Below the pieces are notes generated by a model that was not told the origin of the DNA, did not search any database, and worked only from the letters and a program-made list of their open reading frames with translations. From positions 1-40,285 of the forward strand of contig JAGAMA010000027.1 in NCBI GenBank assembly GCA_017624955.1: a stretch of 40,285 bases of DNA, read 5' to 3'. Positions 1-40,285 of this stretch are shown piece after piece. Origin of the DNA: Alistipes sp. (GTDB lineage: Bacteria; Bacteroidota; Bacteroidia; Bacteroidales; Rikenellaceae). A program made the position numbers and the translations under genes. The number at the start of each line of letters is the position of its first letter. The stretch's first letter is position 1.

Positions 1-22
1 CAGCTGGGGCTACTGAAAGAAC

Positions 23-109
23 CGTCATTCTGAGCCGTAGGCGAAGAATCTCTATTCAGTCAGACTGACACCGAAGAGATCCTTCGGTCGTTCCTTCCTC
101 AGGATGACG
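23..109. repeat. MITE-like intergenic inverted repeat
   Basis: The left arm begins CGTCATTCTGAG and continues to GAAGAATCTC. The right arm runs from GAGATCCTTCGG to CTCAGGATGACG, so the two ends pair imperfectly around a loop of about 20 nt. This GTCATyCTGAG/GAAGrATCTC pattern resembles non-coding intergenic repeats common in many bacterial genomes (general knowledge). There is no coding signal in it. It lies downstream of the ATPase gene at 322-1518, beyond another repeat. Confidence 0.55.
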
Positions 110-170
110 AACACGCGTGAGCGGTCGTCGGGCTTTTGGTCTGGGCCAGCTGGGGCTACTGAAAAAAAGT

Positions 171-209
171 CAGTGGGCTCAGTGGCCTCAGTGGGCTCAG
201 TGAGCTCAG
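171..209. repeat. Degenerate 9-bp tandem repeat (GGCTCAGTG type)
   Basis: Units such as GGCTCAGTG, GCCTCAGTG, GGCTCAGTG and AGCTCAGCT follow each other with a 9-bp period. The same kind of 9-mer appears at 1919-1950, 6791-6822 and 12250-12292, always between genes and usually next to a larger hairpin repeat. It looks non-coding. Confidence 0.6.
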
Positions 210-317
210 CTCCTTTAGCTGACTGCTGACAGCTGATCGCTGACAGCTCTTCGTAACACAGTAACATCGTAACACGGTAACAGGGATGCACCCCTTGTTA
301 CGCTGTTACGATGTTAC
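207..317 (-). repeat. Composite intergenic repeat, copy 1 (CTGTCAG tract plus GTAAC hairpin)
   Basis: Read on the minus strand this starts with GTAACATCGTAACA, passes a GC-rich centre (GGGGTGCATCCC), returns with TGTTAC repeats, and ends in a tract built from CTGTCAGC and GATCAGCTG. The GTAAC and GTTAC parts are complementary, so the first half folds into a long hairpin. It begins 5 nt after the stop of the ATPase gene on that strand and could act as its terminator or 3' stabiliser. Copies 2 (1807-1926) and 3 (6624-6750) match it closely; copy 2 is in opposite orientation. Confidence 0.75.
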
Positions 318-321
318 TCGG

Positions 322-1518
322 TTACTCGATCTCCTCCTGAGCAGAGGGGCTGTCGGCAGGGGGCAGGTCGGGCAGCGAGACGATTCGGGAGAGTTCGTCA
401 TACCGCATCAGGCCGCGGCGTATGGCACGCGAGACGCGCATCTTGGCTACACCCTCGGAGCATCCGCGCTCGCGGAGCTTATGGATCAGCACGCTGCGCT
501 CCACAGCGCCACCAAACTCCCTGCGCAGGAGCGCAAGCTCGGGGCTCTCCTTCGGTTCATCCCTCGGCATGTCGGTCGGGACGGGGATGCCTTCGTCGAT
601 CGGGTTCTCGATGTGGAAGGCGAACCGCTCGAAGGGTTCGTTGCGGCAGAACTGCGGCTCCACGACGGAGCGTTCACCCACCTTGTGCACATAGAGCACC
701 GTCTCGGCCTTGCGTTGCAGCGACGAGCCTACATGGCCACGCGCCTTGTCGCTGTTGGGGTTCGTATGCAACACCGACAGGATGTGGCAGGAGTAGAGGC
801 TCGAGAGAGCCATCAGCTCCATCACAATACGCTCACTCTCCTCCAGGTCGTTCGTATTGTACTGAAGATCGGCAATGCCGTCGATGACGACCAATTTAGG
901 TCGCCACGCCTCGATGGCTTGCCTCAGGATCGACATGCGCTCCTTGGGAGGCTCTTCACGCAGGGCGTAGAGCTTCATCAAGGGGTGTATCGTCGTCGGG
1001 TCGTTCCACCCCGTGAGGTGGGTGATACGACGGGCAATCTTCCTTACATGCAGTGCCGATTGCTCCGTATCGACCCAAAGAACACGACCTATACGGCGCT
1101 GAAAACCATTCTCTTGCGCCGTCATACCCGGCACCTTCAGCAGGTCGCCCACAATGGCCGTGCAGAGAAAGGATTTCTTGCTCTTCGCCTCGCCCACGAT
1201 GGCCGAGAGGTTACCCTCCGAGCCGATCGTCATGCCGTAGCGAGCGATCACGGGCTTCGGCTCTTTGAGCTGTTGGCTCAAATCAATCTCATAACGAGCC
1301 AACTGCTCCAAGGCCATTTCGCGCAGCTTGAGGCGCTCCTCCTGCGCCCTGAGGTCATCCGTAAGCTCCTTTTCGGCTTTGGCGATGACCTCGTCGGCAT
1401 GCTGCACCTCGGCAGCCGTTACGGGTTCAATAGTTGAACCCTCCGCAACCATTTTGCGGATGTTGAAGGGGTCATTCACCCCTTGCATACCCCCGTTCGA
1501 GGGTTGATTTTGATACAT
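322..1518 (-). CDS. RepA/KaiC-like AAA family ATPase (AAA_25 type), accessory
   Basis: A 398-residue protein of the RecA/KaiC-like ATPase group to which plasmid RepA helicases and many mobile-element 'AAA family ATPases' belong. A variant Walker A motif, GEAKSKKS, is at residues 109-116, VDTEQ at 149-153, and the Walker B strand LVVIDG at 209-214. A GHVGSSLQRKAET segment (261-273) would be the later catalytic/interface region. A basic helical C-terminus (about 342-378) looks like a small winged-helix DNA-binding domain. The first 90 residues are charged and helical. An upstream GTG (1551) is in frame, but the ATG at 1518 has the A/T-rich leader typical of Bacteroidota starts, so I prefer it. 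No primase, Rep or mobilisation partner is nearby, although such ATPases usually sit beside one. The gene interrupts a run of housekeeping genes and is bracketed by inverted repeats, suggesting acquired DNA. Helicase-type function is inferred. Confidence 0.75.
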   Translation of the reverse strand: MYQNQPSNGGMQGVNDPFNIRKMVAEGSTIEPVTAAEVQHADEVIAKAEKELTDDLRAQEERLKLREMALEQLARYEIDLSQQLKEPKPVIARYGMTIGSEGNLSAIVGEAKSKKSFLCTAIVGDLLKVPGMTAQENGFQRRIGRVLWVDTEQSALHVRKIARRITHLTGWNDPTTIHPLMKLYALREEPPKERMSILRQAIEAWRPKLVVIDGIADLQYNTNDLEESERIVMELMALSSLYSCHILSVLHTNPNSDKARGHVGSSLQRKAETVLYVHKVGERSVVEPQFCRNEPFERFAFHIENPIDEGIPVPTDMPRDEPKESPELALLRREFGGAVERSVLIHKLRERGCSEGVAKMRVSRAIRRGLMRYDELSRIVSLPDLPPADSPSAQEEIE

Positions 1519-1586
1519 AAATAAATAGTTATTTAGGTGTGGATGAATCACCCCGAACGATCGTTGAGGGGTATGGGAAGGGCTGT

Positions 1587-1629
1587 AGCCTTATTTATAT
1601 ATACCTATATATTATATAGTTATAAGGCT
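1587..1629 (-). promoter_or_regulatory. Hairpin in the leader of the ATPase gene
   Basis: AGCCTTAT (1587-1594) pairs with ATAAGGCT (1622-1629). The A/T-only interior contains the odd palindrome CTATATATTATATAG (1605-1619). It lies within the roughly 210-nt predicted 5' leader of the ATPase gene, between the promoter near 1740 and the ATG at 1518. A closely similar 20-mer occurs at 39643-39662. The regulatory role is inference. Confidence 0.45.
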
Positions 1630-1721
1630 TTACGGCACGCAGGGGTTTACGGATTGACCCTGCCGAATATGTGTCGTGTGATCGTTCGTCGCGGCGGCAG
1701 AACTCCGCCCGACTCTGTGAT

Positions 1722-1768
1722 GTACCAATTGGTACTGCAAATATACAATAATTTAACCCCGTTGTCAA
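1722..1768 (-). promoter_or_regulatory. Promoter of the ATPase gene with palindromic operator candidate
   Basis: On the minus strand a TTG -33 element (1766-1768) is followed after 20 nt by TATATTTG (1738-1745), matching the Bacteroidota consensus TTTG-N19-21-TAnnTTTG. Just downstream, where transcription should begin, is the perfect 14-bp palindrome GTACCAATTGGTAC (1722-1735). A palindrome over the start site is a typical place for a repressor to bind. No regulator gene is adjacent. Confidence 0.6.
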
Positions 1769-1806
1769 GTCTTTCGGGGATTTTTTTTGCAGGAGGGGGT
1801 AAAAAA

Positions 1807-1926
1807 GTAACATCGTAACAGCGTAACAAGGGGTGCACCCCTGTTACCGTGTTACTTTGTTACGATGTTACGAAGAGCTGTCAGCGATCAGCTGTCAGCA
1901 GTCAGCTAAAGGAGCTGAGGCCACTG
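1807..1926 (+). repeat. Composite intergenic repeat, copy 2
   Basis: Nearly identical to the reverse complement of 207-317: GTAACATCGTAACAGCG, then GGGGTGCACCCC, then GTTAC repeats, then the CTGTCAGCGATCAGCTGTC tract and AAAGGAGCTGAGG. Copies 1 and 3 each follow a stop codon directly in their own orientation. This copy does not: the gene to its left is transcribed away from it, and queA to its right ends 130 nt away in the opposite orientation. Copies 1 and 2 form an inverted pair around the ATPase gene. Confidence 0.75.
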
Positions 1927-1962
1927 GGGCAGCTGGGGCGACTGGGGCCTTTGACGGGACGG

Positions 1963-2054
1963 CCTATGAGCCTTATGAGCCCTATGGGACCTATGGGGTT
2001 TTGGGCTTGGTGCTTATAGGCCTCATAGGTCTTATAGGTCTCATAGCTCCTATT
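1963..2054. repeat. 9-bp-period inverted repeat (CCTATGAGC / CTCATAGGT units)
   Basis: The left half is four 9-mers (CCTATGAGC, CTTATGAGC, CCTATGGGA, CCTATGGGG). After a short G/T-rich spacer, the right half consists of 9-mers of complementary sense (CTTATAGGC, CTCATAGGT, CTTATAGGT, CTCATAGCT). The halves can pair into a long imperfect hairpin. It ends at the stop codon of queA (2056), so it may serve as the queA 3' terminator or stabiliser. It is preceded by 9-mers of the ACTGGGGC type (1919-1950). Confidence 0.65.
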
Positions 2055-2055
2055 A

Positions 2056-3264
2056 TCATTTCATCAGCAGCGACGAGTCGCCGTAGCTCAGGAAGCGGAA
2101 GTCGTTATCGAGGGCGTAGCGGTAGATCGCACGCCAATCCTCGCCCACATAGGCCGAGACGAGCAGCAGCAGGGTCGAGGAGGGTTGGTGGAAGTTGGTA
2201 ATGATGTGGCTCACGATGCGGAATCGGTAGCCCAGGGGGGTAATCATGATCTGCGTCGAGCACTTCAGGCGCTCTAACCCCGCACGCTCCAGGTAGCCGA
2301 TCAGCTCCTGCAGCGCCTCCGCCCCCGTAAAGTCGGCAGGCAGGTCGTAGAGCTCCCACTGACCGATCGTGCGCCCTTCGTCGGGCGTACCCCCCTGGCG
2401 GATGCGCCAACCGAGGGCAGCCAAAGACTCCAGGGTGCGCACCGAGGTCGTACCTACGGCCGTGACATGTCCCTGCTTTTCGAGCAGGTCGCGGAGCGTT
2501 GCGAGCTGAATTTCAAAGTGTTCCGTGTGCATCGGGTGCTTCGTGGCATCCTGCTCCTTCACGGGCAGGAAAGTGCCTGCGCCGACATGGAGGGTTACCT
2601 CGCCAAAGCGGTAGCCGCGCCCCTTCATCTGATCGATCAACTCGGGCGTGAAGTGCAGACCCGCCGTGGGGGCTGCCACCGAACCCTCGAACTTCGAATA
2701 GACGGTCTGGTAGCGCGTGTTGTCGATCTCCTGGCTCTCACGATTCAGGTACGGAGGGATCGGAATGCGCCCCAGCAGCTCCAGCAGCTCGCCAAAGGTC
2801 ATCCGTGCCGACCACTCGAAGCGGATCACCTGCTCGCGTCCCTTCTCCCCCTCGCGGTAGGCGCGCAGCCACTCCTCACGCCCCTCGTGGCAGAAGTTGA
2901 TCTCCACATAGCCCTCCTTCCACCTCTTCGAACCGCCGACAATGCAGCTCCACGAGCAGCGCTCGGTGGCCGCGAGGGCACGCTCATAGTCGGCCGGTGT
3001 GTGGGGTTCGAGGCAGAAGACCTCGATGCGGGCACCCGAGGGTTTGTGCATGATGATACGGGCACGGATCACCTTCGTATTGTTGAAGACGAGCATCTCC
3101 CCCTCGGGCAGGAAGTCGCCCACAGAGCGAAAGTGGCTCTGAGTGATCTCGCCCCCGCGATAGACGAGGAGCTTGGACGAGGAGCGCTCTTCGAGCGGAA
3201 ATTTGGCGATGCGCTCATCCGGAAGCTCGTAATTATAGTCGTTGATGTCGATGTATCTCTCCAT
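2056..3264 (-). CDS. queA: S-adenosylmethionine:tRNA ribosyltransferase-isomerase
   Basis: QueA transfers and isomerises the ribosyl part of S-adenosylmethionine onto 7-aminomethyl-7-deazaguanine at the tRNA wobble position, making epoxyqueuosine. Family signatures are present in order: FNNTKVIRARI near residue 60, PPYLNR near 194, YQTVYSKFEGSVAAPTAGLH near 208-228, LHVGAGTFLPV near 250, and TNFHQPSSTLLLLVSAYVG near 360. At 402 residues it is longer than the roughly 356-residue E. coli enzyme, mainly through extra sequence around residues 85-150, as in other Bacteroidota (general knowledge). It starts at ATG 3264, divergent from nadB with 82 bp between. Cytoplasmic, and expected to be intact. 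Confidence 0.95.
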   Translation of the reverse strand: MERYIDINDYNYELPDERIAKFPLEERSSSKLLVYRGGEITQSHFRSVGDFLPEGEMLVFNNTKVIRARIIMHKPSGARIEVFCLEPHTPADYERALAATERCSWSCIVGGSKRWKEGYVEINFCHEGREEWLRAYREGEKGREQVIRFEWSARMTFGELLELLGRIPIPPYLNRESQEIDNTRYQTVYSKFEGSVAAPTAGLHFTPELIDQMKGRGYRFGEVTLHVGAGTFLPVKEQDATKHPMHTEHFEIQLATLRDLLEKQGHVTAVGTTSVRTLESLAALGWRIRQGGTPDEGRTIGQWELYDLPADFTGAEALQELIGYLERAGLERLKCSTQIMITPLGYRFRIVSHIITNFHQPSSTLLLLVSAYVGEDWRAIYRYALDNDFRFLSYGDSSLLMK

Positions 3265-3283
3265 TATTTGGCCGTTTAGGCGA

Positions 3284-3311
3284 CAAAATTACAAAGAATT
3301 TTCTAACTTTG
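3284..3311. promoter_or_regulatory. Divergent queA / nadB promoter region
   Basis: The 82-bp gap between queA and nadB holds two -7 elements facing opposite ways: TAATTTTG on the minus strand (3284-3291) for queA and TAACTTTG on the plus strand (3304-3311) for nadB. Neither has a clear TTTG at -33, so these are weaker matches than the other promoters listed. Because they are only 12 bp apart, expression of the two genes could be mutually influenced. Confidence 0.45.
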
Positions 3312-3346
3312 TGGCGCTGAGAAGCACGATATAAAACTAAACACCC

Positions 3347-4900
3347 ATGAAAACCGATTTTTTGGTGATCGGCTCGGGCGCAGCAGGACTCTCCTTCGCG
3401 CTCAAAGCAGCCGAAAAGGGCCATGTGACGATTGTCACCAAAGGCGAGATGATCGAGTGCAACACGAACTATGCCCAGGGCGGCATCTGTTCGGTAACCT
3501 ACGAACCCGACACCTTCGAGAAGCACATCACCGACACGCTCGTCTGCGGTGCGGGCAAGTGCGACGAGCAGGCCGTGGAGCTGGTCGTAAGACGCGCTCC
3601 GGAGCTGATCCAAGACCTCATAGCCTGGGGTACGCGCTTCAACAAGACCCCCGACGGGCGCTTCGAGCTCAACCGCGAGGGCGGCCACACGGAGCACCGC
3701 ATCCTCCACTACGAGGACCTCACGGGTGCCGAGATCGAGCGTGCACTCGTCAGCTCGGTGCGTGAGCACCCCAACATCACCGTCCTGGAGCACCACTTCG
3801 CCATCGACCTGCTGACGCAGCACCACTTGGGCGAGTTCGTCACGCGCCACACGCGCAACATCACCTGCTTCGGTGCCTATGTCCTCAACGAGCTCACGGG
3901 CGAGATTCAGACCATGCTCTCGCGCTTCACGATCGTAGCCACGGGTGGCTGTGGGCAGATCTACTCCTCGACCTCGAATCCCCATGTGGCCACGGGCGAC
4001 GGTATTGCGATGTGCCACCGCGCCAAGGCCCTGACCGAGAACATGGAGTTCATCCAATTCCACCCCACGACCCTCTACAACCCGGGCGAAACGCCCAACT
4101 TCCTCATCACGGAGGCGATGCGCGGCTTCGGTGCGATCCTCCGCCTGCAGAGTGGCGAGGAGTTCATGGATAAGTACCACCCGATGAAGTCGCTCGCACC
4201 GCGTGACATCACGGCACGCGCCATCTACCGCGAGATGACCCGTCGTGGCGAGGATTATGTCTACCTCGATGTGACCCACAAACCTGCCGATGCGATCCGC
4301 GACCACTTCCCCAACATCTACGAGAAGTGTCTCTCGATCGGCATCGATATCACGAAGGATTGGATTCCCGTCACACCCGCAGCCCACTACTCCTGCGGCG
4401 GTGTGAAGGTCAATCTGCACGGTGAGACCTCCATCAAGCGCCTCTACGCCTTGGGCGAGGCCTCCTGCACGGGTCTGCATGGCGCTAACCGCCTGGCCTC
4501 GAACTCGCTCATCGAGGCGGTGGTCTATGGCGACCAGGCTGCCAAGCACACCATCGAACGCTTCGACAAGGTGGGCTTCCAGGAGGGTATTCCCGATTGG
4601 GACTTCGAGGGTACGCAACACACGGAGGAGATGCTGATGCTCATCCAGTCGAAACGCGAGGTGCAGTCCATCATGTCGAACTATGTGGGCATCGTCCGCT
4701 CGAACCTCTCGCTGAAGCGCGCCATGCACCGCCTCTCGATCCTCTTCGAGGAGACCGAGGAGCTCTACAACAAAACGAAGCCCGTGCGTGAGCTGTGCGA
4801 GCTGCGCAACATGATCGCCGTGGCCTACCTGGTGATCAAGCAGGGCCGCGAACTGAAGGAGTCGGTCGGCTGCCACTACAACTCGGATTACAAGAAATAA
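3347..4900 (+). CDS. nadB: L-aspartate oxidase
   Basis: NadB oxidises L-aspartate to iminoaspartate with FAD, the first step of de novo NAD synthesis; quinolinate synthase NadA uses the product. The N-terminus carries the FAD dinucleotide fold (VIGSGAAGLSFALKA, about residues 7-21) followed by NTNYAQGGI (about 40). The fumarate reductase-type active-site segment EFIQFHPT and LAPRDITARAI are present, as is the C-terminal HGANRLASNSLIEA near 375-390. The length of 517 residues is close to the 540 of E. coli NadB. No nadA or nadC is adjacent. Start ATG 3347 follows an A-rich leader. The soluble enzyme looks complete. Confidence 0.95.
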   Translation: MKTDFLVIGSGAAGLSFALKAAEKGHVTIVTKGEMIECNTNYAQGGICSVTYEPDTFEKHITDTLVCGAGKCDEQAVELVVRRAPELIQDLIAWGTRFNKTPDGRFELNREGGHTEHRILHYEDLTGAEIERALVSSVREHPNITVLEHHFAIDLLTQHHLGEFVTRHTRNITCFGAYVLNELTGEIQTMLSRFTIVATGGCGQIYSSTSNPHVATGDGIAMCHRAKALTENMEFIQFHPTTLYNPGETPNFLITEAMRGFGAILRLQSGEEFMDKYHPMKSLAPRDITARAIYREMTRRGEDYVYLDVTHKPADAIRDHFPNIYEKCLSIGIDITKDWIPVTPAAHYSCGGVKVNLHGETSIKRLYALGEASCTGLHGANRLASNSLIEAVVYGDQAAKHTIERFDKVGFQEGIPDWDFEGTQHTEEMLMLIQSKREVQSIMSNYVGIVRSNLSLKRAMHRLSILFEETEELYNKTKPVRELCELRNMIAVAYLVIKQGRELKESVGCHYNSDYKK

Positions 4901-5011
4901 GGTTTCTTAAAGTTTCTTAAGGTTTCTTAAAGTGCCTTAAAGTAAATCCTTAAGCACCCTTAAGTACCCTTAAAAGCTGACCGCTGACTGCTGACCGCTG
5001 ACCACTGAATG
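4901..5011. repeat. Short-period intergenic repeats (CTTAA and GCTGACC units)
   Basis: Ten-base units (GGTTTCTTAA, AGTTTCTTAA, GGTTTCTTAA, AGTGCCTTAA) are followed by CCTTAAGCA/CCCTTAAGTA/CCCTTAAAAG units and then GCTGACCGCTGACTGCTGACC. The two CTTAA blocks are roughly complementary and can fold together. It fills the nadB-prfC gap. I see no convincing promoter for prfC here, although prfC must be transcribed through it or from within it. A short CTTAAG tract of the same kind lies at 32420-32440. Confidence 0.6.
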
Positions 5012-5027
5012 CTAATAAACGATATAA

Positions 5028-6611
5028 ATGACTTTACAGGAAGAGATTACACGAAGAAGAACCTTTGCCGTCATCGCTCACCCCGATGCCGGTAAGACGA
5101 CCCTCACGGAGAAGCTACTCCTTTTTGGTGGCGCTATTCATGTGGCAGGTGCCGTGAAGAGCAATAAGATTAAGAAGGGAGCCACCTCCGACTTTATGGA
5201 GATCGAGCGCCAGCGCGGTATCTCGGTCGCTACGTCGGTCATGGGCTTCGAGTACCAGGGTGCCAAGATCAACATCCTCGATACGCCGGGTCACGAGGAC
5301 TTTGCCGAGGATACCTACCGCACGCTGACAGCCGTGGATTCGGTGATCATCGTCATCGACGGTGCCAAGGGTGTCGAGGCGCAGACGCGCAAGCTGATGG
5401 ATGTCTGCCGCATGCGCAACACGCCCGTCATTGTCTTTATCAACAAGCTCGACCGCCCCTCGAAAGAGCCCTTCGAGCTGTTGGACGAGGTCGAGGCGGA
5501 GCTTAAGATCAAGGTGCGCCCCCTGGCCTTCCCCATCTCGAACGGCCCTACGTTCAAGGGTGTCTATAACCTCTACGAGAAGAACCTCTCGCTCTTCACG
5601 TCGGACGAGAAGCTCACGGCAGATGCCTCGACGGTCGATTTCTCGGACCTCGCATCGCCCGAGCTGGATGGCTACATCGGTCCGAAATATGCCGATCAGC
5701 TGCGCCAGGATGTCGAGCTGGTGGAGGGTGTCTATGACGAGTTCGACCACGAAGCCTACCTGCGTGGCGAGCTGGCCCCCGTATTCTTCGGCTCGGCCGT
5801 CAATAACTTCGGTGTGCGCGAACTCTTGGAGTGCTTCATCCGCATCGCCCCCTCGCCCCGTCCTGCCCCCACGGTGGAGCGCACGGTAAGCCCCGATGAG
5901 GGGAAGATGACGGGCTTCGTCTTTAAGATCCATGCCAACATGGACCCCAACCACCGCGACCGCATCGCCTTCATGAAGATCTGCTCGGGTAAGTTCGAAC
6001 GCAACAAGAACTACCTCCATGTGCGTAGCGGCAAGCAGCTCAAGTTCTCCTCGCCCACGGCCTTCATGGCCGAGAAGAAGTCGGTCATCGACGAGGCCTT
6101 CCCGGGCGATATCGTGGGTCTGCACGACACGGGTAACTTCAAGATCGGCGACACGTTCACCGAGGGCGAGAAGCTCAAATTTACGGGCATCCCCTCCTTT
6201 GCACCGGAGCAGTTCCGCTACATCGAGAATGCCGACCCGCTGAAGTTCAAGCAGTTGGCCAAGGGTGTCGATCAGCTCATGGATGAGGGTGTGGCCCAGC
6301 TCTTCACCTCGTCGCTCAACGGTCGCAAGATCATCGGCACGGTGGGTGCTCTGCAGTTTGAGGTGATCCAGTACCGCCTCGAGCACGAGTATAACGCCTC
6401 GTGCCGCTGGGAGCCGATTTCGATCTACAAGGCTTGCTGGATTGAGAGTGACAATGAGGAGCAACTGCGTGATTTCAAGCGCCGTAAGCATACCAACATG
6501 GCTGTCGACAAGCATGGCCGCGATGTCTTCCTGGCCGACACGAGCTACGCCCTCGCCTTGGCACAGGAGAACTTCAAGGATATCCGCTTCTACTTCACCT
6601 CGGAGATTTAA
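5028..6611 (+). CDS. prfC: Peptide chain release factor 3
   Basis: RF3 is a translational GTPase that removes RF1/RF2 from the ribosome after termination. The GTPase motifs are intact: HPDAGKTT (G1, residues 18-25), DTPGHEDF (G3, 85-92) and NKLD (G4, 139-142). The RF3 signature region [20 protein letters not shown] is at 47-66. The C-terminal domain III ([20 protein letters not shown]) is present. At 527 residues it matches E. coli RF3 (529). Start ATG 5028 follows CGATATAA. A composite hairpin repeat begins 12 nt after the stop. Confidence 0.95.
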
Positions 6612-6623
6612 CCCTCGGTCGGA

Positions 6624-6750
6624 GTAACAACGTAACATCGTAACAACGTAACAGAAACACACACCTGTTACTTGGTTACGATGTTACTTTTTTTACGAAG
6701 AGCTGTCAGCGATCAGCTGTCAGCAGTCAGCTAAAGGAGCTGAGGCCACT
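6624..6750 (+). repeat. Composite intergenic repeat, copy 3
   Basis: Starts with 8-bp units (GTAACAAC, GTAACATC, GTAACAAC, GTAACA), then a short A/C spacer, GTTAC units of complementary sense, and the CTGTCAGCGATCAGCTGTC tract and AAAGGAGCTGAGG shared with copies 1 and 2. It begins 12 nt after the prfC stop in the same relation as copy 1 to its gene. The hairpin centre differs from copies 1 and 2, but pairing of the arms is kept. The following 6751-6860 has 9-mers (GTGGCCCCA, GTTGCCCCA, GTGGGCCCA) and no gene. Confidence 0.75.
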
Positions 6751-6860
6751 GGCTATTCAGCTCCACAGCCCCGAACCACCTCCCCCAATAGTGGCCCCAG
6801 TTGCCCCAGTGGGCCCAGCTACACGCTGTCAAAGTCAACGGTGATTAGCACCCCGTGCAG

Positions 6861-7200
6861 GATGACTGAATTGGCTGCTGCGCAGGCAAAGCCTGCTCCG
6901 CGACGCCGATCCAGGCGGCTCCCTTGGGGAGATTACAAAGTCTCGCGCAAAGCTCCTTGCAAACTCTTCGCGGTCAGGATGACTGAATTGGCTGCTGCGC
7001 AGGCAGAGCCTGCTCCGCGACGCCGATCCAGGCGGTTCCCTTGGGGAGATTACAAAGTCTCGCGCAAAGCTCCTTGCAAACTCTTCGCGGTCGGGATGAC
7101 TGAATTGGCTGCTGCGCAGGCAAAGCCTGCTCCGCGACGCCGATCCAGGTGGCTCCCTTGGGGAGATTACAAAGTCTTGCGCAAAGCTCCTTTCGCGGAG
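6861..7200. repeat. 117-bp tandem repeat, three units
   Basis: The unit starting GATGACTGAATTGGCTGCTG begins at 6861, 6978 and 7095, exactly 117 bp apart. The units differ by only a few bases (for example GGCAAAGCC versus GGCAGAGCC); the third is shortened near its end. Each contains the small palindromes GCAGGCAAAGCCTGC and TCCCTTGGGGAGA. Because 117 is a multiple of three, open frames run through on both strands, but no start context or recognisable protein is visible, so I take it as non-coding. The near identity implies recent amplification. Confidence 0.8.
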
Positions 7201-7203
7201 CGA

Positions 7204-7262
7204 AAGCTTTTGTTTTCCCTACCCCGCCCCGTGCAAGCACGGGCGGGTAGAAAAAACAAAAG
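7204..7262. terminator. Long GC-rich hairpin downstream of tRNA-Pro
   Basis: GCTTTTGTTTT (7206-7216) pairs with AAAACAAAAGC at the far end. Inside, CTACCCCGCCCCGTGC pairs with GCACGGGCGGGTAG around an AA loop with one bulged C. The stem of about 25 bp works on both strands. It lies after the tRNA-Pro terminator and at the end of the tandem repeat, so it may insulate both sides. Confidence 0.65.
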
Positions 7263-7288
7263 CCCTCGATCTTTCGATCGAAGGCTTT
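7257..7288 (-). terminator. Rho-independent terminator of tRNA-Pro
   Basis: On the minus strand AAAGCCTTCGATC pairs with GATCGAGGGCTTT around a short GAAA-type loop, followed by TTGTTTTTT. It starts about 14 nt after the tRNA 3' end. Confidence 0.75.
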
Positions 7289-7301
7289 GCGCTCAACTTT
7301 G

Positions 7302-7376
7302 TCGGGATGACTGGATTCGAACCAGCGACAACACGCCCCCCAGACGTGTACTCTAACCGGGCTGAGCTACATCCCG
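7302..7376 (-). tRNA. tRNA-Pro (anticodon GGG)
   Basis: On the minus strand the acceptor arms CGGGATG and CATCCCG pair over 7 bp with discriminator A at 7302. The D arm is TAGCTCAGCCCGGTTAGAGTA. The anticodon arm is CACGT, loop CTGGGGG, then GCGTG, giving anticodon GGG. The T arm contains GGTTCGAATCC. CCA is not encoded. It has its own promoter and terminator. Confidence 0.93.
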
Positions 7377-7415
7377 AGTTCCACACTCCGCAAGTTTACC
7401 TCGCGTTTGGGACTG

Positions 7416-7447
7416 CAAATATAAACCACTTTTTTGGCAAAACCAAA
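7416..7447 (-). promoter_or_regulatory. Promoter of tRNA-Pro
   Basis: On the minus strand TTTG (7444-7447) and TATATTTG (7416-7423) are separated by exactly 20 nt, the Bacteroidota consensus. Transcription would start about 30 nt before the tRNA. The segment 7454-7486 upstream (CCACTTT...AAAGTGG with A/T runs) can form the terminator of the preceding operon. Confidence 0.75.
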
Positions 7448-7491
7448 CTTTCGCCACTTTTTTTAAAAAAAATCACAAAGTGGGGCGTAAT

Positions 7492-8124
7492 TTACCGCTC
7501 ACTTCTGAGCATCACACGCGGCTTCCGCTTGCCGTTGGTGCCCTGCGTGGTGGGCTTTTTGGCCGAACGATGTTGTGCGGGAGCAAAATATTCGCACTTG
7601 ATATTTCCCCTATAAGTCGTTCTGAAACTCAGCGTTTTTCCAACCATCCGATATGCCCGTTTCTCCGAGCCGAGCGTCACCTGCACAATAAGCGTATCCG
7701 TCGATTCGCATTGACGAATCAGCGTTCGCTCGATCTCCACTTCATTAAGAATTCTATAAGGTCTTTGTTCCACGAGGCAACTATCTGCTTCTCTACAAAT
7801 ATGTCGAGGCTTCGTCGAATCATCCACCTTCGGATATTTTTTCGGAATGTAGAAATTTTTATCGCTTGTGTACCATCGTTGTTTACAACTAGAATTCGGA
7901 CATACATAGTCCCATTTTACATGCATTCCCTGTTTTTTGTCCTGATTCGAAAGCTCAGCTCGCTCCCCCTTGATACCGGAAGTTCCGCACTCACACGTTA
8001 AAGTGAGATCCACACGATCTATGACAGCTTTCACTTTCTTACTACCCGCCTCTTGTGCCACAACATCGGTTGCGCAGAGCAAAATCGCCGACATCAGCAC
8101 GCCGATTATCCAATTCTTCTTCAT
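7492..8124 (-). CDS. Exported Cys-rich protein of unknown function
   Basis: A 210-residue protein with a signal peptide (about residues 1-23, ending VVA before QEAG). The mature part has eight cysteines: CEC at 44-46, CPNSSC at 75-80, C110, C116, C139 and C177. The CxC plus CX4C spacing looks like a zinc-ribbon or a set of disulphides. The last 30 residues are strongly basic (HRSAKKP to KRKPRVMLRSER). It is the third and last gene of an operon, 29 nt after the propeller-like gene. I do not recognise the family. Export to the periplasm or beyond is likely, and the cysteines would then probably be oxidised. Confidence 0.75.
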   Translation of the reverse strand: MKKNWIIGVLMSAILLCATDVVAQEAGSKKVKAVIDRVDLTLTCECGTSGIKGERAELSNQDKKQGMHVKWDYVCPNSSCKQRWYTSDKNFYIPKKYPKVDDSTKPRHICREADSCLVEQRPYRILNEVEIERTLIRQCESTDTLIVQVTLGSEKRAYRMVGKTLSFRTTYRGNIKCEYFAPAQHRSAKKPTTQGTNGKRKPRVMLRSER

Positions 8125-8153
8125 CGTTCTATCTTTTTTTTGTGATTATTCGC

Positions 8154-9683
8154 TTATTGTTCAAGGTAGGCTGCGCCATCCTCCATATAGAGCAGGTTGC
8201 ACTCGCTATCCAGGAGATAGACCTCCTTGCCATCGACCCACACGCGATAAGCCCCATAGGGGTAGAAGGTCTCGGTTTGGGTGGGCGAAATGATGCGCAC
8301 AACCTCCGTATCGGTGGCCAGCAGCAGCCCCCACGGCGAGAAAACAAGGTCGTTGATGGTCGTTTCGCTGCGGTAGAAGAGGTGCGGCTCCCCCTCGTCG
8401 GAGAGGAGGTAGATATCATCCCCAATGAGGATAAAGGTTTTTTCGCCATTCGACTCCACCTTCCAAATCGCTTGGTCGATGCGGATCAGCTCTTCGTAGC
8501 TCTTCGTGGCCACATTCAGCTCGATCACCGACGAAATGTCGTCATACCACACCAGCGCAAGCACCGATTGGTTGTCCTTGGCAAAGAGCATATAGTCGCT
8601 CGTGTCGAAGGCAACCAACGGCTCCGAGGTGCGCTGTGCAAGGTCGTAGATGCCCGTCTCGCTTTGGCCGATCAGCCGATCGCCACACGGCACCACCTGG
8701 TAATATTCGCGCCCATCCTGCCAGGCGACACAATTCAGCGAGCGATCCTTCAGCACCATCAGGCTATCCCCCACCGGCATCACGAGGCCGTAATTGGGGA
8801 GCACGAAGAGCGACACCGAGTCGATCTCCAGCTCGTCGTTCGCGAGTAGCAGAATCGGCTCTTGCGGCAGGCTCTCGCGGCGTTTGTGGCTGAACGAGAG
8901 GATGTTTTTCTCCTCCGAGGCCCACTGCCACTTGGTCAATACGTCCTCATCAAGCAGGTAGTTATCCGTCACATCGAGGCGCGAAGTGCCGCCCTCCGAC
9001 AAACGGCCCTCCATCTTGCGAGAGGGCTCCACGAAGATAATCCTGCCTATCGGTTGCGGATCGAGCAGGCCGGCCAACTCATCGTCACTCATCGTATTTA
9101 CCTTCGGCGTATTGGCCGGAGGTGGCGTAGCTACACGACGAGCCGTATATCGCTCATCTATCCGCTGTGCCTCGATGGCCATCGCCTGATCACGCTGCTG
9201 CTGCGAGCGGTAATAACCTGCCGTAGCGGCCATGTGGCGCGCATAACCCATCTGGCGATCAGCGGCATTCTCGGCAGCCTCCCTTGCGCGGCGGATTCTG
9301 TCTTGCTCGCGTTGCGCCTCCTTGGCAGCCTCGAGTTGTGCGTTGCGCTGCTCCAGCCAGGCACTATGCTCGGCATCGCGTTGCGCTTTTCGATTCACCT
9401 TTTGTTGGGCGGTGCGACTCACACGACGCTGGGGTGTGCGAATCGTGATGTTGTCGTTCGAGCTCACATAACGCTGTGTCCAACTGCCATCGCGTTGTTG
9501 TGCAGGAACGGTCCAGCTGCTCCGGTCGTTCGATCCGAGCGACATGAGCGAACGCTTGGCATGGTAAGCACCCGCTCCGGCCGAACGGGGGTCGTTGGCC
9601 AACCGTTCGCGCTCGTCATATTGCGCATGTGCCACACCCCCGAAGAGCACAAGCCCGACCAATAATAAAACTATCCGCTTCAT
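8154..9683 (-). CDS. Exported protein with helical stalk and propeller-like domain, unknown function
   Basis: 509 residues with a signal peptide (MKRIVLLLVGLVLFGG..., cleavage near AHA-Q, residue 20). Residues about 85-185 are rich in Arg, Gln, Ala and Glu and should be helical, possibly coiled coil. A Pro-rich linker (TPPPANTPK) follows. Residues about 210-509 are made of repeated short strands with aromatic and Asp residues (examples: DDIYLLSDEGEPHLFY and GKEVYLLDSECNLLYMED), which resembles a beta-propeller. The start codon is 2 nt after the stop of the PDZ gene, so translation is probably coupled. The propeller call is from sequence pattern only and no family is recognised. Confidence 0.75.
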   Translation of the reverse strand: MKRIVLLLVGLVLFGGVAHAQYDERERLANDPRSAGAGAYHAKRSLMSLGSNDRSSWTVPAQQRDGSWTQRYVSSNDNITIRTPQRRVSRTAQQKVNRKAQRDAEHSAWLEQRNAQLEAAKEAQREQDRIRRAREAAENAADRQMGYARHMAATAGYYRSQQQRDQAMAIEAQRIDERYTARRVATPPPANTPKVNTMSDDELAGLLDPQPIGRIIFVEPSRKMEGRLSEGGTSRLDVTDNYLLDEDVLTKWQWASEEKNILSFSHKRRESLPQEPILLLANDELEIDSVSLFVLPNYGLVMPVGDSLMVLKDRSLNCVAWQDGREYYQVVPCGDRLIGQSETGIYDLAQRTSEPLVAFDTSDYMLFAKDNQSVLALVWYDDISSVIELNVATKSYEELIRIDQAIWKVESNGEKTFILIGDDIYLLSDEGEPHLFYRSETTINDLVFSPWGLLLATDTEVVRIISPTQTETFYPYGAYRVWVDGKEVYLLDSECNLLYMEDGAAYLEQ

Positions 9684-9685
9684 GG

Positions 9686-11326
9686 CTACTCGTCTTTAGG
9701 TGTAAATTGATACGACAGGCGAACGATGCGCGAAAGCAGCTTATCCTTGCGCATCAGCTCGATCGTCAGCTCCGCACCGGCAGGATAGCTCTTGATCTTT
9801 TGCGCCAACTCCTCGGGCGTATTGACCGCAACACCCTCCACCGTGCGGATCACATCGCCCTCACGGAAACCCGCCACAAAGGCGGGCGAGGCATCGGCCA
9901 TCGACTCGATCCAAAGCCCTCGATCGTCGCTCCACTTGTTTGCAGCTACCTCCTCAGCAGTCACCTTGCGCACCGTAGCCCCCAACCAGCCACACATCCG
10001 CATCCCCTCGGGAACAGCAATAATGGGCGTTTGCGAAGGATCCAACAGCCGCTGGTTGTAGATTTCCAACTGACGGTATTGTTGCGTATCGAAATCCTCT
10101 ACACGTCGCGCCCTTTCGATTGCACCCAGTTCCTTCAAGGTACGATACCATTGTACATAATAACCCGACTTGTCTTGTTTGATTGTCTGCTCCTCTTCGC
10201 GGTTGTGGCCTACAATTGGAAAACCGAGACCTCCTCCCCAGAAGAAAAGCACATTACTCGCCTCATCCCATCGGTGGAAAGTCACAGGGTAGTTCCACTC
10301 CGTCACTTGGGGTGCGCCTGAGGTCGAAACGCGACACTGATAGTAGTGCAGTGTGCCCCGATAAAGGCGATCATTGATGCGTTTTAGGCGCGCTTGGGTC
10401 AGGGTAACTGTCTTTTTCGGGTTAGAAAGAGAACTGATCAACGAATTGATTCCCATTTCAGCGATATTGACCAACAATCCACCAGCCAACTGCTCTGAAC
10501 TACTATACCGATGTCTCTGCGATAGAGTACCTACCGCTTGTGCCGAAGTCTCACGGACCAGGTTGCGATACGAAGCTACCTCTTCGGGGTTGAAGTTGCG
10601 CAGTTGCTCTGACGACCAGCAGATATAGAGCGAATCGACCGAAAAGGGGATTACCATGCGCGAGATGAGTTGTTCAGCGTTGGGATCTTCCACCCAATAT
10701 TCGCTAACAGGTGAGGAGTCGAGTAGCACCAGCTGTGTCGCGACCTTCTTTCGATCTACTCGAAACCTGCAAAATGGAGTCCATGCAAAGGTCATCTCTT
10801 TATGAGTATACGTTTTACGCACATCCGACACCCAATACCCCTCCAAATATTTATCGGCCGGAACGTAGTTGCGCATCTGCTCCAAATAGCCATTCAGTCG
10901 CTGCAACATCGCCTCACCACGTCCCAATGCTTCCAATTTTGCAATTGATTCTTTGAGGCGAACCGAATCGTTTTGTCGGCTATGGATTGTACCCTCGATC
11001 AGATAGAGTTCAGGAGCGCGATTTGTCGACTCCGGAACCAGAAAGTCATAGAGGTTTATCAGCTCCAAGGCCTGACGATTCTCATTCGCACGCAACGAGG
11101 TTGCCACCGCCTGCTTGATTGCCTCGCGGTAATTACTTTGCGCCGCATCGTCACCCTGCTTGTAAACATCATTAATGCGCACGAGCGTGAAGGCTGCATC
11201 TTCGCCCGCCACACGCGCCTCGACATAGTTTTTCAGTTGGGAAGCGAACCCCTCATCGGGTGTTTGTCCCCACACCGCAACGCTCCACAGAAGCAGGAGC
11301 GCACTTACCAAGTAACTCTTTTTCAT
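9686..11326 (-). CDS. Exported PDZ-domain protein, no protease domain seen
   Basis: 546 residues with a signal peptide (MKKSYLVSALLLLWSVAVWG-Q, cleavage near 20). Residues about 450-540 form a PDZ domain: GLWIESMADASPAFVAGF, then GDVIRTVEGVAVNTPEELAQKI, ending in IVRLSYQF. The PDZ domains of periplasmic HtrA-type proteases look like this, but no trypsin-like His/Asp/Ser motif is present upstream. Residues 25-430 have helices and a beta region of unknown family. It is the first gene of a three-gene operon with its own promoter at 11368-11398. PDZ domains bind C-termini of other proteins, so a periplasmic scaffold or chaperone role with the two following exported proteins is plausible (inference). 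Confidence 0.8.
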   Translation of the reverse strand: MKKSYLVSALLLLWSVAVWGQTPDEGFASQLKNYVEARVAGEDAAFTLVRINDVYKQGDDAAQSNYREAIKQAVATSLRANENRQALELINLYDFLVPESTNRAPELYLIEGTIHSRQNDSVRLKESIAKLEALGRGEAMLQRLNGYLEQMRNYVPADKYLEGYWVSDVRKTYTHKEMTFAWTPFCRFRVDRKKVATQLVLLDSSPVSEYWVEDPNAEQLISRMVIPFSVDSLYICWSSEQLRNFNPEEVASYRNLVRETSAQAVGTLSQRHRYSSSEQLAGGLLVNIAEMGINSLISSLSNPKKTVTLTQARLKRINDRLYRGTLHYYQCRVSTSGAPQVTEWNYPVTFHRWDEASNVLFFWGGGLGFPIVGHNREEEQTIKQDKSGYYVQWYRTLKELGAIERARRVEDFDTQQYRQLEIYNQRLLDPSQTPIIAVPEGMRMCGWLGATVRKVTAEEVAANKWSDDRGLWIESMADASPAFVAGFREGDVIRTVEGVAVNTPEELAQKIKSYPAGAELTIELMRKDKLLSRIVRLSYQFTPKDE

Positions 11327-11367
11327 CCCTCTCGGTTTTTAGGACGACAATAGACTATCTTCTTTTA

Positions 11368-11398
11368 CAAATGTAAGAACTATTTATTTAATTTACAA
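11368..11398 (-). promoter_or_regulatory. Promoter of the PDZ operon
   Basis: On the minus strand TTG (11396-11398) is followed after 20 nt by TACATTTG (11368-11375). It lies about 42 nt before the ATG at 11326. The stretch 11400-11530 between this and the tRNA-Glu promoter shows no feature. Confidence 0.7.
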
Positions 11399-11531
11399 CT
11401 CATCACGCCCGATTGCCATCCAAACGAGCTTCACGCCGCCATCCATTGCACTTACACTTTCGCAGCTCATCATGCCCACAACGCTTTCTGCACTCATTTT
11501 GCGCACTTTCCGCTTTTTTTTCTTCGGTTTT

Positions 11532-11562
11532 TTTGCCAAAATCCTTTTTTTGTTTACCTTTG
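11532..11562 (+). promoter_or_regulatory. Promoter of tRNA-Glu (and probably rpsT)
   Basis: TTTG (11532-11535), 19 nt, then TACCTTTG (11555-11562), an exact match to the Bacteroidota consensus, about 42 nt before the tRNA. No separate promoter is visible before rpsT, so read-through is likely. Confidence 0.78.
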
Positions 11563-11603
11563 CACCGCTAAAGTAGCGCTTATACTACGCCAAATAGCGG
11601 TAA

Positions 11604-11675
11604 GGCCCATTCGTCTATCGGTTAGGACGCAAGATTTTCATTCTTGAAAGAGGAGTTCGACTCTCCTATGGGCTA
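11604..11675 (+). tRNA. tRNA-Glu (anticodon TTC)
   Basis: Acceptor GGCCCAT pairs with ATGGGCT (one G-T at the end), discriminator A at 11675. The D arm is TCGTCTATCGGTTAGGACG. The anticodon arm is CAAGA, loop TTTTCAT, TCTTG, giving anticodon TTC. The T arm is GAGGAGTTCGACTCTCC. CCA is not encoded. Confidence 0.93.
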
Positions 11676-11939
11676 CAACGACGGGACCAAGCAAGGGCCG
11701 GGGGCTGAAGATGGACGGAGGTGTCAAAGAGAGGCGCAAGTTCGGCAGTCATTCGGGACGAGGGAGGTTCCTACGGGTGAAGATTTTTTAACGGAGCGGG
11801 CTGTAAAGCCTATCCCAAAACGGCCAAGGCCGCACGAGAGGTAGTCGGAGGAGCGAACAAATCGCACTACCCCAAAAGAATCCTCCAAAACGAACAAGCA
11901 AACTACAAAAGTTAAAAAATAAAAAACATTAATTAGATT
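11676..11939 (+). other. Structured leader between tRNA-Glu and rpsT
   Basis: 264 nt without a gene. It contains CGGCCAAGGCCG (11821-11832), a stem GGTAGT (11840-11845) with ACTACC (11866-11871), GGAGG (11847-11851) facing CCTCC (11882-11886), and a very A-rich stretch before the rpsT start. No clear terminator for the tRNA is visible apart from a TTTTTT at about 11785. S20 is autoregulated in some bacteria (E. coli), so the leader could be regulatory; that is inference. Confidence 0.45.
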
Positions 11940-12191
11940 ATGGCAAACCATAAGTCTTCGAAGAAGCGCATTCGCCAGACCGCAACGAAGCGCGCACACA
12001 ACCGTCTGTTCCACAAGACGACCCGCAACGCCGTGAAGGCTCTGCGCAACACGACCGACAAGAGCGCCGCTGAGGCACTGCTCCCGAAGGTAACCGCCCT
12101 GCTGGATAAGATTGCTAAGCTCAACATCATCCACAAGAACAAGGCCGGCAACCTGAAGAGCGCCGCTCAGCTCCACGTTAACTCGCTCTAA
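11940..12191 (+). CDS. rpsT: Small ribosomal subunit protein bS20
   Basis: An 83-residue basic helical protein that binds the 5' domain of 16S rRNA early in 30S assembly. MANHKSSKKRIRQTATKRAHN at the start and RNAVKALRN with KLNIIHKNKAGNLKSAAQ are typical S20 segments. Length is normal for the family (about 85). It follows tRNA-Glu and a 264-nt leader, and is ended by a strong terminator. Confidence 0.95.
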   Translation: MANHKSSKKRIRQTATKRAHNRLFHKTTRNAVKALRNTTDKSAAEALLPKVTALLDKIAKLNIIHKNKAGNLKSAAQLHVNSL

Positions 12192-12214
12192 TCGAGTCAT
12201 CGAGCAAAAAGATG

Positions 12215-12242
12215 AAAGCATCCCCAAAAGGGATGCTTTTTT
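12215..12242 (+). terminator. Rho-independent terminator of rpsT
   Basis: AAAGCATCCC (12215-12224), loop CAAAA, GGGATGCTTT (12230-12239), running into TTTTTT. It starts 24 nt after the rpsT stop. It is followed by 9-mers GATCAGTGG, GATCAGTGG, GCTCAGCGG and CCTCAGTAG (12250-12292). Confidence 0.88.
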
Positions 12243-12306
12243 GTTGGCTACTGATCAGTGGGATCAGTGGGCTCAGCGGCCTCAGTAGCCTCATACCCAC
12301 CCTTGC

Positions 12307-12429
12307 GCGAAGCCGTATGATGAGGCGAGTGCAAGGCTTGCAAAGAGGCGAAGCGCGCAGCATACTTAGCGTATGTGAGCAGCTTCGCCTCTTTGCGTAA
12401 CGCGGCAATCGCCCGTCAGACGGCTTCGC
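12307..12429. repeat. Structured intergenic element, copy A (unrecognised)
   Basis: A nested fold. P1: GCGAAGCCGT (12307-12316) with ACGGCTTCGC (12420-12429). P2: GGCGA (12324-12328) with TCGCC (12409-12413). Box CAAGGCTTG (12332-12340) faces box GCGTAACGC (12395-12403). P3: GCAAAGAGGCGAAGC (12340-12354) with GCTTCGCCTCTTTGC (12382-12396), 15 bp perfect. Cap: AGCATACT (12359-12366) and GTATGTGAG (12371-12379), in which CATAC pairs with GTATG. The boxes are identical in copy B (27773-27897) while all three outer helices differ. GAGGCGA occurs both in the P2 and P3 left strands (12322-12328, 12345-12351). It ends 5 nt from the stop of the TonB-dependent receptor gene. Confidence 0.8.
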
Positions 12430-12434
12430 CTTCC

Positions 12435-14738
12435 TTAAAAGCGGATTTTGGTACCTATGAACCAACTCCTCGGCATCAACGGACCATAGACATAACCGGA
12501 GTCACGCTCGGCACCGGTATCGAAGTCGTCCTGGTAGGCGTTGAAGAGGTTCTTCATACCACCGTAGAGCTCCATCTCGACATCGCGGAAGAGCTTGAAG
12601 GTGTACTGCAGGCGAAGGTTGGCATCGAAGAAGTGCGGAGTCTCGACAGCCACATCGACATCGGTACCCGAGCCGGCATAGTGTTGCACAAGCATACGAC
12701 CCGTATAGTTACCCGTCAGGTCGATGCTCAGGCGCTTGGCGGGCTTGAGGGTCAGGGTAAAGTAGCCATAGGTATCGGGGGTGCGGAACATGCGTTTCGA
12801 GGGGGCTACGGACTCATCCTCGCTCCAATACTCGGGCTCCTTGTAGCGGCTATCCTGCCAGGTGAAACCTGCCTGCAGCTCTGCCCACTCCGCGAAGGCG
12901 GCACGTCCCTCGATATTGACACCACCGACCGTGGCACCCGAGCCGTTGTAGCGCTCCTGGATCGTAGCGCCATCCGCATCCGAGCCGATCTCACGCAGGG
13001 CAAAGACATCGTTCAGCGTGGTATAGAAACCCTCCACGATGAGGTTCGTGGCCACCTTGCCAAAGCTGTGTGCCCACTCGGCCGAGGCGCTCCACGAGCC
13101 CGAGCGCTCCTCCTTCAGATCCTCGGCCAGGCGAATGCGGGTACGCTCACCGCCCACGATGGCAATGTGCAGGTCCTCATCATAGGCCTGGGGAGCACGG
13201 TAGCCTCCTGCATAGCTCACACGCAGGCTCAGCTCCTCCAAGGGGTTGTAGCGCAGGTTCACGCGGGGCGAGAAGATCACATCATCGACCAGGTTGTGCT
13301 TATCGAGACGACCACCCAGCAGAATCGACCAGCGCTTATTCTTCCACTCGTTCTGGAAGTAACCGCCGTAGAGGTGGACATCCTGGCGCGTATCAATCCC
13401 ATAGCCCGTCGATTGATCGTGCAGGTCGTTGTGGCTGTACTCCGTGCCGATGGTCAGCTCCGAGGGGAGGAACAACAATTTCTGAAACTCATGCACATAC
13501 TGCAGACCGGCTGCCGCCGTCAGGTCGTGCGTACGGCCATAGGCATTGGGGTCCTGGAAAGCTCCGTAGTAGCTCGAACGTGCCGTATTTTGGAACGATG
13601 CATAGGCATTGAGGCGGTTGGCGCGGTCATCCGACGACCAATCGAACGAGAGGCTACCACCGTCAATCGTGTGGTCGGCCTGCTCACAGGTCATCGCCTC
13701 ATGGGGAGGCAGGTCGAGCTGATCACCGCCACGGCGATAATCCTTGATGCGGTGGTACTGGGCCGTGAGGCGCGAGTAGGCACCCGTGCGGAAGTAGCCA
13801 CGCATACCGAGGGCCTCGGAGTTCTGCTCCAGCATCTCGGTAAAGCCATCCCCGTTGTCGTCATAGCCATCCGCCGTGCGGCTCTGGGCAAAGACCGCAA
13901 TGGCCGCCTTGCCGCTATCCGAGACGAGCGATGCGTTGAGTGTCGTCGTATTGTCAAACGAGCTGCTGCAACCGAGCGAGGTGATCGTATGGGCCATCTC
14001 GGCCATGCTGCGCGTAGGCTCCTTCGTGATCACGTTGATCGTACCACCGATGGCCGACGATCCGTAGAGTGCCGAGCCACCACCGCGCAACACCTCCACG
14101 CGCTCGATCATGTTGGCCGGAATCTGCTCCAGGCCATAGACACCCGTCAGGGCCGAGAGCAAGGGGTGCGAATCGACCAGAATCTGCGAATAGCGACCAT
14201 CGAGGCCATTGATACGCACCTGCGGAAAGCCGCAATTCTGGCAGGTATTCTCCACGCGCACACCCGGCTGATAGGATAAGCCACCACCCAGAGAAGCGGT
14301 CGAAACACGGTCGAAAAGCTCCGAATCGAACACACTCACGAGCGAGGGTGCTTCGCGCTTGAGGCGCTCCGTGCGGCTGGCCGACACGACCACCTGATCC
14401 ACGGCTACAACCTCCTCCACGACCTCGAAACGCAGCTCCACCGTACCGCGTCCATGCAGGCAAACCTCCTGGCGCTGTGCGGCATAACCTACGGCACGCA
14501 CCTCGACCGTATAGTCCGCCAGGGGGAGGTTCTTCAGCAGGAAGTGTCCCGTGGCATCGGTCGTCGTGCCGATCGTTGTATGGAGCAGCACCACCGTAGC
14601 GTAGGGGATATGTTCGCCCGTCGCGGCATCCACCACATCACCGAAGATATGGGCATCGGTGGGTTGTTCATGTCGTTGTGCCACGGCCACCGTGAGGGTC
14701 ATCGTGAGCGAAAGCATCAAAAGTAAAAGTCTCTTCAT
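12435..14738 (-). CDS. TonB-dependent outer membrane receptor (metal/heme/siderophore type)
   Basis: 767 residues from ATG 14738; an in-frame ATG further up (14786) lies in the promoter and is rejected. Signal peptide about 1-20 (MKRLLLLMLSLTMTLTVAVA-Q). Residues about 30-110 are a carboxypeptidase-regulatory-like beta domain (IFGDVVDAATGEHIPYATV). The plug follows, with a VDQVVVSASR TonB-box-like strand, QVRINGLDGRYSQILVDSHP, IERVEVLRGGGSALYGSSAIGG and INVITKEP. The rest is a 22-strand barrel ending in the aromatic C-terminus FIGTKIRF. The CQNCGF pair in the plug is typical of FepA/HmuR-like receptors in Bacteroidota. It has no SusD neighbour, so a small ligand (heme, siderophore, corrinoid or metal) is more likely than a glycan; the substrate cannot be read from sequence. 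Confidence 0.88.
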   Translation of the reverse strand: MKRLLLLMLSLTMTLTVAVAQRHEQPTDAHIFGDVVDAATGEHIPYATVVLLHTTIGTTTDATGHFLLKNLPLADYTVEVRAVGYAAQRQEVCLHGRGTVELRFEVVEEVVAVDQVVVSASRTERLKREAPSLVSVFDSELFDRVSTASLGGGLSYQPGVRVENTCQNCGFPQVRINGLDGRYSQILVDSHPLLSALTGVYGLEQIPANMIERVEVLRGGGSALYGSSAIGGTINVITKEPTRSMAEMAHTITSLGCSSSFDNTTTLNASLVSDSGKAAIAVFAQSRTADGYDDNGDGFTEMLEQNSEALGMRGYFRTGAYSRLTAQYHRIKDYRRGGDQLDLPPHEAMTCEQADHTIDGGSLSFDWSSDDRANRLNAYASFQNTARSSYYGAFQDPNAYGRTHDLTAAAGLQYVHEFQKLLFLPSELTIGTEYSHNDLHDQSTGYGIDTRQDVHLYGGYFQNEWKNKRWSILLGGRLDKHNLVDDVIFSPRVNLRYNPLEELSLRVSYAGGYRAPQAYDEDLHIAIVGGERTRIRLAEDLKEERSGSWSASAEWAHSFGKVATNLIVEGFYTTLNDVFALREIGSDADGATIQERYNGSGATVGGVNIEGRAAFAEWAELQAGFTWQDSRYKEPEYWSEDESVAPSKRMFRTPDTYGYFTLTLKPAKRLSIDLTGNYTGRMLVQHYAGSGTDVDVAVETPHFFDANLRLQYTFKLFRDVEMELYGGMKNLFNAYQDDFDTGAERDSGYVYGPLMPRSWFIGTKIRF

Positions 14739-14783
14739 CGTACCTATTCTATATTGTGATTTTTGTTTTCCGTTTTGCGGGAG

Positions 14784-14814
14784 CAAAAGTACAGCTATTC
14801 ATTTGCTCCGACAA
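14784..14814 (-). promoter_or_regulatory. Promoter of the TonB-dependent receptor
   Basis: On the minus strand TTG (14812-14814), 20 nt, TACTTTTG (14784-14791). The start codon is 46 nt downstream. I see no Fur-box-like palindrome. Confidence 0.7.
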
Positions 14815-14838
14815 TACCTAAAAGGTGCGATATAGGCA

Positions 14839-14866
14839 CAAAAAAAGGATGCCCGAAGGCATCCTT
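14839..14866 (-). terminator. Rho-independent terminator of ppiD
   Basis: On the minus strand AGGATGCC, tetraloop TTCG, GGCATCCT, then TTTTTT (14840-14845). It is placed 24 nt after the ppiD stop and ends the long minus-strand cluster. Confidence 0.88.
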
Positions 14867-14889
14867 CTTAACCTCTTATAGGTAGTTGT

Positions 14890-16914
14890 TTAGAAGTAGA
14901 GACCGCGCAGATCCTTGATCTCGGCCATCTCCTGAACAGCCTGCAGAGCGCTCTGCGTTACCATGCTCTCCTGAACAGCCTGTGCGCGTACACGCTCAGC
15001 CTCCTCGGTCTGCGTAGCAGCATCCGTAATCTCCTCAACCGTGAAGACATAGACACCGTTCAGACCCTTCACGGGAGCCGAAACAACGCCCTTCTCCGTG
15101 GTCGAAGCAATCGCACCGATGAGCTGCGGCTCCAGACCCGGACCGGCCAGGAAGTAAGCACCGAACGTAGCATCCGTGTACTCGTTTACCTCCGTCTCAA
15201 CAGCCTTGGCAACCTCCTCGATCGTGGCACCGGCCATCTGACCCTTCAGGGCCTCGAACTTCTTCTCACGCATGAGCTGCATGCGAATCTGGGGAGCCAC
15301 CTTCTCAACAGCCGTGAACTCATCCTTGTCGATGCCCGTCAGCGTAGCAATTACATAGTCGTCGCCTACGGTGAAGATCTCCGACAGATCGCCCACCTTG
15401 GCACCATAAGCCCAGCGAGCCACCTCACGCGAATCCTCCAGACCGCGGATCGTGCGATCGCCCTGTGCGATGGTAGCTACGCGCGGCGTAACGGCAGCAG
15501 CCGAAGCAGCCTCCGCGAAGTCCTCCTTGGCAGCGAGCGTGAAGCTACCGGCAGCCGAGTGAGCCTCGCGACGCGTCTCGCTCGAAGCGAGTACGGGATA
15601 GGTAATCGAAGCCACCTTCACATGCTTCGAAGGCTTGTCGGCACGATATACCTGCATGAGCTGAATAGCATCACCCGAAGCGATCTTCACGATGTCGCCC
15701 TTCTTGGCCGTTGCAAGCACCTCGGCGAACTCGTTCGTGAAGGCTGCGAAGGGCATTACGCCTACCTCGCCACCAACCTGAGCCGTCTGGGCAAATACCG
15801 AGTACTGGGCAGCAGCCTCGGCGAAGTCTGCACCACCCTTCAGGGCCGTCAGCAGGCTGTCAGCCAGCTCCGTCTCGGTGTAGGGCAGTACGATGTGACG
15901 GATGCCGAGCGAGTCGGGAGCCATCTTCGTATCCAGCACGCGGGCCATCGTCCACTCGTTGTTCTTCAGCACCGGACCATACATCTTACCGGCCATCAGC
16001 GCCTCAGCCTCCTCGGCCGTGAGCTGCGAAGCGTTTACATAAGCCTCGGCAATCGAACCGTTGCGGTTCTCACGCGCGAAGGCCTTCACATCCTCCGTAG
16101 CGGCGAACTCCTCGCCTACCATCTTCACCTCCTGCTCCAGGGCGGCCATATCGCCCTCCGTGGGGCTAACCTCGAAGACAACATACGAAATCTGACGGTT
16201 GGGCAGCTGCTTGTAGCTGTTCTTGTTGGCAGCGTAGTAAGCCTTGATCTCGCTCGACGAAACCGTGTAGAGCGAATCGGGCATATCGGCATAACGCTTT
16301 ACAACCCACTTACCCGAGCGGGTCTCGTTCTGGGCCTTCTGACCCTGAGCAACCTCCAAGGCGTTTACATAGACACCACCCTTTACCAGGCCGTAGTACT
16401 TCTGCATGGCATTCTCCAGCTGGAGCTGCTCGATGAGCTGTGCCCATGCAGCGGCAGCCTGGGGATTCGACTCCGACTCGGTGAGGAACTGGCTTACGGC
16501 AGCCACGTTGTACTCGCCCGTTGCGGGATCGGCGAAGGCGTTGTAGAGCGTCTGCGAGAACTGCTCGCCGCTCAGCAGCGCCAGGCGCTCGCCATCGGTA
16601 AACTGCAGACCCATCTCCTGGAGCGAAGGCTCGAAGAGGTGCTTGGCCACGAGCGACTGCCATACGGCGTTAGCCAGCATAGCCGACTGCTGCTCGTCGG
16701 TCTCCTGAATACCCGACTGGGCCTTTACCTGCTCATACTCGTTGTAGTACTCCGAATAGTTGATATTCTCGCCGGCGATCTCACCGACCTTAGGATCCTG
16801 ACCCGTGAAGCCCATCTCGGTCTTCAGCGAAAGGATGAACGCCAAGAGGGCTACGCCGATCACTACCGACAGAATCACGCCGAACTTGGTGCGAAGTGTG
16901 TTTAAGCTAATCAT
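14890..16914 (-). CDS. Periplasmic peptidyl-prolyl isomerase, PpiD/SurA type
   Basis: 674 residues. One N-terminal membrane anchor (about 11-31, VILSVVIGVALLAFILSL) leaves the rest in the periplasm, as in PpiD. A SurA-N-like chaperone region spans about 35-190. A parvulin rotamase domain starts near 336 with LGIRHIVLPYTE, followed by GADFAEAAAQYS and GGEVGVMPFAAF. A second, degenerate parvulin-like half follows. It assists folding of outer membrane and secreted proteins. It is the last gene of the cluster running from rng, with its own -7 element upstream (16959-16966). Close to the usual 620-710 residues for the Bacteroidota family. Confidence 0.9.
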   Translation of the reverse strand: MISLNTLRTKFGVILSVVIGVALLAFILSLKTEMGFTGQDPKVGEIAGENINYSEYYNEYEQVKAQSGIQETDEQQSAMLANAVWQSLVAKHLFEPSLQEMGLQFTDGERLALLSGEQFSQTLYNAFADPATGEYNVAAVSQFLTESESNPQAAAAWAQLIEQLQLENAMQKYYGLVKGGVYVNALEVAQGQKAQNETRSGKWVVKRYADMPDSLYTVSSSEIKAYYAANKNSYKQLPNRQISYVVFEVSPTEGDMAALEQEVKMVGEEFAATEDVKAFARENRNGSIAEAYVNASQLTAEEAEALMAGKMYGPVLKNNEWTMARVLDTKMAPDSLGIRHIVLPYTETELADSLLTALKGGADFAEAAAQYSVFAQTAQVGGEVGVMPFAAFTNEFAEVLATAKKGDIVKIASGDAIQLMQVYRADKPSKHVKVASITYPVLASSETRREAHSAAGSFTLAAKEDFAEAASAAAVTPRVATIAQGDRTIRGLEDSREVARWAYGAKVGDLSEIFTVGDDYVIATLTGIDKDEFTAVEKVAPQIRMQLMREKKFEALKGQMAGATIEEVAKAVETEVNEYTDATFGAYFLAGPGLEPQLIGAIASTTEKGVVSAPVKGLNGVYVFTVEEITDAATQTEEAERVRAQAVQESMVTQSALQAVQEMAEIKDLRGLYF

Positions 16915-16958
16915 ATTGAAAGTGTTTAATTTTTGTTGCTATTTTGCGTTTAAGCCTC

Positions 16959-16966
16959 CAAAGGTA
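16959..16966 (-). promoter_or_regulatory. -7 element of a probable ppiD promoter
   Basis: TACCTTTG on the minus strand, 45 nt before the ppiD start. The -33 position has T-rich sequence (TTTTTCG) but no exact TTTG. The element lies just after the stop of the upstream CNNM/CorC gene, so ppiD can probably be expressed both from the operon and alone. Confidence 0.55.
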
Positions 16967-16992
16967 GTAAATTTATCCGAATCAACGAAAAA

Positions 16993-18258
16993 CTACCCTA
17001 TTTTTTTCACGCGCGCCAACTCAAGACGCGATCTTGTGGTCCTCAGGATACGGATTTGGAGCTTGCCGATCACCAGGGTCTGCCCCGCCGTGGGGATTCC
17101 CTCGTAGTGGTAGATGATCAGTCCGGCCAGCGTATCGTACTCCTTACTCTCCTCAATCTCAAGGTTATACTTCTCGTTCAGGTACTCCACTTCGAGACGG
17201 CACGAGAGGACAAACTCTTCGTCGCCCACCTGCTTCTCGATCTCCTCGGCCTCATCGTGCTCATCCTCGATTTCGCCGAAAATCTCCTCCAGCACATCCT
17301 CCATCGAGATAATACCCGCCGTACCACCGAACTCGTCAATCACCACGGCGATATTCGAATGGTTGCGGATAAAGGTCTGAAGCAGCGCCTGCAGGGGCAT
17401 TGTCTCGGGGACGAAGTCCACCTTCATCATCACCTCCTCGACCGATTTCGGAGCGAGGAAGAGGCTCTTCAGATTGACATAACCGATGATGTTATCCAGG
17501 TTGTTACGATAGACAAACAGGCGCGAATATTTCGACTCCACGAAGCGCTCCACCAGCTCCTCGATCGTCGTCTCGTCGATATCGACCGCCTCCACGTCGA
17601 TACGCGGCACCATGCAGTCGCGCACACGCTGATCGGCAAAATCCAACGCATTCTGGAACAACTTCAACTCATTGTCGGGATCCTCCTGCGGCTCGGTATT
17701 GGCATTGAGCAAGGCCGCCAGGTCGTCGTGGTTGAAGCTCGCAATCGGTGCATCGGGCTTGGTCTTGTGCCCCAAGAGGTAGAGGATGCCCTGCGAAAGG
17801 AGGGTCGTCAGCCGTGCAATGGGATACAACACCAAGTAGATCAGATAGATCAGCGGTGCAAAGGTGCGATAGTAGAAGTTCGGATTATTCTTAAAAATCG
17901 ACTTCGGGATAAACTCGCCCATGAAGATAATCAGGATGGTCGATACGGCCGTTTCGATCAGTACCGACCCTTCGGTGGCCATCGACTCCCAACCTGCCAG
18001 GCTAAAGAGCGTGCGCAGCAGGATCGACATGTAGAGCGAATAGAGCACCAGCGCGATGTTGTTACCCACCAGGATTGTCGTGATATACTGCCCCTGATGG
18101 CGCTCAAAGATCGCGGCAATGCGGTCAAAAAGACGGCTCTGCTTACGGTCGAGCTCCAACTTCAGGCGGTTCTTGCTCGTGAAGGCGATCTCCATGCCCG
18201 AAAAGAAGGCGGAGAACAACAACGTGAGGAGTATCAACAGAATAGAGTGTAACATCAC
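16993..18258 (-). CDS. CNNM/CorC (HlyC/CorC) family membrane protein, GldE-like
   Basis: 421 residues. An N-terminal DUF21/CNNM transmembrane domain (about 1-190) has hydrophobic segments at 4-24, about 58-85, 100-120 and 135-155 and the family motif MGEFIPKSIF. A CBS pair (about 200-325) contains RVRDCMVPRIDVEAV and IAVVIDEFGGTAGIISMEDVLEEIFGEI. A CorC_HlyC transporter-associated domain (about 340-421) closes it. The family includes Mg/Co-related transporters and the Bacteroidota protein GldE. Its position between lptC and ppiD fits an envelope role. Start ATG 18258; a second ATG directly follows, so 18255 is equally possible. Confidence 0.88.
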   Translation of the reverse strand: MMLHSILLILLTLLFSAFFSGMEIAFTSKNRLKLELDRKQSRLFDRIAAIFERHQGQYITTILVGNNIALVLYSLYMSILLRTLFSLAGWESMATEGSVLIETAVSTILIIFMGEFIPKSIFKNNPNFYYRTFAPLIYLIYLVLYPIARLTTLLSQGILYLLGHKTKPDAPIASFNHDDLAALLNANTEPQEDPDNELKLFQNALDFADQRVRDCMVPRIDVEAVDIDETTIEELVERFVESKYSRLFVYRNNLDNIIGYVNLKSLFLAPKSVEEVMMKVDFVPETMPLQALLQTFIRNHSNIAVVIDEFGGTAGIISMEDVLEEIFGEIEDEHDEAEEIEKQVGDEEFVLSCRLEVEYLNEKYNLEIEESKEYDTLAGLIIYHYEGIPTAGQTLVIGKLQIRILRTTRSRLELARVKKIG

Positions 18259-18276
18259 AGCTTTATTTTAGTACTG

Positions 18277-19116
18277 CTATCGCATCACGGGAGCCGCTTC
18301 GGGAGCCAACATCTCCTCGCTCCGCGCAGCAGGCTTCATCGGTTCGGCATTCAGCGTAGCTCGCCCTGCGCGAGGCTCCAGCGTAAGGGGTCGCACGGGT
18401 GTCGCAGGCTTCACGTTACCCGAAGGTTTAGCCGCGGGTCGCCTCAACGGCGCATTGCGTTTCGCGGGGCGCGGAGCGGTATTCTCGCTCTGCTTGCGCT
18501 CCTTGACCTGCGGCTTTTCGCTTCGTCGGGTCGAGTCGCCACCCTCGCCGGGGGCATACTCCACCTCGATACGGCTCTTCTGGTAGCGGAAACGCCAATC
18601 CGAAAGGTCCTCCGTAGCCTCAAAGCTCTCGCCTACCGAGACATTATTGCCCTGCACGAGTTTCGTATCCACATTCGAGTAGATCTTCTGCGTGCGGGCA
18701 TCCCAAAAGAGCTGCTGCGTGTAGAGCTGCTTGCCGTCGAACTTACGTCCCACGACATCGCCCTTCGCCTCCCACAGCTCGCGCTTCTCGTAGTAGATGG
18801 CGTAGTTGGCCGTCAGCACCATATCGACCCGCGACAAGGAGTCGTCCTGGTAGGTCGTGATTTTTATACCCTTACGGAATTCGCGGTAGGGCTCGTTTCC
18901 GAGCGTATAACCCTCCAAAAGGGGCGTTTCGAAGAAGTAGGAGCGTCGTCCGTTTTGCGACATGACGATCGAGAGATTCTCGCTGTACTCGGTCATCATC
19001 GCCGTCTCGTTTTTACGCTCCACCTGTTCCGGTTGGCTCTCGCACGAGAATAGCAAGATAGCACTCCCCAACATGAGGAGTGCTACCTGCACCTTTCGCG
19101 TGAAAGAGTATCTCAT
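18277..19116 (-). CDS. lptC: LPS export protein LptC (lipoprotein form) with long Pro/Ala/Arg tail
   Basis: 279 residues. LptC passes lipopolysaccharide from the inner-membrane LptBFG transporter to LptA in the periplasm. This one has a lipobox (LLFSC, C25) instead of the single membrane helix of E. coli LptC, as in other Bacteroidota. Residues about 40-185 fit the LptC beta-jellyroll: NLSIVMSQNGRRSYFFETP, a YTLGNEPYREFRKGI segment, NYAIYYEKRELWEAKGDVVG and ARTQKIYSNVDTKLVQ. The last 90 or so residues are a low-complexity Pro/Ala/Arg/Glu tail that is not part of the fold. It lies 18 nt before the CNNM/CorC gene and 25 nt after the TPR gene. Confidence 0.85.
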   Translation of the reverse strand: MRYSFTRKVQVALLMLGSAILLFSCESQPEQVERKNETAMMTEYSENLSIVMSQNGRRSYFFETPLLEGYTLGNEPYREFRKGIKITTYQDDSLSRVDMVLTANYAIYYEKRELWEAKGDVVGRKFDGKQLYTQQLFWDARTQKIYSNVDTKLVQGNNVSVGESFEATEDLSDWRFRYQKSRIEVEYAPGEGGDSTRRSEKPQVKERKQSENTAPRPAKRNAPLRRPAAKPSGNVKPATPVRPLTLEPRAGRATLNAEPMKPAARSEEMLAPEAAPVMR

Positions 19117-19141
19117 CTCGCCTGGTTAGATTTCAACCCAA

Positions 19142-20479
19142 TTAGCGAGGACGAACCGTCGTCACCGTACCGGCAGCCAGACCGCAATCTACGCGGTACG
19201 AGCTACCTGCCTGCAGGTCGCGCATGAAGCACTCCTCCTGGCTGGGGAAACGGTTGCGGAAGGCCGACTGAGCCGTGCGGGCAGCGTCGAGGTACTCCGA
19301 ATCCTCACCCAGTAACTTGATAGCCTCGCCCATCTTGTCATAGGCAGCCCAGCAAGCAGCCTGGCGCGAGAACTGCTCACCGCAGTTCGAAGCCGAGATA
19401 CCGTAGCACTGAGCCAGTACGAATACGGGCACACCATCCTCGGGATTGAGCTCGATAGCCTCACGAGCAGCCTTGGCAGCAGCCGAAATGTTGTTGGCAA
19501 CCAGCTCAACCACAGCGATCTGCGTCAGCAGCTTCTGACGACCCTCGGGGGTCTCCTCCGTAGCCAGCGAAGCGTTCAGATACTTCGAAGCCTTGTCGTA
19601 GTCACCCTTGTTCTTGAAGGCCTGAGCCAGGTAGATAGCCATGTCGGCCGAAGGCGATACGGCATACGAACGCTCGGCTACCTCGAAGTAGTAGTCGCTC
19701 GTGCACTGTGCACGCGTCATGAGCGATACGGCCTGCTTCAGGATATCGGCATCGTCGGGGTTCGAAGCGAGCTTCTCACGGAAGAGCTTCTCGAGGTTCT
19801 CGCAGCTGGCAGCACCACTCTGACCGAAGGCGTTGTCGAACTGCTTCTTGAACTCGGCGTTAGCCTCCGTATCGAGGTAGGGCGAGAGGCGGTCGTACTC
19901 GGCGATGATCTCCTCGGGCATCACCTCGTCGGTATTCTGGTAGTCGTCGCACAAGTTGGCGAAGTAAACCACGATCGTCTCGGGATCGGTAGCCTCACCA
20001 CCGGCCTCGATAGCGGCACGGAAAGCCTCACGGATGGCGGCACGGTCGTTGCGCTTGAAGTTCAGCACGTCACGAGCCTTTACATCCAGGATATAAGCCT
20101 TACCCTCCTTGGCGGCGTTGCCGAAGTGCTCTACGCGCAGGTCATAAACCATGAGCAGCGAATCGACCATCGTATTCTTCTCGGCCATCGACTGAGCGCG
20201 GGCAATCTTGTTACGATAGATAATAGCGCCATACTTGTAGATGTTTACCGTAGCGGTCGGACGGTCATTAACCAGCTGCTGGAAATAGTAAGCAGCATGG
20301 TTGTAGTTCTTGCTCTGGATCTGCTCCTTGAGGAAGTTACTGTACTCGATGTTACGCTGACGCTGCTCGGGCGTATCACCCCAGCGAGCAAAACGCGGAT
20401 CGCTGAAATCCTGCTGTGCCGTCGCGGCCACTGCCATCATTGCAAAGGCAGCCGAAAGAAGAATTTTGATACTTTTCAT
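19142..20479 (-). CDS. Exported tetratricopeptide-repeat protein
   Basis: 445 residues with a signal peptide (about 1-21, ending ATA-Q). Helical repeats run through most of the mature protein; the clearest TPR-like stretch is about 270-370 (KNKGDYDKASKYLNASLA, then AAKAAREAIELNPEDGVPVFVLAQCYG). Eight or so cysteines are spread through the second half. It lies between a FadL-like porin and lptC, a gene order I recall as common in Bacteroidales, so a periplasmic envelope-assembly role is plausible, but no function is established here. Confidence 0.82.
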   Translation of the reverse strand: MKSIKILLSAAFAMMAVAATAQQDFSDPRFARWGDTPEQRQRNIEYSNFLKEQIQSKNYNHAAYYFQQLVNDRPTATVNIYKYGAIIYRNKIARAQSMAEKNTMVDSLLMVYDLRVEHFGNAAKEGKAYILDVKARDVLNFKRNDRAAIREAFRAAIEAGGEATDPETIVVYFANLCDDYQNTDEVMPEEIIAEYDRLSPYLDTEANAEFKKQFDNAFGQSGAASCENLEKLFREKLASNPDDADILKQAVSLMTRAQCTSDYYFEVAERSYAVSPSADMAIYLAQAFKNKGDYDKASKYLNASLATEETPEGRQKLLTQIAVVELVANNISAAAKAAREAIELNPEDGVPVFVLAQCYGISASNCGEQFSRQAACWAAYDKMGEAIKLLGEDSEYLDAARTAQSAFRNRFPSQEECFMRDLQAGSSYRVDCGLAAGTVTTVRPR

Positions 20480-20533
20480 GGTGATTAAATGTTTGGTTTT
20501 TCTATTTTGTTTCGTGTTTAGGTCGCTACTCTT

Positions 20534-21916
20534 TTAGTCGTACTTGGGTCGCATGAACCAGTACTCGTTATTCTCCGTACCCGATGCGAAGAGGCGGAAA
20601 CCTACGGCGAACTTGAAGTATTGCTGGCGCACCAGGCCGACATTTTTATTCACATTAAAGCCACGCATACCATACTCGAAGCCGACATCCACGGCCGACA
20701 TACCGAGGAACTTAAACGGTACACCCACACCGAGCGTCACGGCCATCTCATTCAGGTCATGGCCGTCGAAGCTCTGCTGGAACGATCCGTAGCGCACACC
20801 TGCACGGTAGGACCAACGGCGCCAGAAGCGACGTACATCGTAACGAGCCGGCGTAAACTCGACACCCGCCTTGATCGTGTGCGTATCGTGGTAGGCCACC
20901 TTGAAGGCGGTACCCGTAGCGGCATTCACGCCCGTCATTTCGCTCTGCTTGTTGCTCGAGCCCCAATCCTGGTAGTCGTAATCGACACCCACGGCCCACT
21001 TGGCCGTCTGGTAGAAAGCGCCCACCGAGATCTTTCTCGGCAACGAGAGTGCCAGGTGCGGCGTATCGCCCTTGACGGTCGTCTGATAGAGGTCATCCCC
21101 CACAATCGAGTTCGTCACATCGGGCTTCAGGTCGCCACCCAGGTCATACACCGCACCGAAGGTCAGGATGCGCTTATCGTTCAGGATCGCATTCCACTGC
21201 AGACCCACCTGCGCCTTGAAACGCGAGATGCTGTACTCGCTTTGGCCCGAGACCGTACCAAAGCTGCCACCACCCGAGATGGGCACGGGCACCATCACAA
21301 ACGTACGATCGATATCGCCCCAATAGTACTGGGCAGCTACACCGATCGAGAGGTTCTTCCACAGCTGGTAACCCACGCCGAACTTTACCTCCGTCACGTC
21401 ACCCTCGCCCTGATACTGGTAGTTGATGCGACCCACATTGCCCCACACCGGATCGTTCGGATCGAAGGCGTGGTCGTACATCATCTGGTAACCCACCGAA
21501 CTATAAGGGGTTACGCTCACCGAAAAACCGAGGCCCTTATGCAGGGGAATCAGCACGGCGATATCGCGGATGCTGAAGCTGTTGTGTGCCGACTTCTTAT
21601 TTTCGCCACCGAGCGTCTGGTAGTTGTAGTAGTTCTGACCCTCGCCGCCAAAGTTCAGCAGGAAGCTCTTGCGCGAGACCATGCTCAGGCCGGCCGGATT
21701 CAAGAGGTTGATCATACCTGCCTGGCGGGCAGCCACGCCCACGCCGCCCATCGAACGCTGGGCGAGTGTTCCCGGCGTGTTGATCTCGCCGACTCCGTAC
21801 ATCGTATAGGGCGAGAAGGCGTTAATACTTCCCGACTGTGCCCGGGCCGACACACCGACCAGTAGCATCACGGCTACCATCCAAAGTGCCAACAGGCTAT
21901 TTTTTTGTTGTTGCAT
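20534..21916 (-). CDS. OmpP1/FadL-like outer membrane beta-barrel protein
   Basis: 460 residues with signal peptide (about 1-26, SARA-Q). The N-terminus of the mature form has the FadL-like pattern: SPYTMYGVGEINTPGTLAQRSMGGVGVAARQ followed by INLLNPAGLSMVS. Alternating strands with aromatic girdles continue to the end. FadL-type barrels import hydrophobic compounds, though Bacteroidota homologues are mostly uncharacterised. Its start overlaps the end of coaX by 20 nt, so the two are co-translated. Confidence 0.82.
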   Translation of the reverse strand: MQQQKNSLLALWMVAVMLLVGVSARAQSGSINAFSPYTMYGVGEINTPGTLAQRSMGGVGVAARQAGMINLLNPAGLSMVSRKSFLLNFGGEGQNYYNYQTLGGENKKSAHNSFSIRDIAVLIPLHKGLGFSVSVTPYSSVGYQMMYDHAFDPNDPVWGNVGRINYQYQGEGDVTEVKFGVGYQLWKNLSIGVAAQYYWGDIDRTFVMVPVPISGGGSFGTVSGQSEYSISRFKAQVGLQWNAILNDKRILTFGAVYDLGGDLKPDVTNSIVGDDLYQTTVKGDTPHLALSLPRKISVGAFYQTAKWAVGVDYDYQDWGSSNKQSEMTGVNAATGTAFKVAYHDTHTIKAGVEFTPARYDVRRFWRRWSYRAGVRYGSFQQSFDGHDLNEMAVTLGVGVPFKFLGMSAVDVGFEYGMRGFNVNKNVGLVRQQYFKFAVGFRLFASGTENNEYWFMRPKYD

Positions 21917-22658
21917 TCTTCGCTAAATTGTGCTCTAAAATTCGGTTCAAACCGCAAAACACCAAATTGGGTTCTGCAAATATCGCATTTTTAATTTGTT
22001 TCTCAAAATATTTCGCCTCTCCGCCGGTAACAATTACGCATAAATCGGCAAAATCGGCCTCCAAACGGCGCTGATAGCCCTCAATTTCGAAACAAATCGA
22101 GTGAAAAACGCCCCACTCGATCGCCTCCTTCGTACTCTTTCCCTGTAGGGGAAAAGGCTCCTCGCCACTCATTAGCGGCTCACACAGCGGCAGCGTCGCC
22201 GTATATTCGTTCAAGGCGCGCAGGCGGTTCGAGTAGCCGAGCGAAATCGCCCCTCCGCGAAACACCCCGTCGGCACTCACCAGGTCGAGGGTCATCGCCG
22301 TTCCGAGGTCCACCACCAGGCAGTTACGCCCCGGATAGCGCACCGCAGCGCCCACGGCTGCCGCCACGCGATCGAGCCCCAGCGTTTGGGGCGTACGATA
22401 ATCAATGGCGATCGGGAGCGGTGTCGAGCGATCGAATCGCACCACCTCCAGCCCCGCCTCGCGGAGCAGCCGCTCCTCCTTGTCCGTCCCACCACGCGTC
22501 GAGCTGAGGATTGCACTCCCGACGGCATACCGCCCGAGAAGATCAGCAACAAGCTCACGATCAAACCCTTCGGCCACAGCCACCGGTTCGATCTTTCCCG
22601 CCCGATCGGCCACTGCCACCTTCACACGGGTATTGCCTATATCCACTAAAAGTCTCAC
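21897..22658 (-). CDS. coaX: Type III pantothenate kinase
   Basis: 253 residues. CoaX phosphorylates pantothenate, the first step of coenzyme A synthesis, and belongs to the ASKHA fold. The phosphate-1 motif DIGNTRVKVAV is at 6-16, the DLGTAMTLDLV motif near 115, and GGAISLG near 137. It starts with GTG at 22658, inside the end of mfd: the mfd stop TGA and this GTG overlap as GTGA. Length is normal (about 240-260). Confidence 0.92.
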   Translation of the reverse strand: MRLLVDIGNTRVKVAVADRAGKIEPVAVAEGFDRELVADLLGRYAVGSAILSSTRGGTDKEERLLREAGLEVVRFDRSTPLPIAIDYRTPQTLGLDRVAAAVGAAVRYPGRNCLVVDLGTAMTLDLVSADGVFRGGAISLGYSNRLRALNEYTATLPLCEPLMSGEEPFPLQGKSTKEAIEWGVFHSICFEIEGYQRRLEADFADLCVIVTGGEAKYFEKQIKNAIFAEPNLVFCGLNRILEHNLAKNATTKK

Positions 22659-25600
22659 AGCTGTTGCAGAATTTTGTAGGCCGCTTCGACATCTTTCGCT
22701 TGTCTAACGGTCATTCCCAGTCTATTATTGTGTTGTTTGAGCACAAAGCGCTCGGGCTGCTGCATGATCTTTTGCAGCAGGGTACGGAAAATCTCGCTCT
22801 GGTAGTAGGGCGAAGACTCCTCCCCCACGAAGTGCACGATCATCAATCCGTTCTTCACCTTCACGCGCTCCATGCCGAGGCGGATCGCCTCCCGACGCAG
22901 GCGCACCACATTCAGTAGCTCCTCCGTAGCACGCGGCAGACGACCAAAACGGTCCTCCAAACGGGCCGCAAAGGCTTGCAGCGCCTCCTCATCCTTGATC
23001 GAATCCAGCTCGCGGTAGAGTTTCAGGCGCTCGGCCTGTTGCTGCACATAACTGTCGGGCAACGATGCCTCGACCTCGATGTCGATATGCGCATCGTCGA
23101 TAAAGTGCAGACCCTCAACCACCTCACGCTCTTTAGCGCCCAACTGCGACACATCCACGCCCTCGTTTCGGAGCTCGGCAATCGCCTCGTTGAGAATCTT
23201 TTGGTAGGTCTCAAAGCCGATGTCGGCAATAAAACCGCTCTGCTCGGCACCCAGCAGGTTCCCCGCACCGCGGATATCGAGGTCCTGCATCGCAATATTG
23301 AAGCCCGAACCCAACTCCGAGAACTCCTCGATGGCACGCAGGCGACGACGCGCATCGCTCGACAAAAGCTCATCGGGGGGCGAGAGGAGGTAGCAGTAGC
23401 CCCGCTTGTCGCTTCGTCCGACACGGCCACGCAGCTGATGCAGGTCGCTCAAACCGAAGTTTTGGGCGTTGTTGATGATGATCGTATTGGCGTTGGCAAT
23501 GTCGATGCCGTTCTCGACAATGGTCGTCGAGAGCAGCACATCGAACTCGCCGTAGATAAAGTCCATGATGAGCTTTTCGAGCTTCTCGGCCGGCATCTTG
23601 CCATGCCCCACCCCCACGCGGGCCTTCGGGCAGAGGCGCGTAATCATCCCCTGGATCGTCAGCAGATCCTCCACGCGGTTATGCACGAAGTAGACCTGTC
23701 CGTCGCGCGAGAGCTCCTGCTCGATCGCATCGCGGATGATCTCCTCCGAGAAGACATGCGACTCGGTCTGGATCGGACGGCGGTTGGGTGGCGGTGTCGA
23801 GATCACGGACAAATCGCGCGACCCCATGAGCGAGAATTGCAGCGTGCGCGGAATGGGCGTAGCCGTCAGGGTCAGCGTATCGACCGAAACCGAGAGCTCG
23901 GTCAGCTTCTCCTTGGCCGCCACACCAAATTTCTGCTCCTCGTCGATAATCAGCAGTCCCAGGTCGCGGAACTCGATCTGCTTGCCGAGCATCTTATGCG
24001 TACCGATCAGAATATCAATCTTTCCCGACAACAGATCCTCCCGAATCTGGCGCACCTCCTTGGCCGTCTTCGTGCGGTTCAGGTACTCGATCGTCACGGG
24101 CAACCCTCGCAAACGCTCCGAGAAGGAGCGGTAGTGCTGCAGTGCCAGGATCGTCGTCGGCACCAGGACGGCCGTCTGCTTCCCATCCACGGCTGCCTTG
24201 AAGGCGGCACGGATCGCCACCTCCGTCTTGCCGAAGCCCACATCGCCACACACCAGGCGATCCATCGGCTCCGCAGACTCCATATCGCGCTTCACAGCCT
24301 CCACGGCTGCATGCTGATCGGGCGTATCCTCGTATTGGAACGAGGCCTCCAACTCGTGTTGCAGGTAGCTGTCCTCCGAGAAGGCGAAGCCTTTCGAGGC
24401 TTTACGACGGGCATAGAGGGCGATGAGCTGGCGCGAGATATCCTTCACGGCCTTTTTCGTGGCCGTCTTGAGCTTCTGCCATGCCCCCGATCCGAGCTTA
24501 TGAATCTTCGGCGGCTCGCTATCGCCCGCCTTGTAGCGCGCAATGCGGTGCAGCGAATGGACATTGACGAAGAGCACATCGCCATCCCGATAGACCAACT
24601 TGATCGACTCGTGCACCTTGCCGTTTTCGGAGATCTTCACCAAGCCGTCGAAACGACCTACACCGTGGTCGATGTGAACCACATAGTCGCCCGGGCGCAG
24701 CTGATTGAGCTCCGCCACGGTCATCTGCTCGTCGCGCTTGATCTCGCCATTGATGCGGTAACGGCGGTAACGATCGAAGATTTGGTGGTCGGTATAGAGG
24801 CAGATTTTCAGGTCGTTATCCACAAATCCCTCATGGAGCGTGGTCGAGATCGAACGCACCTCCGCCTCGCCACGGCCCACCTGGTGGAAGATATTCTCCA
24901 GGCGCTCGACCTGCACCTTGTTCTCCGAGAGGATGAAGGTGCGGTAGCCACGCTGGCGGTTACGAATCATATCGTCGGCCAGCAGCTCGAAGTTCTTGTT
25001 GAAGGCGGGTTGCGGCAGGGTCGAGAACTCAATGACGCTGCTCGGCTTGCGCTCGGGCAGGTTGTCACGCAACATCACCACACGCGCCAACTCCAGGTCG
25101 GTGGTCAGCCCCACGCGCGAGGTCAAGAGACGATCGATCTGCGACGGATCCTCCAGGTCGGTCAGCGTGCGACGACGAATCTCGTTCACCTTGCGCAGAA
25201 TCTGATCCGCATCGTAGAACCACCAGGTCGCCTCGCGCCCCACGAAGTGGGCCAACGATACACGCGACCCGCCACCGGCTCGGCGCTTCAGATCGGGCAC
25301 AATCGAGATCCTTTCCAGGCGATCCGTAGAGAGCTGGCTCGAAATCTCGAAACGGCGAATCGAATCGACCTCATCGCCAAAGAAATCAATACGATAGGGC
25401 TTATTTTCGGCATAGGAGAAGAGGTCCACCAGACCGCCTCGCACGGCATATTGGCCCGGCTCGTAGACAAAATCGACGCGCGTAAAGCCCGCCTCGACAA
25501 GCGCCTCCTCCAGCACCTCGATCGAGATCACATCCCCCACCCGCACCTTCAGCGTACTCTCCTCGAGGGCCCTCTCCTCGGTCACCCGCTCGGCCAATGC

Positions 25601-25987
25601 CTCGGGGTAGGTGCAGAGGATGCGATACCCCTTGCCGTCAAAGTTCGTGAGGGCCGTCAGGGCTGCCGTGCGTTGCACCACCCCCTGCGGATCCTCGGCT
25701 CCATAGGCTGCCGAACGCTTGTAGGAGGAGGGGAAGAAGTAGATATACTGCTCATCGAGCAGGTTGTAGAGGTCATTCATCAGGTAGGCCGCCGCATCGC
25801 GGTCATCGGCCACAAAGATATGCACCCCCTCCAAACGCGCCACAGCACCCGCCGCATAGAACGAAAGAGCCCCGCCGACCAACTCATTGAGATGGACGGT
25901 AGAGCCCTCTTGCTTCAAACTGCGACACAGCGTGGCCAACGATCGGGACCCGGCCACCAGCTGCGCCATCTGCTCGCGTGGTGTCAC
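22655..25987 (-). CDS. mfd: Transcription-repair coupling factor
   Basis: 1110 residues. Mfd removes RNA polymerase stalled at DNA lesions and recruits UvrA. In order: an UvrB-like region (about 1-330), an RNA polymerase-interacting domain around LNQLRPGDYVVHIDHGVGRF (about 425-445), and the RecG-like translocase with Walker A GDVGFGKTEVA (about 578-588), DEEQKFGV (about 681) and TATPIPRTLQFS. The TRG motif region and C-terminal TRCF domain follow. Start is GTG 25987; its G is also the last base of the rng stop TAG. Typical length (1100-1150). Confidence 0.95.
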   Translation of the reverse strand: MTPREQMAQLVAGSRSLATLCRSLKQEGSTVHLNELVGGALSFYAAGAVARLEGVHIFVADDRDAAAYLMNDLYNLLDEQYIYFFPSSYKRSAAYGAEDPQGVVQRTAALTALTNFDGKGYRILCTYPEALAERVTEERALEESTLKVRVGDVISIEVLEEALVEAGFTRVDFVYEPGQYAVRGGLVDLFSYAENKPYRIDFFGDEVDSIRRFEISSQLSTDRLERISIVPDLKRRAGGGSRVSLAHFVGREATWWFYDADQILRKVNEIRRRTLTDLEDPSQIDRLLTSRVGLTTDLELARVVMLRDNLPERKPSSVIEFSTLPQPAFNKNFELLADDMIRNRQRGYRTFILSENKVQVERLENIFHQVGRGEAEVRSISTTLHEGFVDNDLKICLYTDHQIFDRYRRYRINGEIKRDEQMTVAELNQLRPGDYVVHIDHGVGRFDGLVKISENGKVHESIKLVYRDGDVLFVNVHSLHRIARYKAGDSEPPKIHKLGSGAWQKLKTATKKAVKDISRQLIALYARRKASKGFAFSEDSYLQHELEASFQYEDTPDQHAAVEAVKRDMESAEPMDRLVCGDVGFGKTEVAIRAAFKAAVDGKQTAVLVPTTILALQHYRSFSERLRGLPVTIEYLNRTKTAKEVRQIREDLLSGKIDILIGTHKMLGKQIEFRDLGLLIIDEEQKFGVAAKEKLTELSVSVDTLTLTATPIPRTLQFSLMGSRDLSVISTPPPNRRPIQTESHVFSEEIIRDAIEQELSRDGQVYFVHNRVEDLLTIQGMITRLCPKARVGVGHGKMPAEKLEKLIMDFIYGEFDVLLSTTIVENGIDIANANTIIINNAQNFGLSDLHQLRGRVGRSDKRGYCYLLSPPDELLSSDARRRLRAIEEFSELGSGFNIAMQDLDIRGAGNLLGAEQSGFIADIGFETYQKILNEAIAELRNEGVDVSQLGAKEREVVEGLHFIDDAHIDIEVEASLPDSYVQQQAERLKLYRELDSIKDEEALQAFAARLEDRFGRLPRATEELLNVVRLRREAIRLGMERVKVKNGLMIVHFVGEESSPYYQSEIFRTLLQKIMQQPERFVLKQHNNRLGMTVRQAKDVEAAYKILQQL

Positions 25988-27543
25988 TACTTCTTAATCA
26001 GCTCGTTATCACGCTTATCGTGGTAGTGTACATCGATCAGTCCCATCGACTGATCCTCCACGATGTCGATTCGTACTTTATAGCGCCACTCCCAGCGACG
26101 ACGCAACGAAAGGAATCCGCGCTTGAGGAAGGCCGCCACATAGGGGCTTACGACCAGCTTGATGTACTTGTGGCCGCGATCGAGCGTCAGGAGCGAGATC
26201 TGGTTCTCGATCTTCTTGTCGAGCAGCACCGTCGGCTCAACCTTACCCGTACCGTGACAGGTCGGGCAGACGTCCGAAACATCCTCAATGGCCAACGGGC
26301 GTACACGCTGACGGGTGATCTGCATCAGGCCGAACTTCGTCAGCGGCAGGATCGTATGCTTGGCCTTGTCGGTGGCCATCAGCTTACACATCTCGTCATA
26401 CAGCGCCGTCTTGTTGGCCGACTTATGCAGGTCGATGAAGTCGATAATCACAATGCCGCCCATATCGCGCAGGCGCAACTGGCGGGCAATCTCCTTGGCC
26501 GCTGCGAGGTTTACCTCCATAGCCGTCTGCTCCTGGTTATCCTCGGCCTTGGTGCGGTTACCCGAATTGACATCGATCACGTTCATCGCCTCCGTGCGCT
26601 CGATGATGAGGTAGGCACCGCGCTTCAGGGATACATACTTGGCAAAGAGCGACTTAATCTGCTTCGAGATGTCGAAGTTATCGAAGATGGGCACCTGACC
26701 CTTGTAGAGCTTCACGATCTTCTCCATCGAGGGGTCGATCTCGTGTACATAGCCCTGAATCTCCTTAAACATCTCCTCGTCATTGACCACAATCTGCGAG
26801 AAGGAGCCGTTGAGCGAGTCGCGGATGATGGTGTTGGCGCGGCTCATCTCGCTGAGCAGCTGCCCGGGAGCCGTAGGTGCCTTCTTGCGGATCGTTCCGC
26901 AGGTCTTAAACCAGCGGTCGAGCTGCTGGCGGATATCGCGCTCGATCTCCTCATCGGTTGCCTCGACGGCTGCCGTGCGGATAATCACACCGAAATTCTT
27001 CGGCAAGACCGACTGTGCGATGCGCTTCAGGCGGCGCTTCTCCTCCGAGGAGCGGATTTTTTGCGAAAGGAATACCTTCTGCGAGAAGGGGACAAGCACC
27101 ACGTTGCGACCCGGCAACGAGACCTCGGCCGTCAGACGGGGACCCTTGGTCGAGATGGCCTCCTTGGCCACCTGCACCATCACAAGCTGCCCCACCTGGA
27201 GGTAGGAGGCAATCTTGCCACCCTTCTCCATGGGCTCCTCGAGTTTCATCGTCTCGACCCGAAGACCACGCTTGCCGGGTTGGAACGACGAGACGAGTTT
27301 ATGGAGCGACGGGAAGTGTGTTCCGAGGTCGGAATAGTGGATAAAGGCATCTTTTTCATGCCCTATATTGACAAATGCCGCGTTCAGACCCGGCATAATT
27401 TTACGCACCTTGCCCAAATAGATATCTCCCACGGCGAAGCCTGTCTGGCACTGCTCCTTATTGAGCTCGACCAGCACCTTGTCTTCGCAGAGGGCAATCT
27501 GCATTTCGGCAGGCGTTACATTTACAATCAGTTCACGATTCAT
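25987..27543 (-). CDS. rng: Ribonuclease E/G family endoribonuclease
   Basis: 518 residues. RNase G/E cuts single-stranded A/U-rich RNA and processes rRNA and mRNA. An S1 domain spans about 35-130 (GDIYLGKVRKIMPGLNAAFVNIG). The catalytic Asp pair is present: DVNSG at 324-328 and IIDFIDL with D367. D324 and D367 are 43 residues apart, as are D303 and D346 of E. coli RNase E. The zinc-link CPTC is at 426-429. It lacks the long C-terminal scaffold of RNase E, so it is RNase G-sized. It is followed by mfd with a one-base overlap. A 413-nt gap precedes it. Confidence 0.94.
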   Translation of the reverse strand: MNRELIVNVTPAEMQIALCEDKVLVELNKEQCQTGFAVGDIYLGKVRKIMPGLNAAFVNIGHEKDAFIHYSDLGTHFPSLHKLVSSFQPGKRGLRVETMKLEEPMEKGGKIASYLQVGQLVMVQVAKEAISTKGPRLTAEVSLPGRNVVLVPFSQKVFLSQKIRSSEEKRRLKRIAQSVLPKNFGVIIRTAAVEATDEEIERDIRQQLDRWFKTCGTIRKKAPTAPGQLLSEMSRANTIIRDSLNGSFSQIVVNDEEMFKEIQGYVHEIDPSMEKIVKLYKGQVPIFDNFDISKQIKSLFAKYVSLKRGAYLIIERTEAMNVIDVNSGNRTKAEDNQEQTAMEVNLAAAKEIARQLRLRDMGGIVIIDFIDLHKSANKTALYDEMCKLMATDKAKHTILPLTKFGLMQITRQRVRPLAIEDVSDVCPTCHGTGKVEPTVLLDKKIENQISLLTLDRGHKYIKLVVSPYVAAFLKRGFLSLRRRWEWRYKVRIDIVEDQSMGLIDVHYHDKRDNELIKK

Positions 27544-27575
27544 TGCATTGGCGGGCCACCTGCGACCCTCGATAT

Positions 27576-27603
27576 ATTGGGTTCGAATCCCCGACGGGAT
27601 CCG
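27576..27603 (+). other. tRNA T-arm-like fragment upstream of rng
   Basis: TTGGGTTCGAATCCCCGA followed by CGGGATCCG looks like the T arm and acceptor end of a tRNA read on the plus strand. No D arm or anticodon arm precedes it; the sequence before it is the rng start region. ATCCC and GGGAT also pair as a small hairpin in the rng leader. It could be a tRNA relic, for example an attachment-site remnant, or chance. Confidence 0.3.
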
Positions 27604-27717
27604 TATGATAAATATTAGCGACCGTTTTTATTTCATCGAAAGTATCGGTCAAACTTTCAAGGTATATTATCAACGACTCTAAAAAAAACACGGTCGTCGA
27701 TGTGTTAAAATTCATAG

Positions 27718-27745
27718 TGTGAGGCGATTTTCAGGCTTGCGCCTA
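27718..27745. repeat. Partial copy of the structured intergenic element
   Basis: GATTTTCAGGCTTG (27726-27739) repeats GATTTTCAAGGCTTG (27794-27808) of copy B with one base missing, and is preceded by GTGAGGC, like the GTATGTGAG box. AGGCTTGCGCCT forms its own small hairpin. It looks like a broken or nested copy next to copy B. Confidence 0.5.
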
Positions 27746-27772
27746 AAAAAGCCCGCAACTGCTTCATGACCC

Positions 27773-27897
27773 TTTAGAATTCGGTTAAGTGTGGATTTTC
27801 AAGGCTTGTGAGTTTTCGAACACCGGAGCATACTGCCGTATGTGAGGATTTCGAAAACGAGCGTAACGCAGAAAATACCGCTTAAACGGATTCTAAA
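27773..27897. repeat. Structured intergenic element, copy B (unrecognised)
   Basis: Same architecture as 12307-12429 with different helices. P1: TTTAGAATTCGGTTAAG (27773-27789) with CTTAAACGGATTCTAAA (27881-27897), one mismatch and one wobble. P2: ATTTTC (27795-27800) with GAAAAT (27871-27876). Box CAAGGCTTG (27800-27808) faces GCGTAACGC (27861-27869). P3: GTTTTCGAA (27812-27820) with TTCGAAAAC (27850-27858). Cap: AGCATACT (27827-27834), GTATGTGAG (27838-27846). It lies between the COX24-like gene and rng, with the remaining bases of that gap holding a terminator hairpin and the rng leader. Confidence 0.8.
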
Positions 27898-27902
27898 ATA
27901 GG

Positions 27903-27933
27903 TAAAGGTAAAGGGGTAAACCCTTTACCTTTA
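27903..27933 (-). terminator. Hairpin after the COX24-like gene
   Basis: TAAAGGTAAAGGG (27903-27915) and CCCTTTACCTTTA (27921-27933) pair over 13 bp without mismatch around a 5-nt loop, 24 nt after the stop. The following minus-strand sequence (ACCTATTTTAG) is only moderately U-rich, so partial read-through into rng is possible. Confidence 0.65.
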
Positions 27934-27956
27934 TCCTTGCAAGGCGTACTACCCTA

Positions 27957-28049
27957 CTACTTGTTCTTCTTGTGACGATTCTTGCGAAGACGCTTCTTAC
28001 GCTTGTGGGTAGCCATCTTATGACGCTTATGCTTCTTTCCGTTGGGCAT
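27957..28049 (-). CDS. Small basic AURKAIP1/COX24-domain protein
   Basis: Thirty residues, more than half Lys/Arg/His: MPNGKKHKRHKMATHKRKK then RLRKNRHKKNK. Bacteroidota carry this peptide next to HU and rng, annotated as AURKAIP1/COX24-domain protein; the mitochondrial relative (mS38) is a ribosomal protein, so a ribosome-associated role is likely (knowledge of the family, not visible here). It is 27 nt downstream of the HU gene and shares its promoter. Confidence 0.88.
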   Translation of the reverse strand: MPNGKKHKRHKMATHKRKKRLRKNRHKKNK

Positions 28050-28076
28050 AGTCTTGATGTTTTAAGAGTTAGACAA

Positions 28077-28349
28077 TTATTTTACCTTGGCTGCGAAGCT
28101 CTTAGCGGGCTTGAAAGCCGGAATGTTGTGCTCGGGGATCGTGATGGTCGTGTTCTTCGAGATGTTACGAGCCACCTTCGTTGCACGCTTCTTGATGATG
28201 AAGCTACCGAAACCGCGGAGATAAACATTGTTACCGTTTACAAGCGAACCCTTCACGCTGTCCATGAAGGCCTCAACGATAGCCATAACCTGCACCTTCT
28301 CAACACCGGTGCTCTTAGCGATTTCGCTTACGATATCTGCCTTAGTCAT
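28077..28349 (-). CDS. HU family DNA-binding protein
   Basis: 90 residues. HU/IHF proteins dimerise and bend DNA in the nucleoid. MTKADIVSEIAKSTG at the start, EAFMDSVKGSLVNGNNVYLRGFGSF in the middle, and the arm region ARNISKNTTITIPEHNIPAFKPAKSF match HU; the IPEHNIPAFKPAK segment contains the Pro at the tip of the DNA-intercalating arm. I chose ATG 28349. The reading frame stays open upstream to 28457, but this would include the promoter. First gene of a unit with the COX24-like protein. Confidence 0.94.
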   Translation of the reverse strand: MTKADIVSEIAKSTGVEKVQVMAIVEAFMDSVKGSLVNGNNVYLRGFGSFIIKKRATKVARNISKNTTITIPEHNIPAFKPAKSFAAKVK

Positions 28350-28393
28350 ATCTTTTAATGTTAAATTTAAGTAATTAATCTCTTTTGAGTTTG

Positions 28394-28424
28394 CAAATAT
28401 ACACTTAATTTGCATATCCGCCAA
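28394..28424 (-). promoter_or_regulatory. Promoter of the HU gene
   Basis: On the minus strand TTG (28422-28424), 20 nt, TATATTTG (28394-28401), about 45 nt before the ATG, followed by an A/T-rich leader. Confidence 0.72.
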
Positions 28425-28463
28425 CTTTCCGCGGATTTTTTTTGCGCTAATAGTCACTCACTT

Positions 28464-28497
28464 ATCCGAGCGAAATTTTGTTTCGTCACGCTCGGAT
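28464..28497 (-). terminator. Hairpin after the SRPBCC gene
   Basis: ATCCGAGCG (28464-28472) pairs with CGCTCGGAT (28489-28497), with a further CGAAA/TTTCG inside. It starts 15 nt after the SRPBCC stop on the minus strand. There is no U-run right after, so it may need Rho or act as a stabiliser. Confidence 0.5.
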
Positions 28498-28511
28498 CGG
28501 CTTGCACCGAC

Positions 28512-28907
28512 CTACCGCATGGCATTCGAGATACCCTCCACGATCTGGTCGAGGGCCCCCTGCAGTTTCGAGCCGATGAGCATCTTCATCATCATATTGA
28601 GCTCGGCATGGAGCACCAGGCGCAGGCGCGTATCGTTCGTGTCCACCTTGTGCAGCTGCACCCAGAAGGCAAAATCCATCGGCACGCCGTCGCCAATGAT
28701 CTTCACATGTTTCGGTTCTACACGCTCATCCATCAGCAATCTTACCGTGAAGCCCTTGGCCTTGAACGAGCAGGTCAGCTCCGTGGCCTCCCAATCCTCG
28801 ACACGACCCTGCAGGGCAGGGGTAAGGTTGTCGAAACGGCTGATTACTTGGTAGATCTGCTCGGCAGGTCGCAGGATCTGCACCTGCTTCGATATATACT
28901 CTTGCAT
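28512..28907 (-). CDS. SRPBCC (START-like) family protein
   Basis: 131 residues. The helix-grip fold is suggested by an N-terminal strand (MQEYISKQVQILRPAEQIYQVI), a set of strands (WEATELTCSFKAKGFTVRLLM) and a long C-terminal helix (NMMMKMLIGSKLQGALDQIVEGI). Such proteins bind small hydrophobic ligands in a central cavity, but the ligand cannot be told here. Third gene after porX and tsaE with a 54-nt gap. Confidence 0.75.
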   Translation of the reverse strand: MQEYISKQVQILRPAEQIYQVISRFDNLTPALQGRVEDWEATELTCSFKAKGFTVRLLMDERVEPKHVKIIGDGVPMDFAFWVQLHKVDTNDTRLRLVLHAELNMMMKMLIGSKLQGALDQIVEGISNAMR

Positions 28908-28961
28908 AGTTTTCGTATGGGTATAGTGGTTAATTTCGCTAATATTACAATAGGCATTTTG

Positions 28962-29378
28962 TTACTCGATCTCGAAGCTGCGCTCCGTGGGGCCCTCTAC
29001 CGTGATACGAACCTCCATGACGGCATCGGGCATCAGCCCCTCGATCTTCTCGGGCCACTCCACAAAGCAGAGATCGCCCGAGTAGAAATACTCCTCGTAG
29101 CCCAGGTCGAAGGCCTCGCGCTCATCCTCGATGCGGTAGAAGTCGAAGTGGAAGATGCGCTCACCCTCCGCCCCCTCGTACTGATTGACCAGGGCAAAGG
29201 TGGGGCTGGTCACCTGATCCGAGGCTCCGAGTTGCTCGGCCACGGCGCGTACCAGGGTCGTCTTTCCGGCACCCATCTCACCACGCAGGGCCACCACCGT
29301 GCGCCCATCGAGCGAGTCGAGGAGCGCCTCGGCTACCTCATGCAGTTGATCTTCAGAGTCGATTGAGAGTCGTTTCAT
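28962..29378 (-). CDS. tsaE: tRNA threonylcarbamoyladenosine synthesis ATPase TsaE
   Basis: 138 residues. TsaE is the ATPase that works with TsaB and TsaD to make t6A37 in tRNAs reading ANN codons. Walker A GEMGAGKTT (33-41), TSPTF (57-61), HFDFYRI (77-83) and EWPEK (107-111) are all present. I chose ATG 29378; the frame extends to 29414, which would overlap the end of porX. The gene starts 13 nt after porX. Confidence 0.93.
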   Translation of the reverse strand: MKRLSIDSEDQLHEVAEALLDSLDGRTVVALRGEMGAGKTTLVRAVAEQLGASDQVTSPTFALVNQYEGAEGERIFHFDFYRIEDEREAFDLGYEEYFYSGDLCFVEWPEKIEGLMPDAVMEVRITVEGPTERSFEIE

Positions 29379-29391
29379 CGTTTTTATCGGG

Positions 29392-30942
29392 TTACTTTTT
29401 GGGGTTGAGTACAATGTAAGGCACGATCATCTCCTCCATCGAGATACCGCCGTGCTGGAACGTGTTGCGGTAGTAGCGCACAAAGCGATTCGCATCGTTG
29501 TTATAGACCAGGAAGTCGCTGTTGTAGGCGAAGATGTAGCTCGACGAGAGGTTCCCTGCCGGCAACTGGATATCCTCGGGGCGCTGCACCTCATAGACCT
29601 CGCGCGAGTTGTATTGCAGGTTGCGACCCGTCTTGTAGCGCAGGTTCGACGAGGTCTCCCGATCGCCCGTCACGCGCACCGGATTATCGACACGAATCGT
29701 ACCGTGATCCGAGGTGATGATCACCGTGTGACCCTTCTCGGCCAGAAGCTTGAGGATCGTGTAGAGGTCCGAATGCTCGAACCAGGAGCGGGTCAGCGAG
29801 CGGAAGGCTGCCTCGTTCTCGGTCAGCTCACGCACCACATCCGTTTCGGTGCGGGCATGCGAAAGAATGTCGAGGAAGTTGTAGACAATGACCGAGAAGT
29901 CGGCCTCGTAGACCCGTCGGATATTCTCGACGAGCTTGCGACCCTGCTCGGGGCGCACCAGCTTATCGAAGGTCATCTTCCACGTCTTGCCGCTCTGGGC
30001 CATCAGGCGACGCAGGAACTCCTCCTCGTATTGGTTTTTACCCCCCTCCTCGTTGTCGTTGAGCCACTTATTGGGCATCAGACGGTCAATCGCGCGCGGC
30101 ATCAGACCGGCAAAGAGGGCGTTTCGTGCATATTGGGTTGCCGTGGGCAGGATGGCGCAGTAGAAGTCGTCCTGCGCCACATCGTAGTAGCCGCGCAACA
30201 TCGACGAGATGGCGCGCCACTGATCGTAGCGGAAGTTGTCGATCAAAAGCAGCGTGGTCTTCTGATGCTCCTCGACCACGGGGAAGATCGACGAGCGCAT
30301 CAGCGTATGCGACATCTGCGGAGTCTCGTCGTCGCGGTGGTTGATCCAGTTGTAGTAGTTGCGCCTTACGAACTTCGAGAAGGCCTGGTTGGCCTCATTC
30401 TTCTGATAGGCAAGGATCTCCTTCACGCTCTGGTCGGTCGAATCCTCCAACTCGATCTCCCACCCCGTCAAACGGCGGTAGAGTGAGCACCAATCCTGGA
30501 ACGTGTCGGCCATCTGGAGCGATGTGGAGAGGCGGCCAAACTCCGAGCGGTAGTCGGCCGTCGTCTGCTCCGTGACGAGCTGCTGCTGGTGAACATTCTT
30601 CTTGATCGACAACAGCACCTGGTTCGGATTGACGGGTTTGATGAGGTAGTCGGCAATCTTCGAGCCGATCGCCTTGTTCATGATGTTCTCCTCCTCGCTC
30701 TTCGTCACCATAATCACGGGGGTCGTCGGGCGCACCTCCTTGATCTTGGGCAGGGTCTCGAGTCCCGTCATGCCGGGCATCATCTCGTCGAGGATGATCA
30801 GGTCATACGCCCCCTCGGCGGCCATGTCGATTGCATCATAGCCGTTGTTGCAGGTATCCACCTCATACCCCTTGCTGTTGAGAAACAGCAGGTGCGGTTT
30901 GAGGAGTTCCACCTCGTCATCTACCCAAAGAATCTTTACCAT
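29392..30942 (-). CDS. porX: PorX: response regulator fused to PglZ (alkaline-phosphatase fold) domain
   Basis: 516 residues. Receiver domain 1-120 has the acidic pair DD at 8-9, phosphoacceptor D52 in LDEMMPGMTG, T80 and K102. A helical linker (about 120-200) leads to a PglZ domain (about 210-516) with LLLIDNFRYDQWRAI and HTVIITSDHGTIRV as metal-binding segments. In Porphyromonas, PorX with histidine kinase PorY and the ECF sigma factor SigP controls type IX secretion; PorX also hydrolyses oligonucleotides (literature knowledge). No kinase or secretion gene is in this window. It has its own promoter and is followed by tsaE. Confidence 0.92.
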   Translation of the reverse strand: MVKILWVDDEVELLKPHLLFLNSKGYEVDTCNNGYDAIDMAAEGAYDLIILDEMMPGMTGLETLPKIKEVRPTTPVIMVTKSEEENIMNKAIGSKIADYLIKPVNPNQVLLSIKKNVHQQQLVTEQTTADYRSEFGRLSTSLQMADTFQDWCSLYRRLTGWEIELEDSTDQSVKEILAYQKNEANQAFSKFVRRNYYNWINHRDDETPQMSHTLMRSSIFPVVEEHQKTTLLLIDNFRYDQWRAISSMLRGYYDVAQDDFYCAILPTATQYARNALFAGLMPRAIDRLMPNKWLNDNEEGGKNQYEEEFLRRLMAQSGKTWKMTFDKLVRPEQGRKLVENIRRVYEADFSVIVYNFLDILSHARTETDVVRELTENEAAFRSLTRSWFEHSDLYTILKLLAEKGHTVIITSDHGTIRVDNPVRVTGDRETSSNLRYKTGRNLQYNSREVYEVQRPEDIQLPAGNLSSSYIFAYNSDFLVYNNDANRFVRYYRNTFQHGGISMEEMIVPYIVLNPKK

Positions 30943-30963
30943 AGCTCGTGTAGTTATCAGTTA

Positions 30964-30995
30964 CAAAAGTAATTATTTTTCCTCTCAAACGCAAA
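30964..30995 (-). promoter_or_regulatory. Promoter of porX
   Basis: On the minus strand TTTG (30992-30995), 20 nt, TACTTTTG (30964-30971), 21 nt before the porX start, giving a very short leader. Confidence 0.75.
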
Positions 30996-31042
30996 ATCGC
31001 CCCCTTTTATTGAGTGAGAAAGCCAAATCGCGTGCCCGAAAC

Positions 31043-31072
31043 AGAAAAAAGGCGCCAACAAACGAGCGCCTT
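31043..31072 (-). terminator. Rho-independent terminator of the recombinase gene
   Basis: On the minus strand AAGGCGC (31072-31066) pairs with GCGCCTT (31055-31049), followed by TTTT. It is 47 nt after the recombinase stop and separates it from the porX promoter. Confidence 0.75.
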
Positions 31073-31118
31073 ATACTTTAGATGGATTGTATGCTGCAAT
31101 GGTAACATGCCACCACGC

Positions 31119-32342
31119 TCAGGCCCGCCAGCAGTGGGAGAGCGATTCGATCTCGTCGGAGAGGCGATTCAACTCACGGTCGAGGTGCGAGCGGGTGATC
31201 GTAGCGTAGATCTGCGTGGTACGAATCGAGGTGTGGCCGAGCAGTTTCGAGATCGCCTCGATGGGCATGCCGTGCGAGAGGGCCAGTGTCGTGGCAAAGG
31301 TGTGGCGGGCACAATGAAATGTGATGCGCTTCTCAATCTCGCACAGCTGCATCAGTTGCGCCAGACAACGGTTACACCAGCTGTTGCTCGGCAGCGGAAA
31401 GATCGCGCTTCGAGGATCCTTTGGCGCGTACTTATCCAAAATTGCCCGTGCCACATCAAGCAGGCGCACCTGCACCTGCGAACCGGTCTTGTGGCGCACG
31501 GTCTCGATCCAATGATGATCGCCGAATTGCGAAATATGGGCGCGTGTGAGGCGCTTCAGATCGATGAACGACAACCCCGTAAAACAACTGAAGAGGAAGG
31601 CATCGCGCACGAGGGCGAGCATCGGATTCAGCCCTTCGAGCGACATGAGCCGCCTGAGTTCCTCCTCGCTGAGCGCGGTGCGCTGCACAAACTCGCTACG
31701 CAGCCGATAGTCGGCAAAGGGATCGCCGACCGCCACCCCCTGCTTGCGGGCCCAGCCGAGGATGTGTTTCAGCGCCGTGAGATAGACCCAGGCCGTATTG
31801 CGCCGATGGCCCGCATCGCGGAGCAGGTAGCGGTGAAAGGCGGTGATGAAATCCCGATCGAGCATCGTGAGGGGCAGATCGGGCTTTGCCCAATCCTGGC
31901 GGATAAAGGCCTCGACGTGCTGCTGCACACTTCGGTACTTGTAGAGGGTCGAGGGGCTTCGATCCACCCCGACCTGCTGCTTGAAGGCCTCGTTGTGGCG
32001 CTCGATGAGTTGCAGGATGTGCTCCTGACGGGTCGTGGTGGCGAAGAAGCGATCGCGCACCCCCTCGGGCGTAGGTTCGAGGCCCCTACCGAGCATAGTT
32101 TCGTAGGTGGTCATCAGCCCCAGGCGCAGCCGATCCAACTCGCGGTTGATGCGCACCATCTCCAACGAGCGCCCCACGGCTCGGTTTTGCGCCACATCCC
32201 ACGCCTTGGGTGGCAACGCCAGGCGTGTCGAGAATTGCGCTCTACACCCATCGATCGAGATGCGCCCCATGATCGGGACATCGCCACTCTTCAGCAGCGC
32301 ACCTCGCTTGAGGTAGAACAAGACATTACATCTGTGTTTCAT
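31119..32342 (-). CDS. Site-specific tyrosine recombinase (Bacteroides integrase type)
   Basis: 407 residues. An N-terminal arm-binding domain (VLFYLKRGALLKSGDVPIMGRI) and SAM-like core-binding domain (about 100-200) precede the catalytic domain (about 215-400). Catalytic residues: Lys in RHKTGSQVQVRL, His and Arg in HCARHTF, His in LLGHTSIRTTQIYA and the Tyr at its end. The first catalytic Arg, normally after TGLR, is replaced: SCFTGLSFIDLKRL; several Bacteroidota integrases, such as IntDOT, also lack it. No excisionase, relaxase or phage gene is adjacent, and no tRNA is within 7 kb. It may be a relic of an element or a DNA-inversion enzyme acting elsewhere. Its high G+C matches its neighbours, so it is not a recent arrival by that measure. 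Confidence 0.9.
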   Translation of the reverse strand: MKHRCNVLFYLKRGALLKSGDVPIMGRISIDGCRAQFSTRLALPPKAWDVAQNRAVGRSLEMVRINRELDRLRLGLMTTYETMLGRGLEPTPEGVRDRFFATTTRQEHILQLIERHNEAFKQQVGVDRSPSTLYKYRSVQQHVEAFIRQDWAKPDLPLTMLDRDFITAFHRYLLRDAGHRRNTAWVYLTALKHILGWARKQGVAVGDPFADYRLRSEFVQRTALSEEELRRLMSLEGLNPMLALVRDAFLFSCFTGLSFIDLKRLTRAHISQFGDHHWIETVRHKTGSQVQVRLLDVARAILDKYAPKDPRSAIFPLPSNSWCNRCLAQLMQLCEIEKRITFHCARHTFATTLALSHGMPIEAISKLLGHTSIRTTQIYATITRSHLDRELNRLSDEIESLSHCWRA

Positions 32343-32345
32343 AGC

Positions 32346-32395
32346 GGTAACTATTTATCGGACAGGCGACATTGCCCGCCCAACACGAAGTTACC
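32346..32395. promoter_or_regulatory. Inverted repeat before the recombinase gene
   Basis: GGTAACT (32346-32352) and AGTTACC (32389-32395) are perfect inverted repeats with 36 nt between, starting 4 nt before the recombinase start codon. This is the place for an autoregulatory operator or a recombination core site. No consensus promoter is clear here. The rest of the gap to 32491 holds a CCTTAAG tract and nothing else I can name. Confidence 0.4.
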
Positions 32396-32491
32396 AAAAA
32401 TTTAAGAACGCAGAAAAACCTTTAAGCTCCCTTAAGCAACCATCCTCCACACCCTTCTCGCCTTTCTCGCCCTAAACTCTAAATTCCGCAT

Positions 32492-32525
32492 AAAAAAACC
32501 GCTCCCCGAAATCGGGAAGCGGTTT
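32492..32525 (-). terminator. Rho-independent terminator of the SusC/D locus
   Basis: On the minus strand AAACCGCT pairs with AGCGGTTT and TCCCGA with TCGGGG, followed by seven T (32492-32498 as A on the plus strand). It lies 19 nt after the lipoprotein stop. Confidence 0.85.
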
Positions 32526-32543
32526 GAAAAGTTATCGTTTATA

Positions 32544-34310
32544 TTAACGATTTGCAAAGGGAACTTTTGCAGCCTTGATGCCACTGTACTGCATCATCTT
32601 CATGCCCATCATAGCCTGCTGAGCGGGCGTAGCGGCTTCTGCGACATAAGCATCCTTACCACGAGCGATCAGCTTCTTCTGACCATAGCTGTTCTCGCCC
32701 TCTACGAAAAGCGTGCAAGGATAACCCTCGGGCAACTCGTCGAAGTACGAACCAAGACCCTCACCGTTGATGTCAGCAACATACTGGGCCGGAATAGCTA
32801 CCATCGGGTCTTTGCCGATTACAGACACAACATAGTCAAGAGCGGCCTGAGCCTCTTCGCCCTCGAGATCCTCCTCGAGTTGCAGACCCGTAATAAAACC
32901 ATACTTAGCGGCAACGATGTCCTCACCCCAGATTACCATAGCCATGGTCGTTGCATCGGGGTACTGAGCCTCGTAACCGGGGCCATAAACCTCGCTAAAC
33001 CAACCCAGGAAGGCATCGATCTCACAGGCGGGCAGCTCACCGGCACCGCAACCTGCAAAGTAGAAGGTGATAGCTACAGCATCCTCGGTCTGAGCAACAC
33101 CGTTGGCATCGAAGGGAACGACAACAGCCGTTACCTGACCTGCCTCCATCGGCTCTGCATTGGCAACCGTGCAAGCACCATCAACAACAGCCGTGTAGTT
33201 CGGCTTCTTGGCGGCAACCTCAGCCAATACCGAAGCATAGTCAGCCGTTACATCACCGGCAACGAAACCAACAGCAACACCTGCAACATCAGCACCTGCT
33301 ACCACATTTACAACGGGGCTTGCGTTACCACCCTGGTCAGCCACGTGACCGGCAGCCTCAACCTCGAGCGAGAAGTCGGTCAGCACAGCCCCCGGCAGAG
33401 CGATCTTGAAGCCACCCGTCGAGTTACCATAGTAGGTGCCCTCATCGTCAGCGATGATCAGCGTCTTGGGCGGGAAGGTAATCACGCCATTCTTAAGCGT
33501 ACCGGCGCAATCCTCCACGGTAGCTGCACCTGCATCGCTCAACATACCGGCTACCATCTCACCATAGCTGCAATTCAAACCAAGCGACTGAAGCGGCAGA
33601 ATCACGCAGTTGGGATCCGTAACATTGAGCACGAAATAAACATCATCATCGGGATAGCTTACATACGTCGAAATCATATCCTCAGGCATACCGAAATCCA
33701 CGTAGAACGAGGTCGGATACTCCTTCGTATAGGCATTCTTGAAGTACAGATTACCGGGGTAGTTCAAGTGCTCATAAACCTCCACCTCATAGGGCTCCGA
33801 AACCTCACCCGTGAAGAGGGTATAAACCAAACCGTCCCAAATAATTGCCTTACCGAGCAACACATAGGGCTCGGGAACGGCAAAGTTCAGCACCACCGAC
33901 GACGAACCATAAGGGGTGGTCATCGTGGGATCGTCGAGCGTAAGGGTTACGCTGTACGACATACCGTCCTCCATCGAATCGCGGTCGAAAGCAACCTCGA
34001 TCGACGACTCCTCCTCGCCATCAGCGAATACCACTACGCTGGGAATCGTGAAGAGTTCAACATCCTCCTCGGCGACAACAGCCAATACGGGAACCTCGAG
34101 CGAACCCGCCGTCTCAACACGCACTACGGGAATCTCAACAGCCGTATCATCTGCCGTCAACGAAAATTGCGTGACAGCATCCGACGAGAAGTGCACCTGG
34201 GGACCCTCGGCGAACTCACCGGGAGCAAGCTCGGAATCCTCCACACAAGCGGTGAAGAGACCCGCAATTGTTACGAGTGCGCTTAAAAAGAATATCTTAA
34301 AGTTTTTCAT
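32544..34310 (-). CDS. Surface lipoprotein in the SusE/F position
   Basis: 588 residues with a lipoprotein signal (lipobox LFTAC, C22) followed by acidic residues (VEDSELAPGE), as in lipoproteins sent to the cell surface in Bacteroidota. Residues about 35-145 are two beta-strand blocks ending in SYSVTLTLDDP, of the Calx-beta/DUF4843-like kind. The remainder is Ala/Val/Glu-rich, with strands and a few cysteines, and ends in a basic, Met-rich tail. It is 13 nt after susD and presumably binds the same substrate at the cell surface, as SusE/SusF do. I do not recognise a family for the C-terminal two thirds. Confidence 0.8.
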   Translation of the reverse strand: MKNFKIFFLSALVTIAGLFTACVEDSELAPGEFAEGPQVHFSSDAVTQFSLTADDTAVEIPVVRVETAGSLEVPVLAVVAEEDVELFTIPSVVVFADGEEESSIEVAFDRDSMEDGMSYSVTLTLDDPTMTTPYGSSSVVLNFAVPEPYVLLGKAIIWDGLVYTLFTGEVSEPYEVEVYEHLNYPGNLYFKNAYTKEYPTSFYVDFGMPEDMISTYVSYPDDDVYFVLNVTDPNCVILPLQSLGLNCSYGEMVAGMLSDAGAATVEDCAGTLKNGVITFPPKTLIIADDEGTYYGNSTGGFKIALPGAVLTDFSLEVEAAGHVADQGGNASPVVNVVAGADVAGVAVGFVAGDVTADYASVLAEVAAKKPNYTAVVDGACTVANAEPMEAGQVTAVVVPFDANGVAQTEDAVAITFYFAGCGAGELPACEIDAFLGWFSEVYGPGYEAQYPDATTMAMVIWGEDIVAAKYGFITGLQLEEDLEGEEAQAALDYVVSVIGKDPMVAIPAQYVADINGEGLGSYFDELPEGYPCTLFVEGENSYGQKKLIARGKDAYVAEAATPAQQAMMGMKMMQYSGIKAAKVPFANR

Positions 34311-34323
34311 CTCTTACTCGTAT

Positions 34324-36060
34324 TTAGTCGTTAATAGGCAAATAAGTTTGGCAAGGATCGGGATTGTTCATATCCTTCAGACCCGTGTTCTTCTGAACGG
34401 CATTCAGCGGAATAGGTACATTCCACCAAGGAGCACGACCATTCGTCTCGTAACGAGCATCAATGGGAGCATTCGAGCCCTCCGAACCGGTGATCATGCC
34501 GTAGTTCAGACGCTTCAAATCGAAGAAGATCTGACCCTCACCCCACAGCTCCATACGCTTTTGGAAGATAATCTCATCAACCACATCCGAGCCATAGAAC
34601 TTGTAGCTCGAATCACGGTGAGCCATGAAGCTCTCCAAGAGCGACTTACCCGTAGCTGCATCGTAGTGAGCCGTAGCCTCGGCCTCGATCAGGTACATCT
34701 CCTCAACACGCATCAGCGGAATATCGGTAACGTTACCTACCGTATTATCATACTTCTCACCGTTGTTGGTGTGGAACTTGAACCACGCATAGGGAGCGAT
34801 CGGGAACGAGCGGTTACCATCGGTGTTACCCTCGAACTCCTCCTTGGTCAGCTTCGTGTAGTTCTTGATTGCCTCCCAGCTCTGATCGGGCGTTACGATG
34901 TTCTTCTTGCGGAAGTCCGTATCGCTCATACGAGCATAGAGAATAGCATTCATACCGGGCTGCGCCAGCGGGCCATAACCCCAAACAGCATCGTTCGAGG
35001 CGTGAGCCGTCCACGAGTGGAGGTTACCCAGCACCGTGTCGGTCGACTGCGACAAAGCCCACATCCACGACGGAGCAATCTTGCAGAAACCGGTATTGGG
35101 ATCCAACCACTCAGCCTCCGTCAGGATGCGGCAACCCGAAGCGTCGATAGCCTTGCGAGCATATTCGGCAGCCTTCTTGTAAGCCTCTACACCGGTCGGC
35201 ACGTTTACCGTAACACCAGCAATCTCAACATCGCCAATAGGCTCATCGTAGCCACCCAACCAAAGGTAAGCACGAGCCTTCAGACCATAGGCAACGGCCT
35301 GGCTGGGCATTACTACCGGACGATTCGATACATAACCTTCAAGCATCGTCTCTGCCTGATTCAGGTCGTTGAGGATGAAGGCCCACATCTGATCACGCGG
35401 CAGACGCGGATTATTCTGCAATTCCTCCATCGTCGAGGCCTCAGTTACAAGAGGCACGGTCAAACCCTCAATCTCGGGAGCGATCTCATAGTCAATCGTA
35501 CCAACCTCACCCGAAGCAACAGCGGGAAGTGCCTCGAACAGACGAGCCATATCCATATAGTTCGCTGCGCGATAGACATTTGCGATACCCCACTCGGGCG
35601 AAGGTTCACCCGTCGAGCTAAATGCCGAAACAGCTGCGTTGGCAGCAAAAATGAACTGATAGTAGTTGTTGTAGAAGAACATCGTCCAGTTCGAGTGTGC
35701 ATTCATCATCGTAGAAACACCCACATACATTACAAACTGGAAACGGTCGTAGTACTGGTTACCACCCTCTACATTACCCGATACGGGGAATACCTCACCG
35801 GCCAGGCGATCCAAATGGCCCATGATACCCGGATAACCGAAGTCAGTGTGAGTACCGATATCGAGATAATTGTTCATCATAATCGTAGGCATGGCCGTCA
35901 AGATACCATCTGCGGCAAAAGGCGACTGACCAACCTGCTCAATCGTAGCCGTACTACCCTCGGGGAAGGTCTCCTCGATACAGCTCGTCAGCATTACAGC
36001 CGAGCCGAGTACGAGTGCAACAAAGCTCTTGAATATCATGTTTGTTTTCATAGTGTTCAT
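34324..36060 (-). CDS. SusD/RagB family nutrient-binding lipoprotein
   Basis: 578 residues. Lipobox LTSC (C27) followed by IEETFPEG. SusD-type features include ANVYRAANYMDMARLFEALP (tetratricopeptide-like helices), LPRDQMWAFILNDLNQAETML, the AYGLKARAYLWLGGY helix pair, and the C-terminal RVEEMYLIEAEA and IIFQKRMELWGEGQIFFDLKRL segments. SusD is the lid of the SusC channel and captures oligosaccharide or peptide. It is 10 nt after susC. Start ATG 36060; a second ATG (36051) is also possible. Confidence 0.93.
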   Translation of the reverse strand: MNTMKTNMIFKSFVALVLGSAVMLTSCIEETFPEGSTATIEQVGQSPFAADGILTAMPTIMMNNYLDIGTHTDFGYPGIMGHLDRLAGEVFPVSGNVEGGNQYYDRFQFVMYVGVSTMMNAHSNWTMFFYNNYYQFIFAANAAVSAFSSTGEPSPEWGIANVYRAANYMDMARLFEALPAVASGEVGTIDYEIAPEIEGLTVPLVTEASTMEELQNNPRLPRDQMWAFILNDLNQAETMLEGYVSNRPVVMPSQAVAYGLKARAYLWLGGYDEPIGDVEIAGVTVNVPTGVEAYKKAAEYARKAIDASGCRILTEAEWLDPNTGFCKIAPSWMWALSQSTDTVLGNLHSWTAHASNDAVWGYGPLAQPGMNAILYARMSDTDFRKKNIVTPDQSWEAIKNYTKLTKEEFEGNTDGNRSFPIAPYAWFKFHTNNGEKYDNTVGNVTDIPLMRVEEMYLIEAEATAHYDAATGKSLLESFMAHRDSSYKFYGSDVVDEIIFQKRMELWGEGQIFFDLKRLNYGMITGSEGSNAPIDARYETNGRAPWWNVPIPLNAVQKNTGLKDMNNPDPCQTYLPIND

Positions 36061-36070
36061 ATTTTATTAA

Positions 36071-39000
36071 TTAGAACGTAACGCTAACACCGCCCGAGAA
36101 CGTACGGATAGGAGCATAGTAGAAGGGGTTCGTACCACCACTGATCGACTGACGAGGATCGAGCCCCTGACGCTTCGACCAGTACCATACATTATCGCAC
36201 GCTACATAGATGCGGAACTTGTTCACCAGGAACTTCTTGGTCCACTTCTGGGGCAGCGTGTAACCAATCGTGATATTCTGAATATTCAGATACGAAGCAT
36301 CCGTAAGGAAGCGATTCGACGAAGCATTCGAATAGTTATCGTTCAGCGCGAAGCGAGGAATGTTCGAATCGGCATTCTCCTTCGTCCAAGCGTTCAACAG
36401 ATCCATGTGGAACGGAACAGCGTCCTCGGTCGTGCTGGGCGAAGCCATGTAACGAGCATAACCCGAGTCATAGGTCAGACCGCCGATCTGATAGGTGAAC
36501 TGAGCCGAGAAATCGAGACCCTTCCACTGCAAACTCGTACCGAAACCACCATAGAGGTCGGCGAGAGCATCACCCTGGAACTCAAGACCATTCTCCGAAG
36601 CAACACCGTACTGATCCGTCACATCGCGAACCATGTGAGTCTCATAAATGAAATCGCCATTATCATCCTTCATCGGCTCATTGGTCTCGGGATCGAGCTT
36701 CTTGATAGGATTACCATTCTCATCCTCCTTGACGCGTGCCTCCCAATAGTACCAAGTCGACTTACCCTCATTGTTTACACCGGCAAACGAAGGCATGTAG
36801 AACTCATACATCGAAGTACCCTCAGCGAGGAACTTGTTACCCGAGTAGCGACCTACGCTCGAACCATCGCTCGAGGTGGTCTGCTTGTACTGGTCAGGAA
36901 GCGATACAATCTCGTTCTTGTAGTGCGTCATATTGAGGTTCACGCTCCAAACGAAATCCTTCTTACGGATGATGTCACCACCCAACTCAATCTCAATACC
37001 ACGGTTGGCCATATCACCAATGTTGGTCCAAATCGACGAGAAACCGGCCTCGGTCGGTACACTCAAAGCGAAGAGCATATCCGAAGTCTTGCGGTTGAAG
37101 ACATCGATACCACCATAGAGGCGATCGCCCCAGAAGCCAAACTCAACACCTACGTTCAGGTTCGAGTTGGTCTCCCAGGTAATGTCCTTATTACCCTTGC
37201 GAACAAGTACATTGGTTACACCGTTGTTACCATCGTTCTCAATCGAATAAACATCCGTATAGAGGTTGTAGTACGGCAGGTTATCGTTACCCTGCGAACC
37301 ATACGAAGCCTTTAGCTTCAACATATTCACCCAATCGGCATTGAACCAGGCCTCCTCGTTGATAATCCAAGCAGCACCTACCGACCAGAAGTTACCCCAA
37401 CGGTTATCGGGGTGGAACATCGACGAAGCATCGCGACGGAACGAAGCCGAGAAGTGGTAACGATTCTTGTAGTCGTACATAGCACGGAACATGTAACCCT
37501 CGTTGTTGTACTCCGATACCGACGACGAGCTGGATGCACGGTCGGTGATAGCACCCGAAAGCTCCGTATTGGTGGGCGAGAACATACCACCCTTCGATGC
37601 GCCCAAACCATAGCTCTTACGGTTGTACATCTCATGACCAACCAACAGGTTTACATTGTGGTCACCAAACGACTTAACGTAGGTCAAAAGCTGCTGGAAG
37701 TTGTACGCGATGTCACGGCCGTGGCTCTTACCAATAATACCGCCATTCTCAGCGAACTGACCATAATAACCATTCTGTACCGTGGTCGAACGCTTCTCAT
37801 CAATCGTCACATTACCATTTACCGTCAGCTTCAGGCCATCATAGATAGTAACATCGGCAAAACCACCGGCCGTGAAGGCATTACCCTCCGAACGGTTCAT
37901 GTTCAACGACATATCCTGCAACGAATTCGACGTACCGGCCTGACGACGCTTCATACCGGCATTGTTACCGTTACCAAAGTCGTAAACCTTGAAGCCGTGC
38001 TTATCGATCATGATATTACCCTCACCATCACGGATATAGAGCGGATAGATCGGAGCGGTCAGCATTGCATCTGCAAAAGCGTTACCACCATCCGAAGCAC
38101 CCTCATCATCGGGGCTGTTACCATTGTTCCAAACAAAGTGGGTATACGAGAAGTTACCACCCACCTTCAGCCACTCCTTGGCCTGATAGTCAGCACGCAG
38201 ACGAGCCGTCAGACGCTCCATGTTCGAACCATCAACGATACCCGTATTATCCAAGTAACCCATCGAAGCATAGAAGTTAGCACGATCCTGAGCTGCAGCC
38301 ACATTTACGTTGTACTCCTGACGGAACGTAGCGCTCTTGTAAATCTCGTCGAGCCAGTTGTCGGGCTGGAGCCAGTAGTCCTGACCATTGTAGTGCACAA
38401 GGCGACCCTCCGTAGCATTAGGATTGATTTTGCCATTCGTACCAATGAGATTCTCACCGGCAGGAATCGTCATCACGTTGTAGCTCAAACCACCCTCGTT
38501 GGTCGTAAGCATGTTCTTCGAAGCCCAAGCATAAGCCTCAGCATCCGACTTGCCCAATGCCATCGTCTGATAGTTCATCATAGCGGCGTGATACATCTCA
38601 TAGTGCTCGCTAGCCGTGTTCGTTACGTCGTACGACTGCAGGGCCTTCGTGTTGATACCCCACTTGCCATCAAACGTAACAACAGCCTCACCAACCTTAG
38701 CTTTCTTGGTCGTGATCATGATCACACCGTTGGCACCACGAGCACCGTAGAGGGCGTTCGAAGCGGCATCCTTCAGGATCGTCATCGACTCGATATCGGC
38801 CGAGTTCAGGTTGTTGATGTCACCCTCGTAGGGAACACCATCCACTACATACAGCGGCGAGCTACCGGCATACATCGAACTGACACCACGCACGGTCAGC
38901 GACTGACCGGCACCCAGACGACCCGAAGCCGACGTAAACTGCACACCGGCAACCTTACCTACCAATGCATCCGTCAGGTTCGACGACTGCGTCTTGGCGA

Positions 39001-39385
39001 TGTCGTCCGACTTGATCACCTTAGCCGAACCGGTGAAGGCCTCTTTCTTGGCCGTACCGAAGGCTACCACGATCACATCATCAATGGCCTGCGTATCCTC
39101 ATGCAGCGTAACCTTGATGCTGGTCTTACCGGCAATAGCCACCGTCTCGGTCTGATAACCGATGAACGAAACCTGCAGCGATCCGTTAGCCGGAGCCGAA
39201 ACGGTAAACTCACCGCTCGCACCGGTCGTCGTACCGGTCGTCGTGCCTGCTACGATTACCGTAGCGCCCGCGATCGGCTGACCATCGCCGCCTACAACTG
39301 TACCTGAAACCTGCTTATTCTGAGCAATCGCAAATGCGACAACACTCAAAACAGCCACTAACGATAGTACAAGTTTTCTTACCAT
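36071..39385 (-). CDS. SusC/RagA family TonB-linked outer membrane protein
   Basis: 1104 residues. Signal peptide about 1-21 (AFAIA-Q). Carboxypeptidase-regulatory-like domain about 25-95 (VSGTVVGGDGQPIAGATVIV). The TonB-box region contains DDVIVVAFG, followed by the plug: LYVVDGVPYEG and IESMTILKDAASNALYGARGANGVIMITTK. The barrel ends in an aromatic C-terminus (SGGVSVTF). It imports the ligand held by the neighbouring SusD. No glycoside hydrolase, sulfatase or peptidase is in the window and no regulator is beside it, so the substrate is unknown. It has a consensus promoter. Confidence 0.95.
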   Translation of the reverse strand: MVRKLVLSLVAVLSVVAFAIAQNKQVSGTVVGGDGQPIAGATVIVAGTTTGTTTGASGEFTVSAPANGSLQVSFIGYQTETVAIAGKTSIKVTLHEDTQAIDDVIVVAFGTAKKEAFTGSAKVIKSDDIAKTQSSNLTDALVGKVAGVQFTSASGRLGAGQSLTVRGVSSMYAGSSPLYVVDGVPYEGDINNLNSADIESMTILKDAASNALYGARGANGVIMITTKKAKVGEAVVTFDGKWGINTKALQSYDVTNTASEHYEMYHAAMMNYQTMALGKSDAEAYAWASKNMLTTNEGGLSYNVMTIPAGENLIGTNGKINPNATEGRLVHYNGQDYWLQPDNWLDEIYKSATFRQEYNVNVAAAQDRANFYASMGYLDNTGIVDGSNMERLTARLRADYQAKEWLKVGGNFSYTHFVWNNGNSPDDEGASDGGNAFADAMLTAPIYPLYIRDGEGNIMIDKHGFKVYDFGNGNNAGMKRRQAGTSNSLQDMSLNMNRSEGNAFTAGGFADVTIYDGLKLTVNGNVTIDEKRSTTVQNGYYGQFAENGGIIGKSHGRDIAYNFQQLLTYVKSFGDHNVNLLVGHEMYNRKSYGLGASKGGMFSPTNTELSGAITDRASSSSSVSEYNNEGYMFRAMYDYKNRYHFSASFRRDASSMFHPDNRWGNFWSVGAAWIINEEAWFNADWVNMLKLKASYGSQGNDNLPYYNLYTDVYSIENDGNNGVTNVLVRKGNKDITWETNSNLNVGVEFGFWGDRLYGGIDVFNRKTSDMLFALSVPTEAGFSSIWTNIGDMANRGIEIELGGDIIRKKDFVWSVNLNMTHYKNEIVSLPDQYKQTTSSDGSSVGRYSGNKFLAEGTSMYEFYMPSFAGVNNEGKSTWYYWEARVKEDENGNPIKKLDPETNEPMKDDNGDFIYETHMVRDVTDQYGVASENGLEFQGDALADLYGGFGTSLQWKGLDFSAQFTYQIGGLTYDSGYARYMASPSTTEDAVPFHMDLLNAWTKENADSNIPRFALNDNYSNASSNRFLTDASYLNIQNITIGYTLPQKWTKKFLVNKFRIYVACDNVWYWSKRQGLDPRQSISGGTNPFYYAPIRTFSGGVSVTF

Positions 39386-39426
39386 AAGCGTTAATTTTAA
39401 AGTGTTTTTAGAAAAAAGTTCAACGA

Positions 39427-39458
39427 CAAAGGTAAAACATTAAAAAATAATTTACAAA
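39427..39458 (-). promoter_or_regulatory. Promoter of the SusC/D locus
   Basis: On the minus strand TTTG (39455-39458), 20 nt, TACCTTTG (39427-39434), an exact consensus, about 42 nt before the susC start. Confidence 0.82.
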
Positions 39459-39883
39459 ATAATTCATAAAAAAATTAACAAACGTGACATATCGCCCATA
39501 AAACACTATAAAGAGTGGCGTTTTGTCGCCATGCATAGCCGCATAAGTTACGATTTATAACCATAACTTCGATACATTTCGATCCAAACGGCAATAATAC
39601 GGGTAGGTTTGGAAATCAGCTAAAAAGGATTCTGAAGAGGGCTATACCTATATTATATATAGGGCAGTTGCCTTATTTTCAGCCATTAAACGCGTGCTTT
39701 CCGACGCTGAAGGGCCTCCGGTGCGGTTCGAGGGGTTGTGTTTTGTCACTTTCTATCTACCACAGGGCCTCGTGAGAGGCGATTTCAACAGCCGGATGCG
39801 CCCTTTTTAGCCCGTTTCACGCCCCTTTTCGAGGGGCTTCCAAGCGACAAAATGCGCTTTTTTCATTTTTTTTCGGCGGAAAA
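39459..39883. other. Gene-free space upstream of the SusC/D promoter
   Basis: About 425 bp without a credible reading frame. It holds a hairpin GGCGTTTTGTCGCC (39516-39529), a lone plus-strand -7-like TAGGTTTG (39604-39611), the A/T palindromic 20-mer at 39643-39662, and small hairpins GCCTCGTGAGAGGC and CCCCTTTTCGAGGGG (about 39764-39840). A regulator-binding region or a small RNA is possible, but nothing proves either. Confidence 0.35.
39643..39662. repeat. A/T-rich palindromic 20-mer, second copy
   Basis: TATACCTATATTATATATAG here, against TATACCTATATATTATATAG at 1600-1619: the same 20 bp except for two swapped positions. Both lie in regulatory spaces upstream of a gene read on the minus strand. 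Confidence 0.4.
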
Positions 39884-39914
39884 TTTGCAGATATAAAAAT
39901 TATGCCTACCTTTG
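39884..39914 (+). promoter_or_regulatory. Promoter of tRNA-Phe
   Basis: TTTG (39884-39887), 19 nt, TACCTTTG (39907-39914), 17 nt before the tRNA. Confidence 0.8.
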
Positions 39915-39930
39915 CATCACCAAAAACGAT

Positions 39931-40003
<73 letters not shown>

Positions 40004-40008
40004 CGAAA

Positions 40009-40037
40009 GCGACCTGCGAAAGTAGGTCGCTTTTTTT
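40009..40037 (+). terminator. Rho-independent terminator of tRNA-Phe
   Basis: GCGACCT (40009-40015), loop of 8 nt, AGGTCGC (40024-40030), then seven T. Confidence 0.88.
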
Positions 40038-40087
40038 GTGCTTATATAGGCTGCCAACCATTTGTGTTGCAGGGGAATATAATAGGC

Positions 40088-40142
40088 TTATTGGTCAAAA
40101 TAGTAGATAAAATCGGGGCAGTTTTTGTTTATTGGTCAAAAT
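40088..40142. repeat. 14-bp direct repeat downstream of tRNA-Phe
   Basis: TTATTGGTCAAAAT occurs at 40088-40101 and again, identical, at 40129-40142, 41 bp apart (about four helical turns). It lies between tRNA-Phe and an A/T-rich gene. Arm-type integrase sites or regulator sites often look like this, but no protein is known here. Confidence 0.5.
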
Positions 40143-40150
40143 TAAACGTT

Positions 40151-40174
40151 AAATGCGGGTATTTGCCCGCATTT
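40151..40174. terminator. Terminator after the partial gene
   Basis: AAATGCGGG (40151-40159) pairs with CCCGCATTT (40166-40174). On the minus strand it directly follows the stop codon at 40176 and is followed by an A/T-rich stretch. Confidence 0.65.
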
Positions 40175-40175
40175 T

Positions 40176-40285
40176 CTACTTGTATTTGAGCTTGAAATAT
40201 TCATCTATAAAGAGCTTTCGATACCTCTTTGACATTCCATTATGCACTCTTAGCTTAGTTTTCAAATCAGTGTTAATAGCTTCGA
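40176..40285 (-). CDS. C-terminal end of an unknown protein (cut by the window edge)
   Basis: An open frame enters from the right edge and ends with TAG at 40176. The 35 visible residues end LFIDEYFKLKYK and are rich in Lys, Arg and aromatic residues (SKRYRKLFIDEY). The segment is about 35% G+C, well below the rest of the window. A terminator hairpin follows the stop directly. The position beside tRNA-Phe and the base composition suggest the end of an acquired element. I do not recognise the family from so short a piece. Confidence 0.5.
   Translation of the reverse strand, partial: EAINTDLKTKLRVHNGMSKRYRKLFIDEYFKLKYK

Follow-up and report, generated by a model that had tools for sequence, protein, structure and literature searches.

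The window analysed here, a stretch of 40,285 nucleotides of Alistipes sp. DNA, carries two copies of an intergenic repeat of about 125 bp, which belongs to a family of repeats that is almost certainly real and covarying. Taking the comparisons of sequence together, the repeat is probably an ERIC-like mobile element that would spread by way of one folded single strand, the fold being tested when the element moves. The combination of free arms with fixed internal loops is informative in that it reveals which positions matter, which of the two strands folds and where the element lands; furthermore, the family provides high-copy hosts beyond the enterobacteria.

Copy A (12304-12433, forward strand) and copy B (27772-27899, forward strand) score 110.7 and 106.0 bits, respectively, with the covariance model R1, the seed alignment of which included both of them, and nothing else in the window exceeds 17.1 bits. 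A sequence-only reading had noted that the segments 12307-12429 and 27773-27897 share the boxes CAAGGCTTG, AGCATACT, GTATGTGAG and GCGTAACGC in identical order, and that the intervening arms are complementary within each copy; both observations are borne out by the sequence. In copy A, all features being on the forward strand, the arms of the outer helix P1, GCGAAGCCGT (12307-12316) and ACGGCTTCGC (12420-12429), enclose the box CAAGGCTTG on the 5' side of an internal loop (12332-12340; kept in the alignment A1), the 5' arm of P3 (12340-12354, from sequence and fold), the apical hairpin GCATAC-loop-GTATGTGAG with its conserved G.T closing pair (12360-12379, from the core pattern and the alignment A2), the 3' arm of P3 (12382-12396, from sequence and fold) and the box GCGTAACGC on the 3' side of the internal loop (12395-12403). 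A gene for a TonB-dependent receptor of 783 residues (12435-14786, reverse strand; open reading frame with Pfam PF00593 and PF07715) has its stop codon at a distance of 1 nt from the 3' end of copy A, and the convergent neighbour on the other side encodes ribosomal protein S20 (11940-12191, forward strand; PF01649).

Copy B is delimited by the P1 arms at 27773-27789 and 27881-27897, read from the sequence, around an apical hairpin at 27828-27846 that was located by the core pattern (all forward strand). Beside it lies the scar of the 5' half of an older element (27705-27743, forward strand), recognized by comparing the window with the locus L264; the counterpart of this scar at the same site of the congener G033 is an intact element, and copy B, with arms unlike those of the scar, sits between the scar and the gene. 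An open reading frame of 30 very basic residues, starting MPNGKKHKRHKM (27957-28049, reverse strand, from the translation), has its 3' end toward copy B, with a terminator-like inverted repeat between them; this stretch recurs next to L264, and its product is perhaps a small ribosome-associated protein. Near the same scar, at 27553-27610, a T-arm-like GGTTCGAATCC motif resembles part of a tRNA; the segment is absent from the tRNA matches of the Rfam scan of the window.

The fold consists, from the outside inward, of helix P1, with a middle mismatch that is often GKAT/AGRC and an inner part that is often TAACAA...TTGTTA (in the free folds of 27 copies), of helix P2, of an internal loop with AAGGC opposite AACGC, of P3, of a 3 by 2 internal loop, and of an apical stem GCATAC/GTATGT closed by the conserved G.T pair. 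In the genus alignment A2 (114 matches from 100 loci, giving 110 distinct rows), covariation reaches 0.608, as against 0.161 (SD 0.006) for shuffled and at most 0.111 for slid alignments, and 91.8% of the cells are paired; the apical G.U (G.T in DNA) is found in 110 of 110 rows. In A3, which comprises 66 matches (63 distinct) from Listeria, Desulfobacter, Nitrosomonas, Rickettsia and Tidjanibacter, taken as the best-scoring or listed matches rather than as a random sample, the corresponding figures are 0.736, 0.195 and at most 0.143, with 90.6% of cells paired. The complementarity of the arms thus extends across copies both within the genus and in five other genera. Because the model aligned A2 and A3 to the structure, independent support comes from unconstrained RNAfold predictions for the 27 copies of the genome itself, which reproduce the fold in outline, as long hairpins with a common apical stem and largely similar internal loops.

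No match at gathering score was obtained with the 4227 Rfam models in the window or in ten loci, and relaxing the cut-off to E up to 5 for seven loci yielded six weak matches short of the gathering score, of which two fall on the copy at L001. The suggestion that a selected fold of an unrecognized family was at hand therefore stands as far as Rfam and the conservation of fold over sequence are concerned; it has to be amended in that ERIC, as detailed below, is a known relative through a shared model. The repeat does not look like an intrinsic terminator: inspection by eye of the 27 copies found no consistent T tract immediately after either arm. Separate terminator-like hairpins adjoin many copies, many of which lie, again by eye, between a stop codon and such a hairpin.

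As for the size of the family, the exact core GCATACT-N(1-10)-GTATGTGAG occurs 27 times in the genome of origin, where the reversed control gives 0, and the model R2 finds 38 matches of at least 35.5 bits there (E up to 1e-4). Further copies in relatives had been suggested as something to look for, and 27 of 36 congeners indeed carry between 1 and 41 exact cores, the remaining 9 having none; in other families of the order, 1 of 24 genomes (G046) has a single core match. Several congeners contain tandem arrays, with a period of mostly 120-125 bp. A different spacing is seen in Listeria, where four copies follow each other at L354:296-1138 about 238 bp apart. With a strict core, at least 115 stretches were found in named genomes, for which a rough estimate of chance expectation is about 11 stretches; among the 80 matches listed, most are from Alistipes or Rikenellaceae and the others are from Nitrosomonas, Desulfobacter, Listeria and Rickettsia. 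R2 matches (E up to 1e-6, stricter filters) are present in 43 of 296 genomes of the phylum. Copies counted with R1 in 21 genomes, which were picked because they already showed a match and in each of which at most 150 candidates were scored, number 106 in a Rickettsia endosymbiont, for which a second count gave 101, 93 in Tidjanibacter, 61 in Listeria newyorkensis, 57 and 47 in Desulfobacter, 39 and 9 in Nitrosomonas, 34 in Desulfobulbus, 31 in G333, 29 in Muribaculaceae and 19 in Cryptobacteroides, with 1-9 in each of the remaining ten. Matches of 34-39 bits (R1) in Pantoea, Erwinia and Winslowiella have a flanking layout in common and, therefore, probably represent a single locus.

There is little sign that phages carry the repeat, given that only 2 stretches of the viral collection have the strict core; in the same collection 9 stretches have the ERIC core, and an ERIC string occurs in 23 phage records. 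In a genome of the same class, three copies lie among the genes that follow an open reading frame of 2062 residues (L084:7400-10500), and the locus L085 of a second genome opens with what resembles, by eye, an Rhs fragment; a link of these copies to polymorphic cassettes is possible. Limited searches of the literature on Alistipes repeats, stop-codon repeats, ERIC and small mobile repeats, and on ERIC-like repeats in Bacteroidetes/Chlorobi, Rickettsia palindromic elements and the letters of the core, gave no description of the family among the titles listed, and none of the papers listed for the core letters concerns bacterial repeats. Rickettsia palindromic elements are in-frame insertions inside genes.

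The repeat is very likely kin to ERIC, since R2, which was built from 38 sequences, one of them from an Enterobacteriaceae metagenome-assembled genome and none of them ERIC, matches ERIC above chance. Scores of 30.5, 29.0 and 26.5 bits are obtained for three distinct ERIC sequences, and since two of these are variants with identical flanks, about two loci are represented; the best other score in the search is 16.1 bits, and the reverse strand of copy A gives 20.6 bits. R1 scores of 23.6 and 18.6 bits, against a chance level of 17.1, would be unconvincing alone, and with default filters R1 reported 0 of 5 ERIC loci. The likeness extends to architecture, ERIC (also IRU or RU-1) being an imperfect palindrome of about 127 bp that forms one long stem-loop, is intergenic and multi-copy, and varies in number among relatives. 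Moreover, the ERIC apical stem GCTTAC..GTAAGT carries the same G.T closing pair, and the alignment covers the whole length of R2 on the corresponding ERIC strand. The differences are that the core letters are GCATAC/GTATGTGAG and that the arms vary among copies of one genome. The terminal TA of ERIC may also be variable in the present family, in which the outer arms vary and empty sites do not fix the ends. In addition, the hosts of ERIC named in the review PMC10969869 are Enterobacteriaceae and Vibrionaceae, whereas the Alistipes-type repeat ranges far outside these families.

Other small repeats offer further comparisons. REP and REPIN sequences are short intergenic palindromes that are thought to move as folded single strands. 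REPs measure 20-40 bp, according to PMC3733652, as compared with about 125 bp for the Alistipes repeat; furthermore, 61 genomes of the genus gave no match to Y1_Tnp. YPAL/RU-2, RU-3, Correia/NEMIS and RUP, which were compared by published description, resemble the repeat in being non-coding with a long stem-loop, and they span about 100-200 bp; the table from which these descriptions come attributes terminal inverted repeats and TA ends to most of the small palindromic repeats that it lists (PMC2229807).

The position of the copies relative to genes, with gene calls from a codon-usage script and element ends set at a fixed offset from the core, is highly regular. In the genome of origin a gene is aimed into the written 3' end at 26 of 27 copies, and its stop codon lies within 15 nt of that end in 22 of 27; on the written 5' side, an inward-facing stop within 15 nt is found in 0 of 27. 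Taking three species together, a gene is so aimed at 61 of 64 copies, which include shared loci and are, hence, not independent; the 3 exceptions represent one orthologous site. Between convergent genes, the nearer gene end is on the written 3' side in 25 of 26 cases (the exception is L262; P 8e-7). For 27 of 66 matches from five other genera, an open reading frame of at least 100 residues has its stop no more than 12 nt away on the written 3' side; the written 5' side gives 1 of 66. Among six E. coli ERIC loci, two are within 5 nt of an inward-facing stop on the expected side, two have an inward-facing gene about 50 nt away (at one of these, another gene ends 15 nt off on the opposite side) and two have none. 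The orientation rule is weaker outside the genus, as is seen from these ERIC loci, two of which clearly follow it, and from Desulfobacter, where 6 of 10 matches show the other gene layout. In Nitrosomonas and Desulfobacter the element's own end may supply the stop codon. Nine of the 27 abutting genes, selected by eye, were scanned with Pfam and are mostly housekeeping, encoding a TonB-dependent receptor, GAPDH, enolase, GMP synthase, FolD, methylmalonyl-CoA mutase, RNase Y, mannitol dehydrogenase and lumazine synthase.

Since the abutting gene runs towards the written 3' end, its template (antisense) strand is the written one; that the fold is specific to this strand can be held with high confidence. 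Mutation of a C-G pair yields T.G when the C changes and C.A when the G changes, and the two products should be about equally frequent unless selection acts on one strand. In the genus rows, excluding the apical helix, G.T outnumbers A.C by 204 to 47, with 21 of the 47 A.C falling in one column pair; in A3, from the five other genera, the counts are 148 and 17. Likewise, G.A mismatches exceed C.T mismatches by 224 to 29 in the genus and by 144 to 9 in the five other genera. For rows longer than 115 nt, a comparison to which the conserved core contributes part of the strand difference, RNA parameters make the written strand the more stable in 100 of 103 rows of A2 and 61 of 62 of A3, and DNA parameters do so in 102 of 103 and 61 of 62, respectively.

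A fold on the antisense strand of the abutting gene disfavours a cis-acting fold of the mRNA. Such an mRNA 3'-end element, in which the complementary strand would fold behind the stop codon and tune decay or termination of the transcript, has in its favour the location after the stop codon and, by eye, often before a terminator hairpin, as well as the precedent of ERIC at gene 3' ends of Yersinia enterocolitica, which is reported to change transcript levels via an RNase E site (PMC10969869). It is nevertheless improbable, considering that, with RNA parameters, the mRNA strand folds less stably than the written one in 161 of 165 copies and that it would carry A.C where the latter has G.T; any effect on the mRNA may be a side effect of residence instead of the cause of the conservation of the fold.

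Rather unlikely, too, is a structured RNA that is selected in place, with the written strand acting as an antisense or 3' regulatory RNA of the neighbour. Strong covariation, tolerance of G.U on one strand, sites that are common to several species and abutting housekeeping genes (e.g. those for GAPDH, enolase, GMP synthase and RNase Y) would all fit a selected RNA. However, at 16 of the 27 copies of the genome of origin both neighbours are oriented opposite to the written strand, which is, therefore, transcribed by neither of them. Copy numbers of 0-41 among congeners, elements that change largely through replacement and the lack of a gathering match in Rfam also count against an RNA kept in place.

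How the elements change was followed at orthologous sites in 38 overlapping pairs that involve four species and 67 elements. In 21 pairs the elements are 78-100% identical, with gene ends that are 82-98% identical; in 17 they are 52-73% identical, with 6-16 positions doubly changed yet paired; among the 21, two pairs with 78% identity and three doubly changed positions are intermediate between the classes. Orthologous elements are, in other words, either much alike or replaced outright, and this two-class pattern is the main reason for suggesting that pairing is tested or imposed before arrival. The compensatory change of helices that the sequence-only reading had proposed is, thus, confirmed as covariation of the arms and corrected as to its origin, which at orthologous sites is mostly replacement of the whole element and not change within the resident copy. 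Single changes in the 21 alike pairs comprise 10 G.T and 5 A.C, a split (P 0.30 against 1:1, 0.18 against the genus pool and 0.014 against the other genera) that is consistent with neutrality and carries little weight, and drift of resident copies is not proven by it.

Scars support the overwriting of residents. The stretches of 400 nt that precede 63 elements contain 18 boxes of the 5' half on the same strand, and downstream of these elements there are 1 on the same and 4 on the opposite strand, the expectation being about 1.7 for each strand on either side. At one locus, G000 has an element of type r, G024 has a scar of p and an element of type q, and G033 has scars of p, q and r together with a full p. 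At L255, L245 and L266 some upstream scars end in a short hairpin of the type GGGTGCT..AGCACCC in place of the apical stem, as if a second small repeat capped the half elements. Three sites without an element in the congener G024 show no clear target duplication, and gain and loss both fit. At one of them, that of L014, the outer arm is nevertheless present in G024, which a self-contained element would leave unexplained, and short hairpins in relatives bear the outer arms of L020, so that insertion and collapse both fit. Outer arms derived from the host by insertion into terminator loops or by copying of flanks, as hinted by L014 and L020, were considered and rejected as a general explanation, because the paralogues L013/L019 and L008/L022 have common outer arms.

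Half-element scars and collapsed hairpins would also fit template switching during replication, which is known to correct imperfect palindromes and might keep ordinary inverted repeats symmetrical with no recognition of a fold. That the family could be explained in this way is the least probable of the possibilities considered, as such correction should erase the asymmetric internal loops and the G.T pair that persists in 110 of 110 rows, and would be expected to erase the strand-specific excess of G.T over A.C as well.

In the favoured reading, that of an ERIC-like mobile element spreading through a folded strand, an incoming copy would be accepted only on condition that its folded strand is paired over its length and displays the boxes; any arm sequence would then do, provided that the arms pair. 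The folded strand, which replication, DNA uptake or an RNA copy might supply, would be recognized by a predicted enzyme; once resident in the 3' untranslated part of a gene, the copy would drift under little constraint, and later arrivals would overwrite it at the same address. The folded form may, by a narrow balance of likelihood, be single-stranded DNA, which is modestly preferred over RNA, because 16 of 27 copies have no neighbour that transcribes the written strand and because integron sites work by bottom-strand hairpins.

The parallel with integrons extends further. The attC site is a bottom-strand hairpin behind a stop codon, in which structure is kept over sequence and AAC/GTT is invariant in the R box, and which the integron integrase recognizes. 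The repeat shares with it a bottom-strand hairpin directly after a stop codon, variable arms with fixed unpaired positions, structure conserved over sequence and an inner P1 that is often TAACAA...TTGTTA, from which one could envisage a gene and its hairpin travelling jointly as a cassette. Yet this is very improbable: the nine scanned abutting genes are mostly housekeeping and the neighbours are not cassette-like, different elements are found at the same gene end in different species, and the element alone occurs both singly and in tandem. Moreover, there is no invariant GTT/AAC, since columns 15-17 with 132, 131 and 129, where attC has it, show three or four standard pair types. A broader proposal, which we put forward tentatively and regard as unlikely, is that a bacteria-wide class of transposase-free mobile hairpins exists, in which one DNA strand would be known by internal loops and pairing alone, host single-strand machinery would deliver it to gene 3' ends in a fixed orientation, newcomers would overwrite residents behind stop codons, and ERIC would be the enterobacterial branch.

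Among Y1_Tnp, DDE_3 and RVT_1, no mobilizing enzyme for the repeat was found in 61 congeners. A Y1 transposase of the REP/RAYT type is rejected, with Y1_Tnp matching 0 of 61 genomes of the genus and 5 of 14 control genomes, as is an IS630-type enzyme, DDE_3 giving three weak matches below and none above the cut-off in the same 61 genomes. A reverse transcriptase was also set aside: RVT_1 is present in 20 of the 61 genomes and fits poorly with copy number, being absent from the four richest genomes (that of origin with 27 exact cores, G001 with 37, G005 with 41 and G033 with 28) and present in 5 of the 9 congeners with zero copies. Among the counted congeners, the median is 3 copies for the 14 that have RVT_1 and 5 for the 22 that lack it, a trend that is loose, as G028, with 17 copies, has two reverse transcriptase genes.
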